The notes beneath the pieces were generated by a model that worked only from the letters and a program-made list of their open reading frames with translations, did not search any database and was not told the DNA's origin. This document shows positions 1 through 63,693 of a stretch of DNA of 63,693 bases, one piece after another (the first letter of the stretch is position 1; each line of letters opens with the position of its first letter). The stretch covers positions 1 to 63,693 of the forward strand of contig CAMBEL010000006.1 of assembly GCA_945865605.1 (NCBI GenBank), given 5' to 3'. Source of the stretch: Bifidobacterium breve. Its GTDB lineage: Bacteria > Actinomycetota > Acidimicrobiia > IMCC26256 > JAENVU01. Both the position numbers and the translations under genes were made by a program.

Positions 1-563
1 GAGACGTAGAACACATCTCGGACACCATCGTGCTGCTCCTGATCTATTTCGTCAGGCTCGACCATTGAATGCGGTTCCCCGAAACGGTCAATTGAAAGTC
101 CGACCTCGACCAGAACCTCGGGGTTTGCGTAATCGACAAGTTTTGGACCCACGATCCCGGCGTTCGACCTGTAGGCCTCCTCGACTAGCAGGCGAATGGC
201 GTCTACATCAGGAATGACATCGTCCTGAAGAAACACCAAGAACATCGCGCCGCTAACTGACCCCAACGCTTCGTTCGCGGCAGCCGCGAATCCGATGTTC
301 TCTGGGATTCTCCGCACGAACGCATTAGGCAACTTCAAAGCGACGCGTGGCGTCGGATCGACTTCTGATCCTGAGTCGATCACCAACACCGTCAGTTCTG
401 GATAATCAGAACTCGCGAGTGCCTCGAGTGCCTCGTCGAAACAGGCATCCGGATCCTTAGTAACCACCACGGCGACTACGGGCGGGATACTCGCGAGAAC
501 TACGTCCGGAGCATCGCCATACGAGGTTTGCGGGCCGTCTGAGGGCGGCGCTGCTTCGTCCAT
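1..563 (-). CDS. GT2 family glycosyltransferase, partial (runs off window start)
   Basis: Open reverse frame from ATG at 563; VVAVVVTKDPDACFDEALEALASSDYPELTVLVIDSGS...ENIGFAAAANEAL...FLQDDV is a GT-A N-terminal pattern. Confidence 0.8.
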   Translation of the reverse strand, partial: MDEAAPPSDGPQTSYGDAPDVVLASIPPVVAVVVTKDPDACFDEALEALASSDYPELTVLVIDSGSEVDPTPRVALKLPNAFVRRIPENIGFAAAANEALGSVSGAMFLVFLQDDVIPDVDAIRLLVEEAYRSNAGIVGPKLVDYANPEVLVEVGLSIDRFGEPHSMVEPDEIDQEQHDGVRDVFYV

Positions 564-681
564 GGGCCGTGTCAGCCTATGCCCAGCATGCCGCAGTTAT
601 CGGAATGGTGCGAGACCTGAACGCACCCGGAAAGGCAGGTCACCTTTTCGGCTTGGTGTTCCGGCTGCTTATTTCGGCTGC

Positions 682-710
682 TTGCAATAGTTAGCAATAT
701 GGGTTACAGT
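682..710 (+). promoter_or_regulatory. Candidate sigma70-type promoter TTGCAA-N17-TACAGT
   Basis: TTGCAA at 682-687, 17-bp spacer, TACAGT at 705-710; downstream AAGGAG-like RBS and ATG at 739. Confidence 0.4.
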
Positions 711-738
711 GTACGCACCTCAAACCAAGGAGCCACCC

Positions 739-1185
739 ATGAGTTTCGATGTCCGCAAAAACGCAACCGATGCTATGTATGTCGTCGTAGGAGTAGGCGT
801 GCTCGGATATCAGCAAGTCCAAGTGCGCCGGCGCGAAGCCACCACGCGTTTCGACGGCATGGCGCGCAACACCCGAGAAGGCATCGACTCGCAGACCGAA
901 GCCCTACGTACCCGCACCGACGGCTGGACCGAGACCTTCGGATCAGTTCTCGCAACCGTAAGCACCCAGGTACTCGACGCCGTAAACGCCGTCCGCGAAG
1001 TGCCTGCCAATGTCGCCCCCCGTCAATGGGTTGAGCCGGTAATCGGCGATATCCGCACCCGCGTTGAACCACTTGTCGAGCAAGTCAAGGTACTGCCCGT
1101 CAGCGACATTGTGGCGACGATTCCTGGGTACATCAACAAGGCCGTCGAAATCGGCAAAGCTCGCGTGCAGTCGGTGCGCAACTGA
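739..1185 (+). CDS. Conserved-looking hypothetical protein, helical/phasin-like, with short N-terminal hydrophobic stretch
   Basis: ORF 709..1185, but start MSFDVRKNATDAMYVVVGVGVLG at 739 is preferred because of the RBS and because ATG 709 overlaps the candidate -10. Confidence 0.65.
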   Translation: MSFDVRKNATDAMYVVVGVGVLGYQQVQVRRREATTRFDGMARNTREGIDSQTEALRTRTDGWTETFGSVLATVSTQVLDAVNAVREVPANVAPRQWVEPVIGDIRTRVEPLVEQVKVLPVSDIVATIPGYINKAVEIGKARVQSVRN

Positions 1186-1248
1186 CCTGATCAAGGGCGA
1201 TGCAGCCTCCCCTCTAAGAAGGGGCTCTTGCATCTGTACGCTTCCACA

Positions 1249-2187
1249 ATGCTCGTTGCTCTTGCCGGTGGTGTTGGTGCAGCTCGCTTCCTGAGCGGCC
1301 TCGTTCGCGTCGTCCCCGAAGACGTATTGACGGTCATCGTCAATACTGCCGATGACGAAACATTTTGGGGTCTAAAGGTCTCACCGGATCTCGACACAAT
1401 CACATACACGCTTGCAGGATGTGTACACCCCGAACAAGGTTGGGGACGCGTCGACGAAACCTTCACGGTGATTGACGGGCTCGCACGTTTCGGGTGCGAT
1501 GCCTGGTTCCGACTCGGGGATCACGATCTATCGACGCATCTATTTCGCACCAGCCGCCTGGCCGAAGGCGCAACACTCGCCGAGGTGACCGAAGAGATCA
1601 CACGAGCGTGGGGGTTACAACCGAAACTTTTACCTATGAGCAACGATCGCGTCGCTACCCGCGTGACGATCCGTGACGACGATGGCAGCCTCACCAATCT
1701 CGCGATGCAGGACTGGTTCGTCAAGGAACGGTCTAGGGGCCCAGTAACCGCAGTCGATTTCGACGGCGCAATGGAGGCAAGTCCTGCGCCCGGTGTCCTC
1801 GAAGCGATCGCTACGGCCGACACGGTAATTGTGTGTCCGTCGAACCCGGTGATTTCGATTGGACCGATTCTCGCGATACCAGGCATACGCGAGGCGCTTA
1901 AAGAGCGACGCGATCGCGTCGTTGGGATAAGCCCGATCATTGCCGGTGCCCCCGTGAAGGGTCCTGCGGACAAGTTGATGGCCCCTTTAGGAATCGAAGT
2001 CACTTGCGTCGGCGTTGCACGGGCGTATGCAGACTTCTGTGGAACACTCGTCATCGATTCCTTGGACGCGCGCCATACCACTGCGATCGAAGAGCTCGGA
2101 GTGCACGCGGTCGTGACAAACACGTTGATGACCGACGCACGTGTTTCTGCGGCCCTCGCGCAATGCACCCTAGAAGCTGTGGCTTGA
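1249..2187 (+). CDS. cofD: 2-phospho-L-lactate transferase (CofD/FbiA), F420 biosynthesis
   Basis: MLVALAGGVGAARFLSGL..., NTADDETFWGLKVSPDLDTITYTLAG, CPSNPVISIGPILAIPG motifs; ORF may start at 1228. Confidence 0.93.
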   Translation: MLVALAGGVGAARFLSGLVRVVPEDVLTVIVNTADDETFWGLKVSPDLDTITYTLAGCVHPEQGWGRVDETFTVIDGLARFGCDAWFRLGDHDLSTHLFRTSRLAEGATLAEVTEEITRAWGLQPKLLPMSNDRVATRVTIRDDDGSLTNLAMQDWFVKERSRGPVTAVDFDGAMEASPAPGVLEAIATADTVIVCPSNPVISIGPILAIPGIREALKERRDRVVGISPIIAGAPVKGPADKLMAPLGIEVTCVGVARAYADFCGTLVIDSLDARHTTAIEELGVHAVVTNTLMTDARVSAALAQCTLEAVA

Positions 2188-2190
2188 CGC

Positions 2191-2901
2191 GTGGGCAACC
2201 TTGAAATTATTGGGATCGAAGGAATCGGCGAGATCAGCGATGGTGACTCGTTGGCCGAGATCATCTCTGCGGCGGCGGCAACTCAGGGATCGCCATTGCG
2301 GGCTGACGACTGCTTGGTGGTAACGCAAAAGGTGGTTTCGAAAGCCGAAGGGCGGCTCGTTGCGCTCGACCATGACGACACAGAAGGGCGACTGGCTCTT
2401 ATCGAAGCCGAATCGCATCGGATATTGCGGCGACGCGGCGACCTCATCATCAGCGAGACGAAACACGGCTTCATTTGCGCTAATGCTGGGATTGACCTCT
2501 CGAATGTCGATGACGGCGTCGTTGCTTTGTTGCCAAAAGACGGTGACACGTCGGCGCACCGCATCCGCAACGCGATCCGAGCTTCGGCTGGGATTGAAAT
2601 AGGCGTCGTCATTTCCGACACCTTCGGTCGAGCGTGGCGGCATGGACTCACGGATGTCGCGATTGGAGTCGCCGGGCTTGCAGCAATTCTCGATCTTCGC
2701 GGCGAAAACGATTCGCGCGGCCGCGAGTTGCGTGTAACCGAAGTTGCATTAGCTGATGAAGTCGCCGGAGCGGCCGAACTAGTAATGGGGAAAGCTTTGG
2801 GAATTCCGGCGGCGATCGTGCGCGGTCTTGAAGCGGCTTGGTTTGTTGACGGTTCAGTGCGCGACTTGATCCGTCCTGCTCGCGATGACTTGTTCAGATG
2901 A
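2191..2901 (+). CDS. cofE: Coenzyme F420-0:L-glutamate ligase (CofE / FbiB N-terminal domain)
   Basis: VVTQKVVSKAEGR, LIISETKHGFICANAGID, SDTFGRAWRHGLTDVAIG motifs; adjacent to cofD. Confidence 0.92.
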   Translation: MGNLEIIGIEGIGEISDGDSLAEIISAAAATQGSPLRADDCLVVTQKVVSKAEGRLVALDHDDTEGRLALIEAESHRILRRRGDLIISETKHGFICANAGIDLSNVDDGVVALLPKDGDTSAHRIRNAIRASAGIEIGVVISDTFGRAWRHGLTDVAIGVAGLAAILDLRGENDSRGRELRVTEVALADEVAGAAELVMGKALGIPAAIVRGLEAAWFVDGSVRDLIRPARDDLFR

Positions 2902-3521
2902 CAGAACCAGGCTTGGATCGCACACCTAGTTTTATCGATGCGCGACGTTCAGTCCGCTCGTTCGATACCGCACCGGTCTCGCGGGCAACGCTCGACATGC
3001 TCATTTCTGCCGCGTGCACCGCGCCGGCGCCACATCACTCGCGACCGTGGCGGTTCGTCATCATCGATTCCGCCGAGGGCAAAGAATCTCTCGCCGTCGG
3101 CATGGCAGCGCGTTGGCGCCAGGACTTGGAGGCTGACGGCATCGATGATTTGCGGATCGTAGAACTCGTTAGTGCTTCACATCAAAAATTGATCTCGGCC
3201 CCAACCCTCATTCTGGGATGCCTCACATGGGACGGCCTAGACCGCTACCCAGACGAAGCCAGAAAGCGGGCTGAATGGGGAATGGCCTTGCTCTCGCTGG
3301 GAGCCGCTGTCGAGAACCTAATGCTGGCAGCATCCGCCGTAGGCCTTGCATCGTGTTGGATAGCAGCACCGATCTTCTGTCCAGAGGAAGCTCGAGACGC
3401 TCTCGGTCTTGCCGTGGACTGGCTTCCACACGCGTTGGTCACCGTAGGCAACCAGGACCCCAAGTATTCGGCGCCACCGCGACGGGATATAGATCTTTCA
3501 ACACTCAGAGTCCACCGCTGA
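2898..3521 (+). CDS. Nitroreductase-family protein (FbiB C-terminal-domain-like)
   Basis: FIDARRSVRSFDTAPVSRATLDMLISAACTAPAPHHSRPWRFVII; ATGA overlap with cofE. Confidence 0.85.
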   Translation: MTEPGLDRTPSFIDARRSVRSFDTAPVSRATLDMLISAACTAPAPHHSRPWRFVIIDSAEGKESLAVGMAARWRQDLEADGIDDLRIVELVSASHQKLISAPTLILGCLTWDGLDRYPDEARKRAEWGMALLSLGAAVENLMLAASAVGLASCWIAAPIFCPEEARDALGLAVDWLPHALVTVGNQDPKYSAPPRRDIDLSTLRVHR

Positions 3522-3534
3522 CGGAAGCCTGAAT

Positions 3535-4524
3535 TCAGTTGTTGGCCTTGAACCAATCCAGAGTTCTCGATACGCCCTCGTCCAAACTGGTGAATGGCTT
3601 CCACCCAAGTTGTATTTCAGCTCGACCAGGATCCAACGCCGAACGCGCAAGCTCCCCGGCCCGCGCCGGAGCGTGCGATGGTGGATCCGGATAACCGACT
3701 CCGCGCGCAATGGCGGCGTACAACTCGAGCACGCTCGTTTCGACGCCGGTTCCTATGTTAATTACGAGTCCACTCCCCCGTTCGGCGGCGCGGACAAATG
3801 CATCGACAACATCATCGACATACACGAAGTCGCGCGTCTGCTCACCATCTCCAAAAACCGTCGCGCGTCGTTTGCTCAGCATGAGTCCCGCAAAGATCGA
3901 CACCACACCAGCTTCCCCGTGGGGATCCTGGCGCGGGCCATAGACATTTGCGAGTGCAAGTGCGGTGTATTGCAGCCCGTGTAGCTGGCTGTAGTAGTGC
4001 AAGTAGTCACCCGCGGCTTTTTTCGCGACCCCATACGGTGATTCGGGATGTTGCGGATGATCCTCTGTAACCGGCAAGTGCTCCGGCGTGCCATAAATTG
4101 TGCCACCGGAACTCGCGAACACGACCTTCTGCGTCTTTGCGGCTACGGCGCCCTGGCAAACGTTCAGCGTGCCAATGATGTTGACCTCAGCATCGAAGGT
4201 CGGTCTCGAAACCGACACGCGCACATCGGCTTGTGCCGCTAGATGGAACACGACATCGGGTTTTCGGTGAGCTATCAAATCGGTAACCGCTGCAGACCGA
4301 ACATCGATCCGGTGGAAGGAGAATTTTCTATTTCCGGCCGCTCGGGCATCTGTGAGATTTCCTAACGAGCCCGTTGATAGATCGTCTACGACATCCACGT
4401 ACCAGCCCTCTGCAAGGAGGCGATCGGTGAGCGTAGAACCGATGAATCCTGCCCCTCCTGTGACAAGCGCCTTCATTCCGCCTCGCTTCTTTTCATCTGT
4501 GTCGCTCACGCCGAGTCGTCGCAC
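3535..4524 (-). CDS. NAD-dependent epimerase/dehydratase (UDP-glucose 4-epimerase-like)
   Basis: MKALVTGGAGFIGSTLTDRLL; SSGGTIYG...YGVAKKAAGDY extended-SDR active site; likely start MKALV at about 4476. Confidence 0.85.
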   Translation of the reverse strand: MRRLGVSDTDEKKRGGMKALVTGGAGFIGSTLTDRLLAEGWYVDVVDDLSTGSLGNLTDARAAGNRKFSFHRIDVRSAAVTDLIAHRKPDVVFHLAAQADVRVSVSRPTFDAEVNIIGTLNVCQGAVAAKTQKVVFASSGGTIYGTPEHLPVTEDHPQHPESPYGVAKKAAGDYLHYYSQLHGLQYTALALANVYGPRQDPHGEAGVVSIFAGLMLSKRRATVFGDGEQTRDFVYVDDVVDAFVRAAERGSGLVINIGTGVETSVLELYAAIARGVGYPDPPSHAPARAGELARSALDPGRAEIQLGWKPFTSLDEGVSRTLDWFKANN

Positions 4525-5510
4525 GCAAGGGATACGTCTACAGCGACAACCTTTTGGTTAACCGTAGACCCCCTCGCCAGGAAGGCGTTGGTCAACAGCA
4601 CCGAACGCCGCACAGTCGACTCGGCGCTCACTTCCACACCGGGGCCAAGCACCGAGTCTTCGACCACAGCACCGGATCCAACTACAGCGCGTTCACCTAT
4701 GAGTACCGGTGCCGTCAATATCGCATCGTCAGCAATCACGGCTCCTGGTTGCACCCAAACTCCGGGGCTTCGAGCGATCGCTCCTGCTATCGGAGGGCTG
4801 CCGAGGCGGCCTGCAACAACGTCGTGATGCGCTTCGAAGAACTTTTGTGGTGTTCCGATATCCAACCAGTAGGAATCTGATTGAACCGCATAAAGACGTC
4901 CTGGATTCTCCAACATCCGTGGGAACGTTTCCCGTTCTATGGATACGTTGAGGCGCGCAGGGATGCGGTCGAGTACCTCTGGTTCAAGCACGTACGTTCC
5001 CGCATTTATCCAGTTGGTCGGTGCTTGCTCGCGCGGAGGCTTCTCAATGAATGCGATTACCTCGCCGTCGTCATGGGTCGGTACAACCCCAAAGCCCGAC
5101 GGGTCATCGACCTTCGCGAGCGAGATTGTTGCCTCAGCGCCGCGGTCTATATGAAAGTTGACGAATGCGGTCAGATCCAAGTCGGTCAGCACGTCGCCAT
5201 TGCAAACGACAACGCGTTCGTCAATACCGTCCGCTGCAAACCTGATGCCTCCTGCCGTACCGAGGGGTTCATCCTCGACTACGAAACGAAGTTTGATTCC
5301 GCTGAAATATCCTTCGGAAAAATGTTCTGTGAAGGCTTCTGGCAAGTAGCCCAGCGACAGGACGGCCTCCGTCACACCATGACTCGCCAGCCACGTGAGT
5401 TGCCGTTCAATAAACGGTACGTTCGCGATCGGGAGCAGTGGCTTCGGCGTCCTATATGTAAGCGGCCTTAGGCGCGTCCCCCGCCCGCCTACAAGTACGA
5501 CCGCCTTCAC
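4506..5510 (-). CDS. NDP-sugar pyrophosphorylase with left-handed beta-helix tail (mannose-1-phosphate guanylyltransferase-like)
   Basis: MKAVVLVGGRGTRLRPLTYRTPKPLLPIANVPFIE signature. Confidence 0.87.
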   Translation of the reverse strand: MKAVVLVGGRGTRLRPLTYRTPKPLLPIANVPFIERQLTWLASHGVTEAVLSLGYLPEAFTEHFSEGYFSGIKLRFVVEDEPLGTAGGIRFAADGIDERVVVCNGDVLTDLDLTAFVNFHIDRGAEATISLAKVDDPSGFGVVPTHDDGEVIAFIEKPPREQAPTNWINAGTYVLEPEVLDRIPARLNVSIERETFPRMLENPGRLYAVQSDSYWLDIGTPQKFFEAHHDVVAGRLGSPPIAGAIARSPGVWVQPGAVIADDAILTAPVLIGERAVVGSGAVVEDSVLGPGVEVSAESTVRRSVLLTNAFLARGSTVNQKVVAVDVSLACDDSA

Positions 5511-6250
5511 GGGGTGCTGGTTGTCGTTACGCCCGCTGCCGTCGTCGGAATCGTTACTTCTGCCACAGGTAACGGCACCTGTTCCTGCGCTGGCATATCG
5601 GAAATATTTGTCATCGCCGCGTCAGCTCCAGGAGGCTTCTCGAGTTTGTCGCCCTTCGGCAAGTAATAGATCGCAATGATGTCGCCATTTTGTGGGCGAT
5701 AGTCCGAAGGGTTCCCGGTTCTGGTCTCCGTGGGCCATGGCTTTCCCTCGTTGCCGACGATCCAAGACAGCTCTGCCGGTTTGGCGTCTTTACCCTTGCC
5801 GCACTTGCCACCATTGGCATGTGTCACTGCATCCCAAGCCTGTATCGAATCTGAAGAAATACTCCAGCCCGCGAATCCGAAGTACCGACCGAGGGTTGTG
5901 CGCTTCCCGGCTTCGTCTGTCGAGAACGGATGCATGTGAATCAAGCCGTCGCCGTGCGAATGGAGGCCTGCCCCGACTCCAGCCTGATTCACTCTGTCGT
6001 GGAACTCGGGGGCGGGACCCAACCAGTTACCGCAGACGTTCACTCCTAGATACGCATGCCAATGCTCGCCAAGCTTGGGCGATACATCGGCACCGGCATC
6101 ATTTCGGGCTTTCGTGAAAACGATTCCAAGGATTCCGACCATGATCACAGCGCCAATTACAACTGACCAAGCACGCGAAGCACCGGCCTTCTTGGGGCGC
6201 CGAACCCGCGAGCGGATCCGCGCACGGCTGTACTTGCTCTGCTTCGCCAT
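5507..6250 (-). CDS. Membrane-anchored hypothetical protein with His-rich extracytoplasmic domain
   Basis: Basic N-terminus, one TM (AWSVVIGAVIMVGILGIVF), then EHWHAYLGVNVCG...GLHSHGDGLIHMHPF; Pro/Thr-rich tail. Confidence 0.75.
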   Translation of the reverse strand: MAKQSKYSRARIRSRVRRPKKAGASRAWSVVIGAVIMVGILGIVFTKARNDAGADVSPKLGEHWHAYLGVNVCGNWLGPAPEFHDRVNQAGVGAGLHSHGDGLIHMHPFSTDEAGKRTTLGRYFGFAGWSISSDSIQAWDAVTHANGGKCGKGKDAKPAELSWIVGNEGKPWPTETRTGNPSDYRPQNGDIIAIYYLPKGDKLEKPPGADAAMTNISDMPAQEQVPLPVAEVTIPTTAAGVTTTSTP

Positions 6251-6262
6251 GGCTTGCTCAGG

Positions 6263-7138
6263 CTACTCGGTGACCGGTTCAATTTTGGGTCGCGTTCGCA
6301 CCGATTCACGGAGGCCCTGTGCGAGTCCGCGGGCAGCAAGAAAAATTGCGGCGCCGGGCAACAGGAGTCGCCTTCGACCTTGCCACCAGTTGGCCGCATA
6401 TCGGTACGCGGCACGGTGGTGCCAATAAATAGACCGATACGGGCGGCCAGCTCGACTCACTCCAACTACATGGGTTACGCAGGCGGCCGGTTCGTAAGAA
6501 ACGCGCCAACCTGCTGCGTTGAGTCGCCGACAAAGATCGATGTCCTCGAAGAACATGAAGTACTCCTCGTCCCAGCCACCGACCACATCAAGAGCATCTC
6601 TACGCAACCAGACCGCTGCTCCGGAAAGCCAGTCGACGTCCCTCGGTATTTCCGGGTCGGCATCGAGCTCCCGATATGCGCGAGTGAAACGATTGCCCGG
6701 AGCGATTCCGCCCAGAAGCGCGTGGCCAATTGCATCAGTAATTCCGGGTGCTCGGCGCGCCGACGGATAAAGGGAGCCATCGGTGTTCAAGATCGCCGGG
6801 CCCAACGCCGCTAACCGTGGGTCGTCGACGAAACGATTCAGCATGTGCGCTGCTGCTCCGTTCTCAACTTCGACATCGGGATTCAATACTGCGATAACCG
6901 GTGCCGTGGTCGCCGCGATTCCTAAATTGGCAGCACGCCCGTATCCGAGGTTGGCCCCGGGCCGGACGATGGCTATGCCGGGGTAGTCGCGTTCAAGCAT
7001 CGCGACTGAACCGTCCTCGGAACCGTTATCAACCACCACGATCTCGACAGGGCCCAATTCCGAACCGACTAGCGCGTCAACGCAGGAAAACAACAGATGC
7101 CCAGCTTCGTAATTGACTACAACCGCGGCCCACTGCAC
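6263..7138 (-). CDS. GT2 family glycosyltransferase (rhamnosyltransferase-like)
   Basis: WAAVVVNYEAGHLLFSCVDALV...EIVVVDNGSEDGSV...NLGYGRAANLGI...FFEDIDLCRRL. Confidence 0.88.
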   Translation of the reverse strand: MQWAAVVVNYEAGHLLFSCVDALVGSELGPVEIVVVDNGSEDGSVAMLERDYPGIAIVRPGANLGYGRAANLGIAATTAPVIAVLNPDVEVENGAAAHMLNRFVDDPRLAALGPAILNTDGSLYPSARRAPGITDAIGHALLGGIAPGNRFTRAYRELDADPEIPRDVDWLSGAAVWLRRDALDVVGGWDEEYFMFFEDIDLCRRLNAAGWRVSYEPAACVTHVVGVSRAGRPYRSIYWHHRAAYRYAANWWQGRRRLLLPGAAIFLAARGLAQGLRESVRTRPKIEPVTE

Positions 7139-7146
7139 GTACTGGC

Positions 7147-7860
7147 CTAGCTCTTAAACCGGTACTTAACTAGAGCGCCGATCGCTGAGAACCCATCACG
7201 CCATGTGATTTTCTTGCCATCGGCTAGCTCACGCCCAGCAAAACTGATTGGGACCTCGTAGATGCGGATTCCCTTCCGCAAGATTTTGGCCGTTATTTCC
7301 GGTTCAAAATCGAACCTGTCTGACTCGATAGTGAGACCATCGAGAACGCGTCGATCAAACAACTTGTAACAGGTCTCCATATCGGAGAGTGTCGTGTTGT
7401 AGAGAAGGTTCGTTGCAACTGAGAGCATCTTGTTCCCAAGCCAATGTGTGTACAGCATGTTGCGGCGTTCGCCCGTGAACCGAGATCCGTACACAACACT
7501 CGCTCGCCCCTTCAACATCGGAGCAATCAGTTTCGGCCAGTCTTCAGGGTCGTACTCAAGATCTGCATCCTGTATGAGCACCAGATCGCCAGTGACATTC
7601 TCTAGGCCTGTACGGATGGCTGCGCCCTTGCCCTGGTTGCGAGCATGACGCACGATCTTCACCGTGCTATCGCCAAGTTGTGACAAAACCGCTGTGGTGC
7701 CGTCATCGCTACCGTCATCGACAACTACGAATTCGCGTTCCAAGTCGAGGTCGACCGCTCGCATCCTGCGCAAAATCTCACCAACTGTGTTGCGTTCATT
7801 GAAGACAGGGACGATCACTGACAATTTTCTATATTGGACTACTCCGGTTGGATCGATCAT
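7147..7860 (-). CDS. GT2 glycosyltransferase, dolichyl-phosphate mannose synthase-like
   Basis: [18 protein letters not shown]...[12 protein letters not shown]...[11 protein letters not shown]...[13 protein letters not shown]; start MIDPTG at 7860 overlaps upstream stop (ATGA). Confidence 0.88.
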
Positions 7861-8837
7861 TTCTCTGCAAGTTCCTTGCTGTACCACGCAAAGGTCTTCT
7901 CGAGCCCTTCGCGCAACTGAACCAGCGGTTCCCAACCAAGCAATTCACGCGCAAGACCAATGTCGGGTTTCCGTTGCGTAGGGTCATCAACCGGCAGGGG
8001 TTCAAACACAATCTCTGACGAGGACCCAGTCACATCGAGAACCGTAAGTGCCAGTTCCATCACCGTGAACTCCTTCGGGTTACCAATGTTGACGGGACCC
8101 ACATAGTCGGATTCGAGCAGGGCAACGATTCCACGAATCTCATCATCCACGAAACAGAACGAGCGACTTTGTCCTCCATCGCCATAGACAGTCAGCGGCT
8201 CTCCTGCTAATGCCTGAACAAGAAAGTTGGAAACAACGCGACCATCAGCTGGCCTCAACCGCGGTCCGTAAGTATTGAAAATGCGTAGCAGCCGAATGTC
8301 GACGCCGTGCTCGCGGTGATATGCGAACGTAATCGCTTCACCAAACCGCTTGGCTTCGTCGTAAACGCTGCGTGGGCCGATTGGGTTTACGTGACCCCAA
8401 TAACTCTCGGGCTGAGGGTGAACTAACGGATCGCCATACACCTCACTAGTTGATGCGAGCATGAACTTCGCATCGTTAGAACGCGCTAGTCCGAGTGCAT
8501 TGTGAGTACCGACAGATCCGACCTTCAGTGTCTCGATCGGGTAGTTCAAGTAGTCGATCGGACTCGCAGGCGAAGCAAAGTGCAATACCGCATCGATTGG
8601 GCCATCGACCGAGATGAACTCGGTTACATCTTGTTGAATAAATCTGAACTCTGGTGCTGACTGCAGCGCCGTCAGATTCTCCATCCTCCCAGTAAGGAAG
8701 TTGTCGATTCCAATGACATCCCAACCGCCGCCGATCAATGATTCGCATAAGTGCGAACCTAGAAAGCCGGCCGCTCCCGTAACTACTGCCCTGCGACGCT
8801 TCGATGCCGCTTCTCCCGCGTTTTGATCAGGGGTCAC
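7857..8837 (-). CDS. UDP-glucuronate decarboxylase-like SDR (UXS)
   Basis: [38 protein letters not shown]...[23 protein letters not shown]...[40 protein letters not shown]. Confidence 0.9.
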
Positions 8838-10132
8838 GATCGGCCTACTCCCTCGTAGGTGAAGCCTCTACGCCGCAGCGCCACCGGGTCGAGCAAGTTA
8901 CGCGTGTCTAGAACATTCGGACTAGCGAGCGCGTCACGAACTCTGTTGAAGTCGAGCCATCTGAACTGGTCCCATTCTGTAAGCACCGCCAACAATGCAG
9001 CTCCAGCACAAACTTCGTAAGGGTCCGACACAATGACTAGACCAGGAACGGCCCTTTCGGCGGCCTCGCCCGCTGCGGGGTCGAAAGCTCGTACATTCGC
9101 TCCGCCCTCAATGAGACGTTGGGCAATCACGAGCGCAGGCGAATCACGAAGGTCATCGGTATTTGCCTTGAACGTGAGGCCCCACAACGCGATCGTTACC
9201 CCCTCAAGACTCCCTCCCACCATTGACGTGGCCTTCTCGACCATCCGTTCATGTTGGCGACGGTTTACTTCCACGACGCCATCGAGCAGCGCAAAGTCGT
9301 AGCCGGCATTGCGGGAGGCAAATAGCAATGCCGCTGTGTCTTTCGGGAAACATGATCCGCCGTAACCAGGACCGGGGTGGAGAAACTCAAAGCCAATTCG
9401 TTGGTCATAACCCATACCGAGCGTAACTTCACGAACATCTGCATCGACCGCTTCACAAAGATTGGCAATCGCGTTCACGAATGAGATCTTGGTCGCTAGA
9501 AATGCGTTAGACGCGTACTTAATCATTTCGGCCGATGCAGGATCGGTTACAAGTATCGGCGCGTCGAGGGCGCGATACAGCTCTGACACGCGCACGGCTA
9601 CCGACGGGTCATCACACCCGATCACCACGCGATTGGGATGTAGGAAGTCCTCAACCGAAGTCCCTTCGCGCAGGAACTCGGGATTCGATGCCACGCGCAC
9701 CTGATCGATCGACGCGCCAGCTTCGCCGAGAATCCGTTCAACTAGGCGCGTCGAGCCGACCGGCATTGTCGACTTATTGATTACAACAGCTCCGCGCCTT
9801 AATACTGGCGCAATTTCGCGGGCCACATCTTCAACAAAGGACAAATCGGCGCTGCCGTCGTCTGCTTGTGGAGTGGGCACGCATAGAAATACAAAGTCAG
9901 CAACAGCTGCGGCCTTTCGCGCACCAACCACGAACGAGAGACGCCCCGTCGCGAGTCCCTCCGCCAACAACGCAGGAAGCCCGTCTTCCAGAATCGGAAC
10001 TTCACCTTTGGAGAGCCGCTCAACGCGTTCCTCGACTATGTCTGCGCAAATCACACGGTGGCCAAGATGAGCCAAGCAGGTAGCGGTCGTCAGTCCGACA
10101 TATCCAGCACCAATGACGGCGACTTCACTCAC
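8834..10132 (-). CDS. UDP-glucose 6-dehydrogenase family protein
   Basis: [25 protein letters not shown]...[20 protein letters not shown]...[17 protein letters not shown] start at 10132 overlaps rmlB-like stop. Confidence 0.92.
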
Positions 10133-11154
10133 TGAGAGCCGCCGGTGATGCTTGGCACCCAAGTGTCCTCCAAAACCGGTGCCCTGTCCCTCAGGGGTTC
10201 CCACCACTCGCGCCGATCCCTGTACCACTCAACAGTCGCTCGCACCCCTGGCTCGAAATCAACGATCGGCTTCCAACCCAGTTCAGATCGCAACTTCGAA
10301 CTATCGAGCAGATACCGCCGATCATGCCCTGGGCGGTCAGGAACGATCGTCTTTAAGGATTGCGGTTTGTCAAGCACGTCGAGCACAAGATCTGCGATCT
10401 GTTCGATGCTCGCCTCTATGCCGCTACCGACGTTGTACGTCTCCCCTACGCGCCCCCCCGAGAGAATCACGTCAATCGCGGTGCAGTGATCGAAGACGTG
10501 CAACCATTCGCGCCGGTTCGCGGTGGATGCATACAACGGCAGGGCGATGTCATCTAATGCTCGCGAAGCGAATAACGGGATCACCTTCTCGGGAAACTGG
10601 TATGGCCCGTAATTGTTTGCGCAATTAGAAATTGAAATGGGGAGACCGAACGTCTCGTAATACGCGCGGACGACATGATCCGCTCCTGCCTTTGACGCGT
10701 TATAGGGCGTACGCGGGCGGTAGGGAGACTCCTCGGTGAATGCACCCGGATCATCCAGCGCGAGATCTCCGTACACCTCGCAGGTAGAAACATGGTGGAA
10801 GCGTTCGACGCCAACCCTACGTGCGGCCTCAGCAAGGACTTGGGTGCCCAAAACATTGGTTCTTACGAAGCGTCCCGGATCCAAAATGGCGAGGCTGTTA
10901 TGGGATTCAGCGGCGAAGTTAACAACAACGTCGACGTTGTTGTCACGAAGTGCACGCTCGATGAGATCACCGTCGCCGATGTCACCCTGCAGAAACGAGA
11001 TGCGTTCCCCGAGGTCGGCCAGATTCTCCCGGTTGCCGGCGTAGGTCAGCAGATCCAGGGCGACAACGCTATCTGTGGGGTGGGAATCGACCCAATAGCG
11101 CGCGAAATTCGAGCCTATGAAGCCAGCTGCGCCGGTCACCAACAGAGAGGACAT
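10129..11154 (-). CDS. rmlB: dTDP-glucose 4,6-dehydratase (RmlB)
   Basis: LLVTGAAGFIGSNFARYW...NFAAESHN...STCEVYGDL...PYNASKAGADHVVRAYYETFGLP...NYGPYQFPEKVIPLF. Confidence 0.9.
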   Translation of the reverse strand: MSSLLVTGAAGFIGSNFARYWVDSHPTDSVVALDLLTYAGNRENLADLGERISFLQGDIGDGDLIERALRDNNVDVVVNFAAESHNSLAILDPGRFVRTNVLGTQVLAEAARRVGVERFHHVSTCEVYGDLALDDPGAFTEESPYRPRTPYNASKAGADHVVRAYYETFGLPISISNCANNYGPYQFPEKVIPLFASRALDDIALPLYASTANRREWLHVFDHCTAIDVILSGGRVGETYNVGSGIEASIEQIADLVLDVLDKPQSLKTIVPDRPGHDRRYLLDSSKLRSELGWKPIVDFEPGVRATVEWYRDRREWWEPLRDRAPVLEDTWVPSITGGSQ

Positions 11155-11217
11155 AACACCATCGTACGGGTCAAGGGCCTACGAAACCAAAGGGTCTGCC
11201 CGACGGGTGCATCCGAG

Positions 11218-12642
11218 TCAGCAGGCTGGAGTCGGCGGCTCAGCGCCCTTGTGTGGCTTCGTCGTAGCGGTGCCTCCTGCAGATTTTGTCGATGAAGTCC
11301 CCGCAGGCTTCTTGCCGGGAGCCGCCACACCCTGAAAGTCCGCGCCAAGAACCACAACTACGTCGGCATCTGCAATCGTGGCATCGGCGATCAACACGCC
11401 TATGCCACCTAGGTATTTCGAAAGCAACTTGGCCTTCTGTTCGTTGCCTGATGTGTAGCGAATCTGCGTTACCTCGACCGGTGCGGTATTTCCGACCCCA
11501 GCAGACACAAACGTAAACTTCTGCAATTGAGACATCGCTGTAGCGGCTGCGCCGCTGACCTCTCCACCGTTTAGAACGCGAACCCGGACCTGCGACGGCA
11601 GGCTCTTGATCTCCTCCTCGGTCGGTTGCGATCCAAACGTGTTCAATCGCGCGATTACCTGATCCGCGTCCGGCTGCTTCGCTGCCACGCGTACGCCGTC
11701 CCCGGCGTCTTTCACCGGAAGAGTCAACATCTCAAGTGCATCATCACTTTCGGGGTTCACTTTTCTAAATGTCTTGACCAAGCGGAAGATGTCTTGCTTC
11801 GATAGTTGCCGATCAACCTTGAGCTTCGGAATAACGGCGTCCGCTATGTCAAGTGCCTTCAACGGATTCGAGCCCGCCTTAACTGAGGCGGCACCCGCCA
11901 ATCGTCGAATGAAGTTCTGTTGTCGCGTGATCCGATCCAGATCTGCCCGCGGGCTCGCGTCCTGCCACTCACCAGTTTCTGCGTCGTAGAACTCAAGCGA
12001 ACGTGACCGAACATATTGCAAGGCTTGATTACCGTCGAGAGGTATGCAACCAGCACCCGGAATATTGAGACCGGAATAATCGTCACGCGCAGGCGAGGGG
12101 AAGTACACGGGAATCTTGCCGATGGCATCAACGAGGCCGACGAAAGCTTTGAAGTCCACTTCGACGTAATGACTAATTTCGAGTCCGAAGTTGGACTTGA
12201 GTGTGTCGATCAACTTCTGTTCACCGTCTCGGTTGTTGTTATAGGCGGCGTTAATACGATCGCTACCTTGGCCGGGGATGTCGACTACGAGGTCGCGAGG
12301 GAACGACACGAGCAATCCAGATTTCGCAGCTGGATCCACATGAAGAACCATGATCGTGTCTGATCGCTGGCCGCCCTGTTCCTCGGCGCTGCCAAATGCT
12401 TCCTCTTGGACCGCGTTCTCGACAAACTGACGGCTATCAGATCCAACGATTAGATAATTGGCTGCCTCCGCCGGGCCTTCCGCCATCAGTTCCAACTCGG
12501 GTGCCCGAGGAATCTCATTCAACCGATCGTCTACGACTTGGTTGCCGATCACCGTTCCGCCGACGACAAGCAGAAAACTCACTCCGAGCGCGATGAGAAA
12601 ACGGGAACGGAAGGCGCGCCAGGGCGATGCGGTCGAGTTCAC
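11218..12642 (-). CDS. LytR-CpsA-Psr family phosphotransferase with C-terminal LytR_C domain
   Basis: TM then NYLIVGSDSR...RSDTIMVLHVDP...SFPRDLVVDIPG...KINAAY-like; RVRVLNGGEVSGAAATA C-terminal domain. Confidence 0.9.
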   Translation of the reverse strand: MNSTASPWRAFRSRFLIALGVSFLLVVGGTVIGNQVVDDRLNEIPRAPELELMAEGPAEAANYLIVGSDSRQFVENAVQEEAFGSAEEQGGQRSDTIMVLHVDPAAKSGLLVSFPRDLVVDIPGQGSDRINAAYNNNRDGEQKLIDTLKSNFGLEISHYVEVDFKAFVGLVDAIGKIPVYFPSPARDDYSGLNIPGAGCIPLDGNQALQYVRSRSLEFYDAETGEWQDASPRADLDRITRQQNFIRRLAGAASVKAGSNPLKALDIADAVIPKLKVDRQLSKQDIFRLVKTFRKVNPESDDALEMLTLPVKDAGDGVRVAAKQPDADQVIARLNTFGSQPTEEEIKSLPSQVRVRVLNGGEVSGAAATAMSQLQKFTFVSAGVGNTAPVEVTQIRYTSGNEQKAKLLSKYLGGIGVLIADATIADADVVVVLGADFQGVAAPGKKPAGTSSTKSAGGTATTKPHKGAEPPTPAC

Positions 12643-12731
12643 GGTGGACTGATGTTAGGCGACGGGGGGCCTCTAAAACGGGCGCCGCAACCTACAGAGG
12701 TTCACACCACGGCACTCGCTAGCCTCGGGAC

Positions 12732-13970
12732 ATGCGAGGAGGTGCCCGCCTAGGAAACCGATCGTCTGGCGAAGTGCTCGCGGCACTCCCAGACGAAATC
12801 GCAGCCACCGTCGTGCGCGATGGCCCTGCGGTTGTGATCGCCTGCGGGACCGAAGAAGTAATTGAATCCAACGGCACTGACGTATTCGCCACCCTAGATG
12901 CGCTTTCGTCCGGTTGGTGGGCAGGGTTCATCAGTTACGAACTCGGACGAGCCGTTGAACGCGTAGAGCGCCGCGTCGGCCGCGTAGGACGCGCCTCGAA
13001 TCGCCCAGATGCGCGTTTCATTCGTTTATCCGCTCGGGTGCGGTTACAACCAGGACATGATCCGATCTTCGAGGGAAGAGGCGACGCCCTGCGCAGGCTC
13101 GTCGATGCGGTCGACAATCCTGAACCCGTGCCCTCCCCTGAAGGCGTCGACCGCTGGACTTCAAGTCTCAACCGCGATGAATACGAGCAAGGCGTACGAA
13201 CGATCGTCGAGCTAATCGAATCCGGTGACTGTTACCAGGCCAATCTCACTCGTCGCCTGACCGCACAGCCAGTCGATGCCATTCGACTCTGGAGCGCGGT
13301 CGATGCGGGCAATCCGGCGCCGCACGCGACCTTTTTTCGTTTCGACGATTTAGCCATAGTGTCGGCATCGCCTGAACTCTTCCTGCACCTCGATAGAGGT
13401 CGCGTTTTTACCAGGCCCATCAAAGGCACAAACAAGAACGCGCTCGATCTGATGGCGAGCGCGAAGGACTACGCCGAAAACGTGATGATCGTCGATCTTT
13501 CGCGTAACGACTTAGGCCGAATAGCTGTTCCAGGGTCCATCGAGGTGCCCGGGCTCTGTGAATTGGAAACCCATCCCGGACTCGTCCACCTGGTGAGCAC
13601 GGTCAGCGCTGAGATGCGAGACGGCGTCGGGCTTGGGGGATTGCTGCGCGCGACGTTCCCCCCTGCTTCGGTAACCGGCGCCCCGAAGCCGCGCGTTTTA
13701 CAGGTAATCGAAGACTTGGAACCGGTAACCCGTGACATCTACTGCGGTGCACTCGGTTGGATCGACACAGACCAGGCCCGCGCCGATCTAGCGGTAGCGA
13801 TCCGCACGTTCGCCATCGATGAAGAAACTCGTTTCGGTGTCGGTTCGGGAATTACCGCCGACTCCAACCCGACGGCAGAGTGGGAAGAGACGGAACTCAA
13901 GGCATCACACCTCCTTGCTCTAGCCGGAACAACGTCCGCGCGCGTGCAAGTTGGGGCGGGACTGCGATGA
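12732..13970 (+). CDS. pabB: Aminodeoxychorismate synthase component I (PabB)
   Basis: GDCYQANLTRR, TRPIKGT (Lys as in PabB), DLSRNDLGRIAVPG, SVTGAPKPRVLQVIEDLEP, GVGSGITADSNP. Confidence 0.9.
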   Translation: MRGGARLGNRSSGEVLAALPDEIAATVVRDGPAVVIACGTEEVIESNGTDVFATLDALSSGWWAGFISYELGRAVERVERRVGRVGRASNRPDARFIRLSARVRLQPGHDPIFEGRGDALRRLVDAVDNPEPVPSPEGVDRWTSSLNRDEYEQGVRTIVELIESGDCYQANLTRRLTAQPVDAIRLWSAVDAGNPAPHATFFRFDDLAIVSASPELFLHLDRGRVFTRPIKGTNKNALDLMASAKDYAENVMIVDLSRNDLGRIAVPGSIEVPGLCELETHPGLVHLVSTVSAEMRDGVGLGGLLRATFPPASVTGAPKPRVLQVIEDLEPVTRDIYCGALGWIDTDQARADLAVAIRTFAIDEETRFGVGSGITADSNPTAEWEETELKASHLLALAGTTSARVQVGAGLR

Positions 13971-14803
13971 AGGTTTGGTTGAACGGCGTATTGGACGACG
14001 TCGAAAACCTACGGATCTCCCCCCTTGACCACGGGCTACTCACGGGCGACGGAGTTTTCGAAACGCTTCGCGTATACGGAGGGACTCCATTTGCATGGAG
14101 CCGCCATTACGCGCGGCTAATGGACTCGGCATCTGGTTTGGACCTGGACGTTCCTCCCGATGAAGAACTACGCGACGCCACAAAGGCCGTGATCGAAGCC
14201 AATGAAATCCTCGAAGCGCGACTACGCATCACGATCACGGGAGGCGAAGCACCCCTCGGCTCAGAGCGCAGCGATGCTCGCCACACGGTCATCGTTGCGG
14301 CAAGTCAGGTAGACGTTCCCCCATCAACAACGGATGTCGTCACCGCGCCTTGGGCACGCAACGAAAAGGGGGCAACCTCAGGAATGAAAACAATCTCGTA
14401 TGGGGAAAACGTCAGGGCCCTCGCATACGCCCATCAACGCGGAGCCGGAGAGGCCATATTCGCTAACACCCGCGGCGAGGTTTGCGAAGCGACCGGTTCG
14501 AATCTGTTTCTAGTTACAGATGGAATCCTTCACACGCCTCCGCCAGATTCCGGTTGCCTCCTAGGCGTGACGCGAGCTCTTATTATCGAACTAGCTGCCA
14601 CACATGGCATCGAACTCAGACAAGAGGCTCTCCCTCTCGATGCCCTGAAGGCATCCAACGAAGCTTTCCTCTCCTCAACAACACGTGAAGTGCAGGCCAT
14701 TAGCGCTGTCGACGGACGCGATTTGCCAATGGCGCCGGGACCGATAACCGAACTCCTCCGCGAATCATTCAGCGCTCTGGTTGCACGCGACCTCAACCCT
14801 TAA
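13967..14803 (+). CDS. pabC: Aminodeoxychorismate lyase / class IV aminotransferase (PabC)
   Basis: MKVWLNGVLDD...DHGLLTGDGVFETLRVYGGTPFAWSRH...NTRGEVCEATGSNLF; ATGA overlap with pabB. Confidence 0.9.
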   Translation: MKVWLNGVLDDVENLRISPLDHGLLTGDGVFETLRVYGGTPFAWSRHYARLMDSASGLDLDVPPDEELRDATKAVIEANEILEARLRITITGGEAPLGSERSDARHTVIVAASQVDVPPSTTDVVTAPWARNEKGATSGMKTISYGENVRALAYAHQRGAGEAIFANTRGEVCEATGSNLFLVTDGILHTPPPDSGCLLGVTRALIIELAATHGIELRQEALPLDALKASNEAFLSSTTREVQAISAVDGRDLPMAPGPITELLRESFSALVARDLNP

Positions 14804-14816
14804 TTGAGTTTGCGCG

Positions 14817-15554
14817 TTAAGCCGGGCGCAGATGCACGACGTCACCTGCAGCGATAGTCACAACGTCGCCCGTGTCCGGTTGCACCAACAGGTGTCCGAA
14901 CTCATCTACGTCCACCGCAATACCAACGACAGACGAATCGTTGCGATCAACGCGAACCCGTTTACCCAATGTTACGAGTCGATCTCTATAACTTTGAAGC
15001 GTGACATCTAGATCATCGAGCAGTTCTGAATATCTGGCGAGGAACGCTTCAAGCACTTCGTCGCGCGTCGCCGACTGACCACCTTCGAGCGACACCGCCG
15101 TCGCGATCCCTTCGAGTTCTTGCGGAACCACATCCCACGCAAGGTTCACCCCGATTCCAACGACCACCGCATCCCCCGAAGCTTCGGCAAGTATTCCCGC
15201 GAGCTTCTTGTCGCCCACCAGCAAGTCGTTCGGCCACTTGATTTCAGCCATGACGCCTGTGGTTTGTTGCACCGCGTCAGCCATCGCAAGAGCCGCTGCC
15301 ATTACAACGATCTGCCGGTGCGATGCATCGAGTTCTGGGCGCAACAGGACCGAGACGAGCAAGGAGGTGCCCGCCGGGGTTTCCCAGGTTCGGCCTAAGC
15401 GTCCTCGGCCAGCACTTTGCCTATCGGCCACCACAACAAGACCTGTGGGAGCACCTTCGCGAGCCCTATCGAGCAAGTAACGATTAGTTGAATCGACATC
15501 ATCGAGACGCAAGATGTCAACGAATCGGTGCGAGTTGTCGTTCGGCACATTCAC
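14817..15554 (-). CDS. birA: Biotin--[acetyl-CoA-carboxylase] ligase
   Basis: LDDVDSTNRYLLDRAREGAPTGLVVVADRQSAGRGRLGRTWETPAG...EIKWPNDLLVGDKKLAGILAE. Confidence 0.93.
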   Translation of the reverse strand: MNVPNDNSHRFVDILRLDDVDSTNRYLLDRAREGAPTGLVVVADRQSAGRGRLGRTWETPAGTSLLVSVLLRPELDASHRQIVVMAAALAMADAVQQTTGVMAEIKWPNDLLVGDKKLAGILAEASGDAVVVGIGVNLAWDVVPQELEGIATAVSLEGGQSATRDEVLEAFLARYSELLDDLDVTLQSYRDRLVTLGKRVRVDRNDSSVVGIAVDVDEFGHLLVQPDTGDVVTIAAGDVVHLRPA

Positions 15555-15601
15555 GACCCGTAGAATACGGCGGCCCTCGCCCCCTCCGTATTGGATAGCC
15601 C

Positions 15602-17350
15602 GTGCTCTCGAAGATCCTCATCGCCAACCGTGGCGAGATCGCTATACGTGTAATGCGCACCTGCCGTGAACTCGGCATCACTTCAGTCGCCGTTTACTCC
15701 GAGTTAGACCGCGATGCTGCTCACGTCCGCTATGCCGATGAGGCGTATGCCCTAGGGGGCAAAACTGCTGCTGAAAGTTACCTAAATACCGACGCTATCT
15801 TGGCGGCAGTTAAGGCTTCTAGAGCCGATGGTTTGCACCCCGGTTACGGCTTCTACGCAGAGAATGCCGACTTCGCTCGCGCTATTTCGGATCTCGGAGT
15901 GACATGGATCGGACCGCCACCTGAAGCTATCGAGATCATGGGAGACAAGATCTCCGCACGCCGAGCTGCAGGACGAGGTGGCGTTGTAAGTGTTCCGGGC
16001 ACTCTCGACCCGATTGAAAACTTCAACGACGTCATCGCCTTCGGGGAAAAAGTTGGATGGCCGGTCGCGATCAAGGCCGCATATGGCGGTGGCGGCAAGG
16101 GAATGAAAGTCGTTCACGACGCCGCAGGGGCGCAAGCAGGTCTTGAGTCGGCAGAGCGAGAAGCGCAGGCGTACTTCGGAAGATCAGAAGCGTATTTAGA
16201 GAAATACCTAACAAATCCCCGCCACATTGAGATACAAATCATTGCCGACAACCATGGCAACGTCGTGTGGCTTGGTGAGCGCGACTGCTCTGTGCAACGT
16301 CGTCACCAGAAACTTGTCGAAGAATCACCGGGTGCAGGGATCGATGAAGCGACACGCACAGCGATGGGCGAAGCCGCTGTGCAGGTAGCGCGAGGTTGCG
16401 GTTATGTCAACGCTGGCACGATCGAAATGCTCTACGAGAACGGGGAGTTTTATTTCCTCGAGATGAATACAAGGCTGCAGGTTGAGCATTGTGTGACCGA
16501 GTACGTCACGTCGCTCGATCTTGTCGCAGAACAGATACGAATCGCGAATGGTGAACCGCTTTCTGTCACCCAGGAATTGGTCGTGCGTCGCGGCCATTCG
16601 ATCGAATGTCGAATTAACGCAGAGAACCCAGCCAAGGGCTTCCTCCCTTCACCAGGAACGATCAACCGGATGACGGTGCCAGCAGGCCCTGGAGTGCGAT
16701 GGGACGCCGGATACGAAGAGGGCGACGCGGTGTCGCAGTACTACGACAACCTCGTAGGCAAACTCGTTGTCTGGGCTCCCGACCGCGACTCAGCGCGACA
16801 CCGCATGCTGCGTGCGTTGAAGGAACTGACTATCGACGGAATTCATACGACAAAACCTGCGCATGAATTGATCCTCGCTCACCCCGACTTCGCCGCAGGG
16901 AAACATTCCACACGTTGGCTTGAAGAGCACGTGGACATGAGCGCGCTCGAAAGCATTTCGAATGCCGTTGCCCCCGTTGGCACCGAAGATCTAGCGCCAC
17001 AAGTCTTGCCTGTAGAAGTCGATGGGCGTAGGTTCGAAGTGAAGATCTGGATGCCAGAGGTAGTGGCTAACGGGTCAAGTGGGACGCCGAAAAAAAACCC
17101 CAGGCCGCGTGCCGCTACGTCGGCGGTCGGGAACTCCAATGGCACGATAAGCGCTCCCATGCAGGGGACCATCGTGCGGTTGCTCGTGAAAGCAGGGGAC
17201 AAAGTCGATTCCGGCCAGGCCCTGCTCGTGCTTGAAGCAATGAAAATGGAGAATCACGTTAACGCGGAGCACGGCGGAACCGTCAAGGAGATCCGCGTGA
17301 GCGAAGGCGAGACCGTTACCGCGGGTGACACGCTCGTAGTCATCGAGTAA
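15602..17350 (+). CDS. Acetyl/propionyl-CoA carboxylase alpha subunit (biotin carboxylase + BCCP)
   Basis: LSKILIANRGEIAIRVMRTCRELGI..., KAAYGGGGKGM, EMNTRLQVEHCVTE, C-terminal LEAMKMENHV biotinyl motif. Confidence 0.95.
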   Translation: MLSKILIANRGEIAIRVMRTCRELGITSVAVYSELDRDAAHVRYADEAYALGGKTAAESYLNTDAILAAVKASRADGLHPGYGFYAENADFARAISDLGVTWIGPPPEAIEIMGDKISARRAAGRGGVVSVPGTLDPIENFNDVIAFGEKVGWPVAIKAAYGGGGKGMKVVHDAAGAQAGLESAEREAQAYFGRSEAYLEKYLTNPRHIEIQIIADNHGNVVWLGERDCSVQRRHQKLVEESPGAGIDEATRTAMGEAAVQVARGCGYVNAGTIEMLYENGEFYFLEMNTRLQVEHCVTEYVTSLDLVAEQIRIANGEPLSVTQELVVRRGHSIECRINAENPAKGFLPSPGTINRMTVPAGPGVRWDAGYEEGDAVSQYYDNLVGKLVVWAPDRDSARHRMLRALKELTIDGIHTTKPAHELILAHPDFAAGKHSTRWLEEHVDMSALESISNAVAPVGTEDLAPQVLPVEVDGRRFEVKIWMPEVVANGSSGTPKKNPRPRAATSAVGNSNGTISAPMQGTIVRLLVKAGDKVDSGQALLVLEAMKMENHVNAEHGGTVKEIRVSEGETVTAGDTLVVIE

Positions 17351-17364
17351 CTATCTCCGCGAAA

Positions 17365-18723
17365 CTACGAGGCCGCATCGGTTAAAGACTCGGACATCGA
17401 GGGATGAACCAGCAATGAATCCACAATGTCCGACGTCGTCAAACCATTCGTTACTGCTACTGCAATCACTCCGATCAATTCGGCCGCATGACGTCCAACA
17501 ATTGATCCGCCGAGGACAACTCCGGTAGTTGGGTCGGAGATCAACTTTACGAAGCCTCGAGGGTCGCCCTGAATCAGCGCTGCTGCATTTGTTGCGAAAG
17601 GCACCTTCGTAACCCGAATCTTGCGGCCGTCAGCGAACGCTTCGGCTTCGGCCAAACCAACGTCGGCAATCTCAGGATCCGTGAAGATTGCGGAGGCAGC
17701 TTTGTCGTAATCGATATGTCGGTGTTGCAGCGTGTACAGACCCATCAAGTGCTCCGCGATCTTGCGACCCTGCATAGCAGCCACAGACGAGAGCGGAAGC
17801 TTGCCGGATAGATCGCCTGCAACATAAATGTGATCAACGTTTGACTGGCAGTGGCGGTTTATTGGGATAGTGCCGTCTTCAACGGCCGTCACACCGGCTT
17901 CGGATAGCCCGAGTCCTTCTGAGTTGGGAACGAGCCCAATGCACAAGAGCGCGTGGGTTGCATCGACGCTTCTGCCATCTTCACAAGCGACCGTTACTCC
18001 GGAATCGGTTCGAGAGATGCCCTCCGCGCGCGCACCTTTGAGTAGATGTATGCCTCGTCGCAGGAACTCCTCTTCGAGTACCGCCGCTACTTCTGGATCC
18101 TTGCGGGGAAGAACCTGTTGCCTTGAAACAACAAGGGTCACCTCAGAACCAAGCGAGTTGAACATGTGAGCGAACTCGACGCCGGTTACCCCTGAACCGA
18201 TGACACAAAGGTGTTCAGGTATTTCAGGTGGCGGATAGGCGTCGCGAGTTGTCAGAACGCGATCGTGATCAATCTCTGCCCACGTCGGGATGCGCGACCT
18301 TGATCCGGTGGCGAGCACGATCGTATCGGCTTCGAACGACTCGATGCCTTCGTCGGTTTGTACTGCGACTTCGTGGGGTCCAGTGAGTGTTCCAGTGCCT
18401 CGAAGCAGACGAACACCTTGTGATTCAAGTTGTTCTACGACTGATCGGTGAAGGCGCTCTTCGATAGCCGCAACGCGACTACGAAGCGCCGCGATATCGA
18501 GGCGGCCCGTGGCATCAAGCCCCATGATGCGAGCTCGCCCCAATTCCGAGAGTTCACCGCCAGTTGCTATAAGCGCCTTCGATGGTATGCAATCGAGGAG
18601 ATGCGAGGCGCCCCCCACGATGTCTCGCTCGATAACTACGACTTCGGCACCGAGGGTGGATGCCACGGTCGCCGCCACATTGCCCGCCGGACCACCACCT
18701 ATGACCACCAGCCGCATCCGCAT
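17365..18723 (-). CDS. LpdA-like flavoprotein disulfide reductase family member (probable NAD(P)H quinone reductase)
   Basis: VVIGGGPAGNVAATVASTLGAEVVVIERDIVGGASHLLDCIPSKALIATG; lacks first Cys of the CxxxxC pair; VIGSGVTGVEFAHMFNSLGSEVTLV second Rossmann. Confidence 0.85.
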   Translation of the reverse strand: MRMRLVVIGGGPAGNVAATVASTLGAEVVVIERDIVGGASHLLDCIPSKALIATGGELSELGRARIMGLDATGRLDIAALRSRVAAIEERLHRSVVEQLESQGVRLLRGTGTLTGPHEVAVQTDEGIESFEADTIVLATGSRSRIPTWAEIDHDRVLTTRDAYPPPEIPEHLCVIGSGVTGVEFAHMFNSLGSEVTLVVSRQQVLPRKDPEVAAVLEEEFLRRGIHLLKGARAEGISRTDSGVTVACEDGRSVDATHALLCIGLVPNSEGLGLSEAGVTAVEDGTIPINRHCQSNVDHIYVAGDLSGKLPLSSVAAMQGRKIAEHLMGLYTLQHRHIDYDKAASAIFTDPEIADVGLAEAEAFADGRKIRVTKVPFATNAAALIQGDPRGFVKLISDPTTGVVLGGSIVGRHAAELIGVIAVAVTNGLTTSDIVDSLLVHPSMSESLTDAAS

Positions 18724-18764
18724 GTCAATAGGGTATGCGCCGCTGCGATGGCTAACGTCACGCG

Positions 18765-19700
18765 ATGCCCGAGATCCGACACGATGCGATTAGTGGCCGC
18801 TCGGTGATCGTCGCTACCGAGCGCGCTTCGCGCCCGCACACAGCTGCATCGGCGGTGGCAATCGCAGAACCAATGGACTGTCCTTTCTGCGCGAACAATG
18901 AGGGGATGACGCCCCCCGAGGTCGCCAGAACCGGCCAAGGATCACCGGATGCGCCCGGATGGCGCGTCCGCACAGTGCCGAACCTGTATCCAATCGTCGA
19001 ACCAAGCAGCACTGCTGCTTCCGGTGCCACCGGTGCACATGAGGTCGTCGTCCTATCAACTGACCACCTCGCCGACTTCGGGAGACTCGACGACGCCAAG
19101 GCAATAGATGCCTTTCTAATGATGCGCGACCGTGTGAAGTATCACCTGAGCGCCGGTCGAGCGTTCGCTTTCGCGTTTATAAATCATGGTCGGATAGCGG
19201 GTGCCTCAATCGCTCACCCTCACGCGCAGGTGGTTGCACTCGACGTAGTCCCAGAGGCGGTCATTGACATGGCGGCTCGTTTCGACACAATTGATTTGAT
19301 CGCGCAAGAACTCGTCGTGGCGCGAGATAACGGCCTAGTCGTGATCGATGGCGATGCTCCCGCATGGTCTCCACCAGCATCGCCAAATTCCTTCGGTCTA
19401 AGGGTTGCCCATCTAACCGCGCGTTCTCAGTTTTCGGACGCTACCGACGAAGAGATCGGAGCCGTGGCACTGAGTATTCGCGACTCTCTCGCCCGTCTAT
19501 CCGACCTACTGGGCGGCCCCGCCTACAACGTCGTCTTGCACACGGCATGGCCAACTAGTGTGCCCAACTATATGCATTGGCATGCCGAGTTAATTCCCCG
19601 TCTTGGCCACCATGCGGGGTTCGAGTTCGGTACCGGAATGTTCGTCAATGTCGTTACTCCAGAAGATGCTGCAACGATCCTGCGCAGCGGGCGAACATGA
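18765..19700 (+). CDS. galT: Galactose-1-phosphate uridylyltransferase
   Basis: PEIRHDAISGRSVIVATERASRPH..., FCANNEGMTPPE, SIAHPHAQV, NYMHWHAELIPRL. Confidence 0.88.
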   Translation: MPEIRHDAISGRSVIVATERASRPHTAASAVAIAEPMDCPFCANNEGMTPPEVARTGQGSPDAPGWRVRTVPNLYPIVEPSSTAASGATGAHEVVVLSTDHLADFGRLDDAKAIDAFLMMRDRVKYHLSAGRAFAFAFINHGRIAGASIAHPHAQVVALDVVPEAVIDMAARFDTIDLIAQELVVARDNGLVVIDGDAPAWSPPASPNSFGLRVAHLTARSQFSDATDEEIGAVALSIRDSLARLSDLLGGPAYNVVLHTAWPTSVPNYMHWHAELIPRLGHHAGFEFGTGMFVNVVTPEDAATILRSGRT

Positions 19701-20146
19701 CCGTCGAGATAGTTGTAAGTACCACAATCGCGGCGGATAAACATCAGGTTTGGAAAGCGATTGAAGATATCGAGTCGCACATCACTTGGATGGCCGAGGC
19801 TGTTTCGATCACGTTCCTTTCAGAGCAACGATCAGGGGTTGGCACCGAGTTTGAGTGCCTTACCCGCATAGGACCATGGCGCACGATTGACAAAATGCGC
19901 GTCACTGAATGGGAACCGGGGAGCGCCATCGGTATCGAGCACCGCGGATTGGTTGCAGGCTCAGGACACTTCACGCTCCAAGAAGCAGGACAAAGAAGTA
20001 CAGAGTTCTGCTGGCGCGAGAATCTCACATTCCCATGGTGGTTTGGCGGGCGATTAGGGGAACGCGTCGGCCGCGGCGTGCTCGTGAAGATTTGGCGCAA
20101 CAACCTCACCAAGCTTCGTACGCAGATCGAAGATGGCCTCACCTAA
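19697..20146 (+). CDS. SRPBCC (START-like / polyketide cyclase) family protein
   Basis: MTVEIVVSTTIAADKHQVWKAIEDIESHITWM...; ATGA overlap with galT. Confidence 0.8.
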   Translation: MTVEIVVSTTIAADKHQVWKAIEDIESHITWMAEAVSITFLSEQRSGVGTEFECLTRIGPWRTIDKMRVTEWEPGSAIGIEHRGLVAGSGHFTLQEAGQRSTEFCWRENLTFPWWFGGRLGERVGRGVLVKIWRNNLTKLRTQIEDGLT

Positions 20147-20197
20147 CTCCGTGGCGCTATTGCAAGGGGCGGTGCGCGCTGTTGTTGGGGGCGCGAG

Positions 20198-20977
20198 TTA
20201 CTGGCCTTGAAACGTTGCCTTGCCTGGTCCGTGCTCTAGGAAACTTTTGACCCCAGCTCTTGCATCATCGCTTGCGAACACCTCACCGAACGCTTGCGCC
20301 TCAAGATCTAAACCAATAGCGAGGGATCCGTCTAGTCCCCCATCGACTGCACCTTTTGCCAGCCCCATCGCGACCACTGCACCAGCGCTGAGTTCCTTAG
20401 CCCAACTGAATGCTTCCATCTCTAAGTCAGACGCAGATACCACGCGATCAACTAGACCGATCGCGAGTGCTTCTTCCGCTTTGATCTGACGGCCGCTCCA
20501 AATGAGGTCCTTGGCTCGCGACGGCCCTACGAGGCGCGCTAGACGCTGAGTGCCACCCGCTCCTGGAATAATGCCGAGAAGGATCTCTGGCTGGCCGAGT
20601 TTCGCTCGATCGCCCGCAATCCGCAGGTCACACGCGCAGGCCAGTTCGAGACCGCCACCAAGCGCGAAACCATTGATGGCCGCTATCACCGGTCGCGGTA
20701 TCGCGGCTACCGCATCGAACGCGTATCTGAACGTCGCGCCAATCTCAATGGCCGCGCTTTGATCTGTGAACTCGCTGATATCCGCGCCCGCGGCAAACAC
20801 TTTCTCGCCACCACAGACAACGACAACTTTCACGGAAGCGTCGGACGCGAGGGCGTTGGCCGTGTCTCCAAGTTCAGTCAACAATGAGCGAGACAGAGCA
20901 TTCATTGGCGGGCGGTTTAGGCGCAGGGTGGCGACACCGTCTGCCGCTATCTCGGAGAGGACTTGACTATCGGGCAT
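20198..20977 (-). CDS. Enoyl-CoA hydratase/isomerase family protein
   Basis: VATLRLNRPPMNALSRSLLTEL...FAAGADISEF...AAINGFALGGGLELACACDLRIA...LLGIIPGAGGTQRLARLVG. Confidence 0.92.
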   Translation of the reverse strand: MPDSQVLSEIAADGVATLRLNRPPMNALSRSLLTELGDTANALASDASVKVVVVCGGEKVFAAGADISEFTDQSAAIEIGATFRYAFDAVAAIPRPVIAAINGFALGGGLELACACDLRIAGDRAKLGQPEILLGIIPGAGGTQRLARLVGPSRAKDLIWSGRQIKAEEALAIGLVDRVVSASDLEMEAFSWAKELSAGAVVAMGLAKGAVDGGLDGSLAIGLDLEAQAFGEVFASDDARAGVKSFLEHGPGKATFQGQ

Positions 20978-20986
20978 GGGTGCACG

Positions 20987-21928
20987 TTAGCGAGAGCGGA
21001 GTATCTCTTCTGCAGCAGCGTAAGGATCCAACAGGCGCCCGTTGACCTTGGCGACGAGATCGTCGAAGTGTGGTCCGTGACACGCCGTTCTCACGTCTGC
21101 CTCGAGGCGCGCCAGCACTATCGCTTCAACTTCTAAACGGGTTTTGGCTTCACGTCGCTTAACAAGAAAATCGTCGTGCTCCTGGAAGGCGCGGTGATCC
21201 CCGATTGCGCTCCAAAGCTCGTCGATGCCGGTCGCGCTGGTCGCGACAGTGGTCAAAATTGGAGGGCGCCAGTCCGAAGCGGCGGACAGGTCAAGCATCA
21301 TCTCGAGGTCTCGTATGGTTTCCGCCACGCCATCGCGGTCTGCCTTGTTCACAACAAAAAGATCTGCGATCTCTAGTAACCCCGCTTTATTCGCCTGCAC
21401 TCCGTCGCCCCATCCTGGATTAACAACAACGATTGTCGTATCGGCCGCGCCAGCTATCTCTACCTCCACCTGGCCTACGCCGACAGTTTCCACAAACACC
21501 CACGGCTTTCCCGCTGCGTCCAGCACGCGTATTGCTTGGGGGGTCGCAAGAGCGAGGCCTCCAAGATGGCCGCGCGTCGCCATAGAACGGATGTAAACGC
21601 CCGGGTCAGTCGCGTGGTCTTGCATGCGAACGCGATCGCCCAAGATTGCACCGCCTGTAAACGGGCTCGTTGGGTCGATTGCTAGAACGCCAACCTCTAT
21701 GCCATCTCGCCGGACGCGACCTACCAACCCGTCCGTCAAACTGGACTTGCCTGCACCCGGCGCGCCAGTCAGGCCGACCGTATAAGCATTGCCAGTGTGA
21801 GGGTGAAGCGCCGCACCGGCAACCATCGCGAGCGCGCCGCCGTCTTCAACAATTGAAATAAGTTTGGCGATCGCGCCGCGATCGCCTTGAACCGCGCGCG
21901 CGACGAGAGAATCGGGATCGAGAGGCAC
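20987..21928 (-). CDS. meaB: MeaB/ArgK-family GTPase, acyl-CoA mutase chaperone
   Basis: VGLTGAPGAGKSSLTDGLV...AIDPTSPFTGGAILGDRVRM...RSMATRGHLGGLA...VETVGVGQVEVEIAGAADTT...VVNKADRDG; GTG start 21928 assumed. Confidence 0.92.
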   Translation of the reverse strand: MPLDPDSLVARAVQGDRGAIAKLISIVEDGGALAMVAGAALHPHTGNAYTVGLTGAPGAGKSSLTDGLVGRVRRDGIEVGVLAIDPTSPFTGGAILGDRVRMQDHATDPGVYIRSMATRGHLGGLALATPQAIRVLDAAGKPWVFVETVGVGQVEVEIAGAADTTIVVVNPGWGDGVQANKAGLLEIADLFVVNKADRDGVAETIRDLEMMLDLSAASDWRPPILTTVATSATGIDELWSAIGDHRAFQEHDDFLVKRREAKTRLEVEAIVLARLEADVRTACHGPHFDDLVAKVNGRLLDPYAAAEEILRSR

Positions 21929-21939
21929 GCGAGTTGCGA

Positions 21940-22185
21940 TCAGTCCGCTACAACCTCTGTGATTCCCGGCACACGATCCATAATGATTCGCTCTACGCCG
22001 GCCTTCAACGTCATGGTCGACACTGGGCAAGTGCCACACGCACCTACGAGTTCGACGTGCACTACGCCGGCCTCATCAATTTCCTTGAAGACGATGTCGC
22101 CGCCATCGGCCTGCAGCGCTGGCCGGATCGCGTCGATCGCCTCGAGAACGCCCGCCTCCATCGTGTCGTTGGACATTGAGCTCAC
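21940..22185 (-). CDS. NifU-like Fe-S scaffold C-terminal domain protein
   Basis: IRPALQADGGDIVFKEIDEAGVVHVELVGACGTCPVSTMTLKAGVERII; CxxC NifU motif. Confidence 0.9.
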   Translation of the reverse strand: MSSMSNDTMEAGVLEAIDAIRPALQADGGDIVFKEIDEAGVVHVELVGACGTCPVSTMTLKAGVERIIMDRVPGITEVVAD

Positions 22186-22257
22186 CTCTCTAGCGCGCTA
22201 GTTGAACAAGCACAAAGTTACCGCACCGCTGCATGCTTCCTAGGCAGGAGAAGCGTT

Positions 22258-23511
22258 CTAGCAGCGATTGATGTTCGCACCGAGTGTCGCAAGGGCTCCA
22301 GGAAGGTCAGGATATCCACGATCGACATGGTGCCAATCGTGGACGATTGTTTCTCCATCCGCTCGCAATCCAGCAAGCAATAGGGCGGCGCCAGCCCGCA
22401 CATCCAATGCCCGAACAGGTGCAGCCGAGAGACCCTCCTGGCCACGAACTACCGAGTGACGCGAATCGGTTGTGATGTCTGCACCCATGCGCAACAACTC
22501 ATCTACGAAGGAGAACCTGTTGTCAAATACGTTCTCGGTAACGATCGCCGTCCCGCTGCAGGTTGCTAGTAGGGCTACCGCCATTGGCATGAAGTCGGTC
22601 GCGAAACCCGGATAAGGCAAAGTTTGTATATCGACAGCGCGCAGACGTTCGGGAGCAGCGGCCCAAATCCCTTCAGGGGCTTTGGAGACTCGCATTCCCA
22701 TCTCGCCGAGTTTCATCGCAACAATTTCGAGATTCTCAAACTGCACACCTTCTAGCAGGATTTCACCGCCAGCGATCCCGCACGCGAAGAGAAGCGTGCC
22801 AGCCTCGATGCGATCTCCCATTATCTCGGTATCGGTAGAGGAGAGCTCGTCGACGCCTTCGACCGTGATCGTGCTCGTCCCTGCACCGAGAACGTGCGCG
22901 CCCATGCGGTTCAGGAACGCTGCGAGGTCGGTAATCTCGGGCTCACGCGCCGCGTTCTCAATGACTGTCTCACCTTTTGCAAGAACTGCGGCGGTTAGAA
23001 GATTCTCGGTAGCTCCGACACTCGGGAACTCCAAGACAATTCGCGCGCCATTCAATGCGTTGCACCGTGCATTTACAAAACCATGTGAGACCTCGAGTTC
23101 TGCCCCCATGGCGTTGAGTCCATTGAAATGCATATCGAGCTTGCGGTTTCCGATGTTGTCTCCGCCCGGCAGAGCGACGCGGGCTTCACCGCAACGAGCG
23201 AGCAACGGTCCCAGAACATTGATCGATGCCCTCATCTGGGTCACCAGTTCATACGGCGCTTCTGGCTCGAGAGTCCCCGAGGTGTCCAGGCGAAGTTCGT
23301 CAGGAGCGGTCCATTCAACCTTGGCCCCAATTGCCTCTAGAACGGCGATCATCACCTCTAGGTCTTGAACTTTCGGAAGGTTGCGCACGCGCGTCACTCC
23401 GGGAGCAAGCAGTGCGGCCGCCAATTGCTTCAGACCAGAGTTCTTCGTCGCGCCTGAAACCTTGATTGTCCCGTGGAGCGGTTCACCTGGCCTCACCGCT
23501 ACGGAGTTCAT
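22258..23511 (-). CDS. murA: UDP-N-acetylglucosamine 1-carboxyvinyltransferase
   Basis: LHGTIKVSGATKNSGLKQLAAALL...EIMGDRIEAGTLLFACGIAGGEI...PYPGFATDFMPMAVAL. Confidence 0.94.
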   Translation of the reverse strand: MNSVAVRPGEPLHGTIKVSGATKNSGLKQLAAALLAPGVTRVRNLPKVQDLEVMIAVLEAIGAKVEWTAPDELRLDTSGTLEPEAPYELVTQMRASINVLGPLLARCGEARVALPGGDNIGNRKLDMHFNGLNAMGAELEVSHGFVNARCNALNGARIVLEFPSVGATENLLTAAVLAKGETVIENAAREPEITDLAAFLNRMGAHVLGAGTSTITVEGVDELSSTDTEIMGDRIEAGTLLFACGIAGGEILLEGVQFENLEIVAMKLGEMGMRVSKAPEGIWAAAPERLRAVDIQTLPYPGFATDFMPMAVALLATCSGTAIVTENVFDNRFSFVDELLRMGADITTDSRHSVVRGQEGLSAAPVRALDVRAGAALLLAGLRADGETIVHDWHHVDRGYPDLPGALATLGANINRC

Positions 23512-23536
23512 GGTCGCAAGGTTACCGTCGAGTCCA

Positions 23537-24349
23537 CTAGCGATTTTGGTAAACGGGCGGTCTCTGTTCGATGAAGGCAGCGATGGCTTCCTTCATGTCA
23601 TCTGAAGGGAGGCAGACTGCTTGTCCTTCAGCTTCGATTCGCAATCCGTCTTCGATCGCCACATCGAAACTCGCGTTGATTGCGCGTTTCGCGTACCGCA
23701 CCGCCAACGGTGGTTGATCCGCGATGCGCTGAGCCAGCGTGTTTGCGGCTTGTTCAAGTTCTTCGTCAGATACCAATTGTTCACAAAGGCCGATGCGGTG
23801 GGCTTCCTCTGCCTCGATCCGAGCGGAGGTGAAGATCAACTCTTTGGCCTTACCGGGGCCCACCAACCTTGGAAGGCGCTGAGTCCCACCCAAGTCAGGA
23901 AGAATGCCGTACTTCATTTCGAGCAATCCGACGCTTGTACCGCGTGCAAAAATTCGCATGTCGCACGCCAACGCGATCTGCAGCCCAGCACCGAGTGCAT
24001 AACCGCGCACGGCAGCGATCGTCGCGAATGGAACTTCTTCGAGCCACGAATATGCCTCTTGCGTCCTCATGATCCCATCGACCACGGGGTCAGCATGCCG
24101 AGCGCCAACATCATCAACACCGAGTTGGACATTTCCATCCGAAAATACCGTCGTATCAATTCCGCTTGAGAACGCTCGGCCTTCCCCTGTGACGATGAGC
24201 GCGCGAATGTCTCCTGGGTCGGCGAGAAGTTCCTGGCCAAGCGAGCGCAACTCATGCCACATCTCGACTGTGAAACTGTTCAACTTGTCTGGGCGGTCGA
24301 GCACTAACCGACCTACGTGACCATCTACTTCAAGTCGCAACGTATTCAT
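23537..24349 (-). CDS. Enoyl-CoA hydratase/isomerase family protein (second paralog)
   Basis: VGRLVLDRPDKLNSFTVEMWHEL...AFSSGIDTTVF...AAVRGYALGAGLQIALACDMRIFA...GILPDLGGTQRLPRLVG. Confidence 0.92.
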   Translation of the reverse strand: MNTLRLEVDGHVGRLVLDRPDKLNSFTVEMWHELRSLGQELLADPGDIRALIVTGEGRAFSSGIDTTVFSDGNVQLGVDDVGARHADPVVDGIMRTQEAYSWLEEVPFATIAAVRGYALGAGLQIALACDMRIFARGTSVGLLEMKYGILPDLGGTQRLPRLVGPGKAKELIFTSARIEAEEAHRIGLCEQLVSDEELEQAANTLAQRIADQPPLAVRYAKRAINASFDVAIEDGLRIEAEGQAVCLPSDDMKEAIAAFIEQRPPVYQNR

Positions 24350-24368
24350 CTGGCTGAGGTTAGCGCCG

Positions 24369-24629
24369 TCATATCGACCATCCTGCGGCGCGACGTTCTT
24401 TGCACGTCACACAAATTGGATACGCCTCTGGATCACGAGTTGGCACCCATTTCTTGCCACAAAGCGCGACTATCGCCTCTCCTGTGACATACGCACGCGC
24501 TACATCGTCGCGTCGGGCGTAGTGGGCAAAACGATCGTGATCGCCGTCGTCGGTGACGGGCCGCGACGGCGCTTCGACGGGCGTTTCCACGGGTATGGTC
24601 GTCGTCTCCAAGCATTTGAGGGTACTCAC
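24369..24629 (-). CDS. DUF3039-type small Cys-containing protein
   Basis: DDGDHDRFAHYARRDDVARAYVTGEAIVALCGKKWVPTRDPEAYPICVTCKERRAAGW. Confidence 0.75.
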   Translation of the reverse strand: MSTLKCLETTTIPVETPVEAPSRPVTDDGDHDRFAHYARRDDVARAYVTGEAIVALCGKKWVPTRDPEAYPICVTCKERRAAGWSI

Positions 24630-25297
24630 AGGGTGAGACGGCTAACCCACTCGGACGATGCATCTGCAACCTCACGGAGGACATCGTCGATGCTGTGGCC
24701 ACTAGACACCAAAGGCTTGAAGCCATGGTCGGCCGTTTCGATCCAACACCAGGTAACCGTGCCCTTGATTTTGCGTGAAGCCTTTGTGAGTGCCGTCTTT
24801 GGAGCGAGAGTGTCGCGTGTTCCACTCACAAAGTGCACGGGCATTGTCAGCCGTGGAAAGTGTTCCGATCGTTCCCGCTCTGGCTTGCCAGCAGGATGCA
24901 GCGGATAGCCGAGCAGTAAAAGACCCATGCACGGAACCGGATCAACGACATCGCTGGCGATCATCGAGCAGTACCGGCCTCCCATGGATCGGCCACCTAG
25001 GACCACGCGATCTGGAGGGAGTTTGGATCGGCGAGCTAGTTCTGCGGCTGCCTCGCGCGTCGATGCCAACAAGACTGCAGGCCGATCCGGTGGCCGCTTC
25101 CCCTGGCTTCGGTATGGGTACTGGAACCGAAGTGAGGGAACACCATTATCGGCCAACGCGTCCGCTACCGCCGTAAGCGCTGCCGCATGCATATCTGCAC
25201 CGGCCCCATGGGCAAGAAGTACCGCTCGGTCCACACCTCGGCTCGGACCCTGGAAGGCGTATTCGGAGTTGATCTGGGTCTCCGGGACGGGGCTCAC
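24626..25297 (-). CDS. Alpha/beta hydrolase (dienelactone hydrolase / KAT8-like family)
   Basis: RAVLLAHGAGADMHAAALTAVADAL...VVLGGRSMGGRYCSMIA...MPVHFVSGTRDTLAPK; ATGA-type overlap with next gene. Confidence 0.85.
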   Translation of the reverse strand: MSPVPETQINSEYAFQGPSRGVDRAVLLAHGAGADMHAAALTAVADALADNGVPSLRFQYPYRSQGKRPPDRPAVLLASTREAAAELARRSKLPPDRVVLGGRSMGGRYCSMIASDVVDPVPCMGLLLLGYPLHPAGKPERERSEHFPRLTMPVHFVSGTRDTLAPKTALTKASRKIKGTVTWCWIETADHGFKPLVSSGHSIDDVLREVADASSEWVSRLTL

Positions 25298-25386
25298 ATC
25301 GATATTTCAGATAAAAAACCCATTCCCTGCGACCCTAATCTTCGCCCGGAAGAAAATGGCCCTCCTGATCTAAGATTGCTACCCCC

Positions 25387-26679
25387 ATGGTTACTTCTCC
25401 TCGTTTATCACCGCGCCTCCCATCAGAATTGCGCATCGCTTGGCTCCTCTACAGGGGGAATCCACATTGTGGCGGGCAAGGCGTCTACACCCGTTACATC
25501 GTCCGCGAAGCAATTGAACTTGGGCATCACGTTGAAGTGCTTTCGGGTCAACCCTGGCCGGAACTCGATGATCCGCAAGGGCTGGTCAAGGTTCCAAGCC
25601 TCGACCTATACCCAACCGGCAACCCGTTCAGAGTGCCATGGCCCTGGGAGTTTCGCGATTCGGTAGACGTACGCGAGTTCGGACTCATGTGCGCTGGAGT
25701 CTTTCCAGAGCCTTGGGCATTCAGCGAACGGGCACGGCGCGTGTTGCGCACTAGACGCCCCGACTTCGATCTTGTCCACGATAACCAAAGCCTCGGCACT
25801 GGCTTACTCGGGATGATGGCCGACGGGTTCCCGCTCTGCGCAACCCTGCATCACCCGATCACAGTCGATCGCGATCTTGAACTCGCTCACGCAAGCAGTG
25901 CATGGAGACGTTTCAACCTTCGCCGTTGGTACGCGTTCTTAAACATGCAAATGAAGGTCGCGAGATCTGTGCCTCGCATTATCACGGTTAGCGAAAACTC
26001 GCGGCGCGACATTATTTCGCAGATGGGCGTTCCCGAAGACCGAATGCACATCGTGCCGGTCGGAGTAGACCAGGACGTCTTCAAACCACTCGCCAACGTT
26101 GAGCGTGTGTCTGGACGTTTGCTCGTAACAACATCCTCGGATCAACCCCTCAAGGGACTTGTGCCTCTCCTCGAGGCCGTCGCCAAGGTTCGAACTGAGC
26201 GCGACGAGGTTCACCTGGTCGTGATCGGAAAACCCAAAGAGGGTTCAACGGTGCCGGCGCTCCTAGACCGCTTAGGGCTGACGCCGCACGTCACGTTCGT
26301 TTCTGGAGTCACAACGGAGCGCATTGTCGAGTTGTACGCCGAATGTGAACTTGCTGTCGTGCCATCCCTGTACGAAGGCTTCTCGTTGCCAGCAATCGAA
26401 GCCATGAGTTGTGCGGCACCGCTGGTGACGACAACGGGAGGTGCCCTTCCTGAGGTCACAGGGCCATCCGGTGAGGCAGCACTCACAGTGCCGCCCAACG
26501 ATGCCGACGCTCTCGCTGGTGCAATCCGCACAATGCTAGAAGATACAGAACTACGTACGCGCCTTGGTTCCGCAGGTCGCGCCAGGGTGCTCAACCGCTT
26601 CACCTGGCGGCGCACCGCACTGGAAATGATCGACAACTGGTACGAGCTACTCGACACACATGTAGTGGTGAATCGCTAA
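25387..26679 (+). CDS. GT4 family glycosyltransferase (candidate ManT-like)
   Basis: RIAWLLYRGNPHCGGQGVYTRYIVREAIELGHHVEVLSG...EFAVVPSLYEGFSLPAIEAMSCAAPLVTT-type GT-B donor motif. Confidence 0.88.
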   Translation: MVTSPRLSPRLPSELRIAWLLYRGNPHCGGQGVYTRYIVREAIELGHHVEVLSGQPWPELDDPQGLVKVPSLDLYPTGNPFRVPWPWEFRDSVDVREFGLMCAGVFPEPWAFSERARRVLRTRRPDFDLVHDNQSLGTGLLGMMADGFPLCATLHHPITVDRDLELAHASSAWRRFNLRRWYAFLNMQMKVARSVPRIITVSENSRRDIISQMGVPEDRMHIVPVGVDQDVFKPLANVERVSGRLLVTTSSDQPLKGLVPLLEAVAKVRTERDEVHLVVIGKPKEGSTVPALLDRLGLTPHVTFVSGVTTERIVELYAECELAVVPSLYEGFSLPAIEAMSCAAPLVTTTGGALPEVTGPSGEAALTVPPNDADALAGAIRTMLEDTELRTRLGSAGRARVLNRFTWRRTALEMIDNWYELLDTHVVVNR

Positions 26680-27395
26680 TGCTCACCTGCGATTTCGATC
26701 GTCTCGAACTTACGCACGGCGACTGCATCCTTGACATGGGTTGCGGCGGCGGGCGTCATGCATTCGCAGCGATGAAGCGCGGCGCGCGCGTAGTGGCACT
26801 CGATTATTCAGAGGGTGAGCTCAAAGACGTACGGGCCACTGTCGCCGCCATGGATCAAGCAGGAGAACTCGAACCCGATCTTTCCTTCGGGACAATCAAT
26901 GGCGATGCGCTGAAACTTCCGTTTGCCGATGGGAGTTTCGATGCTGTCGTTTGTTCCGAGGTCCTTGAACACATCTGGGACTTCCGGGGCGCGATCAAAG
27001 AACTAGTCCGAGTACTGCGGCCTGGGGGCAGGATGGCCGTAACGGTTCCAACTAGATGGCCAGAGCGCGTGTGCTGGGCACTTGACCCCGATTATCACAA
27101 CAGCCTCGGTGGGCATGTTCGCATCTTCCGTCAACATGAACTCGAGCAAGAACTTGAGAATTCTGGGCTCTGGTTGCGGGGGTCCCATCACGCGCATGCC
27201 CTGCACTCGCCATACTGGTGGATCCGTTGTGCTGGTGGGGTCAACGAGCCAGATAAGCCAATTGCTCGCAAATACCATGATTTCCTTTCTTGGCAGATCA
27301 TGAAAAATCCGCGATGGCTCGCCTCGGTCGATCGTCTGCTCAATCCTGTGCTCGGTAAGAGCTTGGTGATCTACACGCAGAAGGTGACGCCGTGA
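26679..27395 (+). CDS. Class I SAM-dependent methyltransferase
   Basis: GDCILDMGCGGGRHAFAAMKRGARVVALDYS...FDAVVCSEVLEHIWDFRGAIKELVRVLRPGG; TAATG overlap with GT4. Confidence 0.88.
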   Translation: MLTCDFDRLELTHGDCILDMGCGGGRHAFAAMKRGARVVALDYSEGELKDVRATVAAMDQAGELEPDLSFGTINGDALKLPFADGSFDAVVCSEVLEHIWDFRGAIKELVRVLRPGGRMAVTVPTRWPERVCWALDPDYHNSLGGHVRIFRQHELEQELENSGLWLRGSHHAHALHSPYWWIRCAGGVNEPDKPIARKYHDFLSWQIMKNPRWLASVDRLLNPVLGKSLVIYTQKVTP

Positions 27396-28510
27396 GCATG
27401 AATGCCGCGCCTCTCGGTGTCGACGACATCCTGTCCAGCGACCAAATTCTCGAAACGGTTGATGCGATCGCTGCGATCCAAATGCCTAATGGAAACATCC
27501 CATGGATTCCAGGCGGTCATACCGACCCGTGGAACCTCGTCGAAGCAGCGATGGCTTTGGACGTCGGCGGCCGTCATGACGAAGCGCGCCGCGCGTACGA
27601 GTGGTTACGGGATATTCAAAATCCTGATGGGTCGTGGCACGCGTATTACATCGGCAACGAAGTGAAGGACGCCACCCTCGATACCAATGTCGCGTGCTAC
27701 ATCGCGACTGGCGTGTGGCACCACTACCTAGCGTCCGGCGACAGCGCGTTTCTGAGTGAATTCTGGAACAGCGTCGAGCGCACGATTGACTTTGCACTAG
27801 ATCACCAGACAAGTACCGGCGAACTGGCATGGCGAGCCGACGACCCAGACGACGGGGCACTGTTGACCGGCTCATCGAGCATTCACCACTCAATCCGGTG
27901 CGCGATCGCAATAGCGGAACGGCTTGGTCATGAACGGCCAGACTGGGAACTATCTGTAGGCGCGTTAGCGATCGCAATCGCACATCGTCCGGAACGGTTC
28001 TTGGACAAAGATCGGTGGGCGATGGATTGGTACTACCCGGTCCTTGGTGGAGCGTTAAGAGGACCGAGCGCACAAGCGAGAATTGCGTCACGTTGGGAAA
28101 CGTTTGTCGTCAAAGGGCGCGGCGTGCGCTGCGTCTCTGACCAACCGTGGGTGACTGCAGCTGAGACGTGTGAACTGGTAATGGCGCTGGACGCGATCGG
28201 TGAAACCGACCAAGCCCGCGAACTCCTGTCGTGGGTGCAGTTCCTCAGACATGAGGACGGAAGTTACTGGTGCGGGATGAACTTCGACGGTGACGCATTC
28301 AACGAGATGGGCGCGTACTTCACCGAGGATCAACCAACATGGAACTCGGCTGCGGTGGTGTTAGCGGCGTATGCGCTGGGCAACGACGGGCCAGTGGCAG
28401 GCTTGTTCCGCGGCGAGGGATTGCCGGTTGGTCTGAGCCCCGATGAGTTGATTGCAGCGGGGGTCGAGATCGAGAACGAAGCACGGTCGGTTAGACCGGC
28501 TGTCGACTAA
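27392..28510 (+). CDS. Alpha/alpha-toroid protein, often annotated prenyltransferase-like; candidate glycoside hydrolase (MmpH/GH188-like by context)
   Basis: Repeated helical-hairpin motifs: AIAAIQMPNGNIPWIPGGHTDPWNLVEAAMAL, YEWLRDIQNPDGSWHAYY, LSWVQFLRHEDGSYWCGMN; GTGA overlap with upstream MTase. Confidence 0.7.
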   Translation: MSMNAAPLGVDDILSSDQILETVDAIAAIQMPNGNIPWIPGGHTDPWNLVEAAMALDVGGRHDEARRAYEWLRDIQNPDGSWHAYYIGNEVKDATLDTNVACYIATGVWHHYLASGDSAFLSEFWNSVERTIDFALDHQTSTGELAWRADDPDDGALLTGSSSIHHSIRCAIAIAERLGHERPDWELSVGALAIAIAHRPERFLDKDRWAMDWYYPVLGGALRGPSAQARIASRWETFVVKGRGVRCVSDQPWVTAAETCELVMALDAIGETDQARELLSWVQFLRHEDGSYWCGMNFDGDAFNEMGAYFTEDQPTWNSAAVVLAAYALGNDGPVAGLFRGEGLPVGLSPDELIAAGVEIENEARSVRPAVD

Positions 28511-28520
28511 CCCACGACCT

Positions 28521-28588
28521 GTTTCAGCGCTGAATCTGAGCACCAGGGTGCCCCGTTTCAGCGCTGAATCTGAGCACCAGGGTGCTCA
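28521..28588. repeat. Two-copy tandem repeat (34-bp unit) with internal dyad symmetry
   Basis: GTTTCAGCGCTGAATCTGAGCACCAGGGTGC at 28521 and 28555; each has palindrome TTCAGCGCTGAA and inverted repeat GCACC-AG-GGTGC. Confidence 0.9.
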
Positions 28589-28639
28589 ATTCGCGTGTCG
28601 AAACATCTGGTAGCCGTGTCGAGTGCCTCGCTGCGCAAC

Positions 28640-29257
28640 TCATCTCCTTAGCGTGCGGAGGCTTCCCTTATCGCCGACCGGCATAAACCCGTCTTCGATG
28701 GCCCTCTGCCATACCCAGAATGGTCCCTGACCTCCATCTGCGGCATCCTTGAACACGTCATGAATCGCCAACATTCCACCTGACGCCACAAAGCCAGCCC
28801 AGATCTTGTAGTCCGTCATTGCAACGTCTTCGGCGTGACCCCCGTCGATGAATAGCAGTCCAAGAGGCGTGGACCAATGCGCACCGACCGTGGCTGAGTT
28901 ACCAAGCACTCCGACAACAGCGCCTTCAAGGCCAGCATCTTCGATCGTCTTACGAAAGAAGGGAAGCGTGTCCATCCGTCCGGTGCGCGCATCAACCAAC
29001 TCGGCATCGTGGTGTTCCCAACCCGACTGATTCTCCTCAGAACCATGGTGGTGATCGACAGAAAACAGAACAGTCCCGCACTCCCTCGCCGCAGTGCCCA
29101 GATAAACCGCCGACTTGCCACAGTACGAACCGATCTCAAGGAGCGGCCCGACATTGCCCGCACTCAGTCCGACTTCGTGCAGGGCAAACCCTTCGTCGTC
29201 TGGCATAAATCCCTTCGCAGCTCGCGCCACTTCAAGCGTGAGTGGATCAATCGCCAT
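28640..29257 (-). CDS. Class I SAM-dependent methyltransferase, TylF/MeT1-like
   Basis: GPLLEIGSYCGKSAVYLGTAARECGTVLFSVDHHHGSEENQ...LLFIDGGHAEDVAMTDYKIWAGFVASGGMLAIHDVF. Confidence 0.85.
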   Translation of the reverse strand: MAIDPLTLEVARAAKGFMPDDEGFALHEVGLSAGNVGPLLEIGSYCGKSAVYLGTAARECGTVLFSVDHHHGSEENQSGWEHHDAELVDARTGRMDTLPFFRKTIEDAGLEGAVVGVLGNSATVGAHWSTPLGLLFIDGGHAEDVAMTDYKIWAGFVASGGMLAIHDVFKDAADGGQGPFWVWQRAIEDGFMPVGDKGSLRTLRR

Positions 29258-29259
29258 AC

Positions 29260-30849
29260 TCAGAGAACCGGAACTTCGCGGTAGCGCCCAAACGTGTCGG
29301 CTAGAGCATTCATCGTTTCTCCAACGGTTACATCCGCACGCACTGCTTCCAGGATCGCAGGCATCAAGTTCACCGACGCGTCCGAAGCATCCGTGCGTAG
29401 TCGCTCAAGACAACGGGTAACAGTCTCCGAATCGCGTTCGGCTTTAACTTCAGCGAGTCGTTTGAGTTGTATCTCCTCCGACTCCTTGCTGATCTGAAGA
29501 ATCTCTGGTGGCTCGTCATCGTTGCCTTCGAAAAAGGCCGTTGCCCCAACCATTACCCTTCGGCCGTCGTTGAGTTTGCGCTCCATGTCGTAGGCCGCTT
29601 GCGCAATTTCGCCCTGGAACCAACCTTGTTCAACTCCGACGAGCGTCCCTTCGAGCATCGAACCGGAACCAAACGCCGCTACCACTTCGAAAATCTCGTT
29701 CGCCTGCCGTTCCATCTCATCTGTGAGCGCTTCTACGTACCAGGAACCTCCCAGCGGATCGGCCACATTGGTAACGCGGGTTTCGTGAGCAATCACCTGT
29801 TGGGTTCGCAGCGCCAAGCGCGCCGCCTTGTCGGTTGGTAACGCCAAGGCCTCATCGAACGAGTTGGTGTGCAAGCTCTGAGTACCCCCGAGCACGCCCG
29901 CAAGCGCTTCGATCGCGGTGCGTACCATGTTCAACTCGGGCTGTTGCGCAGTTAGTGAAACCCCCGCGGTCTGCGTGTGGAAACGCATTTGCATTGAACG
30001 GTCGTTCTTCGCACCGTAGTGATCACGCATGCGCAGCGCCCAAATCCGACGGGCTGCACGGTACTTTGCAATTTCTTCGAAGAAGTCGATGTGGGCATTG
30101 AAAAAGAACGACAGGCGCGGTGCGAACTCATCTATGGATAAACCTGCATCAAGCGCGGCCTCGACGTACGCGAAACCATTGCCGAGTGTAAATGCAAGCT
30201 CTTGAGCAGCCGTAGATCCGGCTTCGCGAATGTGATAGCCCGAGATCGACACCGGATGCCATCGCGGCATCTCAGCAGCGCAAAAACGGATCACATCACT
30301 CACTAGACGCATGCTGGGACGCGGCGGAAACACGTATTCTTTTTGGGCTTGGTATTCCTTAAGGATGTCGTTCTGCAATGTCCCGCCTAGCTCCGAGCGC
30401 TGCACGCCCGTGCGCTCAGCCGCGGTCACGAGCATCGCAAGCAGTACAGGGGCTGGCGAGTTGATCGTCATCGATGTCGTCACCGAGCTGAGATCGATGT
30501 CGCGATAAAGATCCTCTACATCGCGAACGGTATCGACGGCCACGCCGCACTTTCCGACCTCACCGACGGCGAGCGGATCATCCGAGTCGCGCCCCATCAA
30601 TGTTGGCAAGTCGAATGCCGATGAGAGACCATCACTACCGGCGGCCAACAACTCTTTGAAACGGCGATTGGTGTCAAGCGCCGTACCGAACCCAGCGAAC
30701 ATCCGCATCGTCCACAAACGCGACCGGTACATCTCTGGATACACGCCGCGCGTGTAAGGCCAGTCGCCTGGTCGTTCCTCGGTAGCGGGACCGTAAACCG
30801 GATCTACCTCGGTTCCGGAATAGGTGGAGAAGTCTGGCTCGCTAGTCAT
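29260..30849 (-). CDS. Acyl-CoA mutase large subunit (methylmalonyl-CoA mutase superfamily; isobutyryl-CoA-mutase-like residues), without B12 domain
   Basis: YPEMYRSRLWTMRMFAGFGTALDTN...GLSSAFDLPTLMGRDSDDPLAVGEVGKCGVAVDT...TLQNDILKEYQAQKEYVFPPRPSMRL...SISGYHIREAG. Confidence 0.93.
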   Translation of the reverse strand: MTSEPDFSTYSGTEVDPVYGPATEERPGDWPYTRGVYPEMYRSRLWTMRMFAGFGTALDTNRRFKELLAAGSDGLSSAFDLPTLMGRDSDDPLAVGEVGKCGVAVDTVRDVEDLYRDIDLSSVTTSMTINSPAPVLLAMLVTAAERTGVQRSELGGTLQNDILKEYQAQKEYVFPPRPSMRLVSDVIRFCAAEMPRWHPVSISGYHIREAGSTAAQELAFTLGNGFAYVEAALDAGLSIDEFAPRLSFFFNAHIDFFEEIAKYRAARRIWALRMRDHYGAKNDRSMQMRFHTQTAGVSLTAQQPELNMVRTAIEALAGVLGGTQSLHTNSFDEALALPTDKAARLALRTQQVIAHETRVTNVADPLGGSWYVEALTDEMERQANEIFEVVAAFGSGSMLEGTLVGVEQGWFQGEIAQAAYDMERKLNDGRRVMVGATAFFEGNDDEPPEILQISKESEEIQLKRLAEVKAERDSETVTRCLERLRTDASDASVNLMPAILEAVRADVTVGETMNALADTFGRYREVPVL

Positions 30850-30900
30850 GAATTCACAGTCTCCCACGCGGATAGTTCTCGCTAACGGGCGAAGGACTTC

Positions 30901-31671
30901 TCAGCCAAGGCCCATCAACTCGGCAATGCCGTGTCCATGGCCTGCTGTGTATCCGCCATCGACAACGAGAGCACTTCCGGTAACAAACGATGCATCTTCG
31001 GAGGCAAGAAACAACGCGGCTGACGCTATTTCGGCAGGCGTGCCGCAGCGCCCCAGAGCGTGGGCATTGACGAACGACTTGCGAATGTCTTCCATGCCGT
31101 CCATGTCGAATACCGCCGACATCATCGGCGTGTCGATGAACCCTGGACAGATCGCATTCGCCCGGATACCGCGCCTTCCGTAGTCCATCGCAAGGTTCTT
31201 GGTAAGCAGTACCACCCCACCCTTCGACGCGTTGTAAGCACTTCCGCCTTCTGTGCCTTCAATCCCTTCGATGCTCGCGATGTTGATGATCGAACCACGT
31301 TGACTATTCGCCGCTAGCTCTTGGTCGAGCATGGCCGCGATTACATATTTATTTGTTACGAAGGTACCCGTGAGGTTCACACCGATCACACGATCCCACT
31401 CCTCTGCTCCCATCAAATGCACCGGTCCACCGCCTGCAACGCCAGCAGCATTCACGAGCACATCGACTCGCCCATGAGCACGAACGACATCGGCAACACT
31501 GCCCTGAACGGCCGCCTCGTCGCGAACATCAACCGCAACACCTCCTGCATACGGTGTCGCGTCCCATTCCACAACCGTTGCACCTTCGGCGTTAAACCGG
31601 GCGGCCGTGGCAGCGCCTATCCCCGACGCAGCTCCGGTCACGATCGCTACCAAATTGTTCAACCGTCCCAT
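30901..31671 (-). CDS. SDR family oxidoreductase
   Basis: NNLVAIVTGAASGIGAATAARFNAEGATVV...VNAAGVAGGG...INIASIEGIEGTEGGSAYNASKGGVVLLTKNLAMDY. Confidence 0.93.
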   Translation of the reverse strand: MGRLNNLVAIVTGAASGIGAATAARFNAEGATVVEWDATPYAGGVAVDVRDEAAVQGSVADVVRAHGRVDVLVNAAGVAGGGPVHLMGAEEWDRVIGVNLTGTFVTNKYVIAAMLDQELAANSQRGSIINIASIEGIEGTEGGSAYNASKGGVVLLTKNLAMDYGRRGIRANAICPGFIDTPMMSAVFDMDGMEDIRKSFVNAHALGRCGTPAEIASAALFLASEDASFVTGSALVVDGGYTAGHGHGIAELMGLG

Positions 31672-31767
31672 CGTTGTCCCCCCTGGTATCGCAGGCCTTA
31701 GGCCACCGCATAGAACGCGTTACATTTCCCGAAGAACCTAGGTAACGTCAACTCGAAGGAGCCAACT

Positions 31768-32859
31768 GTGAGTATGGATTTCGCATTGTTCTACGAGATC
31801 CCGGTTCCGAAACCGTGGGGCCCGTCTAGCGAGTTCGATGCCTACCACAACACCATCGAGCAAGCGGTGCTTGGAGAACAAGCCGGTTTCCAGTCTTTCT
31901 GGACTGTCGAACACCACTTTCTCGACGAATACTCGCATTGCTCGGCACCTGACGCGCTCTATGGAGCGATCGCCGCCAAGACCACGACTTTACGAATTGG
32001 ACATGGCGTGCGCCTGCTTCCAAAGCCGTACAACCACCCCGTCAGGGCAGCCGAAGCCGCAGCGGTCGTCGACATCATTTCAAACGGAAGACTCGAGTTC
32101 GGCACTGGTAGATCTTCGACGCGCGCCGAGCTCGAAGGTTTCGGCGCAGATCCCGACCTAACCCGCGACCAGTGGGAAGAGGGTCTCCGAATGGTTGTTA
32201 AAGCATGGACGGACGACGAGTTCGAGTGGGATGGACCGACGTGGCAGGTTCCGAAACGCAACGTGCACCCCAAGCCAATCCAACAACCGCACCCTCCCCT
32301 GTGGGTGGCAACAAGCAGCCCCCCCAGCCACGTGATCGCTGGCGAACTAGGTCTCGGCTTGCTCTCGTTCACAATTGGCGTGCCACCCGAAGAACTCGCC
32401 GAACGCATCGGCGTATACCGCGACGCGCAAACGCGGATGAAGCCGATCGGAAAAGTCGCAAACACGAGGGCTGCAACCTTCACAATGGTGCATTGCGCAG
32501 AAACCACCGACAAGGCATTCGAAGAAGCGCGTGAATCTTTTGAGTGGTACGTACGGACCGCGCTTTGGCACATCGGAACGGTTGCAGAATGGCGCGAAGG
32601 AAAGCCGCTCGGCACATACGACTACGCGGAAATGCTCAAAGACCTAGACCTGAATCTCCTCACATTCGAATATCTCGTCGACTCCGGTGCGTGCGTGGTC
32701 GGCGATCCAAAGCGTTGCCTTGAAATCGCTTCGCGATACGACGCCGCGGATTGCGATCTTCTGTTGTGCCTGCTCAACCCCTACAAGATTCCGCACACCT
32801 CGGTTATGCGTTCAATCGAACTTCTCGGCGAGCACGTAATTCCCGCGCTGCGGGGTTGA
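31768..32859 (+). CDS. LLM-class flavin-dependent oxidoreductase (luciferase-like)
   Basis: MDFALFYEIPVPKPW...EQAVLGEQAGFQSFWTVEHHFLDEYSHCSAPDALYGAIAAKTTTLRIGHGV; GTG start after AAGGAG RBS. Confidence 0.88.
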   Translation: MSMDFALFYEIPVPKPWGPSSEFDAYHNTIEQAVLGEQAGFQSFWTVEHHFLDEYSHCSAPDALYGAIAAKTTTLRIGHGVRLLPKPYNHPVRAAEAAAVVDIISNGRLEFGTGRSSTRAELEGFGADPDLTRDQWEEGLRMVVKAWTDDEFEWDGPTWQVPKRNVHPKPIQQPHPPLWVATSSPPSHVIAGELGLGLLSFTIGVPPEELAERIGVYRDAQTRMKPIGKVANTRAATFTMVHCAETTDKAFEEARESFEWYVRTALWHIGTVAEWREGKPLGTYDYAEMLKDLDLNLLTFEYLVDSGACVVGDPKRCLEIASRYDAADCDLLLCLLNPYKIPHTSVMRSIELLGEHVIPALRG

Positions 32860-32905
32860 CCGGGCTCGTTTTCACCATATGCCCAACTGGCACTAGATTC
32901 CTCCG

Positions 32906-33898
32906 ATGGACACAACACCTCAACCCCCCGACCGTAACCTCGCGATGGATCTCGCCCGCGCCACAGAAGCTGCAGCCCTTGCAGGAGGCCGCTGGTTCGG
33001 CAGAGGCGATAAGAACGCCGCAGATGGCGCCGCCGTCGATGCAATGCGCCTCGTTCTCAATACCGTTCCAATGGATGGCATCGTCGTGATCGGAGAGGGC
33101 GAAAAGGACGATGCACCAATGCTCTTCAACGGCGAAGAGATCGGCGCTGGTGGACCGGCAGTCGATATTGCTGTCGACCCCATCGACGGCACAACTCTCA
33201 CATCGCTCGGCCGCAACAATGCGATTGCGGTAATCGCCGTGGCAGAACGCGGCACGATGTTTGACCCAGGTCCATGTGTGTACATGGACAAGATCGCAGT
33301 CGGTCCCGAAGCGGCGGATGTAATCGATTTAGATGCCCCAGTTCTCGCCAACTTGGAAGCCGTAGCGAAAGCGAAGGGCGAAAAAGTTCGTGACGTGACT
33401 GCGGTCATCCTCGACCGTCCCCGCCATGCTGAAATTATCCGAGAGTGCCGAGAAGCCGGCGCGCGCATCAGGCTCATTCCCGACGGCGATATCGCAGGAG
33501 CGATCTCTGTGGCGTGGCCAGACTCAGGAACCGACATCCTGTTTGGCGTCGGTGGCACACCAGAAGGCGTAACTGCGGCGTGCGCAATGCTCTGCCTCGG
33601 CGGAACCATCATCGGACGCCTGTGGCCAAGAAATGAAGACGAGCGCACACGCGCGCTAGACGCGGGTTACGACTTGAATCGCATCCTCACAACCACTGAC
33701 CTGGTATCGGGCGAAGAAGTTTTCTTCGCAGCTACGGGAATCTCCGACGGCGACTTGCTCAGAGGTGTCCGCTATCGAGGCGACGGTGCAACAACGGAGA
33801 GCCTCGTCATGCGTTCGAAGTCGGGCACAATTCGAACGATTAGATCCGAACACCGCTGGCAGAAACTAATGCGCTATTCCGCAGTGAAATTCGACTGA
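32906..33898 (+). CDS. glpX: Fructose-1,6-bisphosphatase class II
   Basis: [37 protein letters not shown]...[18 protein letters not shown]...[22 protein letters not shown]. Confidence 0.95.
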
Positions 33899-33914
33899 CA
33901 TAGGGTCCACGGAA

Positions 33915-33950
33915 AACGCCGCTACCTGCATTGCGTGCAGGATGGGCGTT
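33915..33950. terminator. Candidate bidirectional terminator hairpin between convergent glpX and atpC
   Basis: AACGCC-gcta-CCTGCA-ttgcg-TGCAGG-atg-GGCGTT inverted repeat filling a 50-bp convergent spacer; no T-tract. Confidence 0.6.
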
Positions 33951-34355
33951 AGCGGGACGCTGAAGCAGTTGCGCCAGCGACTTCGAGCCGTAGTTCAGCG
34001 CGCGCCAGGGCATCGATGGCCTCTGCATCCTCAGGGTCTGACCGCAACTTGTCAGTCGCCCTGTCCTTCGCTCTGCTGGCGCGTAGCGCGTCGACCTGAT
34101 CACTGAGCTCCGCTACATCCGAAAGCACCGTCACCCGATCGTTCGCAACTTCCACAAATCCACCGTGTACCGCTGCCACGACTTCGTTTGAATCGGCTAC
34201 CAGCACGCGGACTTTTGCTATTCCGAGAGCACCTACGAACGGAACGTGCCCCGGCAAGAATGCGATCTCGCCATCTGTCGTACGGCACACAACCATTTCA
34301 GCTTCCGCCTCGAAGAGAACCTTCTCCGGTGAGACGAACTGCACGGCGAACGGCA

Positions 34356-34356
<1 letters not shown>
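33949..34356 (-). CDS. atpC: F1Fo ATP synthase epsilon subunit
   Basis: MPFAVQFVSPEKVLFEAEAEMVVCRTTDGEIAFLPGHVPFVGALG; operon position. Confidence 0.93.
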
Positions 34357-36751
<2,395 letters not shown>

Positions 36752-36810
36752 CTCAAATCTCCGTTCTCGGAACGATTGAGGCCCTATAAGGGCCTTGAAC
36801 GTGCCGAGAA
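36752..36810 (-). promoter_or_regulatory. Intra-operonic hairpins in the atpA-atpG spacer, partly mutually exclusive
   Basis: AGGCCC-tataa-GGGCCT (36779-36795); CGTTC-tcg-GAACG (36762-36774) nested in CTCAA/TTGAG (36752-36780); TTCTCGG (36764-36770) can also pair with CCGAGAA (36804-36810). Confidence 0.55.
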
Positions 36811-36823
36811 TGCTGGGGGTGGG

Positions 36824-38461
36824 TCATTCGGTGTCGAGGGTCTTTGCGGACGCTGCAACGCCTGGTGCTTCGGCCTCTGGATCCAACTCCGGCAACCCAC
36901 CATCCGAACTATCGCCCGTCTTCTCCGTCGTACCCACATCTACACCGTGGGTCGCCACGAACTGCATCTTCACATCATCGACTGCTTGGCGGAACTTCTC
37001 TTCATCAGGCATTTCGCCAGTGTCACGGATGTGTCCAAGCAAATCTGCGTGGCGCGTGCGGAACGACTCGAGCAGTTCGGCCTCGAATGGTTTCACCTGT
37101 TCTACGGGCAAGTCGTCGAGCAATCCCTTCGTCCCACAATAGATCGAAACCACTTGCTCTTCGACTGGCATTGGAGAGTTGAGGTTCTGCTTGAGCAGTT
37201 CGACGAGGCGATATCCGCGCTCCAACTGCGACTTCGACGTTGCGTCGAGTTCGGAACCGAAAGTGGCGAACGCCTCGAGGTCACGGAACTGAGCAAGGTC
37301 AAGTTTAAGAGTTCCCGACACGCCCTTCATAGCCTTCACCTGTGCCGCGCCACCTACACGAGACACCGAGATACCTACGTCTACCGCAGGGCGCACACCC
37401 GACTTGAAGAGATCGTCTTGCAAATAGATCTGACCGTCGGTGATTGAGATCACGTTTGTCGGAATGTAGGCAGACACGTCGCCTGCCTTCGTCTCAATGA
37501 TCGGAAGCGCCGTCAAGGATCCCGCACCCAGTTCATCCGACAACTTGGCCGCACGCTCGAGTAGACGGCTGTGCAGATAGAACACATCGCCAGGGTAAGC
37601 CTCACGGCCCGGCGGGCGACGTAGCAACAACGCGAGTTGTCGATAGGACTCAGCCTGCTTCGAAAGGTCGTCGTACACGATCAACGCTGCTTCGCCATTG
37701 TCCATCCAGTGCTGACCCATCGCGCAACCTGCGTACGGTGCCAGGTACTTGAACACAGCTCCGTCGCCCGCTGGCGCGTTCACAACAACCGTGTAATCCA
37801 TCGCGCCGCGACTGGTCAGTGTCGCAACAGTCTGCGCGACCGACGATGCCTTTTGCCCGATGGCCACATAGATGCACTTCACACCCTGGCCGCGCTGGTT
37901 AAGGATCGTGTCGATCGCCACCGTCGTCTTGCCGGTCTTGCGGTCACCAATAATCAACTCGCGCTGTCCCCGACCAACAGGAGTCATGGCGTCGATAGCC
38001 TTGATGCCGGTCTGCAGTGGTTCATGTACGGGCTTGCGGCCGATGATGCCGGGAGCTTGCACTTCCATCCGACGAACTGTCTCAGCAGCGATTGGGCCCT
38101 TCCCGTCAATCGCCTGACCCAGCGCGTTGACCACACGCCCAATAAGTCCGTCACCGACAGGAACCGAGAGGATGCGGCCCGTGGCCTTCACGGAGTGGCC
38201 TTCTTCGACGCCATCGTCCCTGCCAAGAACAACCGCGCCGATAGACGCCTCGTCGAGGTTAAGAGCCAACCCGAGCATTCCCCCCTCGAACTCAAGCAGT
38301 TCGTTTACTGCTGTATCCGGCAAACCCGAAACGCGCGCAACGCCATCGCCGACCTCGAGCACACGCCCGACCTGTTCCTGAGCAAGGCTCGGCGAGAAAC
38401 TCCCTACATGAGTTCGCAGTGCAGCCGCGATCTCGTCGGCACTAATCGTTAGCTCTGCCAT
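36824..38461 (-). CDS. atpA: F1Fo ATP synthase alpha subunit
   Basis: [16 protein letters not shown]..., [23 protein letters not shown]; start MAEL at 38461. Confidence 0.97.
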
Positions 38462-38526
38462 CAGAGCATCTCCCCTGTGTTGGTGTCGATGGGCAAATTT
38501 CTGCCATGAATCGCGCACGTTGACAT

Positions 38527-39054
38527 TTAAAGTTGCTCCCTAAGTTGATCCAACCTGTGGCGAACCGTTCCATCTATCACGGTGTCACCAATGCGGCTAA
38601 CGACTCCGCCAAGCACACTTGGGTCGACGATCACCCTGACTTCTACGCGCTTGCCGGTCGCCTGCGATAGAGCAGCCGCGAGCCGACTTATCTGACTTTC
38701 GTCGAGCGCGAGGGCACTACGAACCTCAGCAACTTCGTGCTGTCGTTCGGCCGCGGCTTTCTCTACGAACGCCGTCACGATCTCGGGTAGGTCGGCAGAG
38801 TGACCCGCCGCGACCATCATTCCCACGAGAGCCGTGCTCAACTGGACCGCCTTTCCTTCCATCAACTCTTCGATAACCGCCAGGCGACGATCGACGGGGA
38901 GGGAAGGATCCGTCAGTGCCAATCGCAAGTCATCCGATCCTTCGAGCGTGCGCGCGAAGCGAAACAAGTCGTCCTCGACGTACGCAAGACAGCCTTCGGC
39001 GCTAGCGATCATTAATAGTGAGTCAGCGAATGCATCGCTTTGAGCGTTAGGCAT
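38527..39054 (-). CDS. atpH: F1Fo ATP synthase delta subunit
   Basis: [26 protein letters not shown]...[39 protein letters not shown]. Confidence 0.93.
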
Positions 39055-39068
39055 TCCCGCTCCACCAT

Positions 39069-39092
39069 TTGCGGATCGACTTGCGGATCGAC
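39069..39092. repeat. Perfect 12-bp tandem duplication in the atpF-atpH spacer
   Basis: TTGCGGATCGAC x2 at 39069-39080 and 39081-39092. Confidence 0.95.
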
Positions 39093-39102
39093 ATGACGAA
39101 AA

Positions 39103-39669
39103 TCACTTCTGTGTGCTCGCTACTTCATTTATGTAACTCTCGATGAGCGCTATCTGTGTGTCGCGATCGAGGTTGCGCTCAACGATTCGTTGTGCCAATT
39201 CAATAGACAGATCGGCAAGGCGAGCCTGAAGATCGACCATCGCCCTTTCGGTTGCCTGGCGAATGTCTTCCTGTGCGCGGGTGCGCAGATCAGCAGCATC
39301 GGCTTCTGCCCTAGCGATCAACTCGCGTCGTACGTCGTCAGCCGCTTGGCGCGCCTCGTCGATAATGCGACCGGCATCCCCACGTGCATCTGCAAGTTGT
39401 TGCTTGTAAGTCTCTAGAGACGATTCCGCTTCAACGCGTGCACCCTCGGCAGCATCTAAGTCAGCACGAATCTTCGCTTCTCTGTCGGAAAGTGACTTGC
39501 TAATTGCAGGCCATGCCTTCCATGCCAAGACAGCGAATACCAAGACGAACGCAACGACCGACCAGACGATCTCAGTCGTCTCAGGAAGGATGGGGTTACT
39601 CGCCTTTACTCCATCGTTGGCATTCTCGCTCACAAGCAACGCTGCGAATACAACGTTCATCGCGGGCAC
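39103..39669 (-). CDS. atpF: F1Fo ATP synthase b subunit
   Basis: ILPETTEIVWSVVAFVLVFAVLAWKAWPAISKSLSDREAKIRADLDAAEGAR...; operon position. Confidence 0.93.
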   Translation of the reverse strand: MPAMNVVFAALLVSENANDGVKASNPILPETTEIVWSVVAFVLVFAVLAWKAWPAISKSLSDREAKIRADLDAAEGARVEAESSLETYKQQLADARGDAGRIIDEARQAADDVRRELIARAEADAADLRTRAQEDIRQATERAMVDLQARLADLSIELAQRIVERNLDRDTQIALIESYINEVASTQK

Positions 39670-39942
<273 letters not shown>

Positions 39943-40704
39943 CTAGTGGTCGGGGTGAATTGAATCGGCGATGTACACCGCTGTTAGCAAAGTGAAGATA
40001 TAAGCCTGCAGAAAGCCCACCAGCAGTTCGAACCCTGTAACGCCAACGTTCAAGAGGAATGGCCCGATTGCAATAATCGGAGCATTCTCAAGTGCGTACG
40101 CGGTAAGCAAGGCGAGAGCGGTAAGCAAGATGTGTCCGGCCATCATGTTGGCAAGGAGTCGAACAGCCAACGAGAACGGGCGCACGATAACGATCTGCAC
40201 CAACTCAATAGGCGTTACGAGAATGTAGAGAGCCTTCGGCACTCCGGCAGGAAAGAGGTGCCCAGTCAAGTACCGGTACCCGTTGTGGCGGAACCCAAGG
40301 TACCAGTAAATGAAGTACGTCTGAAGAGCCAAATACAACGGAATCGCAAAGCGAGCTGTTGGCGGGAACTGAATGAAGGGAACAATTTCCCAGAAGTTCA
40401 GGAAGAGAATGAACAAGAACAGGGATCCAAGGAACGGCGTGAAACGACCCGCATCCTTACCAACGACATCGCGCGTAATGCCGTGATCAATGAACTCGAA
40501 GGTCATTTCCAGAATGCTCTGCAACTTCGTCGGGATGAGTCGCATCCGACGCGACCCACCTACAAAAATCAGCAGGATCATCACCGACGAAATCAGGACA
40601 AGCAGGCTCGTCTTATTGATCTCGTATGCCGTATCTCCAAAGAAGAGGCCCTTCCAACGGAAGAGCTCGTCGATATGCGGGAATTCAAACGCGGCGAGTA
40701 GCAA
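39943..40704 (-). CDS. atpB: F1Fo ATP synthase a subunit
   Basis: SLAVRLLANMMAGHILLTALALL...VTGFELLVGFLQAYIFTLLTAVYIADSIH. Confidence 0.95.
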   Translation of the reverse strand: MLLAAFEFPHIDELFRWKGLFFGDTAYEINKTSLLVLISSVMILLIFVGGSRRMRLIPTKLQSILEMTFEFIDHGITRDVVGKDAGRFTPFLGSLFLFILFLNFWEIVPFIQFPPTARFAIPLYLALQTYFIYWYLGFRHNGYRYLTGHLFPAGVPKALYILVTPIELVQIVIVRPFSLAVRLLANMMAGHILLTALALLTAYALENAPIIAIGPFLLNVGVTGFELLVGFLQAYIFTLLTAVYIADSIHPDH

Positions 40705-40707
40705 GCC

Positions 40708-41151
40708 CTACTCCTCTTCCGATCGCCCAATGACGCCAGGCTTAAGGCCGGGCGCACCAAGGGTGAGACTGACGTAACGGGTCTCCCAAATTAGAAGCCC
40801 AAGATGCGTCACGGCGATCGTCAAAACGAGCACCACTGCATCGATGAAGTTGACTTGAGCCAGTGCGAACACGAGCGCAGTCAGGACTACTAGACGCGCC
40901 AGAAAACCGCCTAGAACTGCGGCCTGCACAGCGCTTGGGGACTTCAAAGCGGCCCATGCGATGAGGCGTGCTGACACCAAGAAATTCATCGCAACGATTA
41001 CAAGACCAATGCCTGCCGATATAACCGCTCCTGGACCTCCGTAAATACCTGCAGCGATGAGTATCGCGGGCGCGACATAGACAGCGTGCCGGGCCAGTTG
41101 GGCCGCAATTGCACTCTCGTGTGCAACCGGTGGAGACATCGAAGTTGCCAT
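40708..41151 (-). CDS. ATP synthase I-like hydrophobic protein
   Basis: Multiple TM segments; directly upstream of atpB; start MATSMSPP at 41151 overlaps upstream stop. Confidence 0.65.
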   Translation of the reverse strand: MATSMSPPVAHESAIAAQLARHAVYVAPAILIAAGIYGGPGAVISAGIGLVIVAMNFLVSARLIAWAALKSPSAVQAAVLGGFLARLVVLTALVFALAQVNFIDAVVLVLTIAVTHLGLLIWETRYVSLTLGAPGLKPGVIGRSEEE

Positions 41152-41411
41152 CACTGGCCTCGCCTCATCCACGGCTTCCCTTCGTTCTCGCGTGCCATCG
41201 ATTGCTGGTATCGAAAGTAGAAGGTCGCGAAGGATCCGACCAAACCGAAGCAAGCGAAGATAACCAAAAAGACCGCGTCAAACCCGAAAACCGAATCGAG
41301 GACCCAGCCGATGAGTCCAAGGACGACAGGGCCAGCCGCGAACTCAGCCGCTTGGCTGAATCCATCACTCCCACCTCGCTGTGTTTTGCGCCTGAGGGCA
41401 TAGCCGCGCAC
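41151..41411 (-). CDS. AtpZ/AtpI family protein
   Basis: GFSQAAEFAAGPVVLGLIGWVLDSVFGFDAVFLVIFACFGLVGSFATFYFRYQQ; two TMs; operon position. Confidence 0.7.
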   Translation of the reverse strand: MRGYALRRKTQRGGSDGFSQAAEFAAGPVVLGLIGWVLDSVFGFDAVFLVIFACFGLVGSFATFYFRYQQSMARENEGKPWMRRGQ

Positions 41412-41511
41412 CTATGCCTCCTGGCTTTCTAGGTAAGACGCCGTTGCTTGTGAACCGTTTCTCAAACTACAGGCGGCTTATCGCTAACTGCAACTTGTAG
41501 CCCATCGGGAT

Positions 41512-42720
41512 TTAGCCGCTACGACGCCTCTTGTCGAGGTCAACAACTCCTGAATCCGCGTCAGGTGCCGCATGCGTTGCCTGCTCTGCGAGCTCGTCTG
41601 CGCGCTCCTCTTCTCGGAGCAGCGCTAACGCCTGCTTTTTACCAGGATAGAAGAATGCATACAACAGCAATGCCAACGCCATAACTCCGAATGGCACGAG
41701 CGCATTGCCTTCATTGGTATAGGCAGGAATCAGCGCCAAGCCTGAGAGCAGCGCCGTCCAGAGCCACAAAATAACGACGGTCCGGCGTGGTCCATGCCCC
41801 AGACGCATTAGCCGGTGATGAAGGTGATCCTTGTCTGCCACGGCAAAGGACCGCCGCTGTGCCATACGACGCACGAATGAGAACGCCGTGTCGACGATCG
41901 GTACGCCGAGAATGACGATGGGAATGAATAACGGAGCAAAGAAAAAGTATGTGGAACCCGTGTACTGATAGTCGGCACGTCCCCCAATAGTGATCGTCGT
42001 GGTCGCTAACAGCAGGCCGAGAAATAATGCCCCTTCATCGCCCATCATGATTCGACCTGGGCTGAAGTTGAACGGAAGAAAGCCTGCGCAGATTCCTACA
42101 GCGATGATTGCGATCAGAGGCGCGATGTTCGAACCTTCGAGGAAGCCTTCCTTGAATAGGCGATCCGAGTAAAGGAACAATGCTGTGCCGGCAATGATCA
42201 CAGTGCCGGCTGCGAGGCCGTCGAGGCCATCGATCAAGTTGATGGCGTTCGCGAATAACACGACGACAATCACCGTGACCAAAGGAGCAACGTCAGCCGA
42301 CAGAACGATCGTTTCCGCTCCAGCGAATGGAACACGGAAAAACACCATTGACACACCGAATAGGGAGAGCAGGCTCCCCGCCAACACCATGCCAGCGAGC
42401 TTCGCCGGTGGTGACACGTCACGTAAATCGTCTAGGGCTCCGACAGCGAACATCACCCCTGCACCAAGCATGACGCCAGCGGGCTCCGAGGAACCGTTGA
42501 ACATCTCATTGAATTGCGGTAATTGTGAAGCGACGGCCATCGCTGACAAGAAGCCAACAAACATTGCGGCTCCACCGATGTTTGGCATCGGGACCGTGTG
42601 CACGCCGCGCGGACTCGGTGGCACCACCGCGCCGACCCTGAACGCTAAACGGCGCACCAAAGGTGTCATCGCGAACGTGACGAGCACCGCTACCGCAAGG
42701 ACTATCGCGTAACCGCCCAA
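41512..42720 (-). CDS. wecA: WecA/TagO-like undecaprenyl-phosphate sugar-1-phosphate transferase (MraY family)
   Basis: PSPRGVHTVPMPNIGGAAMFVGF...LDDLRDVSPPAKL...FANAINLIDGLDGLAAGTVIIAG...NFSPGRIMMGDEGALFLGLLL...DKDHLHHRLMRLGHG. Confidence 0.92.
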   Translation of the reverse strand: MGGYAIVLAVAVLVTFAMTPLVRRLAFRVGAVVPPSPRGVHTVPMPNIGGAAMFVGFLSAMAVASQLPQFNEMFNGSSEPAGVMLGAGVMFAVGALDDLRDVSPPAKLAGMVLAGSLLSLFGVSMVFFRVPFAGAETIVLSADVAPLVTVIVVVLFANAINLIDGLDGLAAGTVIIAGTALFLYSDRLFKEGFLEGSNIAPLIAIIAVGICAGFLPFNFSPGRIMMGDEGALFLGLLLATTTITIGGRADYQYTGSTYFFFAPLFIPIVILGVPIVDTAFSFVRRMAQRRSFAVADKDHLHHRLMRLGHGPRRTVVILWLWTALLSGLALIPAYTNEGNALVPFGVMALALLLYAFFYPGKKQALALLREEERADELAEQATHAAPDADSGVVDLDKRRRSG

Positions 42721-42726
42721 GTGCCG

Positions 42727-43989
42727 CTAAACCGTGGAAAGTTCGGGATACGGCACGAACTTCGAACAGAGGTTGTTGACCGCCTCCTTCACTTCCGCCG
42801 CGACGTGCGCATCATCGACGGAGCGCAAGGTCACGGCAATAAGCCGCGCGATCTCGGCCATCTCGCGGTCCCCCATGCCAGTCGTTGTGACGGCAGCCGT
42901 TCCAAGTCTCAGCCCACTCGTCGTAAACGGCTTCTCTGGATCGTTGGGAATCGCGTTCTTGTTGCAAGTGATTCCCGCGACATCTAACGCCTCCTGCGCG
43001 ACCTTCCCTGTCACTCCGAATGGGCGCAGGTCGACCAACATCAAGTGGTTATCGGTACCACCCGACACAATTCGAAATCCCTCCGCTGCTAGCCCACCCG
43101 CTAATGCTTGTGCATTGCTAACTATTGACGCCGCATAATCGCGAAATTGGGGCATCGACGCGAGGCCAAATGCCACAGCTTTCGCGGCAACAACGTGCAT
43201 TAGCGGCCCACCTTGGAGACCCGGGAAAACCGCCTTATCAATTGCCGCGGCGTACTCCTCGCGACAGAGAATTGTTCCGCCGCGCGGTCCGCGCAGTGTC
43301 TTATGCGTCGTGAAAGTGACGACATCAGCGAACGGCACCGGCGAGGGATGAGCTCCACCGGCGATGAGGCCCGCGATATGGGCAGCGTCAACGATCAGCA
43401 AAGCGCCAACTTCGTCGGCGATGGACCGAAACGCAGCGAAGTCAATGATCCGCGAATACGCGGTAGCGCCAGCGATGATCGCTTTGGGGGGTTCGGCACG
43501 AGCCAAATCGCGTATCGCGTCGTAGTCGAGCGTCTCGGTCTCTGCGTCCACGCCGTAACCGGTGAAATCGTAGTTCCGGCCGCTGAAGTTCACGGGCGAA
43601 CCATGTGTCAGGTGGCCACCCTGGTCGAGCCTCATGCCCATGACCTTGTCGCCTGGCTGCAGCAAAGCTAAAAACACGGCGACGTTGGCGTTCGCTCCAG
43701 AGTGGGGTTGCACATTGGCGTGGTCCGCGCCGAATAACGAACATGCGCGGTCGCGAGCGAGATCCTCTGCCTCATCAACGAAGATATTTCCGCCGTAGTA
43801 CCGCTTGCCGGGGTAACCCTCGGAATATTTGTTGGTAAGGACTGAGCCCTGTGCAGCAAGAACCACAGGCGATGTGAAATTCTCGGACGCGATCAACTGC
43901 AGCGTGGTGTTTTGGCGCTCTACCTCGCGCTGGATGATTCCTGCGATTACGGGGTCTTGTGATTCGAGTGCGTCGAAGCCGTCCGGCAT
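42727..43989 (-). CDS. glyA: Serine hydroxymethyltransferase
   Basis: [58 protein letters not shown]...[19 protein letters not shown]. Confidence 0.97.
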
Positions 43990-44040
43990 CGTGGCTCCTG
44001 ATCGGTCCAACTGATAGGGAAACTGACGTGCAACCCCATG

Positions 44041-45159
44041 CTAACTGCGAACGTTGTCGGGCTTCGGTTCCACGCCACGGTCTTGTTCTCTTGCATTCAG
44101 CCGCGCCAACATTGTTGTGTTGAGGTCGAACAACTCCTCGAAATATCGCTTGGCTTGTGCCGCAATAACTCCCAAAACAATCAGTTGCAATGCGAGAACG
44201 AACGTAATGCCGGTAATTAGAAAGGTATGCGGTGCCCTTCCATATGCGTTCTGGATCGCTGCTGTGAAGCCGGAGTTGCCGAATGACGACGGATCTCCAT
44301 AGACCTCCGCTACATGCCAAACCACCCAGCCGAACGAATACGCGGCCACCGCCAGCAATATCAAGCCAGGAAGCATGAAGAAGGCGAAAGGTCGAAACAG
44401 GAACGAGGAGAACACGGAGGAAACGGTAGTACGCGACATGCGAAAACTGGCTGACCGACGACGGCGTCCTCCTGTTCGTTCGAAGGACCAGTCAAGATGC
44501 GCAGGAATCTCAACAATCTGCGCATCCAAGATCTTCGCTTTGTAAATGATCTCAGTGTTGATCGATGAATCATCAGCCAACAGGTTGAGATCTTGCAGGA
44601 ACGAACCGTCGTAGAGGCGAACCATTCCTGTTACGGTGCTCAATCCATTTCCAGCCGTGAAGGACAGCAAGCGATTAGCGAGGCGAGAGAGAGTTCGCCG
44701 AACGAAGGGAACGTTGGTTACCTGTCCCTGTTTCGCATAAGGAGATGCGATGACGATTTGAGCGTTCGTCTCCTGCATTGCACACAACATTCGTGTTATG
44801 TGCTGCGGCGAATAACTGAGGTCACAGTCGATGACGGCTACATATTTGCCAAGCGCCATCGTAAACCCACTGCGCAACGCATTGCCGAGACCTCGATTAT
44901 CTCTATTGCGGATAACGAGCACACTGTGGTGCGCGGATGCGAATTGAGCCGCGAGTGTTCCCGTCTCATCCGTACTGCCATCATCGACAACGATTATTTC
45001 GAATGCGCAACTGGGTTCGATTGAGGCCATGTGGTCGCACAGCATCGTGAGCGTGTCGACGATCACTTCGGCTTCGTTAAATGCAGGCACAACAACGGAA
45101 ACCAACGGACGAACGCCGCCACGACTTCGCGCCAAAGGGGTCTCCAAAAACTCACTCAT
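44041..45159 (-). CDS. GT2 glycosyltransferase (DPMS-like) with C-terminal TM segments
   Basis: VSVVVPAFNEAEVIVDTL...EIIVVDDGSTDETGTLA...NRGLGNALRSGFTMALGKYVAVIDCDLSYSP; FFMLPGLILLAVAAYSF TM. Confidence 0.88.
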   Translation of the reverse strand: MSEFLETPLARSRGGVRPLVSVVVPAFNEAEVIVDTLTMLCDHMASIEPSCAFEIIVVDDGSTDETGTLAAQFASAHHSVLVIRNRDNRGLGNALRSGFTMALGKYVAVIDCDLSYSPQHITRMLCAMQETNAQIVIASPYAKQGQVTNVPFVRRTLSRLANRLLSFTAGNGLSTVTGMVRLYDGSFLQDLNLLADDSSINTEIIYKAKILDAQIVEIPAHLDWSFERTGGRRRRSASFRMSRTTVSSVFSSFLFRPFAFFMLPGLILLAVAAYSFGWVVWHVAEVYGDPSSFGNSGFTAAIQNAYGRAPHTFLITGITFVLALQLIVLGVIAAQAKRYFEELFDLNTTMLARLNAREQDRGVEPKPDNVRS

Positions 45160-46214
45160 GTCTTATCCATGCCAGACGATGGCACCTTAATACGAAGGTC
45201 TTTATCGCTAATTGCGGCGACGTGCTCACCTACTGGAACCACTCGAAAGTTTCGTGCGAACAAGGTCAAATATTCCCTCACCCGTTCCCGTTTTAGTAGA
45301 GCTGGCATCCCCATGGACGGGAAGAAGCCCAACTGAGGCGCATCTTCGAGCGACAAAAAGTCGAGAGGATGCAACAACAGTGACGGCCCGACACCAACGA
45401 CTCGACATGCCTTAAGCACGGCCCGGAAGTACGAACGCGCCACCGCGGGCGAACGTTCGCTCAACATAAGCAGATAACTCATATGCATCGGGATGCGTAA
45501 ACCGGGCGCCGTAGTTATTGGTAACTCGATAATCGAACGCCCGTCTACAAGCCATCTATACGGGGCGATTGATTGAATTCCATCGCGCCACGTTCCAAAC
45601 AACCGACTCCGGTCAGAGAGTTGGTCTGATGAAAGTTGAGTGGTCCGCATGTAATACGCGCGGGCTAATGGGCCGACGATGCTCGGCAGAGTGGAAGCAT
45701 CGAACTTGTACCCGCGTCGAACGAGCACCCGCAATGTTGCAGTCGAGAGGCTGTAACCCGGTCCGCGGAAACCAGTTGTACGCACTCCAGTGACCGATTC
45801 GATCGCATCCTCCGCTCTAGATATCTCAGTTTCCAACTCCTCGGCGCTATAGCGATGCAGCCAGGGTTCGTGTCGATAGGAGTGATTGGCTACTTCATGA
45901 CCGCTCGGAACTAGTGCCGACAGCGCGTCAACATTCTCCTTGCGATCAGCGTCGGCCCCAACAATGAACCACGTGATGCGCAGGCCCAGGGCATCAAGGT
46001 CGTCAAGGGCGTGCCGAACAAGTGGTTCGATAAATGATGGCATCGCTTCCCAACCGGGATCACCATGGACTTTCATGTAAGCCCACAAGTTGTCAGCGTC
46101 CAGCGAAAGGCTTGCGATCGGTCGATCATCCGCGTTTAGGCCACCTGCCACGCCTTGCTCCATCGATGTAACGCTACCCATGTACAAACGCGGCACACGC
46201 GCATCTGCACCCAA
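45156..46214 (-). CDS. Polysaccharide deacetylase (NodB-like) family protein
   Basis: SLSLDADNLWAYMKVHGDP...ITWFIVGADADRKENVDALSALVPSGHEVANHSYRHEPW...TTGFRGPGYSLSTATLRVLVRRGY. Confidence 0.87.
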   Translation of the reverse strand: MGADARVPRLYMGSVTSMEQGVAGGLNADDRPIASLSLDADNLWAYMKVHGDPGWEAMPSFIEPLVRHALDDLDALGLRITWFIVGADADRKENVDALSALVPSGHEVANHSYRHEPWLHRYSAEELETEISRAEDAIESVTGVRTTGFRGPGYSLSTATLRVLVRRGYKFDASTLPSIVGPLARAYYMRTTQLSSDQLSDRSRLFGTWRDGIQSIAPYRWLVDGRSIIELPITTAPGLRIPMHMSYLLMLSERSPAVARSYFRAVLKACRVVGVGPSLLLHPLDFLSLEDAPQLGFFPSMGMPALLKRERVREYLTLFARNFRVVPVGEHVAAISDKDLRIKVPSSGMDKT

Positions 46215-46227
46215 CTACCAATCGGAT

Positions 46228-47574
46228 CTAACGGTTGTTGACATCTTTTTGCGCTGCGAGCAGATGTTTGGCAGCTTTCTCTGCCAGTCCGATCGTTTCA
46301 TTGACGTTTAGCGTGCCGTTCACGATTTGAGCTGAACCGACCAAGTGCAACCCAGGTACCGTCGCATCGAACGCCGGAACGCGCTGCGAGTAGCCACGGG
46401 TAGGTATTGGGAACACGCGTCTCACGCGAGAAACCCTGAATGCCAGAATCGAACTTTCCCTGAACTGTCGGTGTATTCCCTGAAGACCCGCCACAAATCG
46501 AGCCCGTATCGCATCGTCGGACTCATCAAACATTGCCGAGTCAGGTGATATATAGCGCGGCAGATACACGAGATGGTGCTCACCGAGTTCGGCTGGGTGC
46601 ACGAGTGCAGTCATCTCGACGATCGCCGTGAACGGAGCGTCATTGAGCAGATACGTGAGGTAGTACGGCGATAGAGGAGCATCCAACAACAACGATGCGC
46701 ACACAATCCCCTGGTAACGAATCCCGCGAAGCACCGACCGCTCCGAATCGGAGAGTCCTGCGCATATTGCATCGGCGGTAGGCGCATCAGTTGTGACAAC
46801 TACGTGATCGAAAATTTCGTCGGGGCTATTTTTGAAGGAGAGGACCAACCGATTTTTGGAGGTGCCGGCGACTCGCGTTACCGAGGTGCCAGTGATTACC
46901 CGTGCGCCCCTATCAGCGAGACGGTCTACCAAGCAGGCAAGCACCGAGGCGTACCCGCCAGGTGCATATCCGAACTGCTCACCTCCAAGTCCGTGGCGAC
47001 GTGCACGGGTCAATCGCTGGATTGTCGCCCACAGAAAAGCGGCGCTTGTCTCTTGCCAAGCGTCACCAAGTTTCGACCGCAACAACGGCAACCAGAACTG
47101 CTCAAACACCGCTCGGCCTGACCAGCGCGTGCACCAGTCGACAACCGACATCTGTTCAAGTCGCTCCGGGTTACGAGTATGACTGCCCACTGCAATAGTC
47201 GCTGCCAAACGCGCTTTCGAAATGAGCGACAGACCTGGAAGACGAATGAAGTCATTCACACTCGACATGGGCGACAAACGGCCATTCGAGAAATACCCGG
47301 TGCACGTGTCTCCCCAGTGCAACTTGGAATCAAGTTCCAACTCGGAAAGCAAATTTCGCAACGCATCATCGGTCCGCAACATGACGTGATAGTGCCGATC
47401 CCAAGTGACGTTGGTGCCTGGAGTGTCGAGTTCCCACGGGGCGGCGAGTCCTCCCGGATGATCACCTGCCTCGAAAACGGTTACATCGAAGCCAGCCTCT
47501 GCCAGTCGAAGCGCCATCGTGCAGCCGAGCATTCCGCCGCCAACGACGGCCCACCGTTCTGAGCGAGGTATCAC
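46228..47574 (-). CDS. FAD-dependent oxidoreductase (protoporphyrinogen oxidase / UDP-galactopyranose mutase-like)
   Basis: VIPRSERWAVVGGGMLGCTMALRLAEAGFDVTVFEAGDHPGGLAAPWEL...WDRHYHVML; GTG start 47574 (GTGA overlap). Confidence 0.8.
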   Translation of the reverse strand: MIPRSERWAVVGGGMLGCTMALRLAEAGFDVTVFEAGDHPGGLAAPWELDTPGTNVTWDRHYHVMLRTDDALRNLLSELELDSKLHWGDTCTGYFSNGRLSPMSSVNDFIRLPGLSLISKARLAATIAVGSHTRNPERLEQMSVVDWCTRWSGRAVFEQFWLPLLRSKLGDAWQETSAAFLWATIQRLTRARRHGLGGEQFGYAPGGYASVLACLVDRLADRGARVITGTSVTRVAGTSKNRLVLSFKNSPDEIFDHVVVTTDAPTADAICAGLSDSERSVLRGIRYQGIVCASLLLDAPLSPYYLTYLLNDAPFTAIVEMTALVHPAELGEHHLVYLPRYISPDSAMFDESDDAIRARFVAGLQGIHRQFRESSILAFRVSRVRRVFPIPTRGYSQRVPAFDATVPGLHLVGSAQIVNGTLNVNETIGLAEKAAKHLLAAQKDVNNR

Positions 47575-48221
47575 TGCGCAGATGACGACCGCCCTGGTGC
47601 GTCCAACTCCACGACTGTTCCCCCGGCGACGGCATACCTCAATCCGCTCACGCGACAAACGAGTTCATCACGATCAGGGGGCAATGCTCCCGAGAATCGC
47701 AACAATGGTTCCCCAACACGTGAGACAACTGCAACAGAACGCGCCGGTTGCCCTACGACGAGGTGGAACGGTGCGACGGATCGCGTGACCACCGAACCCA
47801 TTCCAACCATCGCAAAGCGACCCACCGAGAGGTCGCAACCCACAACGCTCCCCGCTCCGATAGTCGCTCCTTCCTCTACCAAAGTCGGCAGCGTCCTCTG
47901 GTTCGGACCGGAAGGTCGTAGTGCTCCAAGATCCGCCGTCGCGGCACGTGGATATCGGTCATTCGTGAAAATAACTCCGGCTCCCACAAGCACGCCGTCT
48001 TCGAGGGTGACGCCCGTACACAGGTACGCACCAGCATTGATCTTCACCCTGTTGCCGACCTGGACTCCATACGCGATGTAAGTCCGCTCGCCAATGATGC
48101 AATCGGCACCAATGCGCGTTCCAGGTCCACGCACATGGACCGAAGACCAGATCGCGGTTCCGTCGCCGACTTCAACGCCGACGTCTACCTCTGCTGTCGG
48201 GTGAACAACCGTCGACATCAA
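47571..48221 (-). CDS. Left-handed beta-helix acyltransferase (WbpD/WlbB-like N-acetyltransferase)
   Basis: Hexapeptide repeats: VEVGDGTAIWSSVHVRGPGTRIGADCIIGERTYIAYGVQVGNRVKINAGAYLCTGVTLEDGVLVGAGVIFTNDRYPRA. Confidence 0.88.
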   Translation of the reverse strand: MMSTVVHPTAEVDVGVEVGDGTAIWSSVHVRGPGTRIGADCIIGERTYIAYGVQVGNRVKINAGAYLCTGVTLEDGVLVGAGVIFTNDRYPRAATADLGALRPSGPNQRTLPTLVEEGATIGAGSVVGCDLSVGRFAMVGMGSVVTRSVAPFHLVVGQPARSVAVVSRVGEPLLRFSGALPPDRDELVCRVSGLRYAVAGGTVVELDAPGRSSSAQ

Positions 48222-49258
48222 GACCCCTCTTCTTCCGTTTCCATGTTGCGTCCGTTCGCAGTGGAGGCTAGATAGCCAACTTCATCGAGTTCTACCCACT
48301 GACGCGACACTATGGACCTATAGGCGGCGTCGATCATTTCCACTGATGAGAGCACTTCTTCGCGTTCCAGAACTCCGTTGTCGTCTTTGCGCACTGCATT
48401 CAGAAAGGACTTCATTTGCCCGGTCATACACTCGATCTTGTCGTAGCCACTGCCGAACGAGACCCAGCCATTGCCGTTTTCTTGTCGATATCGAGATCCG
48501 TTCCAGCCAACATGCAATGTTCCCTGTGTCCCGTAAATATCGAGATATGAGTCCGCTTCATTCTCATAGTTCCATGACAATTCGACCGATGCGAGCACCC
48601 CACTCCGGTTGCGAATCAACATTCTCGCCGTCTCTTCAACCGATAACCGTTGACTACGCAGGCCTTCAGTGGCGAATATTTCTGCGGCTGGACCGCAAAA
48701 GTATCTAATTAGATCGACGCTGTGCGTTCCATTGTCGATCAACACGCCGCCACCGCTGATCTTCGAGTCGGAGTTCCACCGCTGTTGCATATCAACGCGA
48801 CTCGCAAAAACGTTGGTGATCTGAATCACCTCGCCGAGAATCCCGGACTCGAGGATCTCCTTAGCGCGAATTATGTCTTCGACGAAACGAAATTTTGTTG
48901 CCATTGAACAGATCACGCCAGCCCGTTGCGCCGAATCGAGCATGTCGTGGGCAGAGACAAGGTCAATCGAGAACGGCTTTTCGCAAAGCACATGCACTCT
49001 GCGTTCTATCGCTTGAATCGCGATACCCGCATGGGTTGCTGGCGGCGTGCAAACCACTATCGCGTCAACTCCACCTTCGTCGAGGAGCGCCAGAGCGGAG
49101 GGGAACGAAGTCGCCCCGACGGAGTCTGCAAGCGTGTTCGCCAAGGTTGGCTGCGAGTCGGCAACCGCGACAATCTTGGCATCATCTAATCGACCGAACA
49201 CCTCGCGATACGTCATGCTGATGGCACCAGCTCCCAACAGGCCAACCCGGATCGTCAT
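48218..49258 (-). CDS. Gfo/Idh/MocA family NAD-dependent sugar oxidoreductase (WbpB/WlbA-like)
   Basis: IRVGLLGAGAISMTYREVFGRLDDAKIVAVADS...AIVVCTPPATHAGIAIQAIERRVHVLCEKPFSIDL. Confidence 0.9.
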   Translation of the reverse strand: MTIRVGLLGAGAISMTYREVFGRLDDAKIVAVADSQPTLANTLADSVGATSFPSALALLDEGGVDAIVVCTPPATHAGIAIQAIERRVHVLCEKPFSIDLVSAHDMLDSAQRAGVICSMATKFRFVEDIIRAKEILESGILGEVIQITNVFASRVDMQQRWNSDSKISGGGVLIDNGTHSVDLIRYFCGPAAEIFATEGLRSQRLSVEETARMLIRNRSGVLASVELSWNYENEADSYLDIYGTQGTLHVGWNGSRYRQENGNGWVSFGSGYDKIECMTGQMKSFLNAVRKDDNGVLEREEVLSSVEMIDAAYRSIVSRQWVELDEVGYLASTANGRNMETEEEGS

Positions 49259-50553
49259 GAAACCATTCCGGAAATATTCTGGACCGCTTCCTTGAGCACG
49301 TTTATGACAAATGAGACATGCTCTGGCTCGTACCGCTCATTGAACGGAAGCACCAGGACCGAATCGAGGAACTCGCCTGTTCCCGTGAATTTCGATCGCG
49401 AATAATCGAGCGCCTCGGGTCGCGCCAACGTAAACGGCCAGTGACTTGACCCGAATGTTCGTTGTTCGGCGATCACCTTGCATTCGAACACCGGCTTGCG
49501 AATATACCTAGGCAGGGCGGCAACTCCAACCTTGGATAACTCCTCGGCTAGTGCATCGGGACTGCACAACCCGCGATCCACCAGAACCGGGATACGCCAC
49601 CATGACGCGACATCCGCTGGATCTGCATGGACTACGGCGATCCCATCTATGGCGTCAACGGCGGCGAGAAAGGCAGTGGACATTTTGTGGCGATGATCGA
49701 CGAAACCACGGAGCTTCGCGAGTTGTGCATTCCCAACTGCACCCTGCAACTCCGTCATGCGCGCATTGAGTGCAAGGAACTCGTGGTCAGGTCGAGGATC
49801 ATCGCCCGACCACGCCTTGTTAACAAAAAGCCTGGCGCGCCGCGCGCGACCCGGGTCGCGGGCTAGCAAGATCCCGCCCTCCCCTGTGGTTAGGTGCTTG
49901 CCTTGTTGTGTACTGAAGACTCCGAAGTCGCCAATCATGCCGACGAACTTCCCACCGCGTCGCGCCATCCACGCCTGAGAACAGTCCTCGATTACCGCAA
50001 TGCCTAGAGGCGCGCACAGGTCGACGATCTCGTCCACCGCAGCTGGATTGCCAAACAAGTGTGTGACGATTACACCGCGTGTTCGTGGGGAGATGCGGTC
50101 CGCTACCGATGCCACCGTCACGTTTCCTGTCAACGGCGAAACATCCGCAAACACAGGTATGGCGCCTTGATACAGAATTGGGGTGATGGCCCCTATGTCG
50201 GTAACTGGTGAGGTAACAATTTCGTCACCCGGTTCCGGGTCTATCGCAGCGATCGCAGCGTGTATCGCCGATGTACCAGATGAACAAGCGATCACTTCCC
50301 CACAGCCGAATATCGCGCCAATGCCGGACTCGAGCTCGGAAACTTGCTCCCCGCGCGTGCTCGTGAGTTTTCCACTCTCGATCACTTCGACTAAACGCGC
50401 TAATTCCGATGCGCCAAGTGACCGCCCTGAAGCATCTTGGTCCGACGGCAACAAAACCACCTCAGCAGTGCCACCGATACGCAACCCCGTCACTCGATTC
50501 TCTCCCCTTGACCCGCGGCAACCATCCGGACCATCCTTCGAGTCGCCCCACAT
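49255..50553 (-). CDS. DegT/DnrJ/EryC1 (AHBA synthase-like) PLP aminotransferase (WbpE/WlbC-like)
   Basis: SGTSAIHAAIAAIDPEPGDEIVTSPVTDIGAITPILYQGAIPVFADV...VIEDCSQAWMAR...FSTQQGKHLTTGEGG; start uncertain. Confidence 0.9.
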   Translation of the reverse strand: MWGDSKDGPDGCRGSRGENRVTGLRIGGTAEVVLLPSDQDASGRSLGASELARLVEVIESGKLTSTRGEQVSELESGIGAIFGCGEVIACSSGTSAIHAAIAAIDPEPGDEIVTSPVTDIGAITPILYQGAIPVFADVSPLTGNVTVASVADRISPRTRGVIVTHLFGNPAAVDEIVDLCAPLGIAVIEDCSQAWMARRGGKFVGMIGDFGVFSTQQGKHLTTGEGGILLARDPGRARRARLFVNKAWSGDDPRPDHEFLALNARMTELQGAVGNAQLAKLRGFVDHRHKMSTAFLAAVDAIDGIAVVHADPADVASWWRIPVLVDRGLCSPDALAEELSKVGVAALPRYIRKPVFECKVIAEQRTFGSSHWPFTLARPEALDYSRSKFTGTGEFLDSVLVLPFNERYEPEHVSFVINVLKEAVQNISGMVS

Positions 50554-50720
50554 TGTTAGAGACAGATCTTACCGGCGGTCACACCTCGTTACGCCAGGTC
50601 TCAACACGTTTTGACGCCCCAATTTCCGCTAGCGGCGCTACCGTGCGATATCCCCAACGAGGCAACCGCGACCAGGACGGCGTTTCAAGGAGCGGGAGCA
50701 CGAGACACAAAGGAGGAAAG

Positions 50721-51809
50721 ATGCAGGATCGCAGCGTTGCGGTAGTTCTGGGCACCCGACCGGAGTTGGTGAAACTGGCTCCTGTAGTGCGGTCGCTTGG
50801 TTCAAGCGCTCGAGTCCTGCACACCGGACAACACTCGACGCCGCAAATGTCGTCAAGGTTTCTGCAACCACTTGGAATGCCAGCGCCAGAGCTATTGGAA
50901 CCGATCGCGGGCCTCCCCCGCGCAGAACAGATCCGCCGAGCCACTACGGCTCTCGTCCGAGCATTCACCGTCGCCAGACCCGCTCTCGTGGTAGTCCAAG
51001 GTGATACAAACTCCACAACCGCGGGAGCACTGGCAGCGAACGCGCTAGGTATTCCGCTCGCACATGTTGAGGCAGGTTTGCGTAGCGACGACAGGAACAT
51101 GCCGGAAGAGCGCAATCGAATCCTCGCCGATCACCTCTCGGAACTCTGTTGTGCGCCCACCGACCAAGCTGCGACAAGACTCAAGAACGAAGGAATCAGT
51201 ACAGCACGCGTACTAGTCACTGGAAACACAGTCGTGGACGCGCTGAATAGTTGCTTGCCGACACGTTCCGCGCGCAAAGCGATTTTGGCGTCGGTGGGTA
51301 TCGCTTCTGGTGCATTTATTCTCGCGACATTCCATCGTCCAGAAAACGTCGACAATGACGACAGGTTCGCCGAACTCATGACAATCCTTGCGACCCTCCC
51401 AATTCCGGTTGTTTTCCCTGTGCACCCCCGAACCGCAGCGCGCCTCGCGAAACTCGGGCTCGATTCAACACAAGGATCATTGATCCGAGTGGATCCGATT
51501 CCTTACCCTGATTTTCTTGCTCTTGAGGCTGAGTGTGCGTTCGTCATCTCGGATTCAGGGGGCGTACAAGAGGAGGTCAGCGTCCTAGGACGTCCGGTGA
51601 TAGTTGTACGCGAGAGTACCGAACGGCCTGAGGTAATTGGGACCTTCGCAACGCTCGCGCAACCGGGAGAAATAGCCGCCATGGCGAACGGCCTGTTGAA
51701 GTCGCTGGTACGAACGCACGAACAACTCGCCGCGACACCAACGCCATACGGCGATGGTCATTCAGGAGAGCGAATCGTCGATGCTCTTGCCGCACTAGTG
51801 CGCAGTTAG
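50721..51809 (+). CDS. UDP-N-acetylglucosamine 2-epimerase (non-hydrolysing; WecB/WbpI-like)
   Basis: SVAVVLGTRPELVKLAPVVRSL...VVQGDTNSTTAGALAANALGIPLAHVEAGLRSDDRNMPEERNRILADHLS; AGGAGG RBS before ATG 50721. Confidence 0.92.
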   Translation: MQDRSVAVVLGTRPELVKLAPVVRSLGSSARVLHTGQHSTPQMSSRFLQPLGMPAPELLEPIAGLPRAEQIRRATTALVRAFTVARPALVVVQGDTNSTTAGALAANALGIPLAHVEAGLRSDDRNMPEERNRILADHLSELCCAPTDQAATRLKNEGISTARVLVTGNTVVDALNSCLPTRSARKAILASVGIASGAFILATFHRPENVDNDDRFAELMTILATLPIPVVFPVHPRTAARLAKLGLDSTQGSLIRVDPIPYPDFLALEAECAFVISDSGGVQEEVSVLGRPVIVVRESTERPEVIGTFATLAQPGEIAAMANGLLKSLVRTHEQLAATPTPYGDGHSGERIVDALAALVRS

Positions 51810-51821
51810 ACGTACGATCTA

Positions 51822-52796
51822 GTGATCTCATCTCAGCGTGCGTTAGAAACGCAGCCTGCTTGCTGTTGCATCTGCGGAACGCGTGATGCAGAACCGGTAG
51901 GCGTCGGCGAGGATTTCGAATACCGCACTTCGCCAGACTCGTTTCTTGCCGTGCGATGCACCCGGTGCGGAGTGGTTTATCTAGACCCGCGACCGAGCAT
52001 GAAAGAGCTCGAGACGATTTATCCTGACGACTACCACGCATTCGCGTTCGATGAAGCGCGTTTCGGGATCGTGCACAAGGCTCGTAGTCGCCTGGAAGCA
52101 CGTCGATTGCTAAAGGCGTTGTCGGGACTCCCATCGGATGCCCGAATTCTCGACGTTGGATGCGGTGACGGTTTCCATCTCGACCTGCTCAGACAATCCG
52201 GACCGAACAGCTGGTGCCTCGAAGGTGTCGAACTCGACCACAGAGCAGCAACGATTGCACGACAGCGTGGCATCTCGGTTCATCAGGGTCGAATAGAAGA
52301 TGCCAACCTCGGACAGAGCCGTTTTGATGCAGTCATGCTTATTCAGACGATTGAGCATCTCGCAGATCCAATGCGAGCCCTAAAAGCCATCCAGCGTTTG
52401 TTGGTGCCCGGCGGCCTACTCCTGATCGTCACTGACAACACCGGCTCTCTCGATTTTGCCATCGCAAAACGTCGACATTGGGGCGGGTACCACTGGCCAC
52501 GACACTGGTACCTCTTCAACGCGTCATCCTTAAAGGAGCTGGCAACGCGATCCGGATTTGAAACCGTCGATATCTCCACGATGACGAGCCCGGTCAATTG
52601 GACATACTCAGTTAGAAACGCTCTCGACGACTGGGGAGCACCACGTCGACTGGTGGACTTCTTCTCACTCGAGTCCCCCGTGGCATTGGCGGTGTTTACG
52701 GCGTTCGACGCGTTCAATACTTTGGCGAGACGCGGAGCGCTGCTGAGAGCAGTATTCGCGCGCGCGCAATCGACTGAAGAACCTCTCGAGTCATGA
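51822..52796 (+). CDS. Class I SAM-dependent methyltransferase with N-terminal zinc-ribbon-like Cys pairs
   Basis: CCCICGTRDAEPVGVG...CTRCGVVYLDPRPSMKELETIYPDDYHAF; ARILDVGCGDGFHLDLLRQ. Confidence 0.88.
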   Translation: MISSQRALETQPACCCICGTRDAEPVGVGEDFEYRTSPDSFLAVRCTRCGVVYLDPRPSMKELETIYPDDYHAFAFDEARFGIVHKARSRLEARRLLKALSGLPSDARILDVGCGDGFHLDLLRQSGPNSWCLEGVELDHRAATIARQRGISVHQGRIEDANLGQSRFDAVMLIQTIEHLADPMRALKAIQRLLVPGGLLLIVTDNTGSLDFAIAKRRHWGGYHWPRHWYLFNASSLKELATRSGFETVDISTMTSPVNWTYSVRNALDDWGAPRRLVDFFSLESPVALAVFTAFDAFNTLARRGALLRAVFARAQSTEEPLES

Positions 52797-54133
52797 GCGC
52801 AAGACCAGCAGCGGACGAGGCGCCGATAGCCATCATCGGAAGCGGCGTCTCTGGCCTCGCTGCCGCGCGCGAACTAATGCATTTGGGACTTGATGCCACG
52901 GTCTACGAGTCCTCCAAGCAAATCGGCGGCATGGCCAACACACACCGCGATCTAGATGGGTTCATCTTTGACACAGGGGCACACTTCATTACCAACCGTT
53001 TTGCGACTGCTATCGGCATCGCGCCGCTGTGCCGCACGGTCCATCGTTACGGCGAGACCGTATGGTCGGATGGACGGGCCTACGACTACCCATTTGGGCT
53101 AATGCGTAATCCTCGTTATCTGCGCGGAGCGATAAATGCACGTATTCGAAGTAAACGTTCCGTTGAGACTGCCGCGGACCAGTTCCGATCCGAGTACGGA
53201 AGCGAGATAGCGGACGAGGTGGCTCTCCCGCTCCTTGAGCAATGGTCCGGGCTGCCGGCCGACCGCCTCTCACCTGCAGTCGCGGACAAACTCCCTGGTG
53301 GCATTCTGGCGACCCTCGCTCTCAAACTTTCCGCGCGCGCCACTAACAGGGCGGTAGCGATTGGGTACTGCCGAGAAGCGCCGCAGAGCGCGAATGTGTG
53401 GCACGTCTATCCAGAAAACGGAATCGCAACAATCTGCGCCGCACTCACAACGGAACTCGCTGACACCGTGCAAACGGATAGCCCCGTTGAACGGGTGCTC
53501 ACAACCGATGGATGCGCAGTTGGCGTGGTGGTCAACGGACGTGAGATACCGGCTGCGGCAGTCATAAGCACCCTTCCTGTCCCACACTTGGCTGCTCTCA
53601 CCGATGAAGAATCGCTGCAACCTTTTCGCCAGCTGCGCTATCGCGCGATGGTGTTCGTGAACATCATGCTCCGTGGTGGTGACGTCATGCCCGATACGTT
53701 GACATGGACCCCAGGAGTTGAGTTCCCCTGTTTTCGCATCTCGGAAACAACCCAATCGATGCCTTGGCTCGCTCCAACAGGATCGACAATTATCACCGCA
53801 GACCTCGGCGCTTTAGTCGGCGATTCAATTTGGACACAAGACGACCAAGCGCTCGAAGAGATGGTGTTGAAAGCTCTTTGTGCGATCGTGCCAAGCGCGC
53901 GCCGGGATTTCTTGGGATCCCGTGTATTGCGTTCTGCTTTCGCATACCCAATATTCGATCTTGCATACGAGGAAACACGCCTCGCACTCGGTCGCGGTAC
54001 CGGCATCGAACGATTGTTGAGCGTCGGGCGGAACGGCGAATTTGCGCACATTCTCATGGAGGACTCGTACTGGAGAACACTCCGTCAAGTCCGCAAGCTC
54101 GCCGCACAACTCAATGAACCGGTACAGAACTGA
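52793..54133 (+). CDS. FAD-dependent oxidoreductase (PPOX/amine oxidase/UGM-like)
   Basis: IAIIGSGVSGLAAARELMHLGLDATVYESSKQIGGMANTHRDLDGFIFDTGAHFIT; ATGA overlap with upstream MTase. Confidence 0.82.
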   Translation: MSARPAADEAPIAIIGSGVSGLAAARELMHLGLDATVYESSKQIGGMANTHRDLDGFIFDTGAHFITNRFATAIGIAPLCRTVHRYGETVWSDGRAYDYPFGLMRNPRYLRGAINARIRSKRSVETAADQFRSEYGSEIADEVALPLLEQWSGLPADRLSPAVADKLPGGILATLALKLSARATNRAVAIGYCREAPQSANVWHVYPENGIATICAALTTELADTVQTDSPVERVLTTDGCAVGVVVNGREIPAAAVISTLPVPHLAALTDEESLQPFRQLRYRAMVFVNIMLRGGDVMPDTLTWTPGVEFPCFRISETTQSMPWLAPTGSTIITADLGALVGDSIWTQDDQALEEMVLKALCAIVPSARRDFLGSRVLRSAFAYPIFDLAYEETRLALGRGTGIERLLSVGRNGEFAHILMEDSYWRTLRQVRKLAAQLNEPVQN

Positions 54134-54154
54134 TGATGTGGGAAAAACCTCCTC

Positions 54155-55807
54155 TCACGGAGAGCTTTGTTCCACCTCACCAGGAAGGTAGCGGTAGAGC
54201 CCGTGGTGCTCGAAGAAGTACGGATTCGGTTCAATAACGCGCACGCGCGCCGGACGGAAGAACGCGAGATAGTCGGCGATGACATTGCACTTGGTTGAGA
54301 TGCGCCCTTCACCCGAAGTATAAACAAACCAAATGTCATTCTTCGGGCCCGCGGCTGACAACAATCGACGTGCAACATCCAGCGGTGCTCGGTCTGCCAC
54401 TCTTTCCGAATAATCGGTCCAGTCGATGAGACGCGAAGGAACAAGATCCGGGAAACCGATCTGTTGGATGTCGCTTCCCAGAAGGCGTCTTACATCTATA
54501 CCGATCGAGTCCGGGCAATAGACGACCACATCACCCGCGTGCGCCTCAGACCCAATCACATTGGCAATCTCGAACGCTTGCGTACGACTCCGCAAAGCAT
54601 TGCTAGTTCCGCCCCAAAATCCAAGAACCAAGAGAATCACCACGGCGCCATACCTGACCGTCCGACTTGCAAAGACGGTTACACCAAAGGCGGCTGCGAG
54701 GATGAACAGCGGGAAGATCACGGCCGCGTAACGAGCTTCAAATGTTGTACCCGCGATCCGAGACAGCACAAGTCCGCCAAGCAAAACCGCTATTCCGATT
54801 CCGACCTCTACCCTCACTCCAGGCCTCGTTCGCAGATCTACTTCGAAATGCATCGCATCGACCGCGCGAGCAAACAACGCCAAGCCCGCAACAAGCAGTA
54901 GTGCCCAGCCAGCCGCTTGCGTATTCCCACCAAAACTCTTGAAAGCTTCGGCGAGACTCGCGACCGGCGCAATCTGTTCTCCCCACGGCGTTCCGGTGTG
55001 TTCAAGTTGGTAAAGGAACGTTGGCAACCAAATAAGAAATGTCGAGATCCCGAGCAACATTGCAATGAAGGTGCGCCACGTCGCGTTCCGTCGAATTGGG
55101 TCGCCACGCACCGCGCACACCACTAGCCAAAGAGCAACAATTCCCACAAGGAAGAACGACCAGTAGTGCGTGTACACGAGTAATGCGGCGAGTGCGGCGA
55201 CGGTGAATAACCTGCCAATCGAAGGCTGGTCGAGTGAGCGCAGAACTGCCAAGTACCCAAGCGTCACCAGCAGGACGACTACGCAATACATCCGTGCTTC
55301 GGTCGCGTAACGGATCGCGAATGGCGATGCCGCCAGCAACAACAATGAAGTCCAGGCCACCGTGCGGACTTCGGGACTCTGCAATCCCGCTCCCGCACGT
55401 CGATTGTCGAGCCGACGCCCCGCGAACCACATTGGAACCAGGGTGACAATTCCGATTACACCGGAGAGGGAGCGAACGGCGAATGTGCTCGCGCCGAAGA
55501 GACCTATCCATGGTTTCAGGAGGAGGTAGTACAGCGGCGGTGCGCCGTCCTGCTCCAAGGCCGCGCGCAGTTCCGAATACGGCAGTTGAGCGATGTTGAC
55601 CGATAGGGCTTCGTCGGCCCACAAATCGGATCGCGCATACAGACGAAGGAAGATCCCAATCGTCAACACGATGCCAACTGAAAGAATTAGCCAGATCAAA
55701 TCAGGTGCAGATCTCGCAACAGTTATAGGCGCAGCGTCATATCCTTCAATCTCTGGCGCGCCCGATTCCGTTGCCATCGCGAGAAGTCTAGGAGCGCCTG
55801 CACGCAT
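54155..55807 (-). CDS. Multi-pass membrane glycosyltransferase (GT39/ArnT-like PMT_2)
   Basis: FLRLYARSDLWADEALSVNIAQLPYSELRAALEQDGAPPLYYLLLKPWIGLFGASTFAVRSLSGVIGI; many TMs. Confidence 0.82.
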   Translation of the reverse strand: MRAGAPRLLAMATESGAPEIEGYDAAPITVARSAPDLIWLILSVGIVLTIGIFLRLYARSDLWADEALSVNIAQLPYSELRAALEQDGAPPLYYLLLKPWIGLFGASTFAVRSLSGVIGIVTLVPMWFAGRRLDNRRAGAGLQSPEVRTVAWTSLLLLAASPFAIRYATEARMYCVVVLLVTLGYLAVLRSLDQPSIGRLFTVAALAALLVYTHYWSFFLVGIVALWLVVCAVRGDPIRRNATWRTFIAMLLGISTFLIWLPTFLYQLEHTGTPWGEQIAPVASLAEAFKSFGGNTQAAGWALLLVAGLALFARAVDAMHFEVDLRTRPGVRVEVGIGIAVLLGGLVLSRIAGTTFEARYAAVIFPLFILAAAFGVTVFASRTVRYGAVVILLVLGFWGGTSNALRSRTQAFEIANVIGSEAHAGDVVVYCPDSIGIDVRRLLGSDIQQIGFPDLVPSRLIDWTDYSERVADRAPLDVARRLLSAAGPKNDIWFVYTSGEGRISTKCNVIADYLAFFRPARVRVIEPNPYFFEHHGLYRYLPGEVEQSSP

Positions 55808-56954
55808 CGAGATACGCGCTAAGGGTCCCGGCTAGATAGGTATCCCAGTCACTCGGAGCCGCCTCTGGCTGCGGCGCGAATGGTGCGGCCGCAAAGTCGA
55901 CCAACCGGAGTGACAGTTCCTTTGCATCGCGTGGCGCAAACAACAGCGCGTTGCACTCTCGCGATACCAGTTCTGGAATACCACCACTCGCAGCTCCTAT
56001 GACAGCAATTCCTCGTGCCCGCGCTTCGCTTGCAACCAGTGGAGCAGGATCTGGCCATTCCGACGGCACCACGACTGCGTCGGATTCGGCGAAAACCGCC
56101 TCCTTCTCGGGTCCCGTTACCCAACCTCGGTAGTCGACACCCCTCGCTGTGCGAACGATGGATTCGAGCGGTCCTCGACCGGCAACAACTAGACGGAGTT
56201 CAACGTCGCTGATGCTTCTTGCGCGATCGAACGCAGAGAGCAAGGTCGCGAGGCCTTTATCGCGCGCTAGGCGACCCAGATACGCGAATGTGATGGGCGA
56301 GTTTACCTTCCGTTGCGGTCGCGCTGCTGTAGACATTTCTACAGGGTTGTAAAGCACGCGCATTCGGTTCTGCGCCCATTCGAGGCTCTCATGGCGCTCG
56401 GCAACGGCCTTCGAAACTGCTAACAACACATCTGGAGCAGATCGGCCAACCGAGGCATTACGCACTTTAGATACCGCCGAACATGCGAAACACCTTTCGT
56501 CGCATGAAGTGCCGTCACGACGTACCAAGGAGTTTCTTTGACAAAGAAGCCAATAGTCATGAACGGTATGTACGTGCGGCAGACCGCGCCTGCTCGGAAA
56601 TGTGAGAGCTGTCGTCGATAACCCTTGGAGAGCGTGTGTGTGCACAACGTCGGGTCTGAATTGCGCTACGGCCGCATCGAGAGCACGCACGGTAGCCCGC
56701 CGATGCAAGTCCGCGAGATGAAAAATTGCGCGACGAAATGCTGGCTGGGATCCCGAATCACGTATCGGATACGGAAATGGCTTGACGACCGCAACGACGG
56801 CAGGATCGGAATCTGAACAATCGCTCTCCCCTAGAGATACGGCTCGCACGGCATGACCATTAGATATAAGTCGCTCCGCAAGAGATGCCGCCATCTGCTC
56901 AGCGCCACCCAATACCTCGGGAGGCCACAAATTCGAGACCATCAGAATGCGCAT
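55788..56954 (-). CDS. GT4 family glycosyltransferase
   Basis: MRILMVSNLWPPEVLGGAEQMAASLAERLISNGH...DVVHTHALQGLS...FAYLGRLARDKGLATLLSAF. Confidence 0.9.
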   Translation of the reverse strand: MRILMVSNLWPPEVLGGAEQMAASLAERLISNGHAVRAVSLGESDCSDSDPAVVAVVKPFPYPIRDSGSQPAFRRAIFHLADLHRRATVRALDAAVAQFRPDVVHTHALQGLSTTALTFPSRRGLPHVHTVHDYWLLCQRNSLVRRDGTSCDERCFACSAVSKVRNASVGRSAPDVLLAVSKAVAERHESLEWAQNRMRVLYNPVEMSTAARPQRKVNSPITFAYLGRLARDKGLATLLSAFDRARSISDVELRLVVAGRGPLESIVRTARGVDYRGWVTGPEKEAVFAESDAVVVPSEWPDPAPLVASEARARGIAVIGAASGGIPELVSRECNALLFAPRDAKELSLRLVDFAAAPFAPQPEAAPSDWDTYLAGTLSAYLDACRRS

Positions 56955-57078
56955 GCAGATCCTCGCTCGATGATCGACTTAATACCCGTCTGCTCCATCG
57001 CTCTCATCTGACGGTATCGGTTCACCAAGACCCGAACGCGACATCTCCACCTTCGCCGCTGCCGTACGCTGTCAGGCG

Positions 57079-58161
57079 GTGCGAATCGGGCTGATTGCAG
57101 ACGCAGTTGACGAACCCGGGGGGATAGGCCGTTACACGCGCGAGTTGCTCGCTGGACTCGCCCGTACTGGCGACGTGAGCCTCGTCGTTTGCTCCCCTAA
57201 TGCAGGGCTTTCCACCGTCGCACGCCTGGCCGGCGATCGCCTCGATGCACACCTTCCAATGCCGGAGGATTCCGTCGCCGGTGGCCTTTGGGTCCGCCAT
57301 TTGAGTGGGCGTCAACTAGCAAGCCAAAAGGTCGCCGTAGTTCACGCCACGAAGCACCTTGTTCCCCGAACGCCACTGCCAACCGTTCTTACGGTTCACG
57401 ACGTACTCACCATCACTAGACGTCGCGAGAATCCAATCCTCAAACGAATCTTGCTACCGCGCCAATACATGCGTTCCATGCACGGAGCTGATCTGCTTGT
57501 CGCGGTGAGCGGAGCAACGCGTGATCGGCTGCTTGCTCTAGAACAAACATGGGCATCAAAGACAACCGTCATCCCTGAGGGAGCGAGTCGCGCCCTATTT
57601 GAGGCTTCTCCAATTGAAATCCCGAATCTTGGCGACTTCGCCTTAGCGGTTGGAGACGTAATCCCGCGCAAGAACCTGAACGTGTTGATCGACGTTTGGC
57701 CTGAGGTCGTCGAACGCGGTGGACCACATCTCTTGGTCATCGGCGCGCTCGGGCCGCGCGGCAATGACATCGGTGCAGCACTAGAGGATCTTGAGGAACG
57801 TCACCTCGCAACCTGGATACGCGGCACAGACGACGGAAGGCTGCGTTGGTCTTACGAGCATGCGCGCGTCGTATTGCTGCCAAGTTTCGAAGAAGGATTT
57901 GGGCTCCCCCTGGTAGAAGCGCGCGCGTTCGGCGCCGCCGTGATTGCAAGTACTGACCGCGCTTTAGTGGAAGTCGCAGGTGGTGATCTGAACGTGATCC
58001 ATATCAGCCCAAGTGATCGCAACGCGTGGCGTGATGCGGTGATCGCCACTTCGCCGCGCGTTCATAGCGCGATAGTGGAACCAAGCCCCGATTTGTATAG
58101 CTGGGACCGCCATGCGGCCACCGTGGTCCAGGCATATCGCGACCTAGCGTCAATCCTGTAA
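57079..58161 (+). CDS. GT4 family glycosyltransferase
   Basis: RIGLIADAVDEPGGIGRYTRELLAGLARTG...VVHATKHLVPRTPLPTVLTVHDVL...PSFEEGFGLPLVEARAFGAAVIAS; GTG start. Confidence 0.9.
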   Translation: MRIGLIADAVDEPGGIGRYTRELLAGLARTGDVSLVVCSPNAGLSTVARLAGDRLDAHLPMPEDSVAGGLWVRHLSGRQLASQKVAVVHATKHLVPRTPLPTVLTVHDVLTITRRRENPILKRILLPRQYMRSMHGADLLVAVSGATRDRLLALEQTWASKTTVIPEGASRALFEASPIEIPNLGDFALAVGDVIPRKNLNVLIDVWPEVVERGGPHLLVIGALGPRGNDIGAALEDLEERHLATWIRGTDDGRLRWSYEHARVVLLPSFEEGFGLPLVEARAFGAAVIASTDRALVEVAGGDLNVIHISPSDRNAWRDAVIATSPRVHSAIVEPSPDLYSWDRHAATVVQAYRDLASIL

Positions 58162-58183
58162 CGCTCCACGTCCAAAAGAACAA

Positions 58184-59596
58184 TCAAACAGTCGGGGAAC
58201 GAACTGACTTGACAGCCGGCACCATATCTACTTCTTGCGGTGCCATTGTCGCCAACAATCCCATCATCACCCAAAAGAGTTGGATCGCAGGGACCATCTC
58301 GAAGTAAGTCGCAACCGTGCTCGAAACCATGATGGCTAGCAATAGCGCGCAGAAACCGGCCGCTAAATGTTTCTCGGGGTCCACCGATCTTCGTTCAACG
58401 TCGCGAGCGAACAAGAACATCGAAACAAGCATCGCTACGAAAAGCCACAAGCCGAGGATTCCTAATTCGAATGCCCACTTTAGATATGAGTTATCGGGCA
58501 GGTAGATCGCCTTCTCGTCTTGATGTCGCAGTTTGGCAAGTTTCTCTGCGGCGGCTCCCGTAGTTCCCAGGCCACTTCCCATCGGCGCATCAATGAACTG
58601 TTCAAAGCGCGTATCCCATGACGATGTACGAGCTGAGAGGCTGTCACTGTTCGTGAAAGCACGCGCGAATGATGAACCCGAAGGAAGCAACAGTGCCGCG
58701 ACGATCACCAAAGGAATTCCATAGACGAGCACCTTGTACCGATGAAACGCCAGATATAAGAGTCCAATCGCGAGACCTAGAAGTGCTGCGCGCACATAAC
58801 TCGAGATGATGCCTGACGCGATTAGTGGGATCGAGATGAAAAAGATCTTGCTGCGGAGTCTCCTGGGTTCTGCCAAAGCGAAGGGAGTCACCAGCAGTAC
58901 GACGAGCATTAGATAAAACGCGAACGGGAACGGTTGGTTGAAGGTCGAGAATGCTCTGAGCCTGAAGTTTTCAGCGAACCTGATCGTCTCGTCGTACTGG
59001 TAGCCAACTCGACGCAGGAACTCGTGACCAGCAAGTTGTTGAGCTATTCCAACAAGAGAGACAAAGATCGCGACCGCGAGAAGAATCGAGATCAGGTCAT
59101 CGCGTTCCTTGCGGGAAAAAGGGCATCGCCAAATGACAACAGCAATAAGCGCGTCGAAAAATGAGATACGCATACCGATCATCGCCGTAGTGCCGCCCAC
59201 TAGCGCGGCGGAGATTATGCCGATCGAAGCCAGGGCAGCGAACGCTGGCACCCAACCGGGTATGCGTCGGCGCCCAGTTGCCCTGGCGGCGGCGGGACAA
59301 ACGAACGTGAGCAACAACAAGACGAGGATCGTCGCTTGCTTCCAGCCATCGACGATAGGAGGAAAACGCCCCGATGCTCGGAGCCCATCGAAGGGAACGG
59401 CGGCGACGAAGAGCAACACGCCAATCTGTGGGCGCCGCGCCAGCAGAACGATTATCGGAGCCAGTACTGCCAGGAGCAATACCCACGGAGTCCAACCGAT
59501 CAACATGGCGAACCCGGCTATTACAGATGCTGCAACCAGAATGCTCGGGGTCGGAATATTGAGCCGATTGGTCAATGCTGTGAGCCAAGACATCAC
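58184..59596 (-). CDS. O-antigen ligase / Wzy-type polymerase family membrane protein
   Basis: About 12 hydrophobic segments; NSDSLSARTSSWDTRFEQFIDAPMGSGLGTTGAAAEKL...PDNSYLKWAFELGILGLWLF O-antigen ligase pattern. Confidence 0.85.
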   Translation of the reverse strand: MMSWLTALTNRLNIPTPSILVAASVIAGFAMLIGWTPWVLLLAVLAPIIVLLARRPQIGVLLFVAAVPFDGLRASGRFPPIVDGWKQATILVLLLLTFVCPAAARATGRRRIPGWVPAFAALASIGIISAALVGGTTAMIGMRISFFDALIAVVIWRCPFSRKERDDLISILLAVAIFVSLVGIAQQLAGHEFLRRVGYQYDETIRFAENFRLRAFSTFNQPFPFAFYLMLVVLLVTPFALAEPRRLRSKIFFISIPLIASGIISSYVRAALLGLAIGLLYLAFHRYKVLVYGIPLVIVAALLLPSGSSFARAFTNSDSLSARTSSWDTRFEQFIDAPMGSGLGTTGAAAEKLAKLRHQDEKAIYLPDNSYLKWAFELGILGLWLFVAMLVSMFLFARDVERRSVDPEKHLAAGFCALLLAIMVSSTVATYFEMVPAIQLFWVMMGLLATMAPQEVDMVPAVKSVRSPTV

Positions 59597-59662
59597 CTAG
59601 AGGCTAGATCGCCTAAATGGGGCGTACGCGCCGGGCACCGAAACGTTAGTAATCGCGTTGCA

Positions 59663-59712
59663 TGGTGACCATTTCCTCGGTGATCATTCATCGATCACCG
59701 TTCGGGCGCCCG
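59663..59712. promoter_or_regulatory. Cluster of three dyads in the divergent intergenic region upstream of the BY-kinase (candidate operators)
   Basis: TGGTgACCA (59663-59671); CGGTGATC-attcatc-GATCACCG (59678-59700); CGGGCGCCCG (59703-59712). Confidence 0.45.
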
Positions 59713-59753
59713 TGGTTCCCCGCCGTCGTGACACAACGTAGGATTGTGCGCCC

Positions 59754-61181
59754 ATGGATCTTGCAGCCCACTTCCGAGTTATTGCCCAGAACTGGGTGCG
59801 GATCTTGGCGATCTCATTTGTGATTGCGCTAGTCGTCTTGCTCGGAAGCAGCTTGCGCACGAAAGAATTTCAAGCCAAAGAACTACTTGTCGTTGCTCCG
59901 GGAGTAGTGACGGGCGGACAGACCGAAGGGGAAGCGTCTTCGTTTCTGGCGCAGACTTATTCGCAGTACACCGATACGCCAACCGTCGTACGCGAAGCGG
60001 TCAAGAGGGCCGGACTCGACCTCTCCGTTAAGGATGCAACGGCAAGAATTTCTGGACGGCCAATAGGCGACCTCGGATTCCTCGAGGTCACGGCAACGGG
60101 ACCGACCGCGCAGGACGCCGAGCGTCTGACCAGATTCACAGCGCAAGCTCTCGTTTGGGCAATCCAGACCCAGGAGTCGGCACGGCAGTTCACCGACCTA
60201 CTCCCGATTCAAGTTGAACGTCAGCAACTTCAGGCTCAATACGACGCGTTGCCTATCGGTTCAGCCGAACTGTTTGCGATCCAGAACAGGCTCAACGCTT
60301 TGAATGACGCCGAAGGCGCTATCAGATCTCGGGCGACAAATAAGTTGAGTGTCCTCTCAACTGCAGTGCCGAATAATGAACCAATTTCGCCGAAGCCATT
60401 GCGTGACGCGGTATTCGCCTTCTTGGTATCAATCGTCGTAATAGGCGAACTCACGGTGCTGCTGCACTACGTCGGCGACCGCTTCTCAAGTTCCGAAGAC
60501 ACCGGTGAAGTAACACGCCTCACCGGGCTTTCGGTGCTTGGCAAGATTCCTAAGGGTGCCGACGTGGAGGTACTCGAAAGTTTCCGCGTATTGCGCACGA
60601 ATCTTATGGTCCTCGAGGGAGCAGGCAGACCACGCACCGTTGCCATTGTAAGTGCAAACCAAGGTGCGGGTAAAACGTTCATAGCAACCCATCTAGCCGA
60701 ATCCGCCGCGGGCCTTGAAGAGAGAGTCGTACTCATCGACGCCGACCTGCGAAGGCCTGCGATCCACGAACGCTTCGCCATTCCGCGATCCCCCGGCCTA
60801 GCTGAAGTTCTTCAAGGCGGCGACCTAACCAGCGCGTTGCGCAAGGTAACGGACGAACAGTTCCTGCGTGTTCTTACAAGCGGTCAAGAAGTCGCTGACC
60901 CTTCTGGAGTAATCGGGGCGCGGGCTTTTCGCCATGTTCTCGACGCACTCCGAGCTGTACGGCTCGTTGTAGTTGATACCCCGCCCGCTGCACTGTTCGC
61001 CGATGCCATGGCCGTCGCTTCACAGTGCGATGCGACAATCTTCGTCATCGACGTTAAGACCAGCAGAAGGCGCCAAGTACGCCAGTCGATCGAAGCGCTA
61101 GAGCATGCCGGAGCCAACCTCATTGGTGTAGTCGTCAATCGCACCGCGACACCGAAACGCTCCGGTTACTACAGCTCTTAG
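59754..61181 (+). CDS. Wzz-domain / bacterial tyrosine kinase (CpsCD/CapAB-like) polysaccharide chain-length regulator
   Basis: N-terminal TM + Wzz region, second TM, then IVSANQGAGKTFIATHLAE, RVVLIDADLRRPAIHERF, LVVVDTPPAALFADAM; tail SGYYSS. Confidence 0.9.
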   Translation: MDLAAHFRVIAQNWVRILAISFVIALVVLLGSSLRTKEFQAKELLVVAPGVVTGGQTEGEASSFLAQTYSQYTDTPTVVREAVKRAGLDLSVKDATARISGRPIGDLGFLEVTATGPTAQDAERLTRFTAQALVWAIQTQESARQFTDLLPIQVERQQLQAQYDALPIGSAELFAIQNRLNALNDAEGAIRSRATNKLSVLSTAVPNNEPISPKPLRDAVFAFLVSIVVIGELTVLLHYVGDRFSSSEDTGEVTRLTGLSVLGKIPKGADVEVLESFRVLRTNLMVLEGAGRPRTVAIVSANQGAGKTFIATHLAESAAGLEERVVLIDADLRRPAIHERFAIPRSPGLAEVLQGGDLTSALRKVTDEQFLRVLTSGQEVADPSGVIGARAFRHVLDALRAVRLVVVDTPPAALFADAMAVASQCDATIFVIDVKTSRRRQVRQSIEALEHAGANLIGVVVNRTATPKRSGYYSS

Positions 61182-62743
61182 CCCGGCATCCCACCCGTAG
61201 GCCCGGGACTATCGAGTCCCTCTTCCATCACTGCCTCAAGAGCAGCGCGTGGGTCGACGTCGTCACGCGGATCTCCAGCAAGCGCGCGTAATCCTCCAGG
61301 ACCATCAACCGACAGAAGGTGTACGGCTCCTAGGTAAACAACCACGGTGCAAGCGGCAGCTACGTACCACGGGAGAGCAAGTTGCAATGCCCATCCAGTG
61401 CCCGCAGCCAACACGCCAGCAACTGCACATTTGGCAATCGCTCGCATCGGAAACGGTCGGACGCCCGGAATGGCGGCCACACCAGCCACCAACAAGGCAA
61501 GTACGACCATCTCGGTAACAACCGTCGCCCAACCAGATCCTAGATATGAGTACCGCGGAATAAGAAATAGGTTAAGAGCAACGTTCAGCGCTACACCACC
61601 CAGCATCGCGATGGGGTAAAGCCTGTTTCGACCCGCTGCTACCAGCGTTGCGAATGCCAACAACGTGAAGAAGTGAAGCGCTTGCCCTACGACTAACAGT
61701 CGAGCGGCATCTGCGGCATCTGCGTACCGATCGGTATATAGCAAGGTGACCAGTTGTTCGGAAAAAACCAGGAAACCTGCGCACGCTCCCATAGCCGCGA
61801 CCGTGAGGATTATGAACGCGTGCCTGAAGGTCTTCCGAAATCGTGCAGGGTCGTCGGGCCAACTTGCGATCAACATTGCGAGCGCTGGCGTTCCGACAGC
61901 CAATGGAATCGCTCCGAGTAGATCCGAAAACTTGTAAGCGACACCGTAGGTCGCTACCGCTTGATACGTGTCTAGGAGCGAGAGCATGATGATGTCGATT
62001 CTGAAATAGATCGTGTCCAACGCGGCGCCGAGTGCCAACGGAGCCGCCTCGCGCATCCATGCCCACCACTGAGAAGTGTCAAATCCAATCTGGAATTTCG
62101 CTACCCGCCGCGCGACGACAAATACCCAGACCAAAACTGCAACGCCATTGGCTACCGCTACCCACGAGAACCAGATGATCGACGCCAGTCCACTCGCTGC
62201 AATCGCGATAGTGAACACGAACTGCACGAACTGTCCGATCACGTTTCCTGCCGCGAGCGATCGAAGCCACAACCTCGCTTCAAAAAGCAGAATGATGCCG
62301 AATGCGAGCGATAGAACGATCAAGTTCAGGCCCGCGACCGCGGTGCCCATAACGAGGTCAGACGGATAGCCACTTAAAAGGACCCACGCCATTGCGATCG
62401 CATACGACACAAGACCTATTACAAGGCGCAACCCGACATAGGAGCCGACGATCCGACCCGCTTGTTCATCGTCGGCATCCATTACGTCCCGTAGAACGAT
62501 CCGACTTAGGCGCAGGTCGGCAATGAATCCGACGATACCCAATACAGAGAAAATCGTTGTGAGACGTCCGAAGTCGTCTGGAGTGAGTTCCCGGACGACA
62601 ACAATCGTTCCTACCCATGCGAGCGCGGCAACTACATAACGTCCCGTCATGAGCACGCTTGCGCCGCCGAGCATCGATCCAGCGGTACGAGGGGCGCGAT
62701 CCCGGTTCACGGGCATTTCAGCGATCGGAAGGTATCCCGGCAC
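61178..62743 (-). CDS. Polysaccharide biosynthesis flippase (Wzx/MOP family)
   Basis: [66 protein letters not shown]; about 12-14 TMs. Confidence 0.9.
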
Positions 62744-63693
62744 GCTCGGCGCGGGTCATTCCAGGTTGAATCGGCTCTCCAATACACAACAATGATTGGC
62801 CGAACCGCAGGGTCCGGTTCTCTTCGAAACGCCTCAACCACGGCACAACTAGACGGTCGTACGCCTGGGCGGCAACAGGTGACGAAGGCACCTGACCCAA
62901 CTGCCTTGCAAAGACCCACCAGGCGATTGCCCCAATGGAATTGACATATCGCGCTTCGATGATCTTGTAACCAGCATCGTCGAATGCACTTACGAGCTGT
63001 GATCGTCGATAGCGACGCCGGTGCCCGATACGCCGATCAAAGTCGGAATAAAGGCCTTCGAACGCGGGAACGAAAATACATAGGCGCCCATCGGGTTCAA
63101 GCAGTTCCCGTATATCGACTAGCGCTTGTGCGTCGTCGTCAATATGTTCAAGAACATTTACCATTACCACCGCGCTGTAGCGGTGGTCATTGGCCAACTC
63201 TGCCAAATCCGCATGGCGCACTGTTACGTTCGGGCTTTTCTCAAATCGCGTCAGAAGCTCATCGACACACCTCTTTGATAAATCAGTCGCCGTCACGATT
63301 CTTCCGTCACGTTGCAGCCGCTCGGTCAACTCACCGTGACCGGCTCCGATCTCCAGAACTTCGGCACCGAGATGCGGTTCAAGCATCGAACCGATCCAAT
63401 CGGCATAGTTATCGGCGCCTTCGAGAGACGCAAGCACTTCGGATAGTTCTGCGTCTGCGTCATCGAAGAGCGCCGGGGCAAGACTCGAATCGGGCCCGCG
63501 ATCTAGGCGCGATCGCAAGCCTCGCCAAGCTGACGAATAGCGCACAATTCCATAAAGAGCACGTATGCCGTCGCGACAACCAATCTTCGTGCCTTCATCG
63601 TAAGTGCGACCCGAATAGGAGATTCCGACTTCGAATACACGCCATCCGCCCGCCGCGATCTTGGCGGTCATCTCGGGTTCGATGCCGAATCGG
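62718..63693 (-). CDS. Bifunctional GT2 / class I SAM methyltransferase, partial (N-terminus beyond window end)
   Basis: Frame stays open to the edge: [46 protein letters not shown] then [29 protein letters not shown]...[13 protein letters not shown]. Confidence 0.88.

Follow-up and report, generated by a model that had tools for sequence, protein, structure and literature searches.

The window, i.e. the whole stretch of 63,693 nucleotides analysed here (contig 6 of an assembly of 2.15 Mb that is 86% complete), contains two convergent genes whose 129-bp spacer is mostly filled by a directional, two-module repeat element. A first-pass annotation had placed a tandem repeat in this spacer, between ORFs at 27392-28510 (plus strand) and 28640-29257 (minus strand), and we recovered the same arrangement; of the names it gave to the two genes, methyltransferase agreed with a PF13578 match, and "toroid" found no counterpart in Pfam. 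The features are as follows.

27392..28510, plus strand: upstream convergent gene of 372 aa, without a Pfam match at 1e-5, and with a stop codon that ends 11 bp short of the element.
28522..28603, minus strand (5' to 3' from 28603 to 28522): whole two-module element, 82 bp, delimited by comparison of 17-20 genomic copies.
28556..28603, minus strand: 48-bp core, TTTCGACACGCGAATTGAGCACC-CT-GGTGCTCAGATTCAGCGCTGAAA, scoring 76.4 bits with model R1, in which one outer pair was misplaced, and 73.8 bits with R3, which like R2 is a corrected model.
28592..28603, minus strand: conserved asymmetric left end TTTCGACACGCG; TTTC and ACACGCG are invariant in 17/17 copies of alignment A1.
28522..28555, minus strand: second 34-bp module, a duplicated unit whose number is not constant from species to species where a site is shared.
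28574..28585: core dyad, GCACC-NN-GGTGC.
28540..28551: second-module dyad, GCACC-NN-GGTGC.
28557..28568: 12-bp palindrome TTCAGCGCTGAA of the core.
28523..28534: second occurrence of the 12-bp palindrome TTCAGCGCTGAA, at the element's right end.
28640..29257, minus strand: downstream convergent gene for a methyltransferase (PF13578), with its stop codon 36 bp away from the element.

Two exact 34-bp units lay head to tail at 28521-28588 (TRF: period 34, 100% match, score 130), and both dyads that had been described for them were present: within the window, the 12-bp palindrome occurred at 28523 and 28557 only, and the exact GCACC-AG-GGTGC dyad, GCACCAGGGTGC, at 28540 and 28574 only. The annotated interval, although it held a real and exact repeat, was too short and missed 15 bp of the left end. 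On the minus strand, the left end TTTCGACACGCGAAT carries the element out to 28603, so that the natural unit is 28522-28603. This 82-bp element was directional, with a core whose ends were asymmetric (left TTTCRACACGCG, right AGCGCTGAAA) and one extra 34-bp module, which follows the core on the minus strand and reads CGGGGCACC-CT-GGTGCTCAGATTCAGCGCTGAAA. Two different palindromes alternated at a regular 17-bp step, and the modules followed one another head to tail instead of forming inverted REP pairs. Some copies shared a right-hand tail (GATGGTCGTTGGG in four, CAGG in others), which may be part of the element, and we take its outer right limit as provisional.

That the unit had no further copies held true for the window; the genome, however, holds about 18-20. 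The left-end pattern TTTCRACACGCG-NN-TTGAGCACC gave 18 genomic matches at ≤3 mismatches, vs 0 for the reversed control pattern, and covariance models returned about 20 elements, half of them with one module and half with two. In 19 of 20 copies, the core GCACC-NN-GGTGC dyad was centred on AG or CT, a single dinucleotide seen from one strand or the other. According to our own codon-based gene calls, a gene 3' end lay within 45 bp of 18 of the 20 copies, and the spacers were convergent for nine, co-directional for eight, divergent for two and ambiguous for one, with a tRNA gene (tRNA-Sec, tRNA-Ser) flanking two of the nine convergent copies on one side. Convergent spacers were overrepresented with respect to the gene pairs of the window (9/20 vs 10/61; binomial p = 0.0025, Fisher p = 0.012), including when the background was limited to spacers >40 bp (p = 0.03). 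This placement is that of published REPs, which lie mostly in convergent or co-directional ORF spacers and often <20 bp from 3' ends (PMC3733652). The neighbouring genes (LepA, RecR, a sigma factor, MTHFR, acyl-CoA dehydrogenases, thiolase, carboxyltransferase and others) had unrelated functions, and no common function was seen among them. One element was preceded, about 50 bp upstream, by the selenocysteine tRNA gene (L073:3707-3800), and another adjoined a short tandem array of GCGAGTGCCGT/T-type 10-11-mers (L072:4240-4310) that was absent from the aligned orthologous stretch of a close relative (G001).

Outside its own genome, the element had a narrow distribution. R3 was positive in 4/296 genomes sampled from the class and in 4/58 genomes of the order, filters dropping weak matches in these large searches, and all four carriers belonged to one family of Acidimicrobiia: the genome under study (G000), G001 (Acidimicrobiia assembly Baikal-deep-G23) and G002 represent one genus, and G004 another genus of the same family. 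An exact pattern scan of genome contigs matched G001 as the sole relative, and neither viral contigs (exact patterns) nor plasmids (distant search) gave a match, so that a phage or plasmid carrier is not indicated. The repeat was not described in the literature searched, of which coverage was partial, and Rfam matched nothing in the window, nor the elements at seven further loci.

The copies were not only present in relatives, but located at the same sites. G001 has the element at nine of them, with about 79-95% identity in the flanks; three sites are common to G002 (about 71-87% identity in the flanking proteins), and G004 has three among its eight fetched copies, orthology in G002 and G004 being assessed by blastp because simple gene calls on these high-GC loci were unreliable and were left unused. 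Both L161 copies of G004 corresponded to both L072 copies, along with three syntenic genes (identity 42-70%). L160 of G004 corresponded to L073: the sigma-factor gene next to it is 93% identical, though the other neighbour is not the same. Since L160 and L161 lie outside R2, the model that found them, their orthologous location is independent support for homology. Orientation agreed at the sites shared with G001 and at all six shared with G002 and G004, and module number had changed at three shared sites (L073/L102, L074/L113 and L070/L112). The genome-wide and relatives search proposed by the first-pass annotation thus revealed other copies, and these were conserved.

Several copies had nonetheless disappeared from G001. 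The window site was mostly lost, with the right end ..GCTGAAACAGGTCGTGGG remaining, and the L071 and L076 sites were reduced to remnants, with the one at L076 truncated at the midpoint of the palindrome; these remnants indicate that the copies are older than the split and that deletions within or adjoining the hairpin removed them. The L064 site was a clean absence, which could be a deletion or an insertion. The loss of the window copy and of several others in so close a relative makes an essential role unlikely. In G002, the L071-orthologous spacer (L126:1620-1760) had no element and contained a hairpin-rich stretch of another kind, CGCTCGCTTCGCTCGCG, which may represent a further repeat family of G002.

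The window copy was predicted to fold strongly on both strands (-42.5 and -43.1 kcal/mol; z = -4.6 and -5.0), as was the two-module copy at L073 (-62.7 kcal/mol, z = -8.4). Folding was weak for the three single-module stretches tested (z = -0.7 to -2.2), with no or slight gain over shuffles. Of the cells in alignment A3 (41 copies from 4 genomes), 89.8% were paired, vs 29-45% with slid partners. Moreover, the G004 stem reads CGCGACC/GGTCGCG in place of TGAGCACC/GGTGCTCA, with both sides changed at four stem pairs; these changes may represent one ancestral change common to all G004 copies and therefore count as few events. The asymmetric folded hairpin led us to consider an integron attC site, whose end boxes are GTTRRRY/RYYYAAC; the end boxes of the element look unlike these, and this candidate was set aside.

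Taken together, these data point to a small REP/BIME-type family of dispersed palindromic repeats, confined to one Acidimicrobiia family, of which the window contains one copy; we assign this reading a probability of about 0.72. Of the three possibilities raised by the first-pass annotation (bidirectional terminator, REP/BIME-like element, duplicated protein-binding site), the REP/BIME-like one is the best, on account of dispersed palindromic copies at gene 3' ends with a variable number of modules. Its suggested association with a RAYT was not borne out: PF01797 (RAYT/Y1_Tnp) was not found in the own genome or in any of the seven family genomes searched, which are mostly incomplete, while control genomes were positive. 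The element resembles RAYT-associated REP/BIME/REPIN sequences in being short, dispersed, palindromic, often doubled and located beside 3' ends and in convergent spacers, with an imperfect bulged hairpin and a lineage-specific sequence type. It differs from them by the absence of PF01797 from its family and of a GTAG tag from the aligned cores, by its 48-bp core and 34-bp modules, by sites shared between genera and by its copy number (about 20 at 86% assembly completeness, vs usually >100 for REPs), although small REP families exist too (PMC3733652). CGTC-tagged REPs are also palindromes at gene 3' ends without a dedicated transposase, some of their families being as small, but they belong mostly to alpha-Proteobacteria and have an 8-9 bp stem flanked by CGTC and a CCA-like tail (PMC3733652); compared with that description, no CGTC/TGTC tag directly beside the stem with a short CCA-like tail was present in A1 or A3. 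Since RAYT, GTAG and CGTC tags, U-tracts and a terminator-scan call were all lacking, we class the element as REP/BIME-like by behaviour but outside the RAYT-REP family. Against this reading stand the few copies relative to classical REPs, the absence of RAYT and GTAG, and the fact that no clear insertion event was seen; moreover, site conservation across genera would equally be shown by a functional element.

Such a functional element could be a bidirectional terminator or 3'-end stabiliser, in which a hairpin on each strand past the stop codon ends or protects the converging transcripts and the function keeps the sites. The enrichment in convergent spacers, the nearness to gene 3' ends, the copies downstream of tRNA-Sec and tRNA-Ser genes, the strong folding of two-module copies on both strands and the maintenance of sites across genera are all consistent with it, and a both-strand hairpin in a convergent spacer is what known bidirectional intrinsic terminators have. 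Unlike these, however, the element has no U-tract at either end (its flanks lack T runs on both strands), was not called by a terminator scan, and in its single-module form folds at or slightly above the level of shuffles; several copies have gone in G001 with no obvious replacement, and termination requires neither a long conserved common sequence nor a preserved left/right asymmetry. We therefore consider this explanation possible but doubtful. A putative binding site for a DNA protein (gyrase, nucleoid or domain-boundary) that co-evolves with the sequence it recognises would explain the genome-specific spelling. It is also consistent with the long conserved asymmetric sequence, the likeness of copies within a genome and the location in convergent spacers, which accumulate supercoils, and it has a precedent in BIMEs, which are known to bind proteins of these types (PMC2817692). 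As it would demand parallel paired changes at many unlinked sites, with no binder known and several sites lost in G001, we regard it as unlikely.

The near-identical dispersed copies with imperfect inverted ends, non-coding as in Correia-type repeats and other MITEs, and the clean absence at the L064 site of G001 could also suggest a MITE-like element that is still moved by a present-day transposase. Contrary to this, no target-site duplication was recognised at the L064 empty site, no partner transposase was identified (PF01797, the sole transposase profile searched, being absent from the family), and the old shared sites and remnants indicate age, so that this account appears quite improbable. 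As for a chance local tandem duplication with no wider meaning, the head-to-tail doubling of the 34-bp unit is its one argument; it is refuted by the genome-wide copies (0 with the backwards control) and by the presence of the unit at orthologous sites in relatives, and we give it virtually no credence.

Under the preferred REP/BIME-like reading, the copies would have been spread in the past by a trans-acting enzyme, which was not a RAYT, or has since been lost, or was missed. Afterwards, they would have been inherited in place, with sequence exchange between copies keeping each genome's set alike, and they may have been tolerated because they lie just past gene ends, where a host role of the hairpins in ending or protecting transcripts is possible as well. 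REP-like repeats are usually explained by RAYT copying; here, a family without RAYT in the genomes checked has few copies, with sites and orientation common across genera and a genome-specific sequence. It offers a small, countable case of how short dispersed repeats stay alike, and of whether hairpins between convergent genes serve the host.

The genome-specific spelling was apparent from sequence comparison at orthologous sites, where cores of G000 and G004 were 56-63% identical, vs a mean identity of 85% among copies within G000 and 83% within G004. In addition, G000 variants were shuffled among copies, all four combinations being found at 67/78 variable-column pairs, a count that recurrent mutation can inflate. 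This pattern looks like concerted evolution of the copies within each genome: exchange between copies, or turnover in place, best accounts for conserved sites whose spelling is specific to the genome, and the alternative is a binding factor that co-evolves with them. We tentatively raise, without favouring it, a stronger version in which low-copy 48-bp hairpins have been fixed at gene ends for the age of the family, with all copies of each genome re-spelled together; if true, it would imply active conversion between tiny unlinked repeats, or a trans-acting factor co-evolving with the sites, without RAYT.

The left/right asymmetry of the core (TTYCGACRCGCG vs AGCGCYGRAA) was kept in the G004 copies other than the one at L162. 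This copy (L162:2948-2995) was a perfect 48-bp palindrome, its left arm being the exact complement of its right arm, the outcome expected if one arm had converted the other.
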